A stretch of 64,000 nt of DNA from Mycolicibacterium sp. YH-1 (GTDB lineage Bacteria; Actinomycetota; Actinomycetes; Mycobacteriales; Mycobacteriaceae), in NCBI RefSeq assembly GCF_022557175.1, contig NZ_CP092915.1, forward strand, positions 4,278,001-4,342,000. Reading direction: 5' to 3'. A program made the position numbers and the translations under genes. The notes under the pieces were generated by a model. That model was not told the DNA's origin, did no database searches, and saw only the letters and a list, made by a program, of their open reading frames with translations. This document shows positions 1 through 64,000 of this stretch, in pieces. The first letter of the stretch is position 1; every line of letters begins with the position of its first letter.

Positions 1-378
1 TCGGGCCTGTCCGGGGCCGACTATGAGGTCCTGGCGGCGCTCTCGGCGCTCGACGGAGACCGCATGCCCGCCCACGCCCTGTGCAACGCCCTGAACTGGG
101 AGAAGAGCCGTCTCTCCCACCAGGTGCGGCGCATGCAGAAGGACGGGCTGATCAGCCGGGAGCCCAACCCCGACGACGCCCGCAGCACCATGGTCTGCCT
201 GCTGCCGGCCGGCCTCGCCGCGATCGAGAAGGCGGCACCGAGGCACGTGGAGGACGTCCGCCGGAACTTCATCGACCTGTTCACCCCGGCTGAGCTCGAC
301 ATGCTCGCCACCCTCAACGAACGAGTCCTGCACCACCTGGCCAAAGGCGACTCCCCCGCCGACAACGAGCCCGCATAG
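1..378 (+). CDS. MarR-family transcriptional regulator (5' end outside window)
   Basis: This is the C-terminal 125 residues of a MarR-type winged-helix DNA-binding protein; the reading frame is open from the first base, so the start lies upstream. The visible part holds the helix-turn-helix (the helices around ALNWEKSRLSHQVRRMQKDG), followed by the wing, where an EPNPDDARST segment matches the usual MarR D-x-R wing motif. A C-terminal dimerisation helix comes next and the frame ends at TAG. The ligand and targets cannot be told, because the upstream neighbour is missing. It is convergent with the dapB operon. Confidence 0.85.
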   Translation, partial: SGLSGADYEVLAALSALDGDRMPAHALCNALNWEKSRLSHQVRRMQKDGLISREPNPDDARSTMVCLLPAGLAAIEKAAPRHVEDVRRNFIDLFTPAELDMLATLNERVLHHLAKGDSPADNEPA

Positions 379-523
379 CCTTCATCAGCCGTGAGCATTT
401 CGGCCCCCCGCCGGGCGGAGCAGCAATCGTGGTCATGTGCGTGGAGATCCGAAAGGGCGATGTGCGGCGCGAATGGAACGGTCCCGGATCCATTGCGCGC
501 TGACCACCAGATGGCCGAGCAAT

Positions 524-972
524 TCAATCCATCAACTGGGCGGCGACCGTCGCGCCGAGGTTCCAGCACGCTTCAAGGTCGGCCTTAGTCGGCTTGCCCG
601 AGACCACCACATAGTCCGCCGCCTTGACCCACCCAAGCCCGGTCGTGATGGCGTCCACTCCCCGCTCTGCCCCCTCGGTGCCCTCGTTACCGTGCAGGTA
701 CAGGCCGAACGGACGTCCCCGCGTCGAGTCGAGGCACGGGTAGTAACAGACGTCGAACGCATGCTTGAGTGCGCCACTCATGTACCCCAGATTGGCCGGC
801 GAACCAAGCAGGTAGCCATCCGCCTCCAGCATCTCGACGGGTGACACCGTGAGCGCGGGACGCCGCACGACATCGACACCCTCGATATCGGGGTCGGTGG
901 CACCGGCCAGCACTGCCTCGAACATCTCCTGGCAGTGCGGGGATGGCGTGTGGTGCACGATCAGCAGCGTCT

Positions 973-976
<4 letters not shown>
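524..976 (-). CDS. Flavodoxin-like / NADPH-dependent FMN reductase-type protein (Rv2771c-like)
   Basis: A 150-residue protein that begins VKTLLIVHHTPSP, the phosphate-loop beta strand of flavodoxin-like folds, and has a GSPANLGYMSGALKHAFD stretch typical of NAD(P)H:FMN reductase and WrbA-type proteins. It probably binds FMN and acts as a small cytosolic quinone or flavin reductase; the substrate is unknown. The GTG at 976 is chosen because it gives a GTGA overlap with the upstream membrane-protein stop and removes a low-quality Arg-rich extension. It is the third gene of the dapB operon, an order I recall from M. tuberculosis. Confidence 0.8.
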
Positions 977-2270
<1,294 letters not shown>

Positions 2271-2284
2271 CTAGCATCAGCCGA

Positions 2285-3187
2285 ATGCGTGGCTCCAAGA
2301 TCCTCATCACAGGCCCCACCGGGCAGGTCGCTGCTCCCCTCGCCACGGCGCTGGCCGCGGACAACGAGGTGTGGGGCATCGCCCGTTTCACCGACTCCGC
2401 GGCGCGCGCCGAACTGGAACGGGCCGGAATTCGGTGCGAAACGGTCAATCTGGCCGCGGGCGACTTCTCCGGCATCCCGTCCGACTTCGACTATGTGCTC
2501 AACCTCGCCGTGGCCAAGAGCGGAAGGTGGGACAAGGACCTGGCCGCGAATGCGGAGTCGGTGGGGCTGCTCATGGCGCACTGCGCCGACGCGACGGCGT
2601 TCCTGCACTGCTCCTCGGCGGCCGTCTACGACCCGCCGGACGACGAGCCGCGAGCCGAGAACGCGGCGCTCGGCGACAACCACAAGGCGCTGTTCCCGAC
2701 GTACTCGATCTCGAAGATCGCCGGTGAGGTGGTGGCGCGGACGATGGCACGTGCGCTCGGCGTGCCCACGATCATCGCGCGGCTCAATGTCCCGTACGGC
2801 GACAACGGCGGGTGGCCGTTCTACCAGATGGAGATGATGCTCGCCGGCGTCCCGATCCCGGTGCCGCCGGGTGGTCCGGCCCGGTACAACCCGATCCACC
2901 AGGACGACATCATCGCGATGCTGCCGAGGCTGCTCGAGGCCGCGTCGGTACCGGCGACCACCGTCAACTGGTGCGGCGAGCAGACCGTCAGCCTGCAGGA
3001 GTGGTGCGACTACATCGGATCGCTCGTCGGTCGGGAACCCATATTCGAAGTCAGTGACCAGGCGCTGCGGGGCGGACCCACCGACACCACCTTGTTGCGT
3101 GACCTCGCCGGGCCGAGCACCGTCGACTGGCGTGACGGCATCCGGCGGATGGTGGCGAAGTTTCACCCCGAGCTGGTGGCTGACTGA
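2285..3187 (+). CDS. NAD-dependent epimerase/dehydratase (extended SDR)
   Basis: A 300-residue extended short-chain dehydrogenase. The N-terminal nucleotide-binding loop reads ITGPTGQVAAPLA (glycines 10 and 13), the catalytic Ser is near CSSAAVY (110-111), and the YxxxK pair is Tyr140/Lys144 (YSISK). A NVPYGDNGGWPFY segment and a WCGEQ segment resemble sugar-nucleotide or lipid-linked epimerases, but the substrate cannot be named. ATG 2285 lies about 107 bp from divergent dapB. No obvious operon partner follows, because the next gene is on the other strand. Confidence 0.85.
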   Translation: MRGSKILITGPTGQVAAPLATALAADNEVWGIARFTDSAARAELERAGIRCETVNLAAGDFSGIPSDFDYVLNLAVAKSGRWDKDLAANAESVGLLMAHCADATAFLHCSSAAVYDPPDDEPRAENAALGDNHKALFPTYSISKIAGEVVARTMARALGVPTIIARLNVPYGDNGGWPFYQMEMMLAGVPIPVPPGGPARYNPIHQDDIIAMLPRLLEAASVPATTVNWCGEQTVSLQEWCDYIGSLVGREPIFEVSDQALRGGPTDTTLLRDLAGPSTVDWRDGIRRMVAKFHPELVAD

Positions 3188-3203
3188 CGCCGCTGCCCCG
3201 CGA

Positions 3204-4076
3204 CTACTGCCCGCCGAGTTCGACGACGGCCGCCTGCGCCTCGCCCAGTTCGGCCGTCGCCGCCTCGACCCGGTCGGCAGTCGTTCGCGCGGCGCGGTTG
3301 GCGGCGTCGAGTGCGTGCTCGGCCGCGTTCACCTCGTGCTCGGCCGCGTTCAGCTTCTCCAGCAGTTCCTCGTAGTGACGGCGGGCGGTGGCGACCTTCC
3401 TCTCGCTGTCGGTGACGGTGAGGCGCACACCTTCTTGGGCCGCCCTGGCCACCTCGACCTCGGCGGCTGCGGCGTCGCACCGCGCTCTGGCGGCCTCGAG
3501 GTCCGCCTCGCTGCTCCCGTCGGCGTCGGGTTCTTGCGGCCGCGGCTTTCGCGAGGGGGCTGGCGCATTTCGCGGTGATGACGAGACGGACTCGGACGCC
3601 CCGAAATCCCCGAAACCCGACCACTGCTCGGCCTTGGCGAGTCGACCCAGCCGACCCGCCACCTCCGCATCGGCGATTGCTGCTTGCAGTGTCGCGGTGA
3701 CATCGTCGCGGAGCGCGGCGGATACGACCGCGATGTCAGCCGACGCGAACGCGCCGTCCACCAGTTCGTGAACGAGTCTCCTGTGCACACTGCTCAGTTC
3801 GCGGATCTGCGCGCCGTTCATCTCGGCGTGCGCGGTCCGAAGTGCATCGCCCAGCTCAGCCATCCGGTGTTGCGCGGCAGGGTCGCAACGGATGAAGTGG
3901 TTCACCACCCAGGCCGCCACCGTGGGCCGACGCGCGGCGGCGATGACCTTGGCGGCCTCGGCGTCCCCACGCTTGCGCGCCGCCGCGGCCAACTCCTTGC
4001 GCAGCGCCGTGAACTCCTCTGGCCGCACGCCGTAGAGGGTGTCGAGGTCTTCGTCGAGGTCCTTCTCGACGTTCAC
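3204..4076 (-). CDS. Conserved mycobacterial coiled-coil protein of unknown function
   Basis: A 290-residue protein rich in Ala, Glu and Arg. It begins with an acidic segment (VNVEKDLDEDLDTLYG) and a compact N-terminal domain that contains RPTVAAWVVNHFIR. A Ser/Pro-rich linker around residues 165-190 separates this from a heptad-like coiled coil to the C-terminus (AATAELGEAQ and similar). There is no signal peptide or membrane segment. I do not recognise the family. The N-terminal part recalls actinobacterial hypothetical proteins, and the coiled coil suggests a scaffold or nucleoid-type role, which is speculation. The start is GTG 4076; a longer upstream reading is Arg/Gly-rich and unlikely. 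Confidence 0.7.
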   Translation of the reverse strand: MNVEKDLDEDLDTLYGVRPEEFTALRKELAAAARKRGDAEAAKVIAAARRPTVAAWVVNHFIRCDPAAQHRMAELGDALRTAHAEMNGAQIRELSSVHRRLVHELVDGAFASADIAVVSAALRDDVTATLQAAIADAEVAGRLGRLAKAEQWSGFGDFGASESVSSSPRNAPAPSRKPRPQEPDADGSSEADLEAARARCDAAAAEVEVARAAQEGVRLTVTDSERKVATARRHYEELLEKLNAAEHEVNAAEHALDAANRAARTTADRVEAATAELGEAQAAVVELGGQ

Positions 4077-4120
4077 CGCACGACTCGCATGGCCGCAGCC
4101 TAGTGTTCCGCAACCCCCCG

Positions 4121-4636
4121 TCACACCGGTGACGCACCGCGCAGATGCTCGAAGATGAGGGATGTTTGGGTGCCCGCCACGTCGGCGTCGGAGTTGAGGT
4201 TCTCCACCACGAATGCGCGCAGATCGTCGGTATCGCTGGCCGCCACGTGGATGAGGAAGTCCTCGGCGCCGGCCAGGAAGTAGACGTCCATCACCTGCGG
4301 ACGCCGCCGCACGTTCTCGATGAAGCTGCGAATCTTGCCGCGCGCGTTGGCCTGCAGGCTGACCGAGATCATCGCCTGCAGCGACAATCCGATCGCGGCG
4401 GGATCGATGTCGGCATAGAAGCCGCGAATGACGCCGAGGTCCTGAAGCCGTCGCACCCGCCCGTGACACGTCGAGGCGGCGATGCCGACGGCCTCGGCCA
4501 GTGCGCTGTTCGACATGCGGGCGTCGAAGTGCAGCGCGGTCAGGATGCGACGGTCGGTGTCATCGAGGTCAGCCGGTCGAACATCCTTCGATGCACGCGA
4601 CTCGCCGCCGACAGGATCCGATGATTGTTCACTCAT
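4121..4636 (-). CDS. aldR: Lrp/AsnC-family regulator AldR
   Basis: A 171-residue feast/famine regulator. An N-terminal winged HTH (LDDTDRRILTALHFDARMSN followed by SALAEAVGIAASTCHGRVRR) precedes a RAM/ACT-like effector domain (GFYADIDPAAIGLSLQAMIS, then the VYFLAGAEDFLIHVAA core). It is divergent from ald across 95 bp. In M. tuberculosis and M. smegmatis the orthologue AldR controls ald and senses amino acids, as established for the family. The ATG at 4636 is preferred; a GTG one codon upstream (4639) is possible. Here it should bind the AT-rich 4637-4731 region. Confidence 0.93.
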   Translation of the reverse strand: MSEQSSDPVGGESRASKDVRPADLDDTDRRILTALHFDARMSNSALAEAVGIAASTCHGRVRRLQDLGVIRGFYADIDPAAIGLSLQAMISVSLQANARGKIRSFIENVRRRPQVMDVYFLAGAEDFLIHVAASDTDDLRAFVVENLNSDADVAGTQTSLIFEHLRGASPV

Positions 4637-4731
4637 CACACAAGTTTATCGAAGTTTCATCATCCCTATTGCTACACGGTCGATGTTTCTTCACAATTTA
4701 GGAAGTTCAACATCAAATCCAAGGAGCGATC
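4637..4731. promoter_or_regulatory. aldR-ald divergent control region
   Basis: This 95-bp segment is clearly more AT-rich than its surroundings. It holds two direct copies of a GAAGTTTCATCA-like element (GAAGTTTCATCA from 4651; GAAGTTCAACATCA from 4702) and an inverse relative (GATGTTTC, 4682-4689) between them. Lrp-type regulators bind several phased degenerate sites, so these are plausible AldR sites. A TTGCTA/CACAAT pair 17 bp apart (about 4669-4697) could be the ald promoter. AAGGAG at 4721-4726 is the ald ribosome binding site. The placements are inferred from sequence only. Confidence 0.6.
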
Positions 4732-5847
4732 ATGCGCGTCGGAATCCCGACCGAGATCAAGAACAACGAGTACCGCGTCGCCATCACCCCCGCCGGTGTC
4801 GCCGAACTGACCCACCGTGGTCACGAGGTACTCATCCAGTCCGGCGCGGGCGAGGGTTCGGCGATCTCGGACGCTGACTTCAAGCGTGTCGGTGCGCAGC
4901 TGATCAACAGCGCCGACGAGGTGTGGGCCGAGGCGGATCTGCTGCTGAAGGTCAAGGAGCCCATCGAGGCCGAGTACAGCCGCCTGCGCGGGGGCCAGAC
5001 GCTCTTCACCTACCTTCACCTTGCGGCCTCGAAGCCGTGCACCGACGCCCTGATTGCGTCCGGCACCACGTCCATCGCCTACGAGACGGTTCAGACCGCC
5101 GACGGCGCGCTTCCCCTGCTGGCACCGATGAGCGAGGTCGCGGGTCGGCTCGCGGCACAGGTTGGCGCCTACCACCTGATGCGCACGCACGGCGGCCGCG
5201 GCGTCCTCATGGGCGGCGTTCCCGGCGTCGCGCCCGCCAACGTCGTGGTGATCGGCGGCGGCATGGCCGGCGACAACGCCGCTGCCGTCGCCAAGGGCAT
5301 GGGTGCCCGCGTCACCGTCTTCGACCTCAACATCAACACGCTGCGCAAGATCGACGCCGAGTACGGCGGCAGCATCGAGACGCGCTACTCATCGCGCCTC
5401 GACTTGGAGGACGCGGTCAAGGAAGCCGATCTGGTGATCGGCGCGGTCCTGGTGCCCGGCGCGAAGGCGCCCAAGCTCGTCACCAATTCGACTGTCTCGC
5501 ACATGAAGCCGGGCGCCGTGCTCGTCGACATCGCCATCGACCAGGGCGGCTGCTTCGAGGACTCCCGTCCCACCACGCACGACGACCCGACGTTCGCCGT
5601 GCACGACACCGTGTTCTACTGCGTGGCCAACATGCCGGGCGCGGTGCCGCGGACGTCGACCTATGCGCTGACCAACTCGACGCTGCCGTATGTCCTCAAA
5701 CTCGCCGACAAGGGCTGGAAGGCCGCCTGCGCCGCTGACGCCGCGCTGGCAAGGGGACTCTCGACGCACGAGGGTGCGCTGCTGTCCGAGCAGGTCGCCG
5801 CCGACCTCGACATGCCGTTCACCGACCCGGCGAGCCTGCTGGCCTGA
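4732..5847 (+). CDS. ald: L-alanine dehydrogenase
   Basis: Ald interconverts pyruvate plus ammonia with L-alanine using NAD(H), and in mycobacteria it also serves NADH recycling under low oxygen. The length of 371 residues is typical. Catalytic Lys75 (LLKVKEP) and His96 (YLHLAA) are in place, and the NAD-binding glycine loop is [12 protein letters not shown] near residues 175-186. A good Shine-Dalgarno (AAGGAG) precedes ATG 4732. It is divergent from aldR, its likely activator/repressor, and is followed at once by a strong hairpin terminator, so it is probably monocistronic. Confidence 0.98.
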
Positions 5848-5861
5848 GTCTTCTCTCCGAC

Positions 5862-5908
5862 TCGCCCGGTCGGTGCCCACGTGACACCGGCCGGGCGATG
5901 ACCTTTTT
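5862..5908 (+). terminator. Rho-independent terminator of ald
   Basis: A 14-bp stem (5862-5875 pairs with 5885-5898, with one G-U wobble) encloses a 9-nt loop and is followed within a few bases by TTTTT (5904-5908). It begins 14 bp after the ald stop. A long GC stem plus a T tract is unusually canonical for a mycobacterial genome. Confidence 0.85.
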
Positions 5909-5920
5909 GACACCTGTCAA
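5907..5920. promoter_or_regulatory. Perfect TTGACA-CC-TGTCAA palindrome upstream of the GXWXG gene
   Basis: A 14-bp inverted repeat with 6-bp arms and a 2-bp centre, ending 13 bp before ATG 5934. The left arm is also a consensus -35 hexamer, but no convincing -10 lies 17 bp on. It begins at the end of the ald terminator T tract. Both an operator and part of a promoter are possible; the binding protein is unknown. Confidence 0.45.
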
Positions 5921-5933
5921 GTACGGTGTGGGC

Positions 5934-6500
5934 ATGACCCTCGCAGACGTGCTTCCCGATGCGCCGACCACCACCGCGGACGCCCTGGACCTCTTCGATG
6001 CGTCGCCAGCCGTCAGCACGGAGTTCATGCTCGGCACCTGGCACGGTGACGAAATGCCCACCGATCATCCGTTGGACGGGATGCTTGCCGCCAGCGGCTG
6101 GTGGGGCAAGCAGTTCGTCGACGGGGAAAACGTTCACCCACTGTTGTTTCCGACGAGGGACCGCGGGGCACTGTGGGCAGTCAACCCCGTACTGGCGTTT
6201 AGTGGTCTGGGACTGGCGACCCGAATCCCGGCGGTGAAGAACCAGAACCTCCGAGGGGCGGTCAACGCCCTCTCCCCTGTCCTCAGGACGCGTACGGCGA
6301 AGGCCCGGCTGCGGACGACGCGCTACCGCGACGTCGACACAGCGACGATGATCTACGACCAACTGCCGATCAACGACGTCTTCCGCAGACTCGACGGTGT
6401 GGCCGGGGCCGATGCGGTCATCGGCGCGATGGACCTGCGCGGCCTGAGCCGTCCGTACTTCTTCGTGCTGCGGCGAGACGACTCGCTTCGCCTGCGTTAG
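5934..6500 (+). CDS. GXWXG / DUF4334 domain protein
   Basis: A 188-residue protein with the name-giving GXWXG motif (GTWHG, residues 34-38) in the N-terminal half and a DUF4334-type C-terminal half that ends in an IGAMDLRGLSRPYFFVL core. The family is common in actinobacteria; the function is not known, although a lipocalin-like small-ligand binding fold has been suspected. No signal peptide is seen. ATG 5934 is preferred over an earlier ATG (5898) because the earlier one lies inside the ald terminator. It is convergent with the beta-lactamase gene, with only 15 bp between stops. Confidence 0.8.
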   Translation: MTLADVLPDAPTTTADALDLFDASPAVSTEFMLGTWHGDEMPTDHPLDGMLAASGWWGKQFVDGENVHPLLFPTRDRGALWAVNPVLAFSGLGLATRIPAVKNQNLRGAVNALSPVLRTRTAKARLRTTRYRDVDTATMIYDQLPINDVFRRLDGVAGADAVIGAMDLRGLSRPYFFVLRRDDSLRLR

Positions 6501-6515
6501 CCCCGTGCGCGGGGT

Positions 6516-7427
6516 TTAGCTCGCACCCGACTGGGTCAGATGGGGCACCAGCAGTGCTGCCAGTTCACCGATCATCGGCCGCAACGTCTCCGCGTCGGGA
6601 TCATCGGTACGGGTTCGCGTCATGATCGCCAGCAGTAGGCGCTGGCCGTCGGGCCCATAGGCGATGCCGATGTCGTTGCTGCTGGCGTAGTCACCGCTGC
6701 CGGTCTTGTCCGCGGTCGTCCACCCCTGGGGCAACCCGGCGCGCATGCTCGAGGTCTCGTTGGCGCGCATCCAGGCTTCGAGTTGGTCGCGCTGCGGCAG
6801 TGCGAGCGCGTCACCGGTGAGTAGGTTGCTAAATCCGGTACCGAGTCCGCGCGGCGTGCTGGTGTCGCGCAGATCGCCCGGGATCGCCGAGTTCAACTCG
6901 ATCTCCCAGCGGTCCAGCCGGGCGGCGTCATCACCAATGGTGCGCGCGAAATCGGTTATGCGCGAAGGGCCTCCGATGATGCGCAGCAGCCAGTTAGCCG
7001 CCGCATTGTCACTACGCTGCAGCGCCGCCTGGCACAGTTGCGCGATCGTCATGTTCGCGCCGACCCGGGCCTGGGTGATCGGCGAGTTAGGCAGGATGTC
7101 GGAAGCCTCGATCGTCACCTCATCGGTGAGTTTGAGTTCACCGTGCTGCGCCTTCTGCAGAACTCGCGCAGAGGCGTAGGCCTTGAACGTCGAGCACATC
7201 GCGAAGGGGTCATCGGCGCGGTGCGCCACCGAACGACCCGAGCCCAGATCGGTGGCGAAAACCCCCGCGTAGGCGTCGTACTTGTCCTCCAGCGCGCCGA
7301 TCCGCTCCTCGATTCCAGGTAGCGGCGCAGCGGGCTTGGTCGGCGCCGGCGTCGGCTCCGTCGAGCAGGCGGCGAGCGCGACCAGCGCACCACCGCCGAT
7401 CAGCAGGCTGCGACGCGACGCCTGCAT
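6516..7427 (-). CDS. bla: Class A beta-lactamase, Tat/lipoprotein-type export
   Basis: A serine beta-lactamase (303 residues) that hydrolyses penicillins and cephalosporins outside the membrane. All class A motifs are visible: STFK (nucleophile Ser79, Lys82), SDN at 139-141, omega-loop EIELN with general-base Glu175, and KTG at 241-243. The N-terminus has a twin arginine (R5-R6), a hydrophobic core and a lipobox-like LAAC ending at Cys21, so it is a likely Tat substrate and possible lipoprotein. Its ATG overlaps the pepR TGA by one base (TGATG), implying coupled translation in the pnp-pepR operon. The position next to ald matches M. smegmatis blaS. Confidence 0.95.
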
Positions 7428-8728
7428 CAGCTTGCCAGGGTGCGCAGCTGCCGGGGAAGGGAACGCTTACCGCGGTGCGGTCCCAGGACAGCCGCACCGT
7501 AGGGGCGGGTGAGCAGTTGGCGCGCAATGAGATTGACCTCATCCAGCGTGACGGCCTCGATCTGCGCCAAAGCCTCCGGGATGCTGCGGTGACTACCGTA
7601 GTTCAACTCGAGACGGCCCAGTCGATGCATCCGTGAACCCGAGTCCTCCAAACCGAGCACCAGCCCACCGCGCAGCGAGCCCTTGGCAATCCGGCATTCA
7701 TCCTCGGTGATGCCATCGCGCGCAACCTCTTCGAGCACGTCGGTGGTCACCCGCACCACCTCGTCGAACCGTTCGGGCAGACAGCCCGAGTAGACCGAGA
7801 GTGCGCCGGCGTCGGAGAACGTGTCGATAGTCGAGTACACCGAGTACGCCAAGCCACGCGTCTCCCGGATCTGTTGGAACAGGCGCGAACTCAGGCCGCC
7901 TCCGAGGGCACCGTTGAGCACTGACAGCGCCCAGCGGTGCTTCCAGTGCCTGCCGGGGGTGCGGACACCGAGGAACATGTGGGTCTGCTCGGTGTCCCTA
8001 CCGACCATGTGCAGGCTGGGTGTGCCCGGCACGCGACCGGCACCCTTACGGGGCGCCACTGGCTCCCGGTGATCGGCCAGTCGCTCACCGAAGTGCTTGC
8101 GCGCCAACCTGACAACGTGGCCGTGGTCGACATTGCCCGCCACTGCCAGAACCATCCGTTCCGGGGTGTAGCGCCGCACGTGAAACGAGTGCAGCTGCGC
8201 GCGGGACATGTCCGAGACCGACTCGATACTGCCGATGACGGGCCGGCCCACGGGATGATCGCCGAACATCGCCGACAGGAAGACATCCCCCAGGGTGTCC
8301 TCGGGGTCGTCGTCGCGCATGGCGATCTCCTCGAGCACGACGTCGCGCTCGACCTCGACGTCGTCGGCCGCACAACGACCGCGCAACACGACGTCGGCGA
8401 CCAGATCGACCGCGAGTTCGATGTCGGTGTCGAGCACGTGTGCGTAGTAGCAGGTGTGCTCGCGCGCGGTGAACGCGTTCAGTTCGCCGCCAACGGCGTC
8501 GACCGACTGCGCTATGTCGACGGCAGAACGTGTCGGCGTCGACTTGAACAGCAGGTGTTCGAGAAAGTGGGCGGCGCCGGCCACGCTTGGTCCCTCATCG
8601 CGTGACCCGACGCCCACCCACAGCCCGACTGATGCCGAGTGCACCGACGGGAGAAACTCGGTGACGACGCGCAACCCTCCGGGGAGGGTTGTGCGCCGTA
8701 CCGAATCAGTTGGTTGCGGTCGCGGCAT
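7427..8728 (-). CDS. pepR: M16-family zinc peptidase PepR
   Basis: A 433-residue cytosolic insulinase/mitochondrial-processing-peptidase-like protein. The inverted zinc motif HxxEH is HFLEH at residues 54-58, and the downstream metal-ligand helix lies in the region of [15 protein letters not shown]. An N-terminal active domain and a C-terminal inactive half (containing [14 protein letters not shown]) follow the family layout. ATG 8728 is chosen; it overlaps the end of pnp by 23 bp. Linkage to pnp is conserved in mycobacteria. The natural substrate is unknown. Confidence 0.93.
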
Positions 8729-10994
8729 CTGCGGGCGCTGCAGCCGAATCCGAGGATTCAACCTCGCCTGCACCATCCGTGGGGGTGGCGGCAGCTTCGT
8801 CTTCAGCGACCAGGACCAGCGAGATCTTGCCGCGGTTGTCGATGTCGGCGATCTCCACGCGGAGCTTGTCACCGACCTTCACGACATCCTCGACCTTGTT
8901 GATGCGCTTGCCGCGGCCGAGCTTGGAGATGTGCACCAGCCCGTCGCGACCCGGCAGCAGCGAGACGAATGCACCGAAATCGGTTGTCTTGACCACGGTT
9001 CCGAGGAACCGCTCACCGATCTTGGGCAGCTGCGGGTTGGCGATGGCGTTGATCAGATCGATCGCTGCCTGCGCCGACTCGCCGTTGGACGCGCCGACGA
9101 ACACCGTGCCGTCGTCCTCGATGGAGATCGAGGCGCCGGTCTGCTCGGTGATCGAGTTGATCATCTTGCCCTTGGGCCCGATGACCTCGCCGATCTTGTC
9201 GATCGGCACCTTGATCGTGGTGATCCGCGGTGCGAACGGGCTCATCTCGTCGGGCTCGTCGATGGCCTCGGCCATGACCTCGAGAATCGTGATGCGGGCG
9301 TCCTTGGCCTGAGCCAGCGCGGCGGCCAGCACCTGCGACGGGATGCCGTCGAGCTTGGTGTCGAGCTGCAGCGCGGTGACGAACTCCTTGGTGCCTGCGC
9401 ACTTGAAGTCCATATCGCCGAACGCGTCCTCGGCTCCGAGGATGTCGGTCAGGGTGACGAAGCGACGCTCGGTGCCGCCGCCCTCGAGCTCGACGTCATC
9501 GGACACCAGGCCCATCGCGATACCCGCGACGGGTGCCTTCAACGGCACACCGGCGTTCAGCAGCGACAGCGTCGAGGCGCAGACCGAGCCCATCGAGGTC
9601 GAGCCGTTGGAGCTGAGTGCCTCCGAGACCTGACGGATGGCGTACGGGAACTCCTCGATGCTCGGCAGCACCGGCATGAGCGCACGCTCGGCGAGCGCGC
9701 CGTGGCCGATCTCGCGCCGCTTGGGCGAGCCGACGCGGCCCGTCTCACCGGTGGAGAACGGCGGGAAGTTGTAGTGATGCATGTAGCGCTTGGACGTCTC
9801 CGGTCCCAGCGAGTCGATCTGCTGGGCCATCTTGACCATGTCCAGCGTGGTGACACCCATGATCTGGGTCTCGCCGCGCTCGAACAGCGCACTGCCGTGT
9901 GCCCGCGGGATGACGGCGACCTCGGCCGACAGCGCACGGATGTCGGTAACGCCACGGCCGTCGATGCGGAAGTGGTCGGTCAGGATGCGCTGGCGAACCA
10001 GCTTCTTGGTCAGCGAGCGGTAGGCCGCGCCGATCTCCTTCTCACGCCCGGCGTAGGTCTCGCCCAGGCGCTCGAGCACCTCGACCTTGATCTCGTCGGT
10101 GCGAGCGTCGCGGTCAGCCTTACCGGCGATCGCCAGTGCCTTGGACAGCTCGTCGGTGGCCACCGAGGACACCGCGTAGAACACGTCGTCCTGGTACTCG
10201 GGGAAGACCGGGTAGTCGGCGGTCGGCTTGGCGACGGCGTCGGCCAGCTCCTGCTGGGCTGCGCACAGCGCGGCGATGAAAGGCTTGGCAGCCTCTAGGC
10301 CCTCGGCCACGACGCTCTCGGTGGGCGCACCGGCACCGCCCGCGATGAGGTCGATGACGTTATCGGTGGCCTCGGCCTCGACCATCATGATCGCGACGTC
10401 GTCGGCGGTCTTGCGGCCGGCGACGACCATGTCGAACACCGCACCCTCAAGCTGCTCAACGGTCGGGAACGCGACCCACTGGCCGTCGATCAGGGCGACG
10501 CGCACGCCGCCGACGGGGCCGGAGAACGGAATCCCCGAGATCTGAGTCGACGCGGACGCGGCGTTGATCGCCAGCACGTCGTACAGGTCCTTGGGGTCCA
10601 GGCTCAAGATGGTGACGACGACCTGGATCTCGTTGCGCAGCCCGGAGATGAAGGTGGGGCGCAGCGGCCTGTCGATCAGGCGGCAGGTCAGGATGGCGTC
10701 GGTGGAGGGGCGGCCCTCGCGACGGAAGAACGAGCCGGGGATGCGACCCGCGGCGTACATGCGCTCTTCGACGTCGATCGTCAGCGGGAAGAAGTCGAAG
10801 TGATCCTTCGGCTGCTTGCTGGCCGTCGTCGCCGACAGCAGCATGGTCTCGTCGTCCAGGTAGGCGACGACGGAGCCGGCGGCCTGCTTGGCGAGGCGTC
10901 CGGTTTCGAAGCGAATGGTGCGGGTGCCGAAGCTCCCGTTGTCGATGACGGCGGTGGTTTCGAAGACGCCGTCTTCGATTTCAGTTGCAGACAT
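8706..10994 (-). CDS. pnp: Polyribonucleotide nucleotidyltransferase (PNPase / GpsI)
   Basis: PNPase degrades RNA 3' to 5' with phosphate and is a core part of mycobacterial RNA turnover. At 762 residues it shows two RNase PH domains separated by a helical domain. The second core has the [20 protein letters not shown] and [15 protein letters not shown] blocks. A KH domain follows ([14 protein letters not shown] around residue 600), then an S1 domain ([20 protein letters not shown]) and an acidic Ala/Asp-rich tail. ATG 10994 is clear. It is transcribed with lppU/rpsO upstream across 285 bp, or from its own promoter, and leads into pepR and bla. Confidence 0.98.
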
Positions 10995-11258
10995 ACGTGT
11001 GTCAGACCTCTTTGATTCTCGTGTTCATCTGTTTCGCGTCATCACGTACGAGAACCCGGGAATCCTGACGGCCGTCGATCGAAGCGGCCGGTTACAGGCA
11101 CCGGCAGCCACTACCGAAGACCGCCCATGCGAGCGGGCGCTCGTCGTGACGCACTGGAGCGGTCGCGCGATCATGCGCGAGTCGCACCTCTATGTTCGAG
11201 CCGCATTGCGCCCCAAAACACGTCTATGTTACACCGCGGCAATTGCCCGACCCGCGGT
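10995..11258. other. Untranslated leader / spacer between lppU and pnp
   Basis: A stretch of about 265 bp without a credible gene on either strand. On the minus strand it would be the pnp leader. A TAACAT element (reverse complement at about 11227-11232, preceded by TG) is a possible extended -10 for pnp; no clear -35 is seen. PNPase genes are often autoregulated through their leader RNA in other bacteria, so a structured leader is plausible but not demonstrated here. Confidence 0.4.
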
Positions 11259-11275
11259 GTCGGTCGAAGACCGAC
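11259..11275 (-). terminator. Hairpin just downstream of lppU
   Basis: A perfect 7-bp stem GTCGGTC/GACCGAC with a GAA loop lies immediately after the lppU stop. There is no T tract, so it would be a weak or partial terminator or a processing hairpin between lppU and pnp. Confidence 0.4.
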
Positions 11276-11279
11276 CGCC

Positions 11280-11783
11280 TCAGGCCACATCCTCGACACA
11301 CACCGTGAACTGGCGTTCGTCGTACGGATAGCCCAGGCCGCTGGTGCACTGGTCGGCGCTGGCCACGTCGTGCAGGATCTGTGTGGCGCGCTGGCGATTC
11401 GAAGCCGACGCGTCATCGCAGTCGACGCGCACCGGGTCGGTGGCGTTCTCCGGGTCGATGCTCATGCAGCCACCGACCACCCAGTCGATGTCCATGCAGA
11501 TCGTGGGCCCGGAGCCGCTGAACGAACTGCGCGTCGAGTAGTAGGAGTCGACGTCGGCGGGACACCCGTCGGTGTTGTCGACGGTGGCCACCACCTTGAA
11601 GTTCGATGCCGGGCTGCCGCAGTCGACCTTGCTGGTCTCTGGCCGGTCAGGGGGTCCACCGACCTTGAGGCAATCACCCACAGCCATGTCCGCCGCCGCA
11701 GCCGATGAACAACCGGGCAGAACGGCGACGGCCACTGCGGCGGCGAGCGCCGCTGCGACTGTGCGCAGGTGTCGTGGAGCCAA
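11280..11783 (-). CDS. lppU: Lipoprotein LppU-like
   Basis: A 167-residue secreted lipoprotein. A basic N-terminus, an Ala/Val-rich signal helix and a lipobox-like LPGC with the acylated Cys near residue 25 are seen. The mature part has several conserved cysteines (in segments such as VGDCLKVGG, VDCGSPASNF, CPADVDSYYS and FTVCVEDVA), suggesting disulphides; this septum-associated, DUF-type fold is of unknown function. The start appears to be TTG 11783, only 5 bp after rpsO, so it is probably read through from rpsO. The order rpsO-lppU-pnp is the same as recalled for M. tuberculosis. Confidence 0.85.
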   Translation of the reverse strand: MAPRHLRTVAAALAAAVAVAVLPGCSSAAAADMAVGDCLKVGGPPDRPETSKVDCGSPASNFKVVATVDNTDGCPADVDSYYSTRSSFSGSGPTICMDIDWVVGGCMSIDPENATDPVRVDCDDASASNRQRATQILHDVASADQCTSGLGYPYDERQFTVCVEDVA

Positions 11784-11788
11784 CTGCG

Positions 11789-12058
11789 TCAGCGACGCAG
11801 GCCCAGGCGCTCGATCAGCGAGCGGTAGCGCGCGACGTCGACCTTTGCCACGTACTTGAGCAGGCGGCGACGGCGACCCACGAGGAGCAGCAGCCCACGA
11901 CGCGAGTGGTGGTCGTGCTTGTGCATCTTGAGGTGCTCGGTCAGGTCGGAGATCCGCTTGGTCAGCATCGCCACCTGCGCCTCAGGCGAACCGGTGTCGG
12001 TCTCATGCAGACCGTACGAGGCCAGGATTTCCTTCTTCTGCTCGGTTGTGAGCGCCAC
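11789..12058 (-). CDS. rpsO: 30S ribosomal protein S15
   Basis: An 89-residue protein with the standard S15 sequence, including [20 protein letters not shown] and the rRNA-contact block [21 protein letters not shown]15 binds the central domain of 16S rRNA early in 30S assembly. The start codon is GTG at 12058. It lies between ribF upstream and lppU and pnp downstream, the widely conserved rpsO-pnp arrangement. Confidence 0.98.
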
Positions 12059-12132
12059 GAAACTACTCCATCTATCGGTCCGCGAGGGGATGGTGAAAAG
12101 GGCACGGCCACCGCGAACTGCAGCACGTGCCG

Positions 12133-12158
12133 GGTCGCCGGAAAGTCTAACAGCGACC
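12133..12158 (-). promoter_or_regulatory. Hairpin and TAGACT element between ribF and rpsO
   Basis: GGTCGC/GCGACC arms (12133-12138 and 12153-12158) with a 14-nt loop follow the ribF stop. Inside the loop the minus strand reads TAGACT (12144-12149), a TANNNT-type mycobacterial -10 that could drive rpsO about 85 bp downstream. The two readings are alternatives. No strong -35 is visible. Confidence 0.35.
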
Positions 12159-12164
12159 TGGCGA

Positions 12165-13142
12165 TTAGAAGGAATCGCGCAGGATCGACCTGGCCCTGGC
12201 GGTATCGGCGTCCATCGCGGTGATCAGATCCTTGGCCGAATCGAACTTCTCCTGCCCGCGGATCCTGGCCACGAAGTCCACGGCGACGTGCTGGCCGTAC
12301 AGGTCGGCCTCGGCGTCCAGAACGAACGCCTCCACGGTGCGGGTGCGGCCGGAGAACGTCGGGTTGGTGCCGACCGACACCGCGGCCTGGTAGCGCTCAC
12401 CCGGCGTCACGGTGCCCATCACGGGACCGTGCCCCAGCACGGTGAACCAGGCGGCGTACACGCCGTCAGCGGGGATCGCCGAGTACATCGGCGGTGCGAC
12501 GTTGGCGGTGGGGAATCCGAGCACTCGGCCGCGACCGTCGCCGCGGACGACGACGCCCTCCACCCGGTGCGGGCGGCCCAGCGCCTCGGTGGCCGCCGCC
12601 ATGTCGCCTGCGTCCACGCACGAGCGGATGTAGGTCGACGAGAACGTCACCGTCTCGTCGCGGTGATGCTCGGACACCAGCGAGATGCCCTCGACGGCGA
12701 AGCCGAACCGCTCACCGGCCCTGCGAAGCATCGCAACGTCACCCGCCGCCTTCTTGCCGAAGGTGAAGTTCTCCCCCACCACGACCTCGACGACGTGCAG
12801 TCGCTCGACGAGCAGCTCGTGGATGTAGCGCTCCGGCGTCAACTTCATGAAGTCGGTGGTGAAGGGCATGACGAGGAAGACATCAACGCCCAGTTCCTCG
12901 ACCAGCTCCGCACGCCGGGTCAAAGTGGTGAGCTGGGCGGGATGGCTTCCGGGGAAGACCACTTCCATCGGATGCGGATCGAACGTCATCAACACGGCCG
13001 GGACACCCCGCGTTCGGCCTGCCTTCACGGCATGGTTGATGAGTTCTGCGTGTCCACGGTGAACTCCGTCGAACACACCGATGGTGACGACGCATCTGCC
13101 CCAGTCCGTGGGGATCTCGTCCTGCCCCCGCCAGCGCTGCAC
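12165..13142 (-). CDS. ribF: Bifunctional riboflavin kinase / FAD synthetase
   Basis: RibF phosphorylates riboflavin to FMN and adenylates FMN to FAD. The 325-residue protein has the N-terminal nucleotidyltransferase domain with [16 protein letters not shown] and the TFSSTYIR signature. The C-terminal flavokinase domain begins near RPHRVEGVV, with [12 protein letters not shown] and the PADGVYAAW strand. The start is set at GTG 13142 ([11 protein letters not shown]), matching the mycobacterial N-terminus I recall; an upstream TTG is possible. It is divergent from mntR. Confidence 0.95.
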
Positions 13143-13210
13143 ATCGACAAGGGTACGGCTCAATGGTGTCGGTGGGCGCGCTGGATCCCCCCGTTGAGGT
13201 GATGATTGCC

Positions 13211-13216
13211 TAAACT
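13211..13216 (+). promoter_or_regulatory. Putative -10 for a leaderless mntR transcript
   Basis: TAAACT ends 8 bp before the GTG start at 13225, the spacing expected when the transcript begins at the start codon itself; leaderless mRNAs are common in mycobacteria. It is part of GATTGCCTAAAC, whose TTGCCTAA resembles half of a DtxR-type site, which would allow autoregulation. Confidence 0.45.
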
Positions 13217-13224
13217 CAGTAATC

Positions 13225-13920
13225 GTGAGTCCTGAAAGCAACCCCCGCGATCTGTCGTCGGTCGCACAGGACTACCTGAAAGTCATCTGGACAGCCCAGG
13301 AGTGGTCCCGCGAGAAGGTCAGCACGAAGATGCTGGCCGAGCGTCTCGGGGTGTCGGCCAGCACGGCGTCCGAGTCCATCCGAAAGCTCGCCGATCAGGG
13401 CCTTGTCGATCACGAGAAGTACGGTGCCGTCACGCTCACCGATGCCGGCCGGCAGGCCGCGCTGGCGATGGTCCGCCGCCACCGTCTGATGGAGACCTTC
13501 CTGGTCAACGAACTCGGCTACAGCTGGGACGAGGTCCACGACGAGGCCGAGATCCTCGAGCACGCGGTGTCCGATCTGATGTTGACGCGCATCGACGCCA
13601 AGCTGGGTCACCCCACCCGCGACCCGCACGGCGACCCGATCCCCGCCGCGGACGGCCGCGTGCCCACCCCCGACGCCCGCCAGCTGTCGGTGTGCCGCGA
13701 CGGCGACGCGGGGACCGTCGCGCGGATATCCGACTCCGATCCGGAGATGCTGCGCTACTTCGACAGCGTCGGTATCAGCCTGGACTCCCGGCTGCGGGTG
13801 GTGGCCCGCCGCGACTTCGCCGGAATGATCTCGGTCGCCATCGAGCCCGCCGACGGGGCGGATGCCACCACAGTCGATCTGGGCAATCCCGCCGCCGAGG
13901 CCATCTGGGTGATTGCCTGA
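13225..13920 (+). CDS. mntR: DtxR-family metalloregulator (MntR/SirR type)
   Basis: A 231-residue metal-responsive repressor. The N-terminal winged helix (MLAERLGVSASTASESIRKL) is followed by the dimerisation and metal-binding domain with HRLMETFLVNELGYSWDEVH and a His/Glu-rich helix (DEAEILEHAVSD). A C-terminal SH3-like FeoA domain (residues about 150-231) completes the family layout. In mycobacteria this protein represses manganese importers such as MntH when Mn(II) is abundant. The GTG start at 13225 follows a close -10 element. No transporter gene is next to it, so it acts in trans. Confidence 0.9.
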   Translation: MSPESNPRDLSSVAQDYLKVIWTAQEWSREKVSTKMLAERLGVSASTASESIRKLADQGLVDHEKYGAVTLTDAGRQAALAMVRRHRLMETFLVNELGYSWDEVHDEAEILEHAVSDLMLTRIDAKLGHPTRDPHGDPIPAADGRVPTPDARQLSVCRDGDAGTVARISDSDPEMLRYFDSVGISLDSRLRVVARRDFAGMISVAIEPADGADATTVDLGNPAAEAIWVIA

Positions 13921-14067
13921 CCCCCTACGCTGACAGGTCAGCGGCGCGACGACCCTCATGCAGATTTCGACGACAGATCCGCGAGATCTGCATCAGCGTC
14001 GCGCTCACCGGCAGGACACGACACTGATGCAGAAGTCGGCGCCTGGGTGATCGCCTAACCCCCTACG
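13905..14067. repeat. 25-bp direct repeat flanking palindromic TGCAGAT elements
   Basis: CTGGGTGATTGCCTGACCCC (13905-13924, continuing to 13929) recurs at 14043-14067 with two mismatches over 25 bp. The first copy covers the last codons of mntR. Between the copies are inverted ATGCAGAT/ATCTGCAT arms (13958-13965 and 13986-13993) and a third related ATGCAGA element near 14027. No ORF lies in the 155-bp gap. This looks like a small intergenic repeat unit or a tail-end duplication of mntR, not a gene. Confidence 0.6.
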
Positions 14068-14075
14068 ATCCGTGG

Positions 14076-14507
14076 ATGGCGAAACTCGAGTTGTCCCGCA
14101 AGCTCGCACTCTCCCCCGAACAGGCGTGGGCCCACGCCTCGGATCTGGCCGAGTTGGGCGACTGGCTGTGCATGCACCAGGGGTGGCGCTCGGAGCTACC
14201 CACCGAGCTTGAGGTCGGCACGACGATCGTCGGGGTGGCGGGCGCCAAGGGGATGCGCAACCGCGTCACGTGGACCATCAAGAAATTCGATCCCCCTGCG
14301 CTGCTGGAGATCACGGGTGACGGCGTCGGCGGCACGAAGTACGCGTTGACGCTGAAGGTGACTCCCAGCAAGGAGGGTTCCACCTTCAGCGTGAAGATCG
14401 ACCTCGGCGGTGCACCGCTGTTCGGGCCCATCGGCATGGCCGCCGCCCGCGCGGTCAAGGGCGACATCGAGCGCTCGATCAAGAGGTTCGAGGAGCTGTA
14501 CGTCTAA
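14076..14507 (+). CDS. SRPBCC / polyketide-cyclase-like protein
   Basis: A 143-residue START-like (SRPBCC) fold protein: an N-terminal beta strand and helix (MAKLELSRKLALSPEQAWAH), a central beta sheet (RNRVTWTIKKFDPPALLEIT) and a long C-terminal helix (GDIERSIKRFEELYV). The family binds hydrophobic ligands; mycobacterial members resemble Rv0910-type proteins. No catalytic residues can be assigned. The start ATG 14076 is family-like. The gene stands alone between mntR and convergent truB. Confidence 0.8.
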   Translation: MAKLELSRKLALSPEQAWAHASDLAELGDWLCMHQGWRSELPTELEVGTTIVGVAGAKGMRNRVTWTIKKFDPPALLEITGDGVGGTKYALTLKVTPSKEGSTFSVKIDLGGAPLFGPIGMAAARAVKGDIERSIKRFEELYV

Positions 14508-14531
14508 CTCCCCGTGCGACTCCCCCGCGCG

Positions 14532-15419
14532 CTACAGCGTGGCGGGACGGATCACGACGACCGACTTGGTGCGCGCGCCGTCGTCGCGCAGCAGCGCGAT
14601 GACGTCACCGTCGGGTGCCGTCGCCGCGTAGATGCCGTCGATACCCGCCGGGGCCATGGCTCTGCCGTGTCGCGCCGACTCCGCCTCGTGCGCGGTGAGG
14701 TCGCGGCGTGGGAAGGCCAGCAGGCAGGCCGCGTCGAGCGGGTAGCTCAACCGCGGGCCGTCGGCGAGGTCATCGAGCGTGCGTGACTCCCCCAAGCCAA
14801 AACGGCCGACGCGGGTGCGCCGCAGCGCCGTCAGGTGGCCACCGACGCCCACCGCCGTGCCGACGTCACGCGCCAGCGCCCGAATGTAGGTGCCCGAGGA
14901 GCAGTCCACGTCCACGTCGACGTCGACGAAATCACCCGCGCGTCGAACGGCGGTCACATCGAACCGGTCAATGCGGACGGGGCGCGCCGCCAGCTCGACG
15001 CTCCTGCCCTCGCGTGCCAGCTTGTAGGCCCGCTCACCGTCGACCTTGATCGCGCTCACCGCCGAGGGGATCTGCGCGATGTCGCCACGCAGTGCGGCGA
15101 CCGCAGCACCGATCGCCGCATCAGTGACGTGACCCGCCGGAACCGTCTGCAGCACTTCGCCTTCGGCGTCCTCCGTCGAGGTCGTCTGACCGAGCCTGAT
15201 CGTTGCCGCATACGACTTGTCGGTCGCGGTGAGCAGGCCGAGGATCTTGGTGGCGCGCTCGATGCCCACGACGAGAACACCTGTCGCCATGGGATCCAGC
15301 GTGCCCGCGTGCCCGACCTTGCGGGTGCCGAAGATGCGCCTGCACCGCCCGACAACGTCGTGGCTGGTCATACCACCGGGCTTGTCGACGATCACCAGAC
15401 CGGGTTCGGGTGCGCTCAC
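14532..15419 (-). CDS. truB: tRNA pseudouridine-55 synthase
   Basis: TruB makes pseudouridine 55 in the T loop of tRNAs. The 295-residue protein has the catalytic motif [11 protein letters not shown] with nucleophile Asp42, the [10 protein letters not shown] segment and the [17 protein letters not shown] block. A mycobacterial C-terminal PUA-like extension is present. The start is GTG 15419, overlapping the pptT stop as GTGA, so truB is the distal gene of the pptH-pptT-truB operon. Confidence 0.97.
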
Positions 15420-16081
15420 AGCACTATCGCCGTCAGCACCAGACCGTCACGCACCGACCAGCGTCCACGCAGCGTGTTCAGCGGGGGTCCGGACTCCGCG
15501 GACGGATCGATGAGGACACGGGACTGAAACGTTCCCGCCGCACCCGAGCCGTCCACGTCGAAGCCGATGTGGGCGTCCTCGAAGCCAAGCCAGCGATGCG
15601 TCAGCGGGAACCAGGCTTTGTAGGTTGCCTCCTTGGCGCAGAACAGGATTCGATCCCAATGCAGATCGGTGGGCAGCGCGGCCAGCTCATGGCGTTCGAC
15701 TGGCAGGCTCACGGCGTCGAGGACCCCCTTGGGCAGCTCGCCATGCGGTTCGGCGTCGATGCCGACTGAACGGATGTCTCCCGCACGGCCGACCACCGCA
15801 CCCCGGAAGCCATCACAGTGTGTCAGGCTGCCGACGATGCCGTCGGGCCAGCACGGTTCGCCCTTGTCCCCCTTGAGGATCGGCACCGGCGGCACACCGA
15901 GTTCAGCGAGCGCCTGCCGCGCGCAGTGGCGCACGGTGACGAACTCGTTGCGCCGCTTGGCGACCGAGCGCGCGACGAGCGGCTCCTCCTCGGGCAGTGG
16001 CACCAGACCCTCAGGGTCGGAGTACAACTCGGCCGCAACGACCGCATCGGGTAGCACACTGGACAGCAGCCTGCTCGTCAC
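15416..16081 (-). CDS. pptT: 4'-phosphopantetheinyl transferase PptT
   Basis: PptT transfers phosphopantetheine from CoA to acyl- and peptidyl-carrier proteins that make mycolic acids, siderophores and virulence lipids, and is essential in mycobacteria. The 221 residues include the Mg-binding GIDAEP motif (Asp109, Glu111), the [10 protein letters not shown] motif (Glu151, Lys155), the [12 protein letters not shown] block and SLTHCDG. The start is GTG 16081 overlapping the pptH TGA. The gene partner upstream, pptH, performs the reverse reaction, and truB follows. Confidence 0.97.
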
Positions 16082-17043
16082 TGGCCGAACCTCCGGTTCG
16101 AGATGCGCTGCTGCATGCGCTGCGCGTTCTCGCGCATCTCCGGCGTGATCTCGAAGTGCCCGCCGAAGTCGTTGAGGTAGCCCGGCGGGTACTTCGGGTC
16201 GGGCAGGATCTGACGCATCCACCGATAGGGCTTGCGGCGCCGCCACTCTCGCGGGTAACCCACCGAGACCTCTTCGAACCGCACACCGTCGTAAAAGGTG
16301 GTGCGCGGGATATGCAGATGGCCGTAGACCGAGCAGATCGCGTTGTATCGGGTGTGCCAGTCGGCGGTGGCGGTGGTGCCGCACCACAGCGCGAACTCCG
16401 GGTAGAACATCGCGTCACACGGTTCGCGGACCATCGGGAAGTGGTTCACCAGGACCGTCGGGGTCAACCAGTCCAGCTCTTCGAGCTTCTTGCGGGTGGT
16501 CGCGACCCTGTCGCGGCACCAGGCGTCGCGCGTGGCATAGGGCTCGGATGACAGCAGGAACTCGTCGGTGCCGACGATGTTGCGCTCACGGGCCACGGCC
16601 AGCCCCTCGGCCTTCGTCGCCGTGCCCTCGGGCAGGAACGTGTAGTCGTAGAGCAGGAACATCGGCACGATGGTGGCCGGTCCACCCTCCTCGTTCCACA
16701 CCGGGAACGGGTGCTCGGGAGTGACGATGCCCATCTCGTCGCACATATTGACCAGGTAGTCGTAGCGGGACCGGCCGAATATCTGCATCGGATCCTTGTT
16801 GGTGGTCCACAGCTCGTGGTTGCCCGGCACCCAGATCACCTTCGCGAACCGCTTGCGCAGCAGGTCCAGCGACCACCTGATGTCATCGGTGCGTTCGGCG
16901 ACGTCACCGGCAACAATCAGCCAGTCGTCGGGGGTGGCCGGAAACAGCGACTCGGTGACGGGTTTGTTGCCCGTGTGCCCGATGTGAAGGTCGCTGATCG
17001 CCCATAGAGTCGGGTGACGGTGTTCCCGTGACGTCGCAGACAC
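16078..17043 (-). CDS. pptH: Phosphopantetheinyl hydrolase PptH (metallophosphoesterase)
   Basis: A calcineurin-like metallophosphoesterase of 321 residues. The ligand motifs are DLH (Asp18, His20), GDV (Asp47), GNHE (Asn75-His76), NHFP and GHLH. The M. tuberculosis orthologue Rv2795c removes phosphopantetheine from carrier proteins and opposes PptT, as established in that species. The start is GTG 17043. The same operon order pptH-pptT with GTGA overlap is seen here, so the add-and-remove enzymes are made from one transcript. The divergent promoter region holds a KstR-like palindrome. Confidence 0.93.
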   Translation of the reverse strand: MSATSREHRHPTLWAISDLHIGHTGNKPVTESLFPATPDDWLIVAGDVAERTDDIRWSLDLLRKRFAKVIWVPGNHELWTTNKDPMQIFGRSRYDYLVNMCDEMGIVTPEHPFPVWNEEGGPATIVPMFLLYDYTFLPEGTATKAEGLAVARERNIVGTDEFLLSSEPYATRDAWCRDRVATTRKKLEELDWLTPTVLVNHFPMVREPCDAMFYPEFALWCGTTATADWHTRYNAICSVYGHLHIPRTTFYDGVRFEEVSVGYPREWRRRKPYRWMRQILPDPKYPPGYLNDFGGHFEITPEMRENAQRMQQRISNRRFGQ

Positions 17044-17089
17044 AACTGCCCAGCCTACTTGCGCTCGCCGGCCGTGTTCACCGGGCAAC

Positions 17090-17103
17090 TAGAACATGTT
17101 CTG
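17090..17103. promoter_or_regulatory. KstR-like TetR operator candidate between pptH and the DUF3558-like gene
   Basis: TAGAACATGTTCTG contains the perfect 12-bp palindrome AGAACATGTTCT (17091-17102) and matches 13 of 14 positions of the KstR consensus TnnAACnnGTTnnA. It lies 47 bp upstream of the pptH GTG and 71 bp upstream of ATG 17174, so it could act on either. A second short inverted repeat CTACA-GACT-TGTAG (17124-17137) lies nearer to the plus-strand gene. Confidence 0.5.
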
Positions 17104-17173
17104 ATTTACTCACCTTGCGGCGCCTACAGACTTGTAGACTCCCCGCAGTGACCGACCAGCGCGAGGGAGTCCA

Positions 17174-17758
17174 ATGACCACCAAACTGCGTCTGCTGTCA
17201 GCGATGTGTGCGCTGATCGCGGCGGTGGCCGTGGTCTGGCAGACCGAGCCGACCGCCGCGAACAGCGCCGACGGGGTCGATCTGCGTTCCACGTCCATAC
17301 CCCTGACCGGCGCTTCTGCGACCATCAAGTGGCCGGTCATCGAGACGGTGGACCCCAAACCGTTCGATCCCTGCAAGGAGATCCCGCTCGACGTGATCGG
17401 GCGCATCGGCCTGGGCTTCACACCGCCGATCCCCGAGGACGGGCTGCGGTGCCACTACGACGCGGGTAACTACCAGATGGCGGTCGAGGCGTTCGTCTGG
17501 CGAACCTTCGAGCAGACACTGCCCCCTGACGCGGTTCAGCTCGACATCCAGGGCCACCGCGCCGCCCAGTTCTGGATCATGAAGCCGACTGACTGGAATG
17601 ACCGCTTCTGGGTGACCTGCATGATCGCCTTCAAGACCAGCTACGGCGTTCTCCAGCAGTCGCTGTTCTACGCGCCGGACTACTCGGCCACTGACGTGGA
17701 CTGCCTCCAGACCAACTTGCAGCGCGCCAACGAACTGGTGCCGTATTACAAATTCTGA
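17174..17758 (+). CDS. Secreted/anchored mycobacterial protein, DUF3558-like (Rv2799-like)
   Basis: A 194-residue exported protein with an N-terminal signal or anchor helix (LRLLSAMCALIAAVAVVW, no lipobox). The mature domain carries the FDPCKEIPLDVIGRIGL pattern seen in DUF3558-type cell-wall proteins, two further cysteines in a CHYD and a VDCLQTNLQRANELV segment, and a GRIGLGFTPP turn. The function is unknown. A good purine-rich RBS (GAGGGAG) precedes ATG 17174. It is followed 9 bp later by a CocE-type hydrolase, a pairing I recall from M. tuberculosis. Confidence 0.75.
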   Translation: MTTKLRLLSAMCALIAAVAVVWQTEPTAANSADGVDLRSTSIPLTGASATIKWPVIETVDPKPFDPCKEIPLDVIGRIGLGFTPPIPEDGLRCHYDAGNYQMAVEAFVWRTFEQTLPPDAVQLDIQGHRAAQFWIMKPTDWNDRFWVTCMIAFKTSYGVLQQSLFYAPDYSATDVDCLQTNLQRANELVPYYKF

Positions 17759-17767
17759 TCGTCTCGA

Positions 17768-19405
17768 ATGAGCCCCAAGAGCGTCGCCCTTAACGCACTG
17801 GGCCGGGCTCTTCGCCTCCCGCCGCAGACGACGGGGTTCACCGTGCGCCGCGGTGTGAGCGTGCCGATGCGCGACGGGGTGGCGCTGCTCGCCGATCACT
17901 ACGTACCCGACACCGCCACCCCGGCCGGGACCCTGTTGGCGCGCTGTCCTTACGGTCGCGGGTTCCCGTTCTCCGCGCTGTTCGGCAGCGTCTACGCCGC
18001 GCGCGGGTATCACGTGGTGTTCCAGAGTGTGCGCGGCACGTTCGGCTCCGGCGGTGAGTTCACCCCGATGGTCAACGAGGTGGCCGACGGCGCCGACACC
18101 GTCGCATGGCTGCGCGAACAGCCGTGGTTCACCGGATCGTTTGCGACCATCGGGCTGTCCTACCTGGGCTTCACCCAGTGGGCGCTGCTGGTCGACCCAC
18201 CACCGGAGCTGACGACCGCCGTGATCTGCGTTGGTCCCCACGACTTCAACGCCGCGACGTGGGGCACCGGATCATTCGCCCTCAATGACTTCCTCGGCTG
18301 GAGTGACGCCGTCTCCCACCAGGAGGACCCCGGTTTCGGTGAGTTCGTGCGGCGGGTGAGGTCGCGTCGCGGCCTCGCCAGGACCGCGAGCCAGGTACCG
18401 ATGGGCGCATCGGGCCGCGGCCTGCTCGCCACGGGTGCACCCTGGTGGGAGTCGTGGGTGGAGCACTCCGACTCAGATGATGCGTTCTGGGAACCCATGC
18501 GGCTTGGCGCGGCCCTGGACCGTGTCGACGTCCCGGTCCTGCTGTTCAGCGGCTGGCAGGATCCGTTCCTCGAGCAGTCCCTCGCGCAGTACACGCGCCT
18601 CCGGGATCGCGGCGTACCCACCGCGTTGACGGTGGGCCCGTGGACACATGCCCACCTGACGACGAAGGGTGCCCCCACGGTGCTGCGCGAGTCGTTGGCG
18701 TGGCTGGACACCCACCTCGCCGGCGGGGCCGCGGTGCCACGCAGCCCGGTGCGCGCCTACGTCAACGCCACCGGCTGGACCGAGCTCCCCGCCTGGCCGC
18801 CTCCTATGGGCGAGTCGGTGCTGTACCTGCAACCCGCGCACCGGCTTTCGGAGGATCAGCCCGATGCCGGCACGCCGCCGTCGACATTCACCTTCGACCC
18901 CGCCGACCCGACACCGACCATCGGCGGCAGGTTGCTCTCCCCCGACGCCGGCTACCGCGACGACAGTGCGCTTGCCCGACGGGCCGACGTCGTGGATTTC
19001 ACCGGGGATCCGCTACCAGCCGACCTGTACGTGGCCGGCTCGCCGGTCGTGGAACTGGCGCACTCCTGTGACAATCGGTTCAACGATGTCTTCGTCCGGC
19101 TCAGCGAGGTCGACGGCAAGGGCCGATCCCGCAATGTCAGCGACGGATACGTCAGGCTCACAACCGATTCCGGCACAGTCCGACTCGAGCTCGACGCCGT
19201 GGCCCACCGCTTCTCGGCTGGTTCGCGGATCAGGATTCTGGTGGCGGGCGGCTCCCACCCGCGTTTCGCCCGCAACCTCGGCACCGACGAGCCGCCTTCC
19301 TCGGGCCGCACCATGAAGACCGCGACGCACAGGGTGCACCACGGCGAGGGCGGAATGTCACGCCTGGTCCTGCCGTCGGGTTCGATGCCCCCGTCAGGCG
19401 ACTGA
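17768..19405 (+). CDS. CocE/NonD-family serine hydrolase
   Basis: A 545-residue X-Pro-dipeptidyl-peptidase/cocaine-esterase-like hydrolase. The nucleophile elbow is GLSYLG (Ser131), preceded by the oxyanion-type RCPYGRG and an SVRGTFGSGGEF block. A helical cap and a C-terminal jelly-roll domain (from about residue 370, with LEVDAVAHRF-like strands) follow. A WQDPF segment and a GPWTHAH motif supply the likely acid and His of the triad. The substrate is unknown; members cleave esters, amides or beta-lactam side chains. Its stop overlaps the convergent DUF1802 gene by 12 bp. Confidence 0.9.
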   Translation: MSPKSVALNALGRALRLPPQTTGFTVRRGVSVPMRDGVALLADHYVPDTATPAGTLLARCPYGRGFPFSALFGSVYAARGYHVVFQSVRGTFGSGGEFTPMVNEVADGADTVAWLREQPWFTGSFATIGLSYLGFTQWALLVDPPPELTTAVICVGPHDFNAATWGTGSFALNDFLGWSDAVSHQEDPGFGEFVRRVRSRRGLARTASQVPMGASGRGLLATGAPWWESWVEHSDSDDAFWEPMRLGAALDRVDVPVLLFSGWQDPFLEQSLAQYTRLRDRGVPTALTVGPWTHAHLTTKGAPTVLRESLAWLDTHLAGGAAVPRSPVRAYVNATGWTELPAWPPPMGESVLYLQPAHRLSEDQPDAGTPPSTFTFDPADPTPTIGGRLLSPDAGYRDDSALARRADVVDFTGDPLPADLYVAGSPVVELAHSCDNRFNDVFVRLSEVDGKGRSRNVSDGYVRLTTDSGTVRLELDAVAHRFSAGSRIRILVAGGSHPRFARNLGTDEPPSSGRTMKTATHRVHHGEGGMSRLVLPSGSMPPSGD

Positions 19406-19942
19406 GTCACGCACCCGGTCGGCGACAGCCTGCAGCGCGTCATCGTCGTGGACTGGCTCGCCCCACTGCGGTTCGACAGGTAGGTCCACCCAGCTCGTGC
19501 ACCCGGCGAAGTCGGGGGTGCGCTCCAGGATGAGCGGCGCGTGTAGCGGTATCGCCGAGACGACCAGCACCGTCAACCGGTGTCGGGGCCGAAAGTCCAG
19601 CCGCTCGGCGCGTACCGACTCCGGTGTCCAGATGTGCAGGTCGGCGATCTCGGCGATCCGCTCGGGCTGGTTGACGCTGATGGCGGCAACGACCTTTGCA
19701 CCGGCCCGAACCGTCACTGCGCTCTCGGTGCTGTCCGGTGCGGCCACCTCGAGCAGATCGCGGTGCTCGGGACGCACCCGATCGGCGTGGCCGTGGGCGA
19801 TCGTCGGGAAGAACAGGAACTCCGACGCGTCGAGGGCGAAGCGCTTCTCCCCGATACCGCCCTTTCGGAGCAGCACCGTCTGGCGGCCGTCGAGCATCGC
19901 GTGTACGGCCGCGCTCCACTCCTTGAGCGCAGGCGTGCTCAC
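19394..19942 (-). CDS. DUF1802 family protein
   Basis: A 182-residue protein beginning VSTPALKEWSAAVHAMLDGR, then RKGGIGEKRFALDASEFLFFPTI-like strands, characteristic of DUF1802. The family has no known function. Conserved features are the EW near the N-terminus, the FPT-x-x-H segment and a C-terminal RHRLTVLVVSAIPL strand. GTG 19942 gives the family start. The gene converges with and overlaps the CocE gene by 12 bp and is 7 bp downstream of a small DUF2277 gene, probably one transcript. Confidence 0.8.
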   Translation of the reverse strand: MSTPALKEWSAAVHAMLDGRQTVLLRKGGIGEKRFALDASEFLFFPTIAHGHADRVRPEHRDLLEVAAPDSTESAVTVRAGAKVVAAISVNQPERIAEIADLHIWTPESVRAERLDFRPRHRLTVLVVSAIPLHAPLILERTPDFAGCTSWVDLPVEPQWGEPVHDDDALQAVADRVRDSVA

Positions 19943-19949
19943 CTGGGTG

Positions 19950-20219
19950 CTAGCCCCTGGCGGCGATCCGCGCCCGGACCTCGGGGCGGCGGAGCGGCGG
20001 CACCGTCTTCGGCGGCTGCCGCCGGGGCGGCAGGACCGACAGCAGGCGCATGGTCGTCGCGGTGACCTCGGCGACGGCGGTCTCGAACGCGTCCTCGTTG
20101 GCCGCGGTCGGACGGGTGATACCGCTGACCTTGCGGACATATTGACGCGAGGCGGCCTCGATCTCCTCCGTGGTGGCGGCAGGTTCGAGGCCGCGCAATT
20201 CGGTGATGTTCCGGCACAT
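19950..20219 (-). CDS. DUF2277 small protein
   Basis: An 89-residue protein with the DUF2277 pattern: MCRNITELRGLEPAATTEEI, then ASRQYVRKVSGI and a C-terminal basic Pro-rich tail. The helical N-terminal segment is widely conserved in actinobacteria and proteobacteria; the role is unknown. The ATG at 20219 starts exactly at the conserved MCRNI. It is divergent from the crotonase gene 45 bp away and probably co-transcribed with the DUF1802 gene. Confidence 0.85.
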   Translation of the reverse strand: MCRNITELRGLEPAATTEEIEAASRQYVRKVSGITRPTAANEDAFETAVAEVTATTMRLLSVLPPRRQPPKTVPPLRRPEVRARIAARG

Positions 20220-20264
20220 GGGACCCAGGATAGGCCAGCTCGAGATGCCGGATACCGTGAGCAG

Positions 20265-21020
20265 ATGACCGATCCCGTCCTGCTGATCGACACCACCGAC
20301 CGCGTGCGCACGCTGACGCTGAACCGCCCGCAGTCCCGAAACGCGCTGTCGAGGGATCTGCGGACCGCGTTCTTCGCGGCGCTGCGCGACGCGGAGGCGG
20401 ACGACGATGTCGACGTGGTGATCCTGACCGGTGCCGACCCCGTGTTCTGCGCCGGTCTGGACCTGAAGGAACTCGGCGACAGCACCGAACTGCCCGATAT
20501 CTCCCCCAAATGGCCGGCGATGCGCAAACCGGTGATCGGTGCCATCAACGGTGCCGCGGTGACGGGCGGGCTGGAGTTCGCCCTGTACTGCGACATCCTG
20601 ATCGCCTCGGAGAAGGCCAGCTTCGCCGACACGCACGCCCGTGTCGGCCTGCTTCCCACGTGGGGGCTGAGCGTTCGGCTCCCCCAGAAGGTAGGCGTCG
20701 GGATGGCGCGCCGAATGAGCCTGACCGGTGACTACCTGTCGGCGGACGACGCCCTGCGTGCCGGCCTGGTCACCCAGGTCGTCTCCCACGACGACCTGTT
20801 GCCGACCGCCAGGGCCGTCGCCGCCTCGATCGTCGGCAATAACCAGCGGGCGGTCAGGGCATTGCTGGAGTCCTACCACCGCATCGACGAACAGCAGACC
20901 AGCGCCGGACTGTGGATCGAGGCCCAGTCCGCCACGCAGTGGATGCGGGAGACCAGCGGCGACGATATCGCCGCCAGCCGCTCTGCGGTGATGGAGCGCG
21001 GGCGCAACCAGGCGCGTTGA
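20265..21020 (+). CDS. Enoyl-CoA hydratase/isomerase family protein (EchA16-like)
   Basis: A 251-residue crotonase-fold protein acting on acyl-CoA thioesters. The first oxyanion strand is FCAGLDLKEL, the second is GAINGAAVTGGLEFALYCD, and the active-site region reads FADTHARVGLLPTWGLSVRL. A classical pair of catalytic Glu residues is not evident, so it may be a hydratase relative with altered chemistry, as in EchA16-type proteins. ATG 20265 has no strong SD. It is convergent with the cupin gene through a shared hairpin. Confidence 0.88.
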   Translation: MTDPVLLIDTTDRVRTLTLNRPQSRNALSRDLRTAFFAALRDAEADDDVDVVILTGADPVFCAGLDLKELGDSTELPDISPKWPAMRKPVIGAINGAAVTGGLEFALYCDILIASEKASFADTHARVGLLPTWGLSVRLPQKVGVGMARRMSLTGDYLSADDALRAGLVTQVVSHDDLLPTARAVAASIVGNNQRAVRALLESYHRIDEQQTSAGLWIEAQSATQWMRETSGDDIAASRSAVMERGRNQAR

Positions 21021-21048
21021 CTCCGCGTAGGGGACCGCAGGCCAATGC

Positions 21049-21083
21049 CCAAGCCGCCGCCGCGGCGTGCGACGGCGGCTTGG
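21049..21083. terminator. Bidirectional hairpin between echA and the cupin gene
   Basis: Perfect 11-bp arms CCAAGCCGCCG (21049-21059) and CGGCGGCTTGG (21073-21083) with a 13-nt loop lie between two convergent stops. There is no T tract on either side. The position and stem strength fit a shared terminator. Confidence 0.7.
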
Positions 21084-21093
21084 CCTGGGCCCG

Positions 21094-21555
21094 CTAGCGT
21101 TCCAAGTCCGCCGCGACGACTTCCTTCACCTTGGCCACGTTGAAGCGGCCCTCATAGATCGGCCCCTGACCCGTCGTTGGCCCCTGGTACTGCAGGAACA
21201 AGATCCGGCACCCGTTCTCAGTCTTCATCTCGTACTCGAAGTGCGGATCCTGCATGTACACCAGATCGCCGGCACGAAGGACTGTCTCGCCGTATTCGCA
21301 CTCCCCCTCGATGACGTACCACATCTGGGCGAAATCGTGCTTGTGCAGCGGGAATCCCGACCCCGGAAGGTAGTTGATGATGCCGGCGTTGGGCTGAGTC
21401 GGATCCTCATCCGAGGGGTGGAACACCATCTGGGTGGTGTTCTTGAACCGGCCCATCTTCGGTTCTGTGTCGTCGGGGCGACGGATGATCGGCGCATTGT
21501 GGGTCTTCATGGCCTCTGTCGCGGTCAGCAGCTTCTCGGCGGTGGACACTTTCAC
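21094..21555 (-). CDS. Cupin-domain protein of the enamidase cluster
   Basis: A 153-residue single cupin barrel. Motif 1 is GFPLHKHDFAQMWYVIEGEC (His71, His73, Glu83) and motif 2 includes GDLVYMQDPHFEYEM (His105), a normal metal-binding set. No enzymatic class can be named; such proteins act as dioxygenases, isomerases or ligand sensors. The start is GTG 21555 with an AGAGGG Shine-Dalgarno 6 bp upstream. It is divergent from the IclR-enamidase operon across a regulatory region full of GTTC/GAAC half-sites, so co-regulation is likely. Confidence 0.85.
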   Translation of the reverse strand: MKVSTAEKLLTATEAMKTHNAPIIRRPDDTEPKMGRFKNTTQMVFHPSDEDPTQPNAGIINYLPGSGFPLHKHDFAQMWYVIEGECEYGETVLRAGDLVYMQDPHFEYEMKTENGCRILFLQYQGPTTGQGPIYEGRFNVAKVKEVVAADLER

Positions 21556-21640
21556 TGATCCCTCTCTTGTGCGGGTGCTCAGAACGCCATGGGGAAATCG
21601 ACATCAACTCTCATTCGAGATTCGACACCCACTACCCATC

Positions 21641-21664
21641 GTTCAGCTATACTGAACACTGTTC
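21641..21664. promoter_or_regulatory. Operator-like GTTCAG-CTGAAC-GTTC array with -10 TATACT
   Basis: GTTCAG (21641-21646) and CTGAAC (21652-21657) form an inverted repeat with a 5-bp centre. The right arm is also part of GAAC-ACT-GTTC (21654-21664). TATACT (21648-21653) inside the repeat is a good -10 for the plus strand. A related TGTTC-N9-GAACA (21803-21821) spans the proposed iclR start. Together they look like sites for the local IclR regulator acting on itself and possibly on the divergent cupin gene. Confidence 0.55.
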
Positions 21665-21811
21665 TAATTACAGTCAGAGCATGGCACGCACTTCCAGCGT
21701 CGGTCAACCAACATTCGTTGGCGGGGCGAGAAATTGCCCCAAATACATGTGGTTGACCTCACACGGTTGGTCTGCCATGCTTCGTTCCGTCAAACAGAAT
21801 GGTGTTCAGCA

Positions 21812-22597
21812 GTGCCGAACAATAACCCACCCCGGTCTCGATCAGTGGAGCGTGCCTTGTCCATCCTTTGCGAACTCGCCAAAGACGACTCCCCCGTGGG
21901 CATCAGCGACTTGTCGCGACGCACCGGCTGCTCGAAGAGCACGGTGTACTTGAGCCTGCAGACGATGCGCGCAATGAACTTCGTGGTGCAGGATCCCGGT
22001 ACCGAGCGCTACGGACTCGGGCTGGCTGCCGCTCAGTTGGGCGGGGCCGCCCGCGATAACTCCCGCCTGGTCACCGCGCTCTCGGACCCCATGAGCGAAC
22101 TCGCGGCACGGTCATCAGAAGCCGTGTCGCTCGGCGTCCGAACCGCGGACGAAGTTCTGTTCGTCAAGCGTTTCGAAACGTCACACGCGCTGGGTACCAG
22201 CATTCGCGAAGGCACCCGAATGCCGTTGCACACCTCGGCAGCTGGGAAAGCCATCCTGATGGGCCACACCGACGAGGAACTCATGACGATGTTCCCCGAC
22301 GAGTCCCTGCCTGTGGAGGGCAGCAATGTCGTTGGCAGCCGCACGGAACTGCTCAGCCAACTCGCCACCGCGCGTGAGGTTGGCTACGCAACCAGCGAGG
22401 ACGAATGGCGTGCCGGCGTTTCAGCGGCCGCGGTGCCGATCGTGATCGGCGGCGAGATCGTCGGATCGGTCTCGATCGCAGGTCCAACGTCACGCTTTCG
22501 AGCGTCGCTTTGGGTCAACGACCTACTGGCGCTGGCGCGCCCACTCCACAATCCCGGACCCGACAACGCACCGAAAACCAAGAAGGAGCAGGAATGA
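21812..22597 (+). CDS. IclR-family regulator of the enamidase cluster
   Basis: A 261-residue IclR protein. An N-terminal winged HTH (residues about 10-65, with ISDLSRRTGCSKSTVYLSLQ) precedes the ligand-binding GAF-like domain (MPLHTSAAGKAILMGH and GYATSEDEWRAGVSAAAVPI are typical blocks). The GTG at 21812 puts ten residues before the HTH; earlier TTG/GTG codons give non-family sequence. Its stop overlaps the enamidase ATG (ATGA), so regulator and enzyme are coupled. A likely small-molecule sensor for the cluster's substrate. The inverted repeat over its own start suggests autoregulation. Confidence 0.88.
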   Translation: MPNNNPPRSRSVERALSILCELAKDDSPVGISDLSRRTGCSKSTVYLSLQTMRAMNFVVQDPGTERYGLGLAAAQLGGAARDNSRLVTALSDPMSELAARSSEAVSLGVRTADEVLFVKRFETSHALGTSIREGTRMPLHTSAAGKAILMGHTDEELMTMFPDESLPVEGSNVVGSRTELLSQLATAREVGYATSEDEWRAGVSAAAVPIVIGGEIVGSVSIAGPTSRFRASLWVNDLLALARPLHNPGPDNAPKTKKEQE

Positions 22598-23769
22598 GCC
22601 ACTCGCTGGCCGTGACCAATATCGGAACGCTGATGTCCGGGGACATCGAGGCACCCATTGCGGCGGCCGACACCGTTCTCATCGTGGACGGCCTGATCAC
22701 TGGAGTCGGCGCGCGATCCGACTTCTCCGCCGACAGGTGGCTGGATGCGGCGGGAGCCACTGTGCTTCCAGGACTCATTGACAACCACATCCACCCAGTC
22801 GTCGGCGACTACACCCCGCGGCAGTCACAGGCCGACTTCCTCAGCGGGTTCGTGCACGGCGGCGTCACCTCGGCGGTCTCTGCGGGTGAGGTGCACACCC
22901 CCGGCCGGCCGACCGACCCGGCGGGCACCTGCGCTCTGGCGGTGCTCGCCCACAAGGCCTTCGCCAAGTTCCGGCCCGGTGGAATCCGCGTCTACGGGGG
23001 CGCCGTCCTTCTCGAGAACGGCCTGACCCGTGAGCATTTCGTGGAGATGGCCGCCGAGGGCGTGCACCTCGTCGGCGAGATTGGGATCTCGGGTGTACAG
23101 GACCCCGAGCAGGCCGCGGAGATGACCAGATGGGCGCAGGCGGCCGGGATGACCGTGACGGTCCACGTGGGCGGGAAATCCGTTCCGACCAGCCGCACCA
23201 TCGACGGCGCGTTCTGCGCGCAGGTCATGCCTGACGTCGCCGCACACGTCAACGGCGGCCCCACAGCACCGGCCCTGGACGATGTGCGGACCATCCTCGA
23301 TCAGACGAGCGCCGCAGTCGAGCTGGTATACAACGGTAATCAGCTTGCCGCCGTTGAGGTCTCACGGATGCTGGTCGACAGTGGCGAACTCGATCGGCTT
23401 GTGCTCGGGACGGACTCGCCAGCGGGCGCCGGCATCGCCGCGGGCGGAATGCTGCGGCTGATGGCCACGATGTGCTCAATGGCCGATGTGCCGCCGGCAA
23501 TCGCCGTCGCGACCGCGACCGGCAACACCGCCCGGGTCCGACGGATACCCGGCGGCCGGCTTCGTGTCGGCGAGCGGGCCGACCTCGTCGTCGCCGACGC
23601 CCCCGACGGCAGCAGGGCCGACGATATGTCCGCTGCTTTGACGCTTGGCGACACTCCGGCAGTGGCCGCCGTGATCGCCGGCGGCGAGATCGTGGTGCGG
23701 CGCAGCCGAAACACCGCTCCACCGCGGCGGGTGCCGCAGTTTCCGCGCGAGGACTTGGTCGCCCACTGA
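22594..23769 (+). CDS. Enamidase-like amidohydrolase
   Basis: A 391-residue amidohydrolase that aligns by eye with Eubacterium barkeri enamidase, which opens 6-oxo-1,4,5,6-tetrahydronicotinate to 2-formylglutarate and ammonia. Shared blocks are DNHIHPVVGDYTPRQ (ligands His65, His67), VGEIG with the bridging-type Glu162, TVHVGG (His191), AHVNGGPTA (His218), LGTDSPAG (Asp274) and the C-terminal SRNTAPPRR. The length equals that of enamidase (386). A strong RBS (AAGGAGCAGGA) precedes ATG 22594. It follows iclR and precedes an MHS transporter and an F420-type enzyme. The exact substrate is inferred; another cyclic enamide is possible. Confidence 0.85.
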   Translation: MSHSLAVTNIGTLMSGDIEAPIAAADTVLIVDGLITGVGARSDFSADRWLDAAGATVLPGLIDNHIHPVVGDYTPRQSQADFLSGFVHGGVTSAVSAGEVHTPGRPTDPAGTCALAVLAHKAFAKFRPGGIRVYGGAVLLENGLTREHFVEMAAEGVHLVGEIGISGVQDPEQAAEMTRWAQAAGMTVTVHVGGKSVPTSRTIDGAFCAQVMPDVAAHVNGGPTAPALDDVRTILDQTSAAVELVYNGNQLAAVEVSRMLVDSGELDRLVLGTDSPAGAGIAAGGMLRLMATMCSMADVPPAIAVATATGNTARVRRIPGGRLRVGERADLVVADAPDGSRADDMSAALTLGDTPAVAAVIAGGEIVVRRSRNTAPPRRVPQFPREDLVAH

Positions 23770-23816
23770 CCGTCCAGAACGAATAAGCGCAGTATCCAAC
23801 AAGAAAGGAGCTCCGT

Positions 23817-25142
23817 ATGACAGTGCGGAACGACGGTTCGCCAGCCCTCAGAGTGCTCATGTCGAGCTTGGTCGGCACGACTCTGGAGTGGTATGAGTTC
23901 TTCGTCTACGGTATCGCCGCCGCGTTGGTGTTCAACAAGGTCTTCTTCCCCGAATTCGACCCGCTCATCGGCACTCTGCTGTCGTTGTCAACATTCGCTG
24001 TCGCCTTCATCAGCCGCCCCATCGGTGGCGTCATCTGTGGGCATTTCGGTGACCGCATCGGTCGCAAGCGAATACTCATACTGACCCTCACGGTCATGGG
24101 CGCCACCACGTTCGCGATCGGTCTCCTGCCGAGCTTCGCCACGATCGGGGTTGCCGCGCCAATCCTGCTGGTGGCACTGAGATTCATCCAGGGACTGTCG
24201 CTCGGCGGCGAGTACAGCGGTGCAGTTCTGATGAGCGTCGAGCACGCCGCTCCGGGAAAGCGCGGGCTTTACGGCGCGGTCATCAACACCGGGGCGTCCT
24301 GGGGCATGTTGCTGGGCAACGGCATCTTCCTGCTGCTGTCCTCGCTGAGTGACTCCTCGTTCGCGCAGTGGGGCTGGCGAATCCCGTTCCTGACGAGCGC
24401 CGTTCTTGTCTTCGTCGGGATGTACATGCGCCTGCATATCGAGGAGAGCCCGGCGTTCGCGCAGCTACAGGAGGAGAACGAGGTACGCAGACAACCGATC
24501 CTGGAAGTCCTGCGTGACCATCGGCGCACAGTCCTGGCGATGGCGTTCTCCTACATGATCAACGGCACGTTCTTCTACACCGCGACCGTCTTCTCACTGA
24601 CGTACGGGCAGAACCACCTTGGCCTGCACCGGTCACACGTGCTGTGGATGGTCATGGCGGTCACCGTCGTCGCGGTCTCGGGCACACTCTATGTCGGCTG
24701 GCTGTCGGACCGGATCAATCGAAAGCGCCTGTACCTGTTCGGCATCGCCGGTTTGACTGTCATGCCGGTTGCGTGGTTCGCGCTGTTCACCACGGGATCG
24801 ACGCCGTGGATGCTGCTCGGTTTCGTCCTCGTCTACATCCCCTACTGCTTCAACTACGGCGCCATGCCCACCTTCTTCGCGTACTGCTTCCCAGCCGATG
24901 TCCGCTACAGCGGAATGGGGCTCGGCTACACACTCGGAACCGTCCTCGGCAGTGCGACCGCACCGATCGTGTGCACCTTTCTGCTGGATCGCACCGACGG
25001 CTGGCCAGCCATCGCGGGCTACATGGCCGCGGTGGGGGTGGTCTCATTCATCGCCACGCTGTTCCTCAACGAGCAGCAGACCACCTCTGTCGGCGGTCCA
25101 GGCGCGCCCAGTGACAAGCCGTCGACGCTGCTCGCCCGATGA
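23817..25142 (+). CDS. MHS-family MFS transporter
   Basis: A 441-residue, 12-helix major facilitator of the metabolite:H+ symporter group. The MHS signature LVGTTLEWYEFFVYG opens the first helix, followed by RPIGGVICGHFGDRIGRKR between helices 2 and 3 and GLSLGGEYSGAVL in helix 4. MHS members import organic acids and zwitterions such as citrate, shikimate or proline betaine. AAAGGAG is 8 bp before ATG 23817. Its stop overlaps the next ATG. Position after the enamidase implies import of the pathway substrate, perhaps a heterocyclic carboxylate. Confidence 0.92.
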   Translation: MTVRNDGSPALRVLMSSLVGTTLEWYEFFVYGIAAALVFNKVFFPEFDPLIGTLLSLSTFAVAFISRPIGGVICGHFGDRIGRKRILILTLTVMGATTFAIGLLPSFATIGVAAPILLVALRFIQGLSLGGEYSGAVLMSVEHAAPGKRGLYGAVINTGASWGMLLGNGIFLLLSSLSDSSFAQWGWRIPFLTSAVLVFVGMYMRLHIEESPAFAQLQEENEVRRQPILEVLRDHRRTVLAMAFSYMINGTFFYTATVFSLTYGQNHLGLHRSHVLWMVMAVTVVAVSGTLYVGWLSDRINRKRLYLFGIAGLTVMPVAWFALFTTGSTPWMLLGFVLVYIPYCFNYGAMPTFFAYCFPADVRYSGMGLGYTLGTVLGSATAPIVCTFLLDRTDGWPAIAGYMAAVGVVSFIATLFLNEQQTTSVGGPGAPSDKPSTLLAR

Positions 25143-26149
25143 GAGGCACCACACCCCGTGTCGGCCTGGCACTGTATCCGACCCAACCCATCAACGACAT
25201 GGTCCAAGCCGCGAAAGTCGCTGAACATCACAGCTTCTCGACACTATGGATCGGCGACTCACAGAACATCTGGCGCGAGTCATTCACCGCAATGGGCGCA
25301 ATTGCACACAGCACCAACAGGATCGGTATCGCGACAGGGGTGAGCAATGTGGTTACCCGCCACCTGGCGACGGTGGCGGGCGGGTTCGCCTCACTACAAG
25401 AAATGGCACCGGGTCGCGTGATCGCCGGGTTGGGGACCGGTGATTCATCACTGGCCACCATCGGCAGCGCGCCGATGCGCACCAACGATCTCGAACGCGC
25501 CGTCGGCATGCTGCGATCGCTGACGTCGGGGGAAGGGGTCACGCTTGACACTGGACCGGCGCAGGTCCGCATCACCTACGCCTCGGCCCGTACCGCGGTC
25601 CCGGTTCACCTGGCGGCATCGGGACCCAAGATGTTGGATCTCGCCGGCCGCGCCGCGGACGGCGTGGTACTGCTTGCCGGCGCAGACCCCGATGCGATCC
25701 GACGAGCCTTGGCACGGGTGACCAGCGGAGAGGTCACCGCAGGCAGGCAAGTGGGGTCTGTGTATCGCGTCCTGTGGCTACCCATCGCGGTGGAGGACGA
25801 CTCGGCACAGGCCCGACGACTGGTCCGGCCGCATGTCGCCAGGACCGCACTACGGCCACACCCCGTGGCGCTGCCTACCGAGCTGGTCCAGGAGGTATCC
25901 GAACTACGGCGCCGTTACGACTACTACCAGCACATGTCCAGCAGCGCGGGTCACGCCGAATATGTCTCGGCCGAGCTGACCGCGCGATTTGCCGTCGCCG
26001 GTGATCCCGGTGAAGTGCTGGCGCAGATGCGTGAACTGTGCAGGTTGCCTATCGACGAGATCGCGCTCGTTCCGTTCGCGGCCGATGAGAGTTCACGGAT
26101 CACCACCGCAGTGAGATGTCTGGAACTGGTCGAGGCCATCGCCGCCTAG
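25139..26149 (+). CDS. F420-dependent-type luciferase-fold oxidoreductase
   Basis: A 336-residue LLM-class protein. The TIM-barrel strands include GLGTGDSS (98-104) and HLAASGPKMLDLAG (157-170); the ASGPKML block is typical of F420-dependent (Mer-like) rather than FMN-dependent members. No second reductase subunit gene lies nearby, which also suggests that it uses free reduced F420. It overlaps the MFS gene by ATGA and ends the cluster. A hydride-transfer step before or after enamide hydrolysis is my inference. The alternative is an FMN monooxygenase that needs a remote reductase. Confidence 0.85.
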   Translation: MRGTTPRVGLALYPTQPINDMVQAAKVAEHHSFSTLWIGDSQNIWRESFTAMGAIAHSTNRIGIATGVSNVVTRHLATVAGGFASLQEMAPGRVIAGLGTGDSSLATIGSAPMRTNDLERAVGMLRSLTSGEGVTLDTGPAQVRITYASARTAVPVHLAASGPKMLDLAGRAADGVVLLAGADPDAIRRALARVTSGEVTAGRQVGSVYRVLWLPIAVEDDSAQARRLVRPHVARTALRPHPVALPTELVQEVSELRRRYDYYQHMSSSAGHAEYVSAELTARFAVAGDPGEVLAQMRELCRLPIDEIALVPFAADESSRITTAVRCLELVEAIAA

Positions 26150-26203
26150 CGCGTCCATATCGCCATTTGACGTCAACCCGGCTTGAACCGGCAAGCTGAG
26201 CAT

Positions 26204-26824
26204 GTGAACGATGCATCGGCCGAAATGCCCGTCAACCACCATGCCGACCACCCCGGCTTCGCCGGGATCACCGGCAGCCTCTGCGGATTCCTCTTCCTGC
26301 TCATCGGCCGTGCGAACGCGCGACTCGCGACGGAACGCGCCCACGTCTCGGCCGCCGATCACGTTGTCGACGTCGGCTGCGGACCGGGCACCGCCGCCCG
26401 CACAGCCGCCCGCCGCGGTGCCCGCGTCACCGGCGTCGACCCGTCGGCATCGATGCTGCGGATCGCGCGGGCCGTCACGCGCGGTCGCGCCGACATCACG
26501 TGGGCCGAGGGCACCGCCGAGCGCCTCCCCGTTCCCGACGGCTCGGCGACGGTCGTGTGGGCGTTGGCCACCGTGCACCACTGGCGCGACGTGACCGAGG
26601 GCCTCGCGCAGGCGTATCGCGTGCTGGCACCCGGTGGGCGGCTGCTGGCTGTCGAACGCCGAACCGACCACGGCGCCACCGGATTGGCGAGCCACGGCTG
26701 GACCGATGCCCAGGCGGAGTCATTCGCCGGACTGTGCCGCGCGGCGGGAATGGTCGACGTCTACGTCACCGGCGACCGGGCCGGTCGACGTCCGGTGTGG
26801 ACGGTCAGCGGCACAAAGCCCTGA
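26204..26824 (+). CDS. Class I SAM-dependent methyltransferase
   Basis: A 206-residue methyltransferase. Motif I is VVDVGCGPGTAARTAARRGA (from residue 54), then VTGVDPSASM, an AEGTAERLPVPDGS block and a VLAPGGRLLAVE strand. The N-terminal 45 residues contain a hydrophobic GSLCGFLFLLIG stretch that may be a membrane-proximal helix. The substrate is unknown. GTG 26204 is chosen; a TTG at 26183 or ATG at 26225 is also possible. It converges with dinF, 6 bp away, and is 54 bp after the LLM gene, so cluster membership is unclear. Confidence 0.82.
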   Translation: MNDASAEMPVNHHADHPGFAGITGSLCGFLFLLIGRANARLATERAHVSAADHVVDVGCGPGTAARTAARRGARVTGVDPSASMLRIARAVTRGRADITWAEGTAERLPVPDGSATVVWALATVHHWRDVTEGLAQAYRVLAPGGRLLAVERRTDHGATGLASHGWTDAQAESFAGLCRAAGMVDVYVTGDRAGRRPVWTVSGTKP

Positions 26825-26830
26825 GTCTGC

Positions 26831-28159
26831 TCAGCCCGTGCCGGCCACCAGCCAGCGACCGGAGCACGCCCGCCATCCGACGAACACCAGGCGCAGCACC
26901 ATGAACGTGGTCAGACCAGACCAGATGCCGAGCAACCCCCACCCGAACGCCAGAGACATCCAGACCAGCGGCAGGAACCCAATCAGGGCGCTGGCCAGCG
27001 TCGCATTGCGCATGAACCGCGCATCGCCTGCACCGAGCAGCACGCCGTCGAGCGCGAACACGACGCCCGCCACCGGCAGCTGCGCGACCAGGAACCACCA
27101 CGGCACGCCGATCTCGTCCAGCACCGAGCGATCCGAGGTGAACAGCGCCGGGAGCGCCGACGAGCCCACCGCGAACGCCGCCGCCAGCACCGCGGCACCC
27201 AGCGTCGAGACCACGGTCACACGCCACGCCACCGACTTCGCATGCGCCAACTGACCAGCTCCCAGGGCCGCACCGACCAGCGACTGGGCGGCGATCGCCA
27301 GCGAATCCAGAACCAGGGCAAGGAAACTCCACAGTTGCAGCACCACCTGGTGCGCGGCCACCGCCGCCGCCCCGAAACGCGCGGCGACCGCCGCGGCGGA
27401 GACGAAACACGCCTGGAACGCCAGGGTGCGCACCACCAGGTCACGGCCCATCACAAGCTGAGCGCGCAGCACCGCGAAGTCAACGCGCAGCGCGACCCGC
27501 TCGACCAGAAGCGCCCGGCAGAACATCACCGCCGCCAGCCACTGCCCAACCACGTTGGCCACCGCCGAACCGGCCAGTTCCATCCGGGGCAGTCCCAGCC
27601 AGCCGTAGACAAGCAGCGGACACAGCACTGCCGACAGCGCGAAACCCGACACCACGTAGCGCAGCGGCCGGGCGGTGTCCTGTACGCCACGCATCCAGCC
27701 GTTGCCCGCCAACGAGATCAGGATCGCCGGTGCACCCAGGATCGCGATCCGCAGCCAGGGCAGCGCCTCCTCGGCAATCTCTCCGCCGTCGGCGATCACC
27801 GCGAGCAGCGGCACCGCGGCCGCCTGGACCGCCGCGACGACCACCAACCCGAGGCCGATCGCCAACCAGGTGGCCTGCACGCCCTCCCCGACTGCCGCAC
27901 GCCGGTCCCCCGCCCCGAAGAACCGGGCCGCGCGCGCCGTCGTCCCGTACGACAGGAACGTCAGCTGCGAGGACACCAGCGCCAGAACGAGTCCGCCGAT
28001 CGCCAGCCCTGCGAGGGCGAGCGCTCCGAGTCGACCCACCACGGCCAGGTCGAACAGCAGGTAGAGCGGTTCAGCGGCCAGTACACCCAGTGCGGGTAGC
28101 GCAAGACCGGCGATTCGCCTGCCGGTCGCCGGTGCCGGCTGCTCAGGCGAATCAGCCAA
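26831..28159 (-). CDS. dinF: MATE-family efflux transporter DinF
   Basis: A 442-residue MATE protein with 12 hydrophobic helices in two six-helix halves. Characteristic stretches include ALGVLAAEPLYLLFDLAVVG, GNGWMRGVQDTARPLRYV and LLGAGDARFMRNATL. DinF-type pumps export drugs or toxic metabolites by Na+ or H+ antiport. ATG 28159 is 18 bp after the nrnA stop, so it is the last gene of the rimP-nusA-infB-rbfA-nrnA operon, as in other mycobacteria. Confidence 0.93.
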   Translation of the reverse strand: MADSPEQPAPATGRRIAGLALPALGVLAAEPLYLLFDLAVVGRLGALALAGLAIGGLVLALVSSQLTFLSYGTTARAARFFGAGDRRAAVGEGVQATWLAIGLGLVVVAAVQAAAVPLLAVIADGGEIAEEALPWLRIAILGAPAILISLAGNGWMRGVQDTARPLRYVVSGFALSAVLCPLLVYGWLGLPRMELAGSAVANVVGQWLAAVMFCRALLVERVALRVDFAVLRAQLVMGRDLVVRTLAFQACFVSAAAVAARFGAAAVAAHQVVLQLWSFLALVLDSLAIAAQSLVGAALGAGQLAHAKSVAWRVTVVSTLGAAVLAAAFAVGSSALPALFTSDRSVLDEIGVPWWFLVAQLPVAGVVFALDGVLLGAGDARFMRNATLASALIGFLPLVWMSLAFGWGLLGIWSGLTTFMVLRLVFVGWRACSGRWLVAGTG

Positions 28160-28176
28160 GGCGCGCGTTGACGCGG

Positions 28177-29665
<1,489 letters not shown>

Positions 29666-32485
29666 TTAAGTGCGCTCCTTCTCCACGAGTTCGTACGCCT
29701 CGATGACGTCGCCTTCCTTGATGTCGTTGTAGGTGAGCGTCAGACCACATTCGTAGCCGTCGCGCACCTCCGTGGCATCGTCCTTCTCGCGCTTCAGCGA
29801 CGAGATGGTGACGGTCTCGGCAATGACGAGGTTGTCACGCAGCAACCGCGCCTTGGCGTTGCGGCGCATGATGCCCGAGGTGACGAGGCAGCCGGCGATG
29901 TTGCCGACCTTGGACGACCGGAAGATCGCCCGGATCTCGGCGCGGCCGAGTTCCTTCTCCTCGTAAATCGGCTTGAGCATGCCCTTCAGCGCGCTCTGGA
30001 TCTCATCGATGGCCTGGTAGATCACCGAGTAGTACCGGATGTCGACACCCTCGCGGTTGGCCAGCTCGGTGGCCTTGCCCTCCGCACGGACGTTGAACCC
30101 GATGATGATCGCGTTCGACGCCGACGCCAGGTTGACGTTGGTCTCGGTGACGCCGCCGACACCGCGGTCGATGACGCGCAGCTCCACCTCGTCGCCGATC
30201 TCGATGCCCAGCAGGGCCTCCTCCAGCGCCTCGACGGTGCCGGAGTTGTCGCCCTTCAGGATCAGGTTCAGCTGGCTGGTTTCCTTCAGCGCGGCATCCA
30301 GATCGTCCAGGCTGATGCGCTTGCGGGTCCGCGCCGCCAGAGCGTTGCGCTTGCGCGCGCTGCGCCGGTCGGCGATCTGCCGTGCGATGCGGTCCTCGTC
30401 GACCACCAGGAGGTTGTCACCGGCACCTGGCACCGACGTGAAGCCGATGACCTGGACCGGACGCGACGGGAGCGCCTCCTCGACGTCCTCGCCGTGCTCG
30501 TCGACCATGCGACGGACGCGGCCGTAGGCGTCGCCCGCCACGATCGAGTCGCCGACCCGCAGTGTTCCGCGCTGGATGAGCACGGTGGCCACGGGGCCGC
30601 GGCCACGGTCGAGGTGTGCCTCGATCGCGACGCCCTGGGCCTCCATGTCCGGGTTGGCCCGGAGATCCAGTGCGGCGTCGGCGGTCAACAGCACCGCTTC
30701 GAGCAGGGCGTCGATATTGGTGCCCTGCTTGGCCGAGATGTCGACGAACATGGTGTCGCCACCGAAGTCCTCGGCAACCAGGTTGTACTCGGTGAGCTGC
30801 GCCCGGATCTTGGCCGGGTCGGCGCCCTCCTTGTCAATCTTGTTGACCGCCACCACGATCGGCACGTCTGCGGCCTGCGCGTGGTTGATGGCCTCCACCG
30901 TCTGCGGCATGACGCCGTCATCGGCCGCGACCACCAGAATGGCGATGTCGGTGGCCTTGGCACCACGGGCACGCATGGCGGTGAACGCCTCGTGACCGGG
31001 GGTGTCGATGAAGGTCACCAGACGCTCGTTGCCATCCAGCTCGGTGAGGACCTGGTACGCGCCGATGTGCTGGGTGATGCCACCGGCCTCGCCCTCGCGG
31101 ACGTTGGCCTGACGGATGCTGTCCAGCAGTCGCGTCTTGCCGTGGTCGACGTGACCCATGACCGTGACGACCGGCGGACGGTACTGGAGATCGTCCTCGT
31201 CGCCCTCGTCCTCGCCGTAGGTGAGGTCGAAGGACTGCAGCAGCTCGCGGTCCTCGTCCTCCGGGGACACGACCTGCACGACGTAGTTCATCTCGCTGCC
31301 GAGCAGCTCGAGCGTCTCGTCACCTACCGACTGAGTCGCGGTGACCATTTCGCCGAGGTTGAACAGCGCCTGCACCAGCGATGCCGGGTTGGCGTTGATC
31401 TTGTCGGCGAAGTCGACGAGCGACGCGCCGCGGGCCAGCCGGATGGTCTCGCCGTTGCCGTGCGGCAACCGCACACCACCGACGACCGGTGCCTGCATGC
31501 TCTCGTACTCGGCGCGTTTCGCCCGCTTCGACTTGCGGCCACGACGGACTGCGCCGCCGGGACGACCGAATGCACCTGCCGCGCCACCGCGCTGACCGGG
31601 ACGACCACCGCCGCCGCCGCCACCTGGGCGTCCGCGGAAGCCACCTGCGGGTGCGCCACCTGGGGCTCCGGCACCGCCGCCGGCGCCACCGCCGCGGTAG
31701 TTACCGCCACCGCCACCGGCACCACCCGGACCGCCGGGACGACCGCCGCCGCCACCGGGACCACGGCCGCCGGGGGCGGGACGCGGGCCACCGGGACGAC
31801 CCATCGCGCCTGGTCGGGCACCTGGGGGACGTGGAGGCATGTTGCCGGGTGTCGCTCCGGGACGCGGGCCGGGGCGCGGGCCACCTGGGCCTGCCGCGGG
31901 ACGCGGGCCACCGGGACCGGCAGCGGGACGCGGCGCCGGACGCTCGACCGGCTGCTGCGACGAGAAGGGGTTATTGCCCACGCGCGGGGCGCGCGGTGCG
32001 GGCTTGGGCGCGCCGGGAGTGGCTGGCGCCGGACCGGGTCGGGGACCGGGTGTCGGACCTGCCGGTGCGGCGGGCTGGGCCGGTGCACTCGCGGCAGGTG
32101 CTGGTGCCGCGGCGGCGGGTGTCTGCACCGGTGCCGGAGCCGGAGCTGCGGGCGGAGCAGGCGGTGCCGGGGGTGCGGGCTTCGGACCGCCGGGCTTGGG
32201 TGCCGAGGTCACGACGCCACCGTCGGCTGCCGCAGGTGCGGCACCGGGCTTGGGCCCGGTCGATTCGGACGGAGCGGCTGCGGCCGCGGGCTTCGCCGGT
32301 GCCGGCGCGGCCTTGGCGGGCTTGCCTGCACCGAACGCCTCGCGCAACCGGCGCGCCACGGGAGCCTCCACAGTGGAGGACGCGGACTTAACGAATTCGC
32401 CCTGATCACTCAGACGGGCGAGAACTTCCTTGCTGGTGACACCGAGTTCTTTAGCCAACTCGTGCACGCGGGCCTTACCTGCCAC
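29666..32485 (-). CDS. infB: Translation initiation factor IF-2
   Basis: IF-2 delivers fMet-tRNA to the 30S subunit using GTP. The 939 residues comprise the N-terminal IF2N helix domain ([20 protein letters not shown]), a very long Pro/Ala/Gly-rich linker (about residues 55-310), a second IF2N, the GTPase domain ([31 protein letters not shown]) and domains II-IV. The start codon is GTG 32485. The Gly/Pro/Arg linker is typical of actinobacteria and is longer than in most bacteria. It lies between ylxR and rbfA in the nusA operon. Confidence 0.98.
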
Positions 32486-32584
32486 TACTACTCCTGTCTG
32501 GAGGCGACAGCGGTGGTAGGCCGCGCCTCGGGTTTAGCTATGACGCATGGTCATCGAGACTTCACGGTGTGCTCATGTTCTTCG

Positions 32585-32929
32585 CTACCTGTTCTGTTGC
32601 CGGGCGGCCGTGTCCTTCAATCCCTCGAAGTACTCGGTCACCGCGGATGTGTCCGGCGGACCGGTGATGCGCAACGCTCGGGTGAAAGCCCGCCGCCGGA
32701 TCGCCGCATCGAGGCACTGCGGGTCGAGGTGCAACCACGCACCCCGCCCCGGCAGGTTACCCGCTGAGTCAACGGTTACGGCGTGATCGCCATTCCCGTC
32801 ACACACAGCGGCTACTCGCAGCAAGTCGACGGCCAACTCTCGCCTCCTGCAACCGACACACGTTCGCACCGGGCCGAGGGGCCGATCGGTACTCTCGCGC
32901 GTCGAGGCAGGAGTCTCGCGCTGGATCAC
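32585..32929 (-). CDS. ylxR: YlxR family RNA-binding protein (DUF448)
   Basis: A 114-residue protein with the YlxR signature RTCVGCRRRELAVDLLRV and the GRGAWLHLDPQCLDAAIRRR helix. YlxR/RnpM proteins are small nucleic-acid-binding factors linked to RNase P in Bacillus. The GTG at 32929 gives an extra 20 residues; GTG 32869, at VRTCVGC, is an alternative start. It lies between nusA and infB in the standard order. Confidence 0.93.
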   Translation of the reverse strand: MIQRETPASTRESTDRPLGPVRTCVGCRRRELAVDLLRVAAVCDGNGDHAVTVDSAGNLPGRGAWLHLDPQCLDAAIRRRAFTRALRITGPPDTSAVTEYFEGLKDTAARQQNR

Positions 32930-32977
32930 GGCTCAGTCTAGCCTCACCCGTTGCCCCAGACAGAATCGCGTGTCGCG

Positions 32978-34021
32978 CTACCTGTCACGCTGGGCGCCGT
33001 GGGCCGCCCCCGAGTGCGGCGGACCCTCTGGCGTTGGCGCGGCGTCACTGCGAATGTCGATCCGCCAACCGGTCAAACGGGCAGCCAGACGTGCGTTCTG
33101 CCCCTCCTTGCCGATCGCCAGCGACAGCTGGAAGTCGGGCACCACGACACGCGCGGCACGCCCCGCCTCGTCGATGACCGATACCGACACCACCTTGGCC
33201 GGTGACAGCGCATTGGCGACGAACCGCGCCGGATCCTCGTCGTAGTCGATGATGTCGATCTTCTCGCCCGACAGCTCGCTCATCACATTGCGAACCCGTT
33301 GGCCCATCGGCCCGATGCAGGCTCCCTTGGCGTTGAGGCCCGGCATCCGCGATGTCACGGCGATCTTCGAGCGGTGCCCGGCCTCGCGGGCCACAGCGAC
33401 GATCTCGACCGATCCGTCGGCGATCTCGGGAACCTCGAGTGAGAACAGCTTGCGGACCAGATTGGGATGGGTGCGCGACAGCTCGATCCTGGGCTCACGG
33501 ACACCACGGGTGACCCCGATCACGTAGCAGCGCAACCGATCACCGTGTTGGTAACTCTCGCCGGGGACCTGCTCGGCGGGCCTGACCATGCCCTCCGACC
33601 CCTTGCTCTCGGTGCCCAGGCGCACGACGACGTTGCCCCGCGCGTTCTCCCGCGCATCACGCTGCACGACGCCCGCCGCGATATCACCCTCGCGGGCGGA
33701 GAACTCGCCGAACATGCGCTCGTTCTCCGCGTCACGGAACCGCTGCAGCATCACCTGCCGTGCGGTGGTCGCCGCGACCCGGCCGAAACCCTCTGGGGTG
33801 TCGTCCCATTCCTGGATCAGGTTGCCGTCGTCGTCGGTCTCGCGGGCCATCACCCGCACGACGCCGGTCTTGCGGTCGATGTCGATCCAGGCGTCGGCCT
33901 CGTGCCCCTCCGTGTGGCGGTACGCGGTCAGCAGCGCGGTCTTGATCGTCTCCAACAGCTCATCGACCGCGATCCCCCGATCCACTTCGATGGCATGCAG
34001 TGCAGCCATATCGATGTTCAT
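32978..34021 (-). CDS. nusA: Transcription termination/antitermination factor NusA
   Basis: NusA binds RNA polymerase and nascent RNA, affecting pausing, termination and rRNA antitermination. The 347-residue form lacks the C-terminal acidic repeats of E. coli NusA, as usual in actinobacteria. Visible are the N-terminal domain ([20 protein letters not shown]), an S1 domain and two KH domains ([17 protein letters not shown] and [20 protein letters not shown]). The ATG overlaps the rimP stop (ATGA). A short Pro/Gly tail closes the protein. Confidence 0.98.
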
Positions 34022-34578
34022 TCGTCGACCTCCTCTCCGGAATGGCCGGCTAACTCGAGCTCTCGCCGGTTTGGTGGTGAAAACTCCACTTGTACAACAG
34101 CTTTGACAATTTCACTAAGAGCTATGTCACGGACCTCGTATTTCGCGCGCCGACTGTCGGCGACCACCACGCTCACGGTGTCGCCCACGAGTTCGCCCAA
34201 CCGGCACTCCAGAGAGGAACCGTCGGACATCGACAGCGCCACCTTGCGACCGCGTGCACGCCGGTAGTGCCGTTCAGTGGTCAGCGGACGGTCCACGCCC
34301 CGCGACGTGACCTCCAGAACATAGGGGTCGAACTCCCCCGACGACGATTCGAACGCGTCGAGCAGCTCAGATGCGACACGCGACAACTCCGCGACCGCTT
34401 CGAGATCGAGGTTCTCCTCGCCATCGGCGACCACCACGATGCGGGGCGGCCGAGACACGGGCTGAACGGCGACATCCTCGACGTCGTACCCGCGACGCGC
34501 GAACTCAGCCTCGAGCAGCTCGGTCACCTGCGAAGAAGTCGGCAAGTGCGGGGACCGTAGCGGTTGATCCGATGCCAC
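34018..34578 (-). CDS. rimP: Ribosome maturation factor RimP
   Basis: A 186-residue protein needed for 30S assembly. The N-terminal alpha/beta domain has [20 protein letters not shown] and the conserved [20 protein letters not shown] block. The C-terminal SH3-like domain includes [20 protein letters not shown]. It opens the rimP-nusA-ylxR-infB-rbfA-nrnA-dinF operon, as in most bacteria, and is divergent from a small exported protein gene. Confidence 0.96.
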
Positions 34579-34610
34579 GGCGAGCTCCTCGTCTTGAGTT
34601 GTGCGGACGT

Positions 34611-34652
34611 GATCCCGGGCTACTGACCCTCGGGATCGAGTATCAACGATAC
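34611..34652 (-). promoter_or_regulatory. rimP-nusA operon leader: hairpin and GTATC-GATAC element
   Basis: In the 168-bp divergent gap, GATCCCG (34611-34617) pairs with CGGGATC (34631-34637). A perfect GTATC-AAC-GATAC repeat (34640-34652) lies just upstream in the minus direction; TATCGT within it may be a -10. If transcription begins there, the GATCCCG hairpin would form early in the leader RNA of the operon. The rest of the gap, toward 34746, shows nothing I can name. Confidence 0.4.
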
Positions 34653-34746
34653 GCCAGTCCAGGACGCCCGATTGGCCAACGACAGGTCAGCCGGTCGAAC
34701 GCACGGCCGACTGACCGGATCCTGCGGGATGGCAGGATGACCCACG

Positions 34747-35268
34747 ATGTCGAACGTGACCAGCACTCCCTCCCTCAGCAGGCGGCATGTCCTGATTGGT
34801 GCTGCCGCCCTGGCGCTGCTGAGCACCACGTCGGTCGCCTGTGGGTCCAAGACCCCCCCAGCCGATCTCAGCTCACTGGTCACCCAGATCGACCTCGCCC
34901 GAGCCGACAGCCAGCTGGCCGCAGACGCTGCCGCGGCCGCCCCGCCGCCCATCGCCGCGGCCCTGACCGTCGTCGCCGCCGAGCGCACCGCGCACGCCGA
35001 GGCGCTCACCGAGGAGATCATCCGTGTGACAGGCCAGGAACCGACGTCCTCGAGCGCCTCCGCGACCTCCACGTCACCCCCTCCCACCCCGGGAGAGCCC
35101 GTGGTCGCTCCCACACCGCAGGACGTCGTCGTGGCTCTCGCGAAGTCCGCGGGCAGCGCCGCCCAGGCGGCCGCCGAACAGGCGGGTTACCGCGCCGGGT
35201 TACTCGGCTCCATCACCGCGGCGTGCACAGCCGCGTACACCGTCGCCCTGGCCGAGGTGGCGCCATGA
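34747..35268 (+). CDS. Exported Ala-rich lipoprotein-like protein (Rv2843-like)
   Basis: A 173-residue protein with a twin-arginine-type signal (SRRHVLIGAAALALLSTTSV) and a lipobox-like SVACGS, giving an acylated Cys near residue 32. The mature part is Ala-rich and helical (AADAAAAAPPPIAAAL) with a Ser/Thr/Pro linker around residues 98-118. Its role is unknown. It overlaps the next gene by ATGA, and the pair resembles Rv2843-Rv2844. The helical mature part may pack with the ferritin-like DUF4439 partner. Confidence 0.75.
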   Translation: MSNVTSTPSLSRRHVLIGAAALALLSTTSVACGSKTPPADLSSLVTQIDLARADSQLAADAAAAAPPPIAAALTVVAAERTAHAEALTEEIIRVTGQEPTSSSASATSTSPPPTPGEPVVAPTPQDVVVALAKSAGSAAQAAAEQAGYRAGLLGSITAACTAAYTVALAEVAP

Positions 35269-35957
35269 CAGGGCCGCTGCCCGGACCGGCCACGACCGCA
35301 CCGGCCACCACATCGGCCACCACGCCGGTGCCACCCACCACCAGGTCGGTGCCGACCACGTCGACCACAACGCCAGTGCCGCCCGCCACCAGCAACCCAC
35401 CCGCGGCGACGACGACTGAGCCGCCCAGCACCACCACGACGACTCAGCCGACGACCACGACTCAACCCACGACGACCACCTCGGAGTCGTCCACGAGCCG
35501 GACCACTGACCCGGCACGCCCCAACGACGGACCCGACGCGGCGCTGTTCGACGCTGTCGCGACCGAGCACGGCGTGATCTACGGGTACGGCCTGGTATCG
35601 GCGCACTCCGCACCCGAGGTCAACGACATCGTCGCCGAGGCGATGGCCGCGCACCGCAAGCTCCGTGAGGACGCGATCGCCCGGCTGACCGATCGCGACG
35701 TCACCGCGCCCCTGCCCGCCGTCGGCTACGAGATCCCCATCGCGGTCAACACGCCGCAGGACGCGGCCCAGCTGGCGACGCGGATGGAGGAGGACAGCGC
35801 GGTCGCATGGCGGGCGGTGCTCGAACAGGCGACGACGACCGAGGACCGCGCGTTCGCCGTGACGGCGCTGACTCAGGCGGCGGTCACCGCGGCCAGATGG
35901 CGCGCCGTACTCGGCACCTCACCGAGCACCGTCGCGTTCCCCGGAGGCACCGAGTAG
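35265..35957 (+). CDS. DUF4439 ferritin-like protein with long Thr/Pro-rich N-terminus (Rv2844-like)
   Basis: A 230-residue protein. Residues 1-82 are an almost pure Thr/Pro/Ser/Ala linker, with runs such as TTTTTTQPTTTTQPTTTT. The DUF4439 domain then begins at DGPDAALFDAVATEHGVIYG. This domain has paired helices with Glu/His positions (ATEHG, HSAPEVND, MAAHRKLRED) like ferritin-fold proteins. No signal peptide or lipobox is visible, although the upstream partner has one. ATG 35265 overlaps the upstream stop. The linker is long compared with my memory of Rv2844 (about 162 residues). Confidence 0.75.
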   Translation: MTGPLPGPATTAPATTSATTPVPPTTRSVPTTSTTTPVPPATSNPPAATTTEPPSTTTTTQPTTTTQPTTTTSESSTSRTTDPARPNDGPDAALFDAVATEHGVIYGYGLVSAHSAPEVNDIVAEAMAAHRKLREDAIARLTDRDVTAPLPAVGYEIPIAVNTPQDAAQLATRMEEDSAVAWRAVLEQATTTEDRAFAVTALTQAAVTAARWRAVLGTSPSTVAFPGGTE

Positions 35958-35958
35958 C

Positions 35959-36945
35959 TCAGGTTTGCGCCGCCAGCAGATATCCCAGATAGACCAGGTA
36001 AGCGGCGACCATGACGCCGCCCTCGATGCGGGACACCCGCCGTCCCGTGATGAAGATCGGGACGCACAGCAGGGCGACGCCCACCATGATCGGGATATCG
36101 ATGCGGACCAGGCTGTCCGGCAACGCCAAACCGTGCGCGGGTACCAGGCAGGTGACGCCGAGGATCAGCAGGATGTTGAAGATGCTGCTGCCGAGCAGGT
36201 TTCCGACGGCGACGTCGCGGTCACCACGAATCGTCGAGACCACGGTCGTGACCAGCTCCGGCGCCGACGTGCCGATGGCCACCACGGTCAGGCCGATCAA
36301 CGCGTCGGAGACACCGAACTCACGCGCCAATCCGACGGCACCGTTGACGAGCCAGTCCGCGCCCACCACCACGATGACGATGCCGACGAGCATCATCGCC
36401 ACGTACAGCGCCAGCGGACGCCTTTCAGACGACGCCGCCTCACCGGGCTCGTCAGCCGATATGGCGTGGGCGAACTCGCCTGCCACAACGCGTGACTCAC
36501 GCTGCGTGACGTGGATCAGCGCAACGATGTAGCAGATCGCACCGGTCACCAGAATCGCACCGTCGATCCGTGACAGCGTGCCGTCGGCCGCCAACACCCA
36601 CATAGCGACCGCGGCCCCCGCCATCACCGGCAGTTCGAAGCGCAGCGTCCGCATCTGCATCGCGAGCGGCAGAATCAGGGCGCTCAGCCCGAGGATGAGC
36701 AGCATGTTGACGACGTTGGTGCCAGCGATGTTGCCGACGGCCAGCTCCCCGCCGCCCTCCCTGGCCGCCGTGATACCGATGGCCAGTTCGGGCATGCTGG
36801 TGCCGATCGACACCACCGTCAGGCCGATGACAATCGGGCTGATCCCCAGCCGCGCGGCGACCTCGACGCTGCCCCGGACCATGACGTCGGCCCCGATCAC
36901 CAACGCGATCAACCCGACCAGAAACCACGACACATCCGTCAACAT
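35959..36945 (-). CDS. CaCA-family Ca2+/Na+ antiporter (YrbG type)
   Basis: A 328-residue cation/Ca2+ exchanger with ten hydrophobic helices in two inverted halves. Each half carries the alpha-repeat core: GLTVVSIGTSMPELAIG (residues 41-57) and GLTVVAIGTSAPELVTTV (218-235). The GTSxPE motif supplies the ion-binding Glu. The loop between halves (about residues 148-175) is acidic and cytosolic. It is convergent with the DUF4439 gene, with one base between stops, and 27 bp from proS. It exports Ca2+ or related ions at the membrane. Confidence 0.93.
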   Translation of the reverse strand: MLTDVSWFLVGLIALVIGADVMVRGSVEVAARLGISPIVIGLTVVSIGTSMPELAIGITAAREGGGELAVGNIAGTNVVNMLLILGLSALILPLAMQMRTLRFELPVMAGAAVAMWVLAADGTLSRIDGAILVTGAICYIVALIHVTQRESRVVAGEFAHAISADEPGEAASSERRPLALYVAMMLVGIVIVVVGADWLVNGAVGLAREFGVSDALIGLTVVAIGTSAPELVTTVVSTIRGDRDVAVGNLLGSSIFNILLILGVTCLVPAHGLALPDSLVRIDIPIMVGVALLCVPIFITGRRVSRIEGGVMVAAYLVYLGYLLAAQT

Positions 36946-36972
36946 CCCGGCGTCCCCCAGTGGCGAAAGTGC

Positions 36973-38715
36973 CTACGCGATGGCCTCGGCGATCGTCGCG
37001 GCAGCCGAGTCGACCGGAATCTCGCGGTTCTCACCGGTGAACCGGTTGCGCAACTCGACCACGCCGTCGGCCCACCCGCGGCCGACCACGACGAGCCACG
37101 GCACCCCGAGCAGTTCAGCGTCCTTGAACTTCACGCCGGGTGAGGCCTTGCGATCGTCAAGAAGCACCTCGAGCCCGAGCCGATCCAGTGCACCGGCCAG
37201 TTCCGTCGCGCCAGTCCTGGCGTCGTCGTCCTTGTTGGCGATCACCACGTAGGCGTCGAACGGCGAGACCGCACTGGGCCACCGCAGGCCGAGATCGTCG
37301 TGGTGCTGCTCGGCGATGACGGCGACCAGGCGCGACACCCCGACACCGTAGGAGCCCATGGTCAGGCGCACCGGCTTGCCGTCCTCACCGAGCACGTCGG
37401 CGGTGAAGGCGTCGGTGTACTTGCGGCCGAGCTGGAAGATGTGACCGATCTCGATACCGCGCGCCGACACCAGCGGGCCCCTGCCGTCGGGCGAGAGGTC
37501 GCCGTCGCGGACCTCGGCCGCCTCGATGGTGCCGTCGGGCGTGAAATCGCGGCCGACCACCAGGTCCAGAACGTGCTTGCCCTGCTCGTCGGCCCCGGTG
37601 AGCCACGCCGTGCCGTCCACGACCCGCGGATCGACCAGATAGCGAACACCGTTGGCCAGCAAGCCCTTCGGGCCGATGTAACCCTTCACCAGGAACGGGT
37701 GCTTGGCGAAGTCGGCATCACCGAGCATCACGTACTCCGCCGGCTCGAGAGCCGCACCAAGCCGCTTGTCGTCGACTTCGCGGTCACCCGGGACGCCGAC
37801 GGCCAGAAGCTCCCACTCACCGCCGGGCTCACGGACCTTCATCATCACGTTCTTCAACGTGTCCGCCGCGGTGAACTCACGGCCCAGGCCCGCGCCGTTG
37901 GCCCAGTCGACGAGCGTGGCGATGGTCGGCGTGTCACCGGTGTCGTGGACGACCGCTTCGGGCAGCCCGTCGAACGGGATCGGCGCGGGCGGCGTGGTGA
38001 TCACGGCCTCGACGTTGGCGGCGTAACCCGATTCCACGCAGCGCACGTAGGTGTCCTCGCCGACCTCACTCTCGGCCAGGAACTCCTCGGACGCGCTGCC
38101 ACCCATCGCGCCGGAGACCGCCGACACGATCACGTACTGCACGCCCAGACGCGCGAAGATCCTCTGGTAGGCCTCGCGATGGGCGTGGTAGGCGTCCTTC
38201 AGTCCACCCTCGTCGACGTCGAACGAGTACGAGTCCTTCATCACGAACTCGCGGCCACGCAGGATGCCCGCACGCGGACGCGCCTCATCGCGGAACTTGG
38301 TCTGGATCTGGTAGAGCCGCAGCGGGAAGTCCTTGTACGAGGAGTACTCCCCCTTCACCGTCAGCGTGAAGAGTTCCTCGTGGGTGGGCCCGAGCGCGTA
38401 GTCGTTACGGCGACGGTCCTGCAGCCGGAACAGGTTGGGCCCGTACTCGGTCCACCGGTTCGTCTTCTCGTAGGGCGCGCGCGGTACCAGCGCCGGGAGC
38501 AGGATCTCCTGTCCCCCAATGGCGTTCATCTCGCTGCGGATGATCGCCTCGATCTTGCGCAGCACGCGCAGCCCGAGCGGCAGCCAGCTGTACAGCCCGG
38601 GACCGACGGGCCGGACATAGCCGGCCCGGATCAGCAGTTTGTGGCTGGGCACCTCGGCGTCGGCGGGGTCGTCTCGGAGGGTGCGAAGGAACAGCTCGGA
38701 CATGCGGGTGATCAC
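36973..38715 (-). CDS. proS: Prolyl-tRNA synthetase
   Basis: A 580-residue class II synthetase of the bacterial ProS type. Motif 1 lies near [20 protein letters not shown], motif 2 near [20 protein letters not shown] and motif 3 near [20 protein letters not shown]. The insertion (editing) domain is between motifs 2 and 3, and the C-terminal anticodon domain has [17 protein letters not shown] 38715 (VITRMSELF) is chosen after the M. tuberculosis start; ATG 38703 is an alternative. An upstream in-frame extension is antisense-type sequence. Confidence 0.97.
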
Positions 38716-38764
38716 AGCCGACAACCTTAGCGATGTCCGGTGTGGCCACTGCTCGTCGCGTCCG

Positions 38765-39450
38765 TCAGTCCCGCCCCTGCCAGGTGCACACGCACACCTC
38801 GTTACCCTCCGGATCGGCCAGCACCCAGAATGCGGGCGCCGCATCGGCGCTGACCAGCGTGCCGCCGGAGGCCAGCGCGGCGGCGATCCGCGGCTGGGCC
38901 ACCTCGGGTGCGACATCGACGTCGATGTGGATCCGATTGCGTTGGGGACGCGGGGCGTCCATCTGCTGAAACCAGATGGTCGGCCCGCGTCGCAGCGGGT
39001 CACACAGGGCGCCCTCCGGCAGATCGACCGGCGCAGCTTCGTCGATATAGCCGGTCACGGCCTGCCAGAACGGCCGGATCCTGGGAATGTCGAGCGCGTC
39101 GATGGCGATCTCGATCGCCTGTGGCGTCACCGACCCCTCGCCGGGGCGGGTGTCCAGGGACCGTTCGGCCAGGCCGGCCGTGATGCGTGGCGCCAGCGCC
39201 AGGTCGTGGTCGGTGACCCGGCCGGCAGCGAGGGTCTGCAGGTGCAGCACGATCCGGTCGGCGTGCAGATCGACGCGCAGGTGCCCGTCTGCGTCATCGC
39301 TGACGGCGTCACCGCGGTGGCGGCGGCCTGCACCGCGGCGGGCAGCGACGGCACAGCCACGTGGGTGGTGAGCACACCGAGGATCAGCCGCCAGCCCAGC
39401 GGATCGGCGATCTGGGATATCTGGCCGCGGGTCGGCATCGCGTCGCTCAC
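38765..39450 (-). pseudogene. Frameshifted VOC/glyoxalase-like protein with pterin-dehydratase-like N-terminus
   Basis: Read from GTG 39450, the first 50 residues (start MSDAMPTRGQISQIADPLGW) look like the pterin-4a-carbinolamine-dehydratase-type half of two-domain VOC proteins. Homologous sequence then continues only in another frame: DDADGHLRVDLHADRIVLHL, then [12 protein letters not shown] and [15 protein letters not shown] to the stop at 38765. The switch is near 39296-39312 and equals one missing base. The second frame has no start codon at the junction. It is either a real pseudogene or a sequencing error. Its GTG overlaps the upstream MFS stop. Confidence 0.7.
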
Positions 39451-40928
39451 AGTTCGCCCGCCTCGACCGCTTCACGGGTGTGCTGCGCGCGGGCGATGTC
39501 GCGGGCGGAGAAGCCGATCCAGAACGCGGCAACACCCACCAGGATCGCGACCCCCGCCACCCACAGCAGCGAATAGGTGTAGCCCTGTCCCAGCGCATCG
39601 AGTTGGGCAGGCGTCATGTTCTTCACCGGGCCGGTGGTGCCGCCGAGGTAGAGCGTGCGGGAGGTCTGCACGGCCATGATGACGACCAGCACGAGGGGTC
39701 CACCGAGGTTCTGCACCATGAGCGTGATCGCCGCAACCGGCCCGATCTCGCTCGGTCCGACACCTGCGACGGCGCACAGCGGCAGGATCACCGAGATGAT
39801 GCCGATTCCGAAGCCGCCCACCACGATCGGCCCGAACAGGTCCGGGAAGTACGGGATGTCGCGGGTCAGCGTGGAGCCGTAGAGCATGGCCGCCAGAACG
39901 AACAGGCCGCCGCCGATTATGAGCCAGCGGGGCGCGAACAATGGCGCCAACCTGGTGGCCAGCACGTTGCCGACGCCGACCGCCGCCGCGAACGGCAGGA
40001 AGCAGATCCCGGCCCGCAACGCGGAGTACCCGAGGACGTCCTGAGCCAGCAGGCCTACCATCACCGTCACGGTCAGCAACACCCCGCCGCCGAGGAACCA
40101 CGCGGCGAACGTCGCCACCCGGTTGCGGTCGTTGAACACCGAGAACGGCACCAGCGGGTTGTCGGCGGAGCGTTCCACCACGAAGAACGCGACGAAGAAG
40201 CACACCGAGGCCACCGCGGCGCCGATCACCCACGGGTCGACCCAGCCGCGCGGTGGGCCCTGGGTGAAGACCAGGACGGCCGAGGTGCAGCCGAGGGTGG
40301 CCAGCAGCGCTCCCGTGATGTCGAGTTTGAGCCGCTCGTGGGTGGTCTCGGCGATCTGAAACACCGCAATCGCGATGATGACGATGCCGATCGGCACGTT
40401 GATCAGGAACGCGAGCCGCCAGGAGATGACGGTGAACAGGCCACCGAGCACCAGGCCGAGGACAGACCCGCAGGCCTGCATGCCCGCCGACACCGCCATG
40501 GCCTGATTGCGCGCGCGGCCCACGGCGTAGGTGGTGGCGATCAGTGCCAGCCCCGTCGGCGCCGCGACAGCCGCCCCGATGCCCTGCAGTGCACGCGCGG
40601 CGATCAACGTGTACTCGTCGTTGGCCAGCCCGCACACGAGCGACGCGATGGTGAACACGCCGACACCCGACAGGAAGGCCCGCTTGTGCCCGATCGCGTC
40701 ACCGACGCGACCACCAAGCAGCAGCAGACCGCCGAACGCCAGGACATAGGCCGTGATGACCCAGCTCTTGCCCGCGTCGGAGAGGTTGAGGTCGGCCTGC
40801 ATCTGGGGCAACGCGACGATGACGATGGTGCCGTCGAGCGTCGACATCAGCTGCATGCCGGTGATCGCGATGATGGCTGTGCCGAGCACCGACGAGGACA
40901 GCGGTGCGGTACTGCGCTCGGCAGACAT
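39447..40928 (-). CDS. EfpA paralogue, DHA2-type (14-TM) MFS efflux pump
   Basis: A 493-residue drug:H+ antiporter of the 14-helix DHA2 (EmrB/QacA) group. Helix 1 contains the family stretch GMQLMSTLDGTIVIVALP, followed by LNLSDAGKSWVITAYVLAFG and GGRVGDAIGHKRAFLSGV. It shares its whole layout with the EfpA gene next to it, including the C-terminal YLGGTTGPVKNM and QGYTYSLLWVA blocks. ATG 40928 is taken; a GTG at 40940 is possible. It follows efpA by 57 bp and is likely co-transcribed or autonomously regulated by the repeat between them. Confidence 0.9.
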   Translation of the reverse strand: MSAERSTAPLSSSVLGTAIIAITGMQLMSTLDGTIVIVALPQMQADLNLSDAGKSWVITAYVLAFGGLLLLGGRVGDAIGHKRAFLSGVGVFTIASLVCGLANDEYTLIAARALQGIGAAVAAPTGLALIATTYAVGRARNQAMAVSAGMQACGSVLGLVLGGLFTVISWRLAFLINVPIGIVIIAIAVFQIAETTHERLKLDITGALLATLGCTSAVLVFTQGPPRGWVDPWVIGAAVASVCFFVAFFVVERSADNPLVPFSVFNDRNRVATFAAWFLGGGVLLTVTVMVGLLAQDVLGYSALRAGICFLPFAAAVGVGNVLATRLAPLFAPRWLIIGGGLFVLAAMLYGSTLTRDIPYFPDLFGPIVVGGFGIGIISVILPLCAVAGVGPSEIGPVAAITLMVQNLGGPLVLVVIMAVQTSRTLYLGGTTGPVKNMTPAQLDALGQGYTYSLLWVAGVAILVGVAAFWIGFSARDIARAQHTREAVEAGEL

Positions 40929-40945
40929 GCTTTGCGACACTACCG

Positions 40946-40970
40946 ATTGGTGACGACACCCATTGGTGAC
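40946..40970. repeat. ATTGGTGAC direct repeat between the two efflux genes
   Basis: ATTGGTGAC occurs at 40946-40954 and 40962-40970, a 16-bp period, just upstream of the EfpA paralogue. A short tandem pair in this place might be an operator. No binding protein is known to me. Confidence 0.4.
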
Positions 40971-40985
40971 AACGCCGTGGTCGAG

Positions 40986-42566
40986 TTAGATCTCTCCGGC
41001 GTCGAGGGCGTCTTTGGCCTCCTGGGCATGCGCGACCTGCTCAGCGGTGTAGCCGATGAACAGGGCCACCGCGCCGACCACGACGGCGACGGCAGCCACC
41101 CACAGCAGGCCGTAGGTGTAGCCCTGGTCCAGGGCGTGCAGCTGCGCGGCGTCCATGTTCTTCACCGGACCGGTGGTTCCGCCCAGGTAGAGCGTGCGCG
41201 ACGTGATGACGGCCTGAATGATCGCAAGCACGACGGGTCCGCCGAGGTTCTGCAGCATCAGGGCGATGGCCGATACCGGACCGATCTCGTCGAAGCCGAC
41301 GCCCGCGATGGCCGAGATCATGAGCGGCACCACGATCATGCCGATGCCGAGACCACCGACGGTGATCGGGATAACCAGGTTCGGGAAGTAGGGGATGTCG
41401 CCGTGCAACGTCGAGCCGTAGATCATCGCCGCCAGCACCAGCACGCCGCCCGCAATCACCAGCACCCGCGGCGGGAACCGCGAGGCCAGGAACGAGGACA
41501 ACCCGAGTCCGATGCCCAGCGCGATGACGAAGGGAATGAAGCCGATACCGGCGCGCAGGGCGCTGTAGCCCATGACGTCCTGGACGTACAGGCCGATCAG
41601 CACCGTCAGCGTGAACATCACGCCGCCGGCCAGGAACACCGCCGCGAACGTGGCGACCCGGTTGCGGTCACGGAACAGACTGAACGGGACGACGGGGTTG
41701 ACCGCATTGCGCTCGACGTAGACGAAGGCGGTGAAGAACACCAGCGCCGCCAAGCCGGAACCGAGCGTGAGGGCCGACGACCAGCCCTTCTCGGGCCCCA
41801 TCGAGAAGCCGAAGACGGCGGCCGTACAGGCGAGTGTCGCCAGGATGGCGCCCGCGGCGTCCAGCTTCATCCGCTCGCGGTTCGTCTCGCGCAGCGTCTT
41901 GCGCGCCAGGTAGATCATGACCAGGCCGATGGGCACGTTGACCAGGAACGCCCAGCGCCAGGACACCTCGGTCAGTGCGCCGCCGACGACGAGGCCCATC
42001 ACCGACCCGACGCCGGTCATCGCGGCGAACACCGCGGTGGCCGTGTTGCGCGCCGGACCCTTGGGGAACGTGGTGGCGATCAGCGCCAGGCCCGTCGGCG
42101 AGGCGATCGCCGCGCCGACACCCTGCAGCAGACGCGCGAGGACAAGAGTGGACTCGTCCCACGCGATACCGCACAGGACCGAGGCGATGGTGAAGAGGCC
42201 GACGCCCACGATGAAGGTGCGCTTGCGGCCGATGGTGTCGCCGAGGCGGCCACCGAGCAGCATCAGGCCGCCGAACGTCAGCACGTAGGCGGTGATCACC
42301 CAGCTGCGGCCCGCGTCCGACAGGTTGAGCTCGTCCTGAATCTTAGGGAGCGCGACGATGGCGACGGTGCTGTCCATCGTTGCCAGCAGCTGCATGCCGC
42401 CGATCGCGATGACGGCGGCAAGGAACCGCTGAGATGGCAGCCAGGCTGGGTACCAGCTGCTTCGCTTCGTTTCATCGGCTTGCACGCGGACTGGAAGGGC
42501 CCGCTTGCTGGCGCCTTCGGCGTCGTTTCGGGCCGCGGCGCGCTCTTCATCGCTGAGAGCGGTCAT
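40986..42566 (-). CDS. efpA: Multidrug efflux MFS transporter EfpA
   Basis: A 526-residue 14-helix DHA2-family pump. After about 45 polar cytosolic residues come WYPAWLPSQRFLAAVIAIGG and GMQLLATMDSTVAIVALPKI, nearly the same as M. tuberculosis EfpA. GGRLGDTIGRKRTFIVGVGL, SPTGLALIATTFPKGPARNT and the C-terminal QVAHAQEAKDALDAGEI also match it. EfpA is linked in mycobacteria to lipid and drug export. ATG 42566 is preceded by an AT-rich segment with TTAC-A-GTAA (42578-42586), and the cysG stop is only 22 bp upstream. Confidence 0.95.
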   Translation of the reverse strand: MTALSDEERAAARNDAEGASKRALPVRVQADETKRSSWYPAWLPSQRFLAAVIAIGGMQLLATMDSTVAIVALPKIQDELNLSDAGRSWVITAYVLTFGGLMLLGGRLGDTIGRKRTFIVGVGLFTIASVLCGIAWDESTLVLARLLQGVGAAIASPTGLALIATTFPKGPARNTATAVFAAMTGVGSVMGLVVGGALTEVSWRWAFLVNVPIGLVMIYLARKTLRETNRERMKLDAAGAILATLACTAAVFGFSMGPEKGWSSALTLGSGLAALVFFTAFVYVERNAVNPVVPFSLFRDRNRVATFAAVFLAGGVMFTLTVLIGLYVQDVMGYSALRAGIGFIPFVIALGIGLGLSSFLASRFPPRVLVIAGGVLVLAAMIYGSTLHGDIPYFPNLVIPITVGGLGIGMIVVPLMISAIAGVGFDEIGPVSAIALMLQNLGGPVVLAIIQAVITSRTLYLGGTTGPVKNMDAAQLHALDQGYTYGLLWVAAVAVVVGAVALFIGYTAEQVAHAQEAKDALDAGEI

Positions 42567-42588
42567 ACCGGGTTACCTTACAGTAATC

Positions 42589-43809
42589 TTAAGAACCCTT
42601 TATCTGACGAAAGGCCGCGACGGACCCGATCACGATGATCGCGGGAGGTCGGATGCCCTCGGCGCGGATCTCCTCGCCCGCGGCCGCCAGGGTGGTGCGC
42701 AGGGTCCGCTGTGAGGCCGTGGTGCCGTGTTGTACGACGATCACCGGCGTATCCGCTGGTCGGCCGCCTTCCAACAACACCTTCGCGAATAGCTCGATGC
42801 GCTCGACGGCCATCAGCAGCACGATCGTGCCGGACAGCGAGGCCAGCGCATTCCAATTCACTAACGATTCCGGATGGTCTGGTGCGAGATGCCCACTGAC
42901 CACCACGAATTCGTGGTTGACGGCCCTGTGGGTGACCGGAACACCGGCCAATGCGGGCACCGCTATGGCACTCGTCACACCGGGCACGACCGACACGGGA
43001 ACCCCCGCCTCGGTGCACGCCAGGACCTCCTCATAGCCCCGCGCGAACACGAACGGATCGCCGCCCTTGAGCCGGACGACGAACTTGCCCGCCCTGGCGC
43101 GGTCGATGAGGACCGCGTTGATGGCGTCCTGCGCCATGGCCCTGCCGTACGGGATCTTCGCGGCGTCGATGACCTCGACGTGGGGCGCGAGTTCGGCCAG
43201 CAACTCCGGAGGCGCGAGGCGATCGGCGACCACGACGTCGGCCTGTGCGAGCAGTCTGCGGCCCCGCACGGTGATGAGTTCGGGGTCCCCGGGGCCACCG
43301 CCGACCAACGCGACCGTTCCGCGCATCGCCTCGGTGACCTCGTCGGTGAGCACGCCGCTCTGCAGGGCCTCGTGGATGGCGTTGCGGATCGCCGCCGAGC
43401 GGCGGTGATCGCCGCCGGCCAGCACTCCGACCGACAGCCCCTCGTACTCGAAGGAGGCGGGTGTCACGGCCGTGCCGTCGCGCGCGGCGTCGGCGCGGAC
43501 GCAGAACACGTGCCCGCGCTCGGCCTCGGCGACGACGGCCGCGTTGACCTCCGCGTCGTCGGTGGCGGCGATGGCGTACCAGGCGCCGTCGAGATCACCG
43601 TCGCGGTAGTCGCGCACCTCCAGCGTGATGCCGGGCTGCTGGTCGACAAGGGCCTCGACGGCGGGCGTCACGGCCCGGGCGACGACGTGGACGTCGGCGC
43701 CGTTGGCCAACAGAAGGGGCAACCGGCGCTGGGCGACAGTGCCGCCGCCGACCACGACCACCTTCCGGCCGGACAGTCGGAGTCCGACGAGATAGGCGTT
43801 ATCAGTCAC
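42589..43809 (-). CDS. cysG: Multifunctional siroheme synthase / uroporphyrinogen-III methyltransferase
   Basis: A 406-residue CysG-type protein. The N-terminal half is a precorrin-2 dehydrogenase/ferrochelatase with the NAD loop VVVVGGGTVAQRRLPLLL (from about residue 17). The C-terminal half is the SAM uroporphyrinogen-III methyltransferase with VALVGGGPGDPELITVRGRR, LKGGDPFVFARGYEE and PVTHRAVNHEFVVVSGH. It makes precorrin-2, the branch point to siroheme and cobalamin. GTG 43809 is the start. It is in tandem with cobB and cobO (19 bp from cobB) and corresponds to mycobacterial cysG (Rv2847c). Confidence 0.95.
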   Translation of the reverse strand: MTDNAYLVGLRLSGRKVVVVGGGTVAQRRLPLLLANGADVHVVARAVTPAVEALVDQQPGITLEVRDYRDGDLDGAWYAIAATDDAEVNAAVVAEAERGHVFCVRADAARDGTAVTPASFEYEGLSVGVLAGGDHRRSAAIRNAIHEALQSGVLTDEVTEAMRGTVALVGGGPGDPELITVRGRRLLAQADVVVADRLAPPELLAELAPHVEVIDAAKIPYGRAMAQDAINAVLIDRARAGKFVVRLKGGDPFVFARGYEEVLACTEAGVPVSVVPGVTSAIAVPALAGVPVTHRAVNHEFVVVSGHLAPDHPESLVNWNALASLSGTIVLLMAVERIELFAKVLLEGGRPADTPVIVVQHGTTASQRTLRTTLAAAGEEIRAEGIRPPAIIVIGSVAAFRQIKGS

Positions 43810-43828
43810 GTTGCTCCTCGCGTGCGCG

Positions 43829-45205
43829 TCACCCGGCGAGCTTAGAGGCTGCCGCCGCGGCCACGAAGCGGGTCACCGCCAATGGATGCGCCGCGGCATG
43901 GGTGTGCAGATAGGCGGCATGAACTCCGGCGTGCACCGCACCGTCGGTGGCGGTGGCCCCGCGCGCCTGGACACCCGTCCGAAACACCCACGCGGGGTCG
44001 TAGTCTCGGGCGAACGTCACCTTCGTGCGGTGGAACTCGTGGCCCACGACGCGTGCACCGGTCGGGTGCACCGACGAGTCAGACGTCGCGACGGCATCGC
44101 GATAGCCGATGGTGAGCTTGTCGGTGAACCGCGCCGTCCCCGCCAGCACGCCGCACATCGGGGTGCCGTCCAGGTCGTCGACGAGGTAGACCAGCCCGGC
44201 ACACTCCGCATGAACAGGAGCACCCGCTGCCGCGAGGGCCGAGATCTGCCCTCGCACAACGTCGTTGGCGGAAAGCTCGGCGGTGAACTGCTCGGGGAAG
44301 CCGCCGGGCAGCACCAGCGCGTCGACGGCGCTCGGGAGTGGGTCGAGCAGCGGATCGAACTCGACCACCTCTGCACCGGAGGCTGTCAGCAGCTCGATGT
44401 GTTCGGGGTAGCCGAAGCTGAACGCGCGGCCCGCGGCCACCGCCACGACGACCCCGCCGGTCACGGGTTCGGCGACCGCCGGATCCCATGGCGCATCCGG
44501 TACGTGCGATCGGGCGGCGGCGAGCACCGCGCCCGTGTCGACATGCCGGGCCACCAATTCGGTCATCGCCTCGACCGCGCGCCGTGCCTGCGCTCCGTGC
44601 TCGACAGCCGTCACGAGGCCCAGATGCCGTGACGGAACCGACAGTTCGTCGGCGCGTGGGATGGCGCCGAACACGTGCACCCCGGCCTGATCGCAGGCCT
44701 GGCGCAGCACCTCCTCGTGGCGCGGTGAGCCAACCCGGTTGAGGATCACGCCCGCGATGCGGACGGTCTCGTCGAACGTCGAGAACCCGTGCAGCAGCGC
44801 CGCGATGCTATGACTCTGGCCACGCGCGTCGACGACCAGCACCACCGGCGCACCCAGCAGGCCCGCGACATGGGCGGTGGATCCGCGGGCCGCACCGGCC
44901 CAGGCCGGGTCGATTCGGCCGTCGAAAAGCCCCATCACGCCCTCGACGACGGCGACGTCGGCGCCAGCGGCACCGTGCCGGTACAGCGGACCGATCAGCG
45001 AGTCCCCCACCAGCACCGGATCGAGGTTGCGTCCCGGTAGACCGGTGGCCAGCGCGTGGTAACCGGGGTCGATGAAGTCGGGTCCGACCTTGAAGGGTGC
45101 GACGCGCTGCCCGGCTCGCCGCAACGCGCCCATCAGTCCGGTGGCCACGGTGGTCTTACCGCTGCCCGATGACGGCGCCGCGATGACGACGGCGGGAGCA
45201 CTCAC
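43829..45205 (-). CDS. cobB: Cobyrinic acid a,c-diamide synthase
   Basis: CobB amidates the a and c carboxylates of (hydrogeno)cobyrinate using glutamine and ATP. The 458-residue protein has the P-loop APSSGSGKTT (residues 10-19), VAPFKVGPDFIDPGYHAL and a C-terminal class I glutaminase domain with the Cys in HAECAGLVYLVDDL and a GHEFHRTKV segment. GTG 45205 gives the family N-terminus. Its start lies in a 17-bp tandem repeat that offers other GTG codons (45208 and 45235, the latter in frame with ten more residues). Confidence 0.95.
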   Translation of the reverse strand: MSAPAVVIAAPSSGSGKTTVATGLMGALRRAGQRVAPFKVGPDFIDPGYHALATGLPGRNLDPVLVGDSLIGPLYRHGAAGADVAVVEGVMGLFDGRIDPAWAGAARGSTAHVAGLLGAPVVLVVDARGQSHSIAALLHGFSTFDETVRIAGVILNRVGSPRHEEVLRQACDQAGVHVFGAIPRADELSVPSRHLGLVTAVEHGAQARRAVEAMTELVARHVDTGAVLAAARSHVPDAPWDPAVAEPVTGGVVVAVAAGRAFSFGYPEHIELLTASGAEVVEFDPLLDPLPSAVDALVLPGGFPEQFTAELSANDVVRGQISALAAAGAPVHAECAGLVYLVDDLDGTPMCGVLAGTARFTDKLTIGYRDAVATSDSSVHPTGARVVGHEFHRTKVTFARDYDPAWVFRTGVQARGATATDGAVHAGVHAAYLHTHAAAHPLAVTRFVAAAAASKLAG

Positions 45206-45242
45206 CACACTGGCCCACTCACCACACTGGCCCACTCACCAC
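45200..45242. repeat. 17-bp tandem repeat at the cobO-cobB junction
   Basis: ACTCACCACACTGGCCC is present at 45200-45216 and 45217-45233, then the first nine bases recur at 45234-45242, about 2.5 copies. The repeat spans the cobO stop and the cobB start, and each unit brings GTGGTGAGT-type start codons on the minus strand. As 17 is not a multiple of three, successive units put the starts in different frames. Confidence 0.85.
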
Positions 45243-45850
45243 TCAATGCCGCGCTGACCCTTGCGGCCGCTGTCCATCGGATGCTTCACCTTGGTCATCT
45301 CGGTGACGAGGTCGGCGGCGTCCAGGAGTCGCTGTGGGGCGTCCCGGCCGGTGATGACGACGTGCTGGGTACCCGTGCGGGCGGCCAGAACCTCGATGAC
45401 CTCGTCGGTGTCGATCCACCCCCACTTCAGCGGATAGGTGAACTCGTCGAGGACGTAGAACCCGTGCCGTTCCTCGGCGAGCCTGCGGGTGATCTCGGCC
45501 CAGCCATCGGCGGCGGCGGCGGCATGGTCGACCTCGGATCCCTGCTTACGCGACCAGGACCAACCCGAACCCATCTTGTGCCACTGCACCGGACCGCCCA
45601 CGCCGCGCTCGTCGTGCAGGCGGCCGAGTTCGGCGAAGGCGGCCTCCTCGCCGACCTTCCACTTGGCGCTCTTGACGAACTGGAACACGCCGATGTCGAA
45701 CCCCTGGTTCCACGCTCGCAGCGCCATCCCGAACGCCGCGGTGGATTTCCCCTTGCCGGGCCCGGTGTGCACCGCGAGCAGCGGGGCGTTGCGGCGGGCC
45801 TTGGTGGTCAACCCGTCGGCGGGCACCTCGATCGGTTGGCCCTGTGGCAT
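45236..45850 (-). CDS. cobO: Cob(I)yrinic acid a,c-diamide adenosyltransferase
   Basis: CobO/BtuR attaches the 5'-deoxyadenosyl group of ATP to cobalt. The 204-residue protein has the P-loop HTGPGKGKSTAAFGMALRAW, with GPGKGKST at residues 30-37, and the family stretches FVKSAKWKVGE, VLDEFTYPLKWGWI and VVITGRDAPQRLLDAADLVT. A basic tail (GRKGQRGIEW) ends the protein. It is 21 bp downstream of the chelatase gene and abuts cobB at the tandem repeat. Confidence 0.96.
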   Translation of the reverse strand: MPQGQPIEVPADGLTTKARRNAPLLAVHTGPGKGKSTAAFGMALRAWNQGFDIGVFQFVKSAKWKVGEEAAFAELGRLHDERGVGGPVQWHKMGSGWSWSRKQGSEVDHAAAAADGWAEITRRLAEERHGFYVLDEFTYPLKWGWIDTDEVIEVLAARTGTQHVVITGRDAPQRLLDAADLVTEMTKVKHPMDSGRKGQRGIEW

Positions 45851-45871
45851 CAGCGTCTCCCTACCGGTCGT

Positions 45872-47743
45872 TCAGGCGGCGAGTTCGGTCCCGGCCGTGA
45901 CCAGCCGGGTGAGCGAATCGGCGCGCAGGTGTGCAAGGCGCACCGCGGGCGCACCCAGTTGTCGGGCGAGTTCGTCGGCCAATCCCAGTCGCACGTAGGA
46001 CGTCTCGCAGTCGACCACGACACACGCGGTGCCCTCGGCGGCCAGCAGCCCCGCGGCGGCCCGACTGCGACCCAGCGGATCGGCTCCCCCGGTGGCGCGG
46101 CCGTCGGTGAGGACCACCACCAGGGCACGCCGGGCACGGTCGCGCGCCTTCTCCCGCACGACGAGATCGCGGGCGGTGAGCAGACCCTGGGCCAGCGGCG
46201 TCTTACCGCCGGTGTCGAAGTTGGCCAGGCGACGGCTCGCGATGTGCACCGACGACGTCGGCGGCAGCACGACATGAGCCTGCTGGCCCCGGAACGTGAT
46301 CACCGCGACCTTGTCGCGACGCTGGTAGGCATCGCGCAGCAGCGACAGCGTCGCGCCACCGACGGCTGCCATCCGGTCGCGCGCTGCCATCGAACCGGAG
46401 GCATCGACCACGAAGATCACCAGGTTGCCCTCGCGGCCCTCGCGGATCGCACGCCGCACATCGTCGGGCGATACCGACATCCGCCCCGCGCCCGATTGAT
46501 GACCCGCCGCGGCCAGCAGCGTGCCGAACAGGTGCACGCCGTGACCGGCTAGAGGATCCTCGGTGGCCGCCACCGTCGTACCGGTGCGGTTGCGCGCCCG
46601 TGAACGTCGGCCCGGGGCACCCTCACCGACGCCGGGTACCACCAGTGCCTTGGTCTTGAACGTCGACGACGCCGGCGCGTTCGGACGCGATCCCGACGAC
46701 CCCGGCCGAGTCGAGTTGCCTTCCGCGGGAGGCTCTGCCGCCGAGGGCTCGGATGCGCCACCACCGCCGGGCGGGTCGGGATCGGGTTCGGGGTCAGACT
46801 CGGGGGCATCCGCCGATTCACCGGCCTGGGTCATGGCCTCATCGAGCACATCGGGGTCTAGACCCGGATCGTCGAACGGATCGCGACGACGCCGGTGCGG
46901 CAGCGCGAGTTCGGCGGCCACGCGAACATCCTGTTCCTCCACAGCCCCAGCACCACGCCACGCCGCGTGCGCCACCGCAGTGCGGGCGACCACCAGATCG
47001 GCGCGCATCCCGTCCACGTCGAAGGCCGCGCACAGCGCTGCGATGCGACGCAGTTCACTGTCCGGCAGAACGACATCGGCGACCGACGCGCGGGCCTCGG
47101 CAATGGATTTGGCGAGCTGCGCGTCCTCGTCGGCATAGCGCGACGCGAATTCCGCCGGGTCGGCCTCGAAGTCCATCCGGCGCCGGATCACCTCGACGCG
47201 AACGTCGACGTCGCGCGAGGCGCGCACGTCGACCGTCAGCCCGAACCTGTCGAGCAACTGCGGACGCAGTTCTCCCTCTTCGGGATTCATGGTGCCCACC
47301 AACATGAACCGCGCATCGTGACTGTGCGAGACGCCGTCCCGCTCGACATGCACCCGACCCATCGCCGCGGCGTCGAGCAGCACGTCCACGAGGTGGTCAT
47401 GCAGCAGGTTGACCTCATCGACGTAGAGGACTCCACCGTGCGCCCGGGCCAGCAGACCCGGCGAGAACGCGTGCTCGCCGTCGCGCAGAACCCGTTGCAG
47501 GTCCAGCGAACCCACGACACGGTCCTCGGTGGCTCCGATCGGCAACTCGACCAGCCTGGCGTCATCGTCGATCGCGGACAGCACGTCGGCGAGCGCCCGC
47601 ACCGCCGTCGACTTCGCGGTGCCCTTCTCCCCGCGAATCAGCACGCCGCCGATCTCGGGTCGCACCGCGCAGAGCACCAGCGCGAGTCGCAGGCGGTCCT
47701 GGCCCACCAAGGCACTAAACGGGTAACCGGGTTCAGCCGCCAT
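45872..47743 (-). CDS. Magnesium/cobalt chelatase-type AAA+ and VWA fusion protein
   Basis: A 623-residue fusion of ChlI- and ChlD-like modules. The AAA+ domain has P-loop GEKGTAKST (38-46), Walker [10 protein letters not shown] and a [16 protein letters not shown] sensor region. An acidic Pro/Gly linker (about residues 325-385) leads to a C-terminal VWA domain with MIDAS motif DASGSM (447-452) and LTDGRATGG. In mycobacteria (Rv2850c) it lies with the cobalamin genes and may replace CobS/CobT as the motor for CobN, which is not in this window. ATG 47743 overlaps the upstream GNAT gene by 11 bp. Confidence 0.9.
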
Positions 47744-48197
47744 GGGAACCACCACTGCGCAACATCGGAACGTGCGGGATACCGTCGTCGAGGAACTCGT
47801 CACCGTCACGGACGAATCCGTGCTTGGCGTACATCTCCTCGAGGTAGATCTGTGCGTTGATGCGGCAAGGGTAGTCGCCGACCTCGGCGAGCGCGGCCTG
47901 CATCAGACGGCTGGTGTGTCCGTGCCCGCGTTCGGCGCGCTTGGTGCACACCCGACCGATGCGGAACTCCTTCTCACCTCCCGGGTGTTCCTCCATCAGC
48001 CGCAGCGTCGAGACCACGCGGCCGTCGGTGTCCTCCAGCCAGAAGTGCCGTGTCTCGGCCAGCAGGTCGCGGCCGTCGAGTTCTGGATACGGCGTGGCCT
48101 GCTCGACGACGAACACCTCGACGCGAAGCTTGAGCAGTTCGTACAGCGTTGCCGCGTCGAGGTCCTTGGCCCAACTACGCCTCGGAGCGATCGTCAC
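47733..48197 (-). CDS. GNAT-family N-acetyltransferase (ElaA-like)
   Basis: A 154-residue GNAT of the ElaA type. [20 protein letters not shown] and [19 protein letters not shown] open the fold. The acetyl-CoA loop reads [20 protein letters not shown], which fits the Arg/Gln-x-x-Gly-x-Gly/Ala motif loosely (RGHGHT). [20 protein letters not shown] is the C-terminal strand. The substrate is unknown. The GTG start is 48197. It overlaps the chelatase gene and is 10 bp after the mqo stop, so the operon may run mqo-gnat-chelatase-cobO-cobB-cysG. Confidence 0.88.
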
Positions 48198-48207
48198 GTG
48201 GTGACCA

Positions 48208-49734
48208 TCACGCCGACGCCGCGGCCTGGACTGCGGCGATCTGTGCCTTGGGCTCGTCGAGCTTGAGCACCTTTGTGCCCCAGTCCCAGACCTCTTGGTA
48301 CAGCTTCGGCGCCCCCGAGAGCTCGGTACCGAAGGACGGCACCATCTCCTTGAGCTTGGGCCGCCATGTCTCGAAGCGATCCGGGAAGCAGCGCTCCATC
48401 ACGTCGAACATCGCGGGCACGGCGGTCGATGCACCCGGCGACGCACCGAGCAGACCCGCGATGCTGCCGTCCTCGGCCGACAGCACCGTCGTGCCGAACT
48501 CCAGCACACCGCCTGCACCCTTCTTGCGGATCACCTGGACGCGCTGGCCCGCCACATCGAGCTCCCAGTCCGAGGCCACCGCGCTCGGAGCGAACTCGCG
48601 CAGGTCCTTGACCCTGTCGTCCTCGCTGAGCAGAAGCTGGCTGACCAGGTACTTGACCAGGCTGACCTCGGTCAGACCGACACCGAGCATCGATGCCAGG
48701 TTGTTGGCCTTGACCGACAGCGGAAGGTCGGTCACCTTGCCCTGCTTGAGGAACTTGGGCGACCAGCCCGCGAACGGTCCGAACAGCAGCCACGAGCGGC
48801 CGTTGATGACACGGGTGTCCAAGTGCGGCACCGACATCGGCGGGGCACCCAGCGGCGGAGCGCCGTACACCTTGGCCTGGTGACCGGCGGCCAGCACGGG
48901 GTTGTTGGTGCGCAGGAACTCGCCGCCGACGGGGAAGCCGCCAAATCCCTTGACTTCCTTGATGCCCGACTTCTGCAGCAGCGGCAGCGCGCCACCGCCC
49001 GCGCCCACGAACACGAACTTGGCGTTGATCTTCCGCTTGCTCCGAGTGCGCCGGTTGATCACACCGAGCGTCCACGTGCCGTCGGACTCCTTGTGCAGGT
49101 CGCGCACGTCGTGGCCGAACAGGGTCGTCATACCGCGCTGGGCGGTGTAGCCGATCAGTTGCCTTGACAGCGAACCGAAGTCGACGTCGGTGCCGGCCTG
49201 CGTCCAGTTCAGGGCGACGGGATCGGAGAAGTCCCGCTTGGCCGCCATCAGCGGAAGCCGGCGGGCGAACTCGTCGCGGTCGTCGATGAACTCCATCGTC
49301 GCGAACAGGGGGTTGGTGACCAGCGCCTCGCGACGATTGCGCAGATAGTCGACATTGCCTGCCCCGTGCACGAAGCTCACGTGCGGAATCGGGTTGAGGA
49401 AGCTGCGGACGTCGGGCAGCACACCGTTCTCGACGGCATACGCCCAGAACTGGCGTGACACCTGGAACTGCTCGTTGACGTGGACGGCCTTGGCGGTGTC
49501 GATCGTGCCGTCGGAGCGCTGCGGCGTGTAGTTCAGCTCACACAGTGCCGAGTGACCGGTGCCCGCGTTGTTCCACGGGTCGCTGCTCTCCGCGGCGGCG
49601 CCGTCGAGGCGTTCGATCAACGTGATCGACCAGTCGGGTTCCATCAGTCGGAGCAGCGCGCCGAGGGTGGCGCTCATGATGCCGGCGCCCACCAGTACGA
49701 CGTCGGTCTTCGCTGTCTTGGCTGCCTCAGTCAC
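48208..49734 (-). CDS. mqo: Malate:quinone oxidoreductase
   Basis: Mqo is a peripheral membrane FAD enzyme that oxidises malate and passes electrons to menaquinone. The 508-residue protein has the FAD loop [18 protein letters not shown] near the N-terminus, [40 protein letters not shown] and [20 protein letters not shown], all typical of the family. GTG 49734 is the start. It is divergent from the hydrolase-mtr pair across about 140 bp, and it begins the minus-strand block that leads into the cobalamin genes. Confidence 0.96.
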
Positions 49735-49876
49735 CTGTTCTTCGGCCCTTCTTGATCGCGCACCCGTATCAATACGGCTCAGTAACCACTAGGTTATCCC
49801 GCCGCCCGCTGCTTCCCACCGCCCACCGGCCCTGCCGTACCCCGCGACGACACTCCCCGCGGCTAAGGTGGCTGTC

Positions 49877-50920
49877 GTGACACGGTGGGAGCCCGATGTG
49901 CTGCCCGGCTACTGGCAGCAGACCATTGCGCTCGGCATCGATCCCGATGGTGAGGGAGATCTCTTCGCCACGCTGGTGCGCCGCGGCGACGGGGGCACTG
50001 CGCGCCGAGCCGTCCTGGCGTTGCACGGCTACACCGACTACTTCTTCAACACCGAACTCGCCGACCGTTTCGCCGAGCGTGACTTCACCTTCTACGCCCT
50101 CGACCTGCACAAGTGCGGCCGATCATGGCGCACCGGGCAGACCCCGCACTTCACCACCGACTTGGCCAGCTACGACACCGAACTGCTCCGTGCACTCGAC
50201 GCCATCGCGACCGACACGGGCGGGGCACAGGTGTGCGTGTACGGGCACTCGGCGGGTGGTTTGATCGCCTCGCTGTTCCTCGACCGCGTTCGCCAGCGGG
50301 GTGCGTCCACCGATGTCGACGGGTTGGTGCTCAACAGCCCGTTCTTCGATCTGCACGGGCCTGCGATCCTGCGGTCGGCGCCCACATCGGCCGCGCTCGC
50401 CGCGCTGGCCCGCTGGCGGAAGCTGCACGTGATCCGCAAACCGACCGAGGGCGGGTACGGAACGAGCCTGCACCGCGATTACGCGGGCGAGTTCGACTAC
50501 GACCTGGAGTGGAAACCACTCGGCGGATTCCCCGTCACGTTGGGGTGGATCAACGCGGTCCGTCGCGGTCAGGCCCGGCTGCACCGCGGCCTCGACGTCG
50601 GCGTCCCGAACCTGATTCTGCGCTCGGGCCACAGCGTTGCCGAGGCTCCCGATCCCGAGGCAATCCAGCGCGGTGACGCCGTCCTGGACGTCACGCAGAT
50701 CGCACGGTGGGCCGGCTGCGTCGGAAACCACACCACCGTCGCGCCCATCGCCGACGCCAAACACGATGTGTTTCTCTCGCTGGCGCAGCCACGCGCTGCC
50801 GCCTATCGCGAGCTGGACCGGTGGCTGCAGCGTTTCCTCGACACCAGCTGCGACCACACAGAAGACAACCGACCCGACGGAACCATCTCTCCCCCCTGCA
50901 CTCAAACCGGACAAGGCTGA
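49877..50920 (+). CDS. Alpha/beta hydrolase (Rv2854-like)
   Basis: A 347-residue serine hydrolase of the lysophospholipase/monoacylglycerol lipase type. The oxyanion strand is AVLALHGYTDY (His50-Gly51) and the nucleophile elbow GHSAGG (Ser125). The catalytic His is likely in the ADAKHDVFLS segment near the C-terminus. GTG 49877 (VTRWEPD) is taken as the start; GTG 49868 is an alternative. The mtr gene follows 5 bp later. The substrate is unknown. Confidence 0.87.
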   Translation: MTRWEPDVLPGYWQQTIALGIDPDGEGDLFATLVRRGDGGTARRAVLALHGYTDYFFNTELADRFAERDFTFYALDLHKCGRSWRTGQTPHFTTDLASYDTELLRALDAIATDTGGAQVCVYGHSAGGLIASLFLDRVRQRGASTDVDGLVLNSPFFDLHGPAILRSAPTSAALAALARWRKLHVIRKPTEGGYGTSLHRDYAGEFDYDLEWKPLGGFPVTLGWINAVRRGQARLHRGLDVGVPNLILRSGHSVAEAPDPEAIQRGDAVLDVTQIARWAGCVGNHTTVAPIADAKHDVFLSLAQPRAAAYRELDRWLQRFLDTSCDHTEDNRPDGTISPPCTQTGQG

Positions 50921-50925
50921 TACGC

Positions 50926-52320
50926 GTGGAGCACTACGACCTGACCATCATCGGAACCGGTTCTGGCAACAGCATTCCCGATCCCGCCGCCGACCCGCGC
51001 TACGCCGATATGCGGATCGCGATATGCGAGCAGGGCACGTTCGGCGGCACCTGCCTCAACGTCGGCTGCATCCCCACCAAGATGTTCGTGTACGCCGCCG
51101 AGGTGGCCCAGACCATCCGGCACGCAAAGGTTTACGGTATCGACGCGACCATCGACGGTGTGCGGTGGCGGGATATCGTGTCGCGGGTCTTCAGCCGCAT
51201 CGATCCGATCGCCGAGGGCGGCGAGGACTACAAGCGCAGTCTGCCAGGCGTCGACTTGTACCGCAGCCACACGCGGTTCGGACCCACCCAGCCCGACGGC
51301 CGGTACACATTGCGCACCGAGGCTGGTGAGGAGTTCACGTCGGACAAGGTGGTGATCGCCGCGGGCTCGCGCATCAATGTCCCACCGGCAATCATCGATT
51401 GCGGCGTCGACTACCAGACCAGCGACACCGTCATGCGGATCCCGGAACTGCCCGAACATCTGGTGATAGTCGGCGGCGGGTTCGTCGCCGCGGAGTTCGC
51501 GCACGTGTTCTCCGCGCTCGGAGTGCAGGTGACCATCGTGGTGCGCGGCGACGGCCTGCTCACCCACTGCGACGAGACGCTGTGTCACCGGTTCACCGAT
51601 CTCGCGAAGGCGAAGTGGAACGTGCGCACGCACGAGAACATCGTCGGCGCACATCACGACGGGGACAGCATCGTGCTGGAACTCGATGACGGTGACACGA
51701 TCACCGCCGACATGCTCCTGGTCGCCACCGGGCGGATCGCCAACGGCGATCTGCTCGACGCCGACCTTGCCGGTGTGGCAGTCGACGAGAACGGCATGGT
51801 GGTGGTCGACGAGTACCAGCGGACCACCGCGCCTGGCATCTTCGCACTCGGTGACGTGTCGTCGGCCTACCAGCTCAAGCACGTCGCCAACCACGAGATG
51901 CGGGTGGTGCGACGCAATCTGCTCCTCGACTGGGACGACACCGCGTCGATGGTCGCCTCCGATCACCGCTTCGTTCCGTCGGCGGTGTTCACCGACCCCC
52001 AGATCGCCACGGTCGGACTCACCGAGGCGCAGGCCCGTGAACAGGGCTTCGATATCGCGGTCAAGGTGCAGAACTACGGCGACACCGCCTACGGCTGGGC
52101 GATGGAGGACAAGACCGGGATCGCCAAGGTGATCGCCGACCGCTCGACCGGCCTGATTCTGGGCGCGCACCTGATGGGTTACCAGGCGTCCTCGCTCATC
52201 CAGCCGCTCATCCAGGCGATGAGCCTGGGCCAGACGGCCGAAGAGGTCGCCAAGGGCCAGTACTGGATTCACCCGGCGCTGTCCGAGGTCGTCGAGAACG
52301 CGCTGCTCGGCCTCGACTAG
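50926..52320 (+). CDS. mtr: Mycothione reductase
   Basis: Mtr reduces mycothiol disulphide with NADPH and FAD, keeping the mycobacterial thiol pool reduced. The 464-residue protein has the FAD loop IIGTGSGNSIPDP, the redox pair GTCLNVGCIPTKM (Cys43, Cys48), the NADPH loop IVGGGFVAAEFAHVFSALG, ALGDVSSAYQLKHVANHEMR and the C-terminal catalytic His449/Glu454 (IHPALSEVVENALLGL). A short insertion DPAADPR after residue 17 is not in my memory of the M. tuberculosis protein. GTG 50926 is 5 bp after the hydrolase stop. Confidence 0.97.
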   Translation: MEHYDLTIIGTGSGNSIPDPAADPRYADMRIAICEQGTFGGTCLNVGCIPTKMFVYAAEVAQTIRHAKVYGIDATIDGVRWRDIVSRVFSRIDPIAEGGEDYKRSLPGVDLYRSHTRFGPTQPDGRYTLRTEAGEEFTSDKVVIAAGSRINVPPAIIDCGVDYQTSDTVMRIPELPEHLVIVGGGFVAAEFAHVFSALGVQVTIVVRGDGLLTHCDETLCHRFTDLAKAKWNVRTHENIVGAHHDGDSIVLELDDGDTITADMLLVATGRIANGDLLDADLAGVAVDENGMVVVDEYQRTTAPGIFALGDVSSAYQLKHVANHEMRVVRRNLLLDWDDTASMVASDHRFVPSAVFTDPQIATVGLTEAQAREQGFDIAVKVQNYGDTAYGWAMEDKTGIAKVIADRSTGLILGAHLMGYQASSLIQPLIQAMSLGQTAEEVAKGQYWIHPALSEVVENALLGLD

Positions 52321-52329
52321 CTCCCGCGC

Positions 52330-55227
52330 CTACGCCTGCACCGGAAGTGCCGCCGTGTCCGCGTCTTCGCTGGGAGGCGGCGGCGACTTCCGAAAGTGGT
52401 TGTCACCCCGCGGATACACGACCTGCGGCCACCAGAACCACCGGCCCAACAGTGTCGCGATCGACGGCATCAGCAGCGAACGCACGATGAACGTGTCGAC
52501 CAACAGTCCGATGGCGATCGTGGAACCCATCTGGGCCAGCACGATCAGCTCGCTGCCCATCATTCCCGCCATCGTGGCCGCGAACACCAGCCCGGCTGAG
52601 GTCACCACACCGCCCGTACCCGCCATGGACCGGATGATGCCGGTCTTGAGGCCCGCGTGGATCTCCTCCTTGAATCGCGAGACCAGCAGCAGGTTGTAGT
52701 CCGATCCCACCGCCAGCAGGATGATGACGGACATCAGCATGACGAGCCACTGCACCTGGATACCGAACAGGTCCTGCCAGATCAGCACCGAGATACCGAA
52801 TGACGCGGCAATCGAGCTGGCCGCCGTGCCGACGATGACCAGCGATGCCACCGCACTTCGGGTCAGGATGAGCATGATCATGAAGATCAGCGTCAGCGAC
52901 GACACCACGGCGATCATGAGGTCGTACCTGGCGCCGTCCGACATGTCCTTGTAGGTCGCGGCCACCCCGCCGAGGTAGATCTTCGCGTCCGACAGCGACG
53001 TCATCTTCAAGGCATCCTGCGCGGCCTTGCGAATCGAGTCGATCCGGCTGATTCCCTCGGTTGTCGCGGGATCGGTCTCGTGCGTGATGAACATCCGCGC
53101 CGACTTGCCGTCCGGTGACATGAACATCTTCAGCCCGCGCTCGAAGTCGGGGTTCTGGAACGCCTCCGGGGGCAGATAGAAGAGGTCGTCATTCTTTGCA
53201 TCGTCGAACGCCGCACCCATCGCCAAGGCGGTGTCGTTGCTCGCCTCCAACTGATCGAGCAGCGCCTTCTGCGAATTGTATGACGCCAATGACAGGTCTC
53301 TACTGGTCTTCATCGCCGCGATCGTCTGCGGCAGGAGTGCCGTCAACTGAGGAGCCAGCGCCGCCAATTGGTCGGTGTTGCCCTGCACTGCTCCCGTCGC
53401 GTCAGTCAGTTCGCTGATCCCGTCGAGGGAATCGAACAGCGACCTCGCCGCAGCGCATAGGGGGATGTCGAAACAGTGCGGCTCCCAGTAGAAGTAGTTC
53501 CGCATCGGCCGGAACTGGTCATCGAAGTTCGCGATGTTGTCTCGTACCTTCGCGGTAATCGCGAGCAGGTCCTGCGACTTGGCCGCCGAGTCCTGCGTGA
53601 GTGCGGTCTGCTTGAGCGAGAGTTGGTACTGCTCCTCCAGGATGTCGATCGAGACCTGCGTTGCGTCAGCCATTTTGAGCGTGTTGGCCAGCTGGTCCCG
53701 CTGGAACGGCAGGTTCATATTGTTCGTCTGACCCTGAACACTGGTCTGGAACGGAATCGAGCTGTGCTGGATCGGAATCCCAAGCGGCCGGGTGATGTTC
53801 TGCACCATGGCGATGCCCTCGGTGTGCATGACGTTGCGTGCCACCGCGTTCAGCACCAGCATGTCGGCGGGGTTCCGCATGTCGTGATCGGCATTGACCA
53901 TCAGGATGTCCGGGTTCATCCGGGCTTGTGAGAAGTGCCGGTCGGCGGCGGCGAAGCCGACGTTCGTCGGGGCGTCCTGCGGCAGGTAGTAGCGGTCGTT
54001 ATAGGCCGGCTTGTATCCCGGAATTGCCACAAGGCCGATCAGCACCACGAAGAGGCTCGCCACGAAGATGGGTGCGGGCCAGCGGACCACGGCGGTGCCG
54101 ATACGCCGCCAAAACCGGCTCTGGGGCGGGCGTTTGGATTCGTACAGCCCAATCCTGCTGCCGAGAAAGAGGGCGGCCGGTCCGAGCGTGACGGCAATCG
54201 CCACGACCACGATCATGCCGATCGCGACCGGTGCACCCATGGTGCTGAAATAGGGCAGCCGCGCGAAGCTCAGGCAGAAGGTGGCCCCGGCGATGGTCAG
54301 ACCCGAGCCCACGATGATGGGAGCTACCGACTTGATCGTGGTGTAGTACGCGTCGTCGCGGTCCTCCCCCATACCCCGTGCCTCGCGGTAGCGGCCGAAC
54401 AGGAAGATGCCGTAGTCGGTGGCCGCCGCGATCGCCAGCATCGTCAGGATGTTGCCCGCGAACGTCGTCAGTCCGAACGCGCCATGACTGGCCAGTACGG
54501 CCACGACGCCGCGCGCCGTCAGCAGTCCGAGGAACGTGAGGAACAGCTGGATGAGCGTTGTGACGATCGAGCGGTAGACGACCAGCAGCATGCCGGCGAT
54601 CGCAACAAGGGTGAGCAGCGTGATCGTGGCCAGGCTGGCGTTGCCGATGACGTGCAGATCGTCGGTGAGCGATGCCGGTCCCGCGACGTAGGCCTGCACG
54701 CCTGGGGGTGCCGTCGTCTCGGCGATGACCTTGCGAACGGCCTGAACGCCCTCGTTGGCCAGGGTTTGCCCCTGCTCGCCGGCCAGGTTCAGCATCACGT
54801 AGGAGGCCTTGCCGTCGGCGCTCTGCGCACCGGCCGCCGTCAACGTGTCGCCCCAGAAGTCCTGGATGTGCTGGATGTGTTCGGGGTCCTGGCGCAGCTT
54901 GCGGATGATCTCGTCGTAGTACTGGTGAGCATCGGGGCCGAGCGCCTGTTCGCCCTCGATGACCACCATGATCGTGCTGTTGGAGTCGAACTCGCCGAAG
55001 TTGGCGCCCATCAGCTTCATGGCCTTCATCGACGGCGCGTCCTCGGGGGCCATCGGCGCCGAATGGAGCTCACCGACGACCTCGAGCTGAGGCGCGACAA
55101 CGTTCACCGTGACGGCAAAGGCGATCCAGAACAGGATTATCGGCACAGCAAGGATGCGCAGCGCGTGCGCGAAGAGTGGCCGCTTGTGTTGGTCGGTAGC
55201 GGTGGCCGGGGGCGCGGTATGGGTCAT
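52330..55227 (-). CDS. MmpL-family RND transporter
   Basis: A 965-residue RND transporter of the mycobacterial membrane protein large family. Each half has one helix, a large periplasmic loop and five further helices. The proton-relay type motifs are IAAATDYGIFLFGRYREARG in the first half and LAVGSDYNLLLVSRFKEEIH in the second. The second loop is long (about residues 440-760) with cysteines around HCFDIPLCAAARSLF. MmpL proteins export lipids or siderophores. ATG 55227 overlaps the MmpS stop (ATGA), and the C-terminus is short and cytosolic. The cargo is unknown. Confidence 0.95.
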   Translation of the reverse strand: MTHTAPPATATDQHKRPLFAHALRILAVPIILFWIAFAVTVNVVAPQLEVVGELHSAPMAPEDAPSMKAMKLMGANFGEFDSNSTIMVVIEGEQALGPDAHQYYDEIIRKLRQDPEHIQHIQDFWGDTLTAAGAQSADGKASYVMLNLAGEQGQTLANEGVQAVRKVIAETTAPPGVQAYVAGPASLTDDLHVIGNASLATITLLTLVAIAGMLLVVYRSIVTTLIQLFLTFLGLLTARGVVAVLASHGAFGLTTFAGNILTMLAIAAATDYGIFLFGRYREARGMGEDRDDAYYTTIKSVAPIIVGSGLTIAGATFCLSFARLPYFSTMGAPVAIGMIVVVAIAVTLGPAALFLGSRIGLYESKRPPQSRFWRRIGTAVVRWPAPIFVASLFVVLIGLVAIPGYKPAYNDRYYLPQDAPTNVGFAAADRHFSQARMNPDILMVNADHDMRNPADMLVLNAVARNVMHTEGIAMVQNITRPLGIPIQHSSIPFQTSVQGQTNNMNLPFQRDQLANTLKMADATQVSIDILEEQYQLSLKQTALTQDSAAKSQDLLAITAKVRDNIANFDDQFRPMRNYFYWEPHCFDIPLCAAARSLFDSLDGISELTDATGAVQGNTDQLAALAPQLTALLPQTIAAMKTSRDLSLASYNSQKALLDQLEASNDTALAMGAAFDDAKNDDLFYLPPEAFQNPDFERGLKMFMSPDGKSARMFITHETDPATTEGISRIDSIRKAAQDALKMTSLSDAKIYLGGVAATYKDMSDGARYDLMIAVVSSLTLIFMIMLILTRSAVASLVIVGTAASSIAASFGISVLIWQDLFGIQVQWLVMLMSVIILLAVGSDYNLLLVSRFKEEIHAGLKTGIIRSMAGTGGVVTSAGLVFAATMAGMMGSELIVLAQMGSTIAIGLLVDTFIVRSLLMPSIATLLGRWFWWPQVVYPRGDNHFRKSPPPPSEDADTAALPVQA

Positions 55228-55664
55228 GCCGACTTCACCAGGCAGTAGGTCTGGGCATTGACCCCATTGGCTGATTTCTCCTCACGGACAACTCCGTTCA
55301 CTGTGACGCGGCAACCGATCTCGTCGCCGTCGCTGCGCGCCATGAGATTGGCGCTGACCGTCGGCAACGTCGTCGACAATGTGACCGACCAGGGCAACGG
55401 CACGGTGACCAGATGCACATTCGCGTCAGGATCGAAGTAACTGATTTGGGCCGTGGTTCCTGGCGGGCCGTACACGTCGTAGACCATGACCTTCGGGTTG
55501 AACTGCACGATTTCGATGCCGGCACCTGCGTTGGCGTTCAGATCCTCGGAGGCGAACATCCCGTGCAAACGGGAGACGACAAGACCGGAGATCGCCAGAA
55601 CGACGACCAGGACCAACGGGATCCACAGCTTTTTCAACGCACGGCCAATCGGAACGCGTCTCAC
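55224..55664 (-). CDS. MmpS-family accessory protein
   Basis: A 146-residue MmpS protein with one N-terminal membrane helix (LKKLWIPLVLVVVLAISGLVV) and a periplasmic beta-rich domain starting near IEIVQFNPKVMVYDVYGPPG. The stretch DANVHLVTVPLPWSVTLSTT and the Cys pair in IGCRVTV and TYCLVKS are family-like. It works with the adjacent MmpL. The start is GTG 55664, overlapping the MarR stop (GTGA), so all three genes are one coupled operon. Confidence 0.94.
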   Translation of the reverse strand: MRRVPIGRALKKLWIPLVLVVVLAISGLVVSRLHGMFASEDLNANAGAGIEIVQFNPKVMVYDVYGPPGTTAQISYFDPDANVHLVTVPLPWSVTLSTTLPTVSANLMARSDGDEIGCRVTVNGVVREEKSANGVNAQTYCLVKSA

Positions 55665-56161
55665 TTGGCCACCTTCGGGTCGAATTCGGCCGCGACATCA
55701 CCTGTGGCGCAGTCAGCCTCGGCGGTCAAGCGAACCAGGACGGGATATGCGACCCGCGCGGCAAGCCACAACGCGTTCTCCTCCTCGGGCGACAGCGTCG
55801 CCAACAACTCGGCGAGGCGGGCCCTACGGACTCGCTTCCGGTCGTCCAGAACCTCTCGACCATGCTCTGTGAGGCCGATGAGGGCAGCGCGCCCGTCTGC
55901 GGGGTCGGCGAACCGGGTCACCAGATCCTGTCGTTCCAGCCGTTGGACCAGCTGCGTCATCGACGGTTGGCTGATCCCCTCCCTGGCGGCCAACGCCGTC
56001 AACCGAATCGGGCCCTCTCGGTTGACCCTGTTCATCGCGAACGCTGCGGACGTGCTCAATTCGGCACGGTCGGTGAGGAATCGAGCTGTCAGGTCCACCG
56101 ACTGATCAAGAAGCTCGCCGACACAATCGCTGGCTCGCCCAGCGGACGGCGAATTTTGCAT
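55661..56161 (-). CDS. MarR-family regulator of the mmpS-mmpL operon
   Basis: A 166-residue MarR protein. The HTH is LTALAAREGISQPSMTQLVQ and the wing RFADPADGRAALIGLTEHGR has the D-x-R motif. A C-terminal helix (ENALWLAARVAYPVLVRL) completes the dimer domain. The ATG at 56161 starts the operon; its stop overlaps mmpS. In M. tuberculosis the MarR protein Rv0678 represses mmpS5-mmpL5 from a divergent gene, but here the regulator is the first cistron. The motif at 56168-56190, just before the ATG, is the obvious operator candidate. Confidence 0.93.
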   Translation of the reverse strand: MQNSPSAGRASDCVGELLDQSVDLTARFLTDRAELSTSAAFAMNRVNREGPIRLTALAAREGISQPSMTQLVQRLERQDLVTRFADPADGRAALIGLTEHGREVLDDRKRVRRARLAELLATLSPEEENALWLAARVAYPVLVRLTAEADCATGDVAAEFDPKVAK

Positions 56162-56167
56162 ACCGTA

Positions 56168-56190
56168 CCTATATCACGCGCACTATGTAG
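56168..56190 (-). promoter_or_regulatory. Operator candidate A (MarR-mmpS-mmpL)
   Basis: Read on the minus strand, CTACATAGTGCGCGTGATAT (followed by AGG) ends 7 bp before the MarR ATG. It shares 17 of 23 positions with a plus-strand copy at 56456-56478, so the two copies are inverted relative to each other at the two ends of the intergenic region. Confidence 0.6.
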
Positions 56191-56455
56191 CAACAATGCG
56201 GACCTGGGTCCAGCACATCACAGCAACTTCACAGAAACACTTGCTCCCGTTGTGGTTTCAGGATGGCCCGCAGGTCGCCGGGCGGGCCCCGGCCAGTCCC
56301 CCACCCTGTGCCCGCCCGCGCCAGGATCGCGACCCCGACCCGGGCACGAAATATTTGAATGCGTTGTCACACACCCAATCTCATGGACTCGGAGCCGTGG
56401 GCAGCGCCTGGCGCGACCACCGTGGCCAGCCAGTCCGCCTCGGCCACTCGGGGAT

Positions 56456-56478
56456 CTACATAGTGTGCGTTATGTGAA
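56456..56478 (+). promoter_or_regulatory. Operator candidate B (inverted match of site A)
   Basis: CTACATAGTGTGCGTTATGT (followed by GAA), an inverted 17-of-23 match to site A about 266 bp away, ends 20 bp from the nicT stop. The space between (56191-56455) holds no gene; it is GC-rich with short repeats, and a TTTGAA-type AT patch lies near 56350. Looping between the sites is possible but untested. Confidence 0.5.
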
Positions 56479-56498
56479 TCCTGGCGCCACGACCCCGG

Positions 56499-57614
56499 CT
56501 AGGTGACGGGCGGGCTCCACCGTTCCTCGACCCGACCGAAGTGCCAGACGGCCAAGGCGATCAGCCAGGCCACGACGAACAGCCCGACGATCATGAAGCC
56601 GACCACCTCGAGGTCGGCTGACCCGACGAACGCCAATGGCCCGGTCTCGACGCCGAGACGATCGGCCAGCAGTCCCGCCAGGACGATGACGCCGATGACG
56701 AGTGCGACGAGCACCGACAGCACTGTCACAGTCAGGTTGTAGTAGACCTTGCGGACCGGTTTGAGGAACGCCCAGCCGTAGGCGCGTGCCATGAAGATGC
56801 CGTCGAGCGCGTCGAAGAGGCTCATACCCGCCGCGAACAGGACCGGCAGCACGAGGATGGCGTACCAGGGCAACGTGAATGCCGCCGTGCCCGCCGCCAG
56901 CACCAGCAGCGCCACCTGAGTGGCGGTGTCGAAGCCCAGACCCATCAGGAGACCGACCGGGTAGAGGTGCCACGGCTTGTCGACGCGCCGCATCACCCGG
57001 CCGAGTAACCGGGCCAGGAAGCCGCGGCTGTGCAACTGCCGTTCGAGTTCGGCCTCGTCGAACTCGCCGGTGCGCATGGTGCGCAGTACCTTGGCGATAC
57101 CGAACACGGCGAACAGATTGGTGAGGCCGATCAGAATGAGGAACGTCCCGGCGACCAGGGACCCGATGAGTCCGAGGGTCTGCAGCATCGGGGAACCCTC
57201 GTCCTGCACCGGACCGACGAGAGCGCGCACGCCGAGAGCGAGCAGCAGCGCCAGACCGAACACGACGCTGGAGTGTCCGAGGGAGAACCAGAATCCGGCG
57301 CTGAGCGAGCGCTTGCCCTCGCCGACCAGTTTCCGGGTGGTGTTGTCGATGACGGCGATGTGATCGGCGTCGAAGGCGTGGCGCACTCCGAGCAGGTAGG
57401 CCGTCACCCCGAGGCCGACGCCGAACACTCCCGCCGATCCGAGCGTGATGTGTTGCGGTGCAACGGCCAGGACCAGCACGCCCCATCCGACGACATGCAG
57501 CAGCAGGACGACGGCGCCGATCACAGCGATCGACGTCCAGTCCGCCCGCTGGAAGCGCGGTGTCGCGGATGATTCGCTCGATGTGGAGTTGACTGCGCTG
57601 ACCCGGGCGCTCAT
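56499..57614 (-). CDS. nicT: NiCoT-family nickel/cobalt permease
   Basis: A 371-residue eight-helix permease. Its signature RHAFDADHIAVIDNTTRKLV, in helix II (residues 78-97), has the metal-selecting HAFDADH. FWFSLGHSSVVFGLALLLAL in helix III and LGFDTATQVALLVLAAGTAA in helix V also match HoxN/NixA/NicT. It imports Ni2+ and/or Co2+ for cofactors; the cobalamin genes lie 11 kb away. ATG 57614 is used; an upstream extension is not family-like. An inverted repeat at 57641-57662 and an ArsR gene lie immediately upstream. Confidence 0.95.
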   Translation of the reverse strand: MSARVSAVNSTSSESSATPRFQRADWTSIAVIGAVVLLLHVVGWGVLVLAVAPQHITLGSAGVFGVGLGVTAYLLGVRHAFDADHIAVIDNTTRKLVGEGKRSLSAGFWFSLGHSSVVFGLALLLALGVRALVGPVQDEGSPMLQTLGLIGSLVAGTFLILIGLTNLFAVFGIAKVLRTMRTGEFDEAELERQLHSRGFLARLLGRVMRRVDKPWHLYPVGLLMGLGFDTATQVALLVLAAGTAAFTLPWYAILVLPVLFAAGMSLFDALDGIFMARAYGWAFLKPVRKVYYNLTVTVLSVLVALVIGVIVLAGLLADRLGVETGPLAFVGSADLEVVGFMIVGLFVVAWLIALAVWHFGRVEERWSPPVT

Positions 57615-57640
57615 CAATCCGACCCTAGGACCATGCACCA

Positions 57641-57662
57641 CATCTGTCTAGGTGAACAGATG
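57641..57662. promoter_or_regulatory. CATCTGT-N8-ACAGATG operator candidate before nicT
   Basis: A perfect inverted repeat with 7-bp arms and an 8-bp centre, 27-48 bp upstream of the nicT ATG and after the arsR stop. The size and spacing fit a dimeric winged-helix regulator of the ArsR/SmtB family. It would allow metal-dependent control of nicT apart from arsR. Confidence 0.6.
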
Positions 57663-57703
57663 ACATCACCCGCCACCCCGCCCGCCAAATCAGATCGGGC
57701 GTC

Positions 57704-58024
57704 TCAGCCGTGACGCGCACCGATCCAATGCAGCAGGTCGTGCACGATTTCGTCATCGAGCCGGTACGCCACCGAACGGCCCACCCGGGTACTGGTCACC
57801 CAGCCCTGTTCGCGCAGCACCCGAAGGGCCTGCGACACGGCGTTCTCTGACCTTCCCAGCGCGGCAGCGAGATCGCTGACGCATATGCCCGGCGCGCGGT
57901 GCAGGCTGAGCAGGATCTCCAGGCGGTGCGGGTCGGACAACAGATCGAAACGCTGTGCCCAGCCGCCGGTGTCGACGTCGGCCAGCGCCGACGAGGCCCG
58001 CTTGACCACGGTCCGATCCGCCAC
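57704..58024 (-). CDS. ArsR/SmtB-family regulator, probable Ni/Co sensor
   Basis: A 106-residue ArsR protein. The HTH is VSDLAAALGRSENAVSQALR, with a wing VTSTRVGRSVAYRL. The last helix reads LDDEIVHDLLHWIGARHG, with Asp91, Glu92, His95, His99 and His105. This is a pattern close to the alpha-5 metal site of NmtR. Only one Cys (Cys48) is in the recognition region, so it is not an arsenic-type sensor. GTG 58024 is the start. It lies 89 bp upstream of nicT, on the same strand, with an inverted repeat between. The metal is inferred. Confidence 0.88.
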   Translation of the reverse strand: MADRTVVKRASSALADVDTGGWAQRFDLLSDPHRLEILLSLHRAPGICVSDLAAALGRSENAVSQALRVLREQGWVTSTRVGRSVAYRLDDEIVHDLLHWIGARHG

Positions 58025-58033
58025 ACCTGCAAT

Positions 58034-58753
58034 TTAGTCCAGGAAACCGTGCAGCAGGGCTGCCGAGCCCCAGACGTGGGCGGTCATCACCTCCGCGGCT
58101 CGCTCACCGTCACCGGCCAGGATGGCCATCACGATGGCCTCGTGCTGTTCGTCGGAGTGGACGATGTTGCGGGCCAGCAGCGGGATCTGGTCAAGCAGTT
58201 CGTTGAGGCGCATCCGGTTGTCTGCGACCAGCGGCACGACCGACGGCGTCCCCGCCGCCTCGGCGATCGCCAGATGCAGCCGCGAGTCGAGCCTGCGGTA
58301 GTCCTCGGGTTCGGCGTCACGGACGTCGGCCAGCCGGGTCCACAACGTCTCGCGCTCGGTGGCGGTGAGCGTTCGACTCGCCGCCATCCGCGCCGCGCCC
58401 ACCTCGAGGATCTCGCGAAGCCGCAGGGCATCGTCGATGTCGGCGCGACTGAACCGGATGCCCTCCGCGCTCGGCGAGGGCAGTTCCTCGGCCAGGAACG
58501 TGCCGCCGTACCGACCGCGCCGAGAGACGAGGTAGCCCGCCTCGGCGAGCGACTTGATGGCCTCGCGGACGGTGTCGCGGCTGACGCCAAGCCGAACGGC
58601 GAGCTCACGTTCCGGGGGCAGGGATTCGCCGGGCGCCAGCAGACCGAGCCTTATGGTCTCCAGCAGCCGACCCACCGTGTCTTCGAACGCATTACCCAGC
58701 CGCACCGGGCGCAGCAGCGTCTCAGACCTGGGCAGCGGATCGGGATCGGTCAT
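58034..58753 (-). CDS. GntR/FadR-family regulator (FCD)
   Basis: A 239-residue regulator. A winged HTH (ESLPPERELAVRLGVSRDTV, then REAIKSLAEAGYLVSRRGRY) is followed by an all-helical FCD domain with metal-type ligands in RLDSRLHLAIAEAAG and SDEQHEAIV, and a final His in VMTAHVWGS. FadR-subfamily members respond to small carboxylates. It lies 4 bp from the SDR gene on the same strand, last in the glnA4 operon, and probably controls it and the divergent permease. Confidence 0.92.
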   Translation of the reverse strand: MTDPDPLPRSETLLRPVRLGNAFEDTVGRLLETIRLGLLAPGESLPPERELAVRLGVSRDTVREAIKSLAEAGYLVSRRGRYGGTFLAEELPSPSAEGIRFSRADIDDALRLREILEVGAARMAASRTLTATERETLWTRLADVRDAEPEDYRRLDSRLHLAIAEAAGTPSVVPLVADNRMRLNELLDQIPLLARNIVHSDEQHEAIVMAILAGDGERAAEVMTAHVWGSAALLHGFLD

Positions 58754-58757
58754 GGTG

Positions 58758-59531
58758 CTAGAGCGGCGTCACGTAGTGACCACTGATGCCACCGTCGACG
58801 AGGAAGCTCGACGCGGTGATGAACGAGGCGTCGTCGCTGGCAAGGAATGCGACAGCGGCGGCGAGTTCCTCGGGTTCGGCGAACCGCCCGACCGGAACGT
58901 GCACCAGTCGACGAGCGGCCCGCTCGGGGTCCTTGGCGAAGAGTTCCTGCAGCAGCGGGGTGTTCACCGGCCCCGGGCACAGTGCGTTGACCCGGATACC
59001 CTGACGTGCGTACTGCACCCCGAGTTCGCGCGACATGGCCAGTACCCCGCCCTTGGACGCGGTGTAGGAGATCTGCGACGTCGCCGACCCCATCACCGCG
59101 ACGAAAGACGCCGTGTTGATGATCGAGCCGCGCTGCTGCGGAACCATGTGCCGCAGTGCGGCCTTGCAGCAGAAGAACACCGACTTGAGGTTGATGTCCT
59201 GCACCCGGTCCCACGCGTCGATACCGGTGTTCTCGATCAGGTCGTCCTCCGGCGGGCTGATGCCGGCGTTGTTGAACGCGATGTCGACCCCACCGTGCAC
59301 CTCGACCGCCGTGTCGAACAGTCGATCGACCGCGACCTGATCCGAGACGTCGACCTGTACGAAGGTGACGTTCAAGTCATCGGCGACAGACTTGCCTGTG
59401 GTCGCGTCGACGTCACCGATGACGACGATGGCCCCCTCGGCCCGCATGCGCTTGGCCGTCGCCAGTCCGATGCCGCTGGCGCCGCCGGTGATGACGGCGA
59501 CCTTGTCCTTCAGTCGCTGGGTCAGGTCCAT
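58758..59531 (-). CDS. Short-chain dehydrogenase/reductase (Rv2857c-like)
   Basis: A 257-residue classical SDR. The cofactor loop is TGGASGIGLATAKRM (glycines 16-21), followed by the NNAG motif (FNNAG, 86-90) and catalytic Ser142, Tyr156 and Lys160 (YTASK). NAD is likely, because Asp40 follows the second beta strand (VIGDVD). ATG 59531 abuts the ALDH stop. It oxidises an alcohol or keto group in the pathway; the substrate is unknown. Confidence 0.92.
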   Translation of the reverse strand: MDLTQRLKDKVAVITGGASGIGLATAKRMRAEGAIVVIGDVDATTGKSVADDLNVTFVQVDVSDQVAVDRLFDTAVEVHGGVDIAFNNAGISPPEDDLIENTGIDAWDRVQDINLKSVFFCCKAALRHMVPQQRGSIINTASFVAVMGSATSQISYTASKGGVLAMSRELGVQYARQGIRVNALCPGPVNTPLLQELFAKDPERAARRLVHVPVGRFAEPEELAAAVAFLASDDASFITASSFLVDGGISGHYVTPL

Positions 59532-60896
59532 TCAGTTCTCTCCGATCGCGTAGAACACATTCTTGGTTTCGGTGAAGTGCAACGGTGCGTCCGGTCCCAG
59601 CTCGCGGCCCAGCCCCGACTGCTTGAAGCCGCCGAATGGCGTGCTGTATCGCACCGAGGAGTGCGAGTTCACGCTGAGGTTCCCGGCCTCGACGGCCCGC
59701 GACACCCGCACCGCGCGGGACAGGTTCTCGGTCCAGATCGAACCCGACAGACCATACGGGGTGTCGTTGGCCAGCTCGATGGCATCAGCCTCGTCGTCGA
59801 ACGGCAGCACGGTGACCACCGGTCCAAAGATCTCCTCGGTGACGGTGCGGTCGTTGCGCTGCGGCGTCAGGACGGTCGGCGGGAACCAGTACCCCGGCCC
59901 CGTCGGCGCCGAACCGCGGAACGCCACGGGCGCATCGTCGGGAACATAGGCGGCGACGGACTCCCAGTGCGGCTTGGACACCAGGGGGCCCATCTCGGTC
60001 TCGCGGGCCGTGGGATCGCCGACGGCGACACCCTTCACCGCCGTCTCGAAGAGCTCCATGAAGCGGTCGTAGACGTTGCGCTGCACCAGGATCCGGCTGC
60101 GGGAGCAGCAGTCCTGGCCGGCGTTGTCGAAAACGCCGTAGGGCGCGGTGGCCGCCGCTCTCTCGAGATCGCAGTCATCGAACACGATGTTGGCACTCTT
60201 GCCACCGAGTTCCAGAGTGACCCGCTTGACCTGGGCTGCCGCGCCGGCCATCACTCGCGTACCCACCTCGGTGGAACCTGTGAAGACGATCTTGCGCACA
60301 TCGGGGTGCGTGACGAACCGCTCCCCGATCACCGACCCGCGGCCGGTCAGCACCTGGAAGAGGTCTGGGTCCAACCCGGCCTCGGCAGCGAGCTCCGCGA
60401 GCCGGACGGTCGTGAGCGGCGTCCACTCGGCGGGTTTGACCAGGACGGCGTTACCCGCCGCCAGCGCGGGCGCGAAACCCCACGACGCGATCGTCATCGG
60501 AAAGTTCCACGGCGTGATGACCCCGACCACGCCGAGCGGCTCGTTGAACGTCACGTCGAGCCCACCGGCGACCGGTATCTGCTTGCCGGTCAGCCGCTCT
60601 GGGCTCGCTGAGTAGAACTGCAGGACGTCGCGGACGTGGCCGGCCTCCCACTCCGCGTTGCCTATGGGGTGGCCCGAGTTCGCCACCTCGAGCGCAGCGA
60701 GTTCGTCGACGTGCGCGTCGACGACGGCAGCGAAGGCACGCAGTCCCGCGGCGCGCTCGGCGGGAGCGGCCTTGGCCCAGGCCCTCTGGGCGACCTTGGC
60801 CCGGGCGATCGCGTCGTCGGTGGCCTCGACGTCAAAGTGCTCGACGGTCTGCAGCACCTCCTCGGTCGCCGGGTTGATCACCTGGGTGGCCGTCAT
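59532..60896 (-). CDS. aldC: NAD(P)-dependent aldehyde dehydrogenase (AldC-like)
   Basis: A 454-residue aldehyde dehydrogenase. The conserved residues are Asn131 of PWNFP, Glu229 of LELGGK and catalytic Cys263 of NAGQDCCSR. NSHSSVRYSTPFGGFKQSG near the C-terminus is standard. In amine catabolism it would oxidise a gamma-glutamyl-amino aldehyde to the acid, as PuuC does in E. coli. ATG 60896 overlaps the amidotransferase stop (ATGA). It corresponds to M. tuberculosis aldC (Rv2858c). Confidence 0.94.
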   Translation of the reverse strand: MTATQVINPATEEVLQTVEHFDVEATDDAIARAKVAQRAWAKAAPAERAAGLRAFAAVVDAHVDELAALEVANSGHPIGNAEWEAGHVRDVLQFYSASPERLTGKQIPVAGGLDVTFNEPLGVVGVITPWNFPMTIASWGFAPALAAGNAVLVKPAEWTPLTTVRLAELAAEAGLDPDLFQVLTGRGSVIGERFVTHPDVRKIVFTGSTEVGTRVMAGAAAQVKRVTLELGGKSANIVFDDCDLERAAATAPYGVFDNAGQDCCSRSRILVQRNVYDRFMELFETAVKGVAVGDPTARETEMGPLVSKPHWESVAAYVPDDAPVAFRGSAPTGPGYWFPPTVLTPQRNDRTVTEEIFGPVVTVLPFDDEADAIELANDTPYGLSGSIWTENLSRAVRVSRAVEAGNLSVNSHSSVRYSTPFGGFKQSGLGRELGPDAPLHFTETKNVFYAIGEN

Positions 60897-61651
60897 GCGT
60901 TCACTCTCCTCATCGAATACGTCTGGGCTGCCTCGACGACTCCCGCGAACAGCCGTAGGTCATCGAGTCGTTCCTCGGGATGCCACTGCACCGCGACAAC
61001 CCACGAGTCCGGGTGGGCCGTCGTGTCGATCTCCACCGCCTCGATAACGCCGTCGACGGTATCCGAGGCGCTGACCACGAGGTCGCGACCGAGCGTAGCG
61101 ACCGCCTGGTGGTGGTAGCACTGGGCATCGATGGACTCACCGACGAGCCCAGCCACCCGGGTCCCGGGCACGGTCCTGATACTCGAGGTGGTGAACACGG
61201 CATTGCCCGCCTGGTGCCTGGTGTGTCCCACCACGTCGGGCAGATGCTGGTGCAGCGTACCGCCGAGCACCACGTTGAGAACCTGTGCGCCACGGCAGAT
61301 TCCGAGGACCGGGAGACGGCGCGCCAGCGCGCCCCGCAGCAACGCGAACTCCCAGGCGTCCCGGTCGTCTGCCGGCTGGTCAGTCGTCGGATGCGGCGCG
61401 TGACCGTACGTGGCGGGGTCGACGTCGCGGCCTCCAGTGATGACGAGTCCGTCCAGACCGTCGAGCACCCGGCTTGCGATGTCGTCGTCGACGGGCTGCG
61501 GCGGCAGGAGTGCGGCGATGCCGCCGGCATTGGTGACGCCCTCGACGTAGATGGCGGGCAGGAAGCTCGCGCGCACGTCCCACACGCCGGTCTGCGCCTG
61601 CTGAAGATAGGTGGTGAGACCCAGAACCGGCCTAGAGACGTTCGAACCCAC
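60893..61651 (-). CDS. Gamma-glutamyl hydrolase, PuuD-like (class I GAT fold)
   Basis: A 252-residue class I glutamine-amidotransferase-type hydrolase. The nucleophile is Cys119 in LGICRGAQVLNVVLGG and the His/Glu pair is His224/Glu226 in VQWHPEE. ITGGRDVDPATYG is typical of PuuD, which removes gamma-glutamyl from gamma-glutamyl-GABA. GTG 61651 overlaps the end of glnA4 by 20 bp. The order glnA4-puuD-aldC-sdr fits a gamma-glutamylated intermediate route. Confidence 0.92.
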   Translation of the reverse strand: MGSNVSRPVLGLTTYLQQAQTGVWDVRASFLPAIYVEGVTNAGGIAALLPPQPVDDDIASRVLDGLDGLVITGGRDVDPATYGHAPHPTTDQPADDRDAWEFALLRGALARRLPVLGICRGAQVLNVVLGGTLHQHLPDVVGHTRHQAGNAVFTTSSIRTVPGTRVAGLVGESIDAQCYHHQAVATLGRDLVVSASDTVDGVIEAVEIDTTAHPDSWVVAVQWHPEERLDDLRLFAGVVEAAQTYSMRRVNA

Positions 61652-63032
61652 GGCGCCTCTCCCAATCGGTCACAGACGAGTTGAACGCCGCGAGTTCGAC
61701 GCGCGCGTTGTTCAGGTAGTGGTCAACGACGTCGTCGCCGAACGCCGCGCGTGCCACCGCGGACGAGCCGAAGAGGTCGGCGGCCTCGGCCAGCGTCGTC
61801 GGAAGACGTTCTGCACCACTGGTGTACGCGTTGCCGCTGCACTCCTCGCGAAGCTCGAGGCCCGCGTCGATGCCGTGCAGTCCGCCCGCGATCAGCGCCG
61901 CCACGGCCAGGTACTGATTGACATCACCTCCGGGCGCGCGGCACTCCATCCGCAGACCGCTCCCGTGTCCGACCACGCGCAGCGCGCAGGTGCGGTTGTC
62001 CAGGCCCCAAGCGACGGCGGTGGGGGCGAAGCTTCCGTCAGCGAACCGCTTGTAGGAGTTGATGTTCGGTGCATAGAACAACGTGAGTTCGCGCAATGTG
62101 TCGAGTTGGCCCGCGATGAAGCTGCGAAACATCTTGGACATGCCATGCGGATCGGACTCGTCGGCGAACACCGCGTCGCCATCGGCGCCTCGAAACGAGA
62201 TGTGAATGTGACAGCTGTTACCTTCGCGCTCATCGTATTTCGCCATGAATGTCAGACTCTTGCCGTGCTGATCGGCGATCTCCTTGGCACCGTTCTTGTA
62301 GATGGTGTGGTTGTCACACGTGACCAGCGCGTCGTCGTACCGGAACCCAATCTCCTGCTGCCCCAGGTTGCACTCGCCCTTGACACCCTCGCAGTACATG
62401 CCCGCACCCTCCATGCCCAGGCGGATATCCCGCAGCAGCGGTTCCATCCGGGTCGAGGCCAGCATCGCGTAGTCGACGTTGTAGTCGGTGGCGGGCGTCA
62501 GGTTGCGGTAATCGGACTTCCAGGCGTCGCGATAGGTGTCGTCGAACACCATGAACTCGAGTTCGGTGGCGGCAATCGCACCCATGCCCCGCTCGGCGAG
62601 CCGGTCGAGCTGGGTGCGCAGGACCCGGCGCGGCGCCTGCTTCACCGTGGTGCCGTCAGTCCAGGACAGGTCGGCCATGACGAGCGCGCTGCCGGGCAGC
62701 CACGGCAGCAGCCGCAATGTCGAGAAGTCCGGTGTCATCACCATGTCGCCGTACCCGGTCTCCCAGCTGGAGATCGCGTACCCGTCGACGGTGTTGTTGT
62801 CGACATCGACGGCGAGCAGGTAGTTGCAGCACTCCGCGCCGTGCTCGGCGACCTCGTCGATGAACAGCCGCGCCGAGATGCGTTTACCGGTGAGCCGGCC
62901 CTGCATATCGGCGAATGCCACGACCACCGTGTCCACGTCACCGGCCGCGATGAGGCCCTCCAGCTCGGCATGCGACAACATCCCAGTCCCGGTCCTGGTC
63001 TTCAACGTCACGTGCGCTCCCCTGTCAGACAT
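61632..63032 (-). CDS. glnA4: Glutamine synthetase-like gamma-glutamyl-amine ligase GlnA4
   Basis: A 466-residue glutamine synthetase-fold protein very like M. tuberculosis GlnA4. The N-terminal GS domain has VVVAFADMQGRLTGKRISAR. The catalytic domain has ATELEFMVFD, EGVKGECNLGQQEIG, GNSCHIHISF and the RVVGHGSGLRMECRAPGGDV block. Related actinobacterial and PuuA enzymes ligate glutamate to polyamines or ethanolamine, and the neighbours support such a role over ammonia assimilation. ATG 63032 is the start; ATG 18 codons in is an alternative. Confidence 0.93.
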   Translation of the reverse strand: MSDRGAHVTLKTRTGTGMLSHAELEGLIAAGDVDTVVVAFADMQGRLTGKRISARLFIDEVAEHGAECCNYLLAVDVDNNTVDGYAISSWETGYGDMVMTPDFSTLRLLPWLPGSALVMADLSWTDGTTVKQAPRRVLRTQLDRLAERGMGAIAATELEFMVFDDTYRDAWKSDYRNLTPATDYNVDYAMLASTRMEPLLRDIRLGMEGAGMYCEGVKGECNLGQQEIGFRYDDALVTCDNHTIYKNGAKEIADQHGKSLTFMAKYDEREGNSCHIHISFRGADGDAVFADESDPHGMSKMFRSFIAGQLDTLRELTLFYAPNINSYKRFADGSFAPTAVAWGLDNRTCALRVVGHGSGLRMECRAPGGDVNQYLAVAALIAGGLHGIDAGLELREECSGNAYTSGAERLPTTLAEAADLFGSSAVARAAFGDDVVDHYLNNARVELAAFNSSVTDWERRRGFERL

Positions 63033-63175
63033 GTCGGAAATTCAACCATTGGATCTCATCCCACCACGTAAGGGTGCCGTGGATTTACACAACTGTCATC
63101 GTCAAAGGTAGGACACCAGACCAATGGAGTTCTATTGTCCCCCTAGACCATGGGGACGCCTAGGAGGAGAGCACC
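63033..63175. promoter_or_regulatory. glnA4 / permease divergent control region
   Basis: A 143-bp region between divergent starts. GTCCCC (63137-63142) and GGGGAC (63152-63157) form an inverted repeat with a 9-bp centre, and AGACCA occurs twice (63118-63123 and 63146-63151). These are candidate GntR sites. AGGAGGAGA at 63162-63170 is the permease ribosome binding site. A single GntR dimer site between the two could control both directions. Confidence 0.55.
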
Positions 63176-64000
63176 ATGCCGGAGGGTCATGAAGTACTGA
63201 ACGACGACGAGTTACACCTCGCTTCGCTGGGGTACACGCAGGAACTGAACCGGTCCTGGTCCGGCTTCTCCAACTTCGCCATCTCGTTCTCGATCATCTC
63301 GATCCTGGCGGGCTGTTTCACGTCGTTCGGCCTCGGCTGGAACAACGGCGGACCCGCTGCCATCGCGTGGGGCTGGCCGATCGTCTCGGTGTTCATCCTG
63401 ATCATCGGGCTGTGCATGTCGGAGCTGGTGTCGGCGTACCCGACGTCGGGCGGAATCTATTGGTGGGCGGCCAAGCTCGGTGGCCCTAAGGCAGGCTTCT
63501 ACACCGGTTGGCTCAACCTGATCGGCCTGATCGCCATCCTGGCGTCGGTGTCGTACGGCTGCGCCACGTTCCTGGACCTCACGCTCGGCACGTTCAGCGA
63601 GACCTGGCTGGCTGGATACAGCCTGACTAGGACCTTCATCCTGTTCGTCATCATCCTGGCAGTCTCGGCGACGATCAACATCTTCTCGTCGCACCTGCTG
63701 GCGGTGATCAACAACGTCTCGGTGTGGTGGCACGTCGCCGGTGCGGCCGCGGTCATCCTGATCCTCTTCCTGCTGCCCGAACAGCACGCCAGTTTCGGTG
63801 ATGTGTTCACCCAGACCATCAACAACAGCGGCATGTTCGGCGGTGAGATGTCCGGCATCGGCGTGCTGCTCTTCGTGTTGCCGATCTCGGCGATCCTGAC
63901 GCAGTACACGATCACCGGCTACGACGCGTCGGCGCACCTGTCCGAGGAGACCAAGAGCGCTGCCGACGGTGCGGCTAAGGGCATCTGGCGGTCCATCTTC
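63176..64000 (+). CDS. APC-superfamily amino acid/amine permease (3' end outside window)
   Basis: The first 275 residues of an amino acid permease; the frame stays open to the window edge. LNRSWSGFSNFAISFSIISI and SELVSAYPTSGGIYWWAAKL are typical of the ACT group (GABA, choline and basic amino acid permeases). Six or seven membrane helices are visible, e.g. FAISFSIISILAGCFTSFGL and [26 protein letters not shown] gives ATG 63176 a strong RBS. Divergent from glnA4, it is the likely importer of the amine substrate. Confidence 0.9.
   Translation, partial: MPEGHEVLNDDELHLASLGYTQELNRSWSGFSNFAISFSIISILAGCFTSFGLGWNNGGPAAIAWGWPIVSVFILIIGLCMSELVSAYPTSGGIYWWAAKLGGPKAGFYTGWLNLIGLIAILASVSYGCATFLDLTLGTFSETWLAGYSLTRTFILFVIILAVSATINIFSSHLLAVINNVSVWWHVAGAAAVILILFLLPEQHASFGDVFTQTINNSGMFGGEMSGIGVLLFVLPISAILTQYTITGYDASAHLSEETKSAADGAAKGIWRSIF

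Follow-up and report, generated by a model that had tools for sequence, protein, structure and literature searches.

The window analyzed here, a 64,000-nucleotide stretch of the Mycolicibacterium sp. YH-1 genome, contains a five-gene cluster that we tentatively propose could encode the locally regulated uptake, F420H2-dependent reduction and enamidase-catalyzed opening of a carboxylated, already oxidized N-heterocycle. This proposal draws on the gene arrangement, the family and residues of the enamidase, the F420 type of an LLM-class oxidoreductase (LLM), conserved palindromes and gene co-occurrence, all of which can be read from the DNA itself.

Organization and recurrence of the gene cluster

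The locus consists of a divergent cupin gene (21094..21555, minus strand; 153 aa, Pfam Cupin_7) and four genes on the plus strand, which encode an IclR-family regulator (21812..22597; 261 aa), a predicted Eubacterium barkeri-type enamidase (22594..23769; 391 aa), an MHS-type (metabolite:H+ symporter) MFS transporter (23817..25142; 441 aa) and a Mer-like LLM that is predicted to be of the F420 type (25139..26149; 336 aa). Open reading frame and family checks placed all five genes where the sequence-only reading had located them, and confirmed the ATGA overlaps it had described (iclR/enamidase and MHS/LLM) as well as the 47-bp gap 5' of the transporter. The regulator and the enamidase matched the IclR and Amidohydro_1 families, respectively, and the transporter scored 400.9 bits against TIGR00883 (metabolite:H+ symporter), under the cut-off of 443.45, a family match that supports its earlier assignment as a transporter of small metabolites. 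The iclR frame is open from 21734, and we consider the GTG at 21812 the likelier start, as relatives align from about this position and a candidate operator covers the codon. The window contains no homologue of molybdenum hydroxylase subunits and none of 6-hydroxynicotinate reductase (Hnr).

The arrangement of a minus-strand cupin gene, iclR and the enamidase gene recurs on Rhodococcus qingshengii plasmid RQCS_2, on Prescottella equi plasmid p1-WH99, in a further genome (G309) and in Nocardioides soli, indicating that it is not a product of chance. The enamidase itself is rare, being present at E ≤ 1e-100 in 2 of 401 genomes of the family and 3 of 394 of the class, with the YH-1 genome included in both counts. 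A contig scan with an alignment as query gave 219 loci, and the 80 best-scoring ones were kept; with a single sequence as query, a contig scan gave no matches. One further locus (L023), from a Nitriliruptoraceae MAG within the window's enamidase clade, has iclR, the enamidase and a similar palindrome, with Hnr on other contigs of the same MAG. The cupin is 82-83% identical to its counterparts at the other four loci, and was not seen in any retrieved stretch carrying Hnr. Its relatives bear generic names only.

The remaining genes of the cluster vary. N. soli keeps the cupin, iclR, enamidase and LLM genes, with an ABC importer replacing the MHS transporter, and its LLM is 44% identical to that of the window, compared to 83% for the cupin, as if the constant component were the cupin rather than the LLM. 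At three of the five loci, those of the Rhodococcus/Prescottella group, no LLM is found beside the enamidase. The whole G309 genome yielded no LLM at E ≤ 1e-25 and no Hnr, and the same was true of the R. qingshengii and P. equi plasmid records, which were all that the search covered for these two hosts. LLM matches on plasmids were distant (mostly ~28-35% identity among the 20 listed, with one short match at 38%). From these data, we reject a fixed five-gene unit. In the survey of co-occurrence that had been suggested earlier, cupin, iclR and enamidase stay together, the LLM is not a fixed part of the cluster, and the transporter differs in Nocardioides.

Candidate IclR operators

Two palindromes lie between the cupin and iclR genes, and both are conserved in an alignment of all five loci, as is found between the divergent genes of an IclR-autoregulated operon. 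The first copy (21641..21657; GTTCAGCTATACTGAAC) has 6-bp arms, GTTCAG/CTGAAC, and the second (21804..21820; GTTCAGCAGTGCCGAAC) spans the likely iclR start codon. Between them we read by eye a probable iclR promoter (21753..21781, plus strand; TTGACC, a 17-nt spacer, CATGCT); the region of its first hexamer is conserved in the five-locus alignment, and a generic sigma-70 scan called no promoter. In a genome-wide motif search, the palindromes were almost unique within each genome or record: both matches in G309 and both in a second genome (G884) fell at the locus, each plasmid record had two sites, and the YH-1 genome had four, two at the locus and two within predicted coding frames. With up to 2 mismatches allowed and both operators and both strands counted, the window gave 4 matches, against a mean of 0.27 and a maximum of 3 in shuffled sequence. 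As the two palindromes are conserved and nearly unique, they suggest that the cupin gene and those on the iclR side form one regulon, to which the cupin probably belongs. Control by IclR, which had been proposed without operators, is thereby provided with a likely operator pair.

Identity of the enamidase

The amidohydrolase had been assigned as an enamidase related to that of E. barkeri, with the alternative that it might group with hydantoinases or imidazolonepropionases. It matches the enamidase structure 2VUN along its whole length at E = 2.8e-106, while a hydantoinase and three other structures match at 4e-6 or worse, and the 25 listed of 42 NCBIfam amidohydrolase models all score far under their cut-offs. 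On the basis of these far lower scores, we reject hydantoinase, dihydroorotase and imidazolonepropionase identities for this protein.

A quick tree, from which duplicate loci were excluded, places the protein among enamidases adjoining Hnr, and its clade is sister (SH-aLRT 92) to a clade of 15 rows, 6 of which lie beside Hnr. Two labels in this tree should be read with their origin in mind: the Hnr label covers 45 hand-listed loci of the 46 counted, the short locus L047 having been missed, and the LLM label of P0002, P0004, P0005 and P0017 was assigned indirectly rather than by reading the contig. Among 98 positions that are near-invariant in 46 Hnr-neighbor enamidases, the window protein keeps 86 and differs at 12. 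The kept residues include R76 and R105 as well as H65, H67, E141, E162, H191, H218 and D274, the candidate metal ligands. By match, placement and residues, this protein is predicted to be an E. barkeri-type enamidase, in agreement with the earlier assignment.

Cofactor type of the LLM-class oxidoreductase

The LLM belongs to Bac_luciferase and reaches no curated NCBIfam cut-off; its best families, TIGR03842 and Mer, both score under theirs. A profile built from 37 LLM relatives scored Mer at 169-219 bits and other F420 dehydrogenases at 91-116 bits, while named FMN luciferases and alkanesulfonate monooxygenases reached only 34-46 bits. Intermediate scores were obtained for three "putative F420-dependent oxidoreductases" (65-67 bits) and for two luciferase-like proteins, 9hav (86 bits) and 7bip (69 bits). 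The closest solved relatives are thus Mer reductases and not members of the dehydrogenase group. As these profile and family scores lie nearer to F420 than to FMN members, they support the F420 type that had been read from the sequence. A single marker of F420 synthesis, cofD (TIGR01819), was over its cut-off in the YH-1 genome and the 10 other LLM genomes searched (11 of 11); it matched in 6 of 14 control genomes, 3 of them over the cut-off. In a tree of LLM proteins the label "enamidase-linked", which for P0123, P0126, P0128 and P0158 was assigned indirectly without reading the contig, needs 4 changes, so that linkage to an enamidase does not define one clean clade.

A second mycobacterial operon and the distribution of Hnr

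A second operon, present in the YH-1 genome and in 13 further mycobacteria, in one of which it is split across two contigs, encodes a GntR regulator, an LLM, an ABC importer, a molybdenum hydroxylase and an enamidase-like protein. In YH-1 it lies ~50-60 kb from the window cluster. Its amidohydrolase keeps 69 of the 98 near-invariant enamidase positions, has Val, Phe, Ala and Leu in place of two Glu and two Arg of enamidases, and sits on a long branch in the enamidase tree (the G087 copy, which occupies two overlapping frames, was excluded from the tree and the residue table). Given these lost residues and the long branch, an enamidase function is uncertain for this protein, and the second operon is to that extent a weaker parallel to the window cluster.

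Among 148 relatives, the YH-1 genome included, all 10 genomes with an LLM (E ≤ 1e-50) also had an enamidase homologue (E ≤ 1e-40), and 2 had the homologue without the LLM (Fisher p = 6.5e-14, uncorrected for kinship). We then compared the LLM with Hnr in 35 hand-chosen genomes or records, some of them incomplete MAGs, in which any exclusion partly follows phylogeny. Twelve had Hnr, 11 had a close LLM and 12 had neither, some of the last group holding LLMs at E values of 1e-27 to 1e-31. No close LLM was found in the 12 Hnr genomes and no Hnr in the 11 LLM genomes searched (all but G396, G415, G512 and G516 of the 15 LLM genomes). The YH-1 genome has no match to Hnr at E ≤ 1e-10, and we reject the presence of Hnr elsewhere in it at that threshold. 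The proposed role of the LLM as reductive partner to the enamidase therefore stands in part: the second operon and the exclusion of Hnr speak for it, while the three loci without an LLM speak against it and the ring reduction itself is a prediction.

Proposed pathway and alternatives

In our preferred reading, the MHS transporter would import an N-heterocyclic acid, most likely 6-hydroxynicotinate (6-oxo-1,6-dihydronicotinate) or a closely related pyridone acid. The LLM would add one hydride from F420H2 to the ring, presumably by conjugate addition at the position beta to the lactam carbonyl, to yield a cyclic enamide, for example 1,4,5,6-tetrahydro-6-oxonicotinate (THON), which the enamidase is predicted to open to an open-chain aldehyde acid of the 2-formylglutarate type and ammonia. 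IclR would bind both GTTCA...GAAC palindromes, of which the first faces the cupin and the second covers the start codon of iclR itself, and would in this way control both directions. The cupin would act on a compound that enters or leaves the route as substrate or product. We further consider it possible, with somewhat greater reserve, that an F420H2-dependent luciferase-fold reductase has replaced the iron-sulfur enzyme Hnr in actinobacteria and serves two separate enamidase-type operons in a single mycobacterium: the self-contained cluster with cupin, IclR and MHS transporter, and the operon that brings along a molybdenum hydroxylase and an ABC importer.

It is rather unlikely, though still to be weighed seriously, that an imported lactam or cyclic enamide is opened by the enamidase without prior reduction and that the LLM acts later, either reducing the aldehyde product with F420H2 or oxidizing it. 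In the reducing case the LLM would substitute for the E. barkeri 2-(hydroxymethyl)glutarate dehydrogenase. Such a role fits the Rhodococcus/Prescottella loci, which do without a linked LLM or Hnr, and the dehydrogenases (for sugar phosphates and hydroxymycolate) and the ketoreductase that are tabulated among F420 enzymes of the LLM class (PMC8498797 Tables 2, 3). However, the second operon groups its LLM with an enamidase-like gene and a molybdenum hydroxylase, the setting in which Hnr occurs in other clusters, and the Mer affinity of the window LLM points to a reductase.

A carboxylated cyclic enamide or pyridone other than 6-hydroxynicotinate, processed by the same mechanism of F420 reduction, enamidase and cupin, we regard as unlikely. 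The lack of a molybdenum hydroxylase in the window, the tight conservation of a cupin unseen beside Hnr and the 12 differing enamidase positions would fit another substrate, whereas the retention of the candidate metal-site residues and two arginines, and the presence of Hnr in some sister-clade members and in the L023 genome, speak against one. We find it improbable that the LLM is an FMNH2- and oxygen-dependent monooxygenase, or has an unrelated role, and lies beside the enamidase by chance. A single fold is common to LLM proteins of either cofactor type, FMN is also bound by some F420 reductases (PMC6279831), and three of the five loci lack the LLM; against this, the profile and family scores favor F420 enzymes, and linkage to an enamidase recurs in two divergent cluster types and in all 10 LLM genomes among the 148 relatives.

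Relation to known systems and significance

The closest known system to our preferred reading is the THON route of nicotinate degradation (E. barkeri; Azorhizobium, Bradyrhizobiaceae), which uses nicotinate dehydrogenase, Hnr and enamidase. The window cluster shares with it the enamidase family, candidate active-site residues included, and a clustered importer and regulator, and the second mycobacterial operon also has a molybdenum hydroxylase. It differs in having an F420-type LLM in the place of Hnr, IclR or GntR control, a cupin and an MHS transporter, and in the absence of a hydroxylase from the window cluster. Since no Hnr was found in the YH-1 genome at E ≤ 1e-10, we describe the cluster as working like the THON pathway rather than as an instance of it. 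The sequence-only reading had presented an aerobic version of an anaerobic route as new; this part does not hold, as enamidase/THON routes are already described in aerobes (Azorhizobium).

The picrate reductase acts on a carbocyclic nitroaromatic substrate and is not known to work with an enamidase. This F420H2-dependent enzyme (LLHT; Rhodococcus, Nocardia, Nocardioides) is nonetheless similar in that an LLM-fold protein adds hydride to an electron-poor ring for degradation (PMC8498797 Table 3), although the LLM of the window is closest to Mer. Fps/Adp6 (LLHT) and TpnL and GupA (FDOR-B) likewise use F420H2 to reduce partly unsaturated N-heterocycles, with an endocyclic imine or exocyclic double bond, a dehydropiperidine or a dihydropyrazine as targets (PMC8498797 Table 3); unlike the proposed route, these are biosynthetic (antibiotics), act on non-aromatic substrates without an enamidase and in two of three cases belong to another fold family. 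Mer (methylenetetrahydromethanopterin reductase) is the best solved relative of the LLM over most of its length, with only 111 bits in a single-sequence query and with TDHYNN where the close LLM family has GDSQNIWRE; we infer that H4MPT has no part in the role of the window LLM. KpiC, an amidohydrolase-family ring-cleaving dioxygenase from the 4-hydroxypyridine route of Arthrobacter IN13, is an enamidase relative (28% identity) in N-heterocycle breakdown (PMC7356986). It is an oxidative enzyme, and the window protein resembles enamidase much more closely.

Dozens of F420 enzymes are found in mycobacteria and their relatives, and most are poorly understood functionally (PMC8498797). In the open-licence literature we found no published F420 reduction of an N-heteroaromatic acid for catabolism. 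Biosynthetic F420 reduction of unsaturated N-rings is known. As gene context ties one F420 subfamily to a defined chemical step, its substrate is directly testable. If the proposal holds, reductive N-heterocycle breakdown would join the known uses of F420, provide a lead for the degradation of pyridine pollutants, and account for an enamidase route in those aerobic actinobacteria that dispense with the iron-sulfur reductase.

Gene arrangement and regulation of the enamidase cluster

The cluster comprises a divergent cupin gene (21094-21555, - strand) and, on the + strand, iclR (frame opening at 21734 and ending at 22597, with a likely GTG start at 21812, from about which its relatives align), the enamidase gene (22594-23769), the transporter gene (23817-25142) and the LLM gene (25139-26149), in an arrangement of ATGA overlaps and a single 47-bp gap that matches the sequence-only reading. 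It lies in a single-contig genome of 7.27 Mb and has a GC content of 0.638 vs 0.672 for the window. Close enamidases (E<=1e-100) were rare: at the family level 2 of 401 genomes had one, and at the class level 3 of 394, with the source genome included in both counts.

The cupin-iclR intergenic region contains two palindromes, GTTCARCW......GAAC, at all five loci with this region (spacing 152-164 bp), and in the window the likely iclR start codon falls within the second copy. Three of ten copies deviate from a tighter form, GTTCARCWNTRYYGAAC, at one or two places. A looser pattern, GTTCARCWNNRNNGAAC, was confined to this region in genomes G309 and G884 and two plasmid records, the source genome had two extra matches, both within predicted coding frames, and reversed-pattern controls gave zero matches. 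As the palindromes are nearly exclusive to the cupin-iclR region, the cupin gene is probably part of the same regulon as the iclR side. Identity between loci was higher for the cupin (82-83%) than for the enamidase (65-75%), IclR (57-70%) or LLM (44%).

Identity of the enamidase and the LLM oxidoreductase

The window enamidase matched 2VUN, the solved E. barkeri enamidase, along its entire length (E=2.8e-106), and we rejected a hydantoinase identity because the next-best solved protein, a hydantoinase, scored 4e-6. In a quick-method tree of 110 rows, the window enamidase grouped with three metagenome proteins, P0002, P0004 and P0005 (98), then with the Rhodococcus and Prescottella enamidases (99), and Nocardioides, P0012, P0013, P0017 and a Nitriliruptoraceae protein completed the clade (100). 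Its sister (92) held 15 mostly actinobacterial rows, six beside a gene for Hnr (6-hydroxynicotinate reductase, an iron-sulfur enzyme), and 2VUN fell in a mainly Bacillota clade with 12 of 18 rows beside Hnr. The whole-length match and the tree position near Hnr-linked enamidases support the enamidase assignment made earlier. The protein keeps 86 of 98 positions near-invariant among 46 Hnr-type sequences (2VUN included), and retains two arginines and the His, Asp and Glu residues of a candidate metal site. Siminovitchia terrae (Bacillota) encodes an enamidase 49% identical to that of the window, and neither Hnr nor a close LLM was found in its genome.

The best NCBIfam models for the LLM protein were TIGR03842 and Mer, both scoring under their curated cut-offs. 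A profile built from 37 relatives gave 169-219 bits for Mer, 91-116 for the other named F420 dehydrogenases and 34-46 for named FMN luciferases and alkanesulfonate monooxygenases, with the luciferase-like proteins 9hav (86) and 7bip (69) in between. These scores favor Mer and F420 dehydrogenases over the named FMN enzymes and agree with the predicted F420 type. All 20 enamidase-linked LLMs fell within a single 29-row branch (97/86) that also includes nine rows without known context; the label takes four changes on the tree, and for four of the 20 it derives from equal-size longest contigs only. For these four metagenome enamidase/LLM pairs, the matching sizes (21146, 33558, 8512 and 12771 bases) suggest that both genes lie on the same contigs. 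The motif GDSQNIWRE is common to most close LLM relatives.

Enamidase-LLM linkage and a second operon

Among 148 relatives, source genome included, an enamidase homolog (E<=1e-40) was found in 12 and the LLM (E<=1e-50) in 10, all of which also had the homolog (Fisher p 6.5e-14, uncorrected for kinship); G007 and G104 had the homolog without the LLM. The Nocardioides soli locus carries cupin, iclR, enamidase, ABC importer and LLM genes. The Rhodococcus and Prescottella loci lack the LLM.

The source genome encodes a second LLM (42%, 4249575-4250546) and a second enamidase-like protein (40%, 4239740-4240888). Between them lie genes for an NMT1-type binding protein, an ATPase (assigned by its motif and by similarity), permeases, the three subunits of a molybdenum hydroxylase and a FUSC-like protein; the genes share one strand, with a GntR gene upstream (locus at 4238000-4257500 of the contig). 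Gene order is identical in 13 other mycobacterial genomes, with the G042 copy split across two contigs. In the wider family sample, the LLM (E<=1e-60) occurred in 5 of 401 genomes, the source genome and four others, and all four contain the full second operon, of which we found no description in the literature searched. Because its amidohydrolase has lost two conserved Glu (to Val and Phe) and two conserved Arg (to Ala and Leu), it may act on another ring.

In G087, the second-operon enamidase-like gene spans two overlapping frames (L153, 3421-4639, - strand), and relatives have intact copies. In G084 (L156, 15067-16074) and G056 (L014, 425-1906), a further, more distant LLM gene lies directly 3' of the second-operon enamidase-like gene.

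Distribution of Hnr and the proposed route

Of 80 enamidase loci in the genome collection, 46 had an Hnr gene within the fetched stretch, as did 28 of the 42 with stretches >20,000 bases. The identity of the Hnr query is that of annotation, the name standing on five of the ten plasmid rows listed (of 26 records) and the other five being unannotated there. Whole-genome searches of 35 genomes or records, a phylogenetically non-independent sample that includes MAGs, found Hnr in 12, none with a close LLM (best match 7.1e-43); no Hnr was found in the 11 that do have a close LLM, and 12 had neither, including G309 and two Rhodococcus-group plasmid records. A Nitriliruptoraceae MAG contig from the window's enamidase clade (L023) carries iclR and enamidase, and Hnr lies in two pieces on other contigs of that genome.

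One hydride added to a pyridone acid would yield a cyclic enamide, which the enamidase would then open, and F420H2, an obligate hydride donor according to sections of PMC8498797, would suit the ring-reduction step. What speaks most strongly against this reading is the Rhodococcus/Prescottella group, in which cupin, iclR, enamidase and transporter are kept and neither LLM nor Hnr was found (G309 genome and two plasmid records), together with the residue losses in the second-operon amidohydrolase. The novelty that the sequence-only reading saw in running the reductive route aerobically does not stand, as passages of PMC3511419 report the route in an aerobe and parts of PMC9304392 also cover this, though naming the route anaerobic. 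The F420H2 reductases in Table 3 of PMC8498797 include enzymes that act on picrate and, in antibiotic biosynthesis, on unsaturated N-rings (Fps/Adp6, TpnL, GupA); an F420H2 reductase of pyridine or pyridone, or one in N-heterocycle breakdown, is absent from that table and was not found in the literature searched.

Other contexts of enamidase-like and F420 genes

Plasmid 3 of the betaproteobacterial Variovorax sp. PBL-E5 has genes for F420 biosynthesis (cofC, D, E, G, H and npdG) adjoining those for a Mer-like LLM, an amidohydrolase, a C-N hydrolase, a nitroreductase and IclR, and this set may be a mobile package for F420-based catabolism. In G007 (L104) and on a Rhodococcus sp. USK13 plasmid (L019), other enamidase-like genes have Rieske, ferredoxin, FAD reductase, LigB dioxygenase or DHDPS-like genes as neighbors, and at loci L112 and L113 the neighbors encode molybdenum hydroxylase subunits; the proteins of these four loci and L021 have Lys at the enamidase's conserved Glu 164. 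As the neighboring genes of these four loci differ, the enamidase family serves other routes too.
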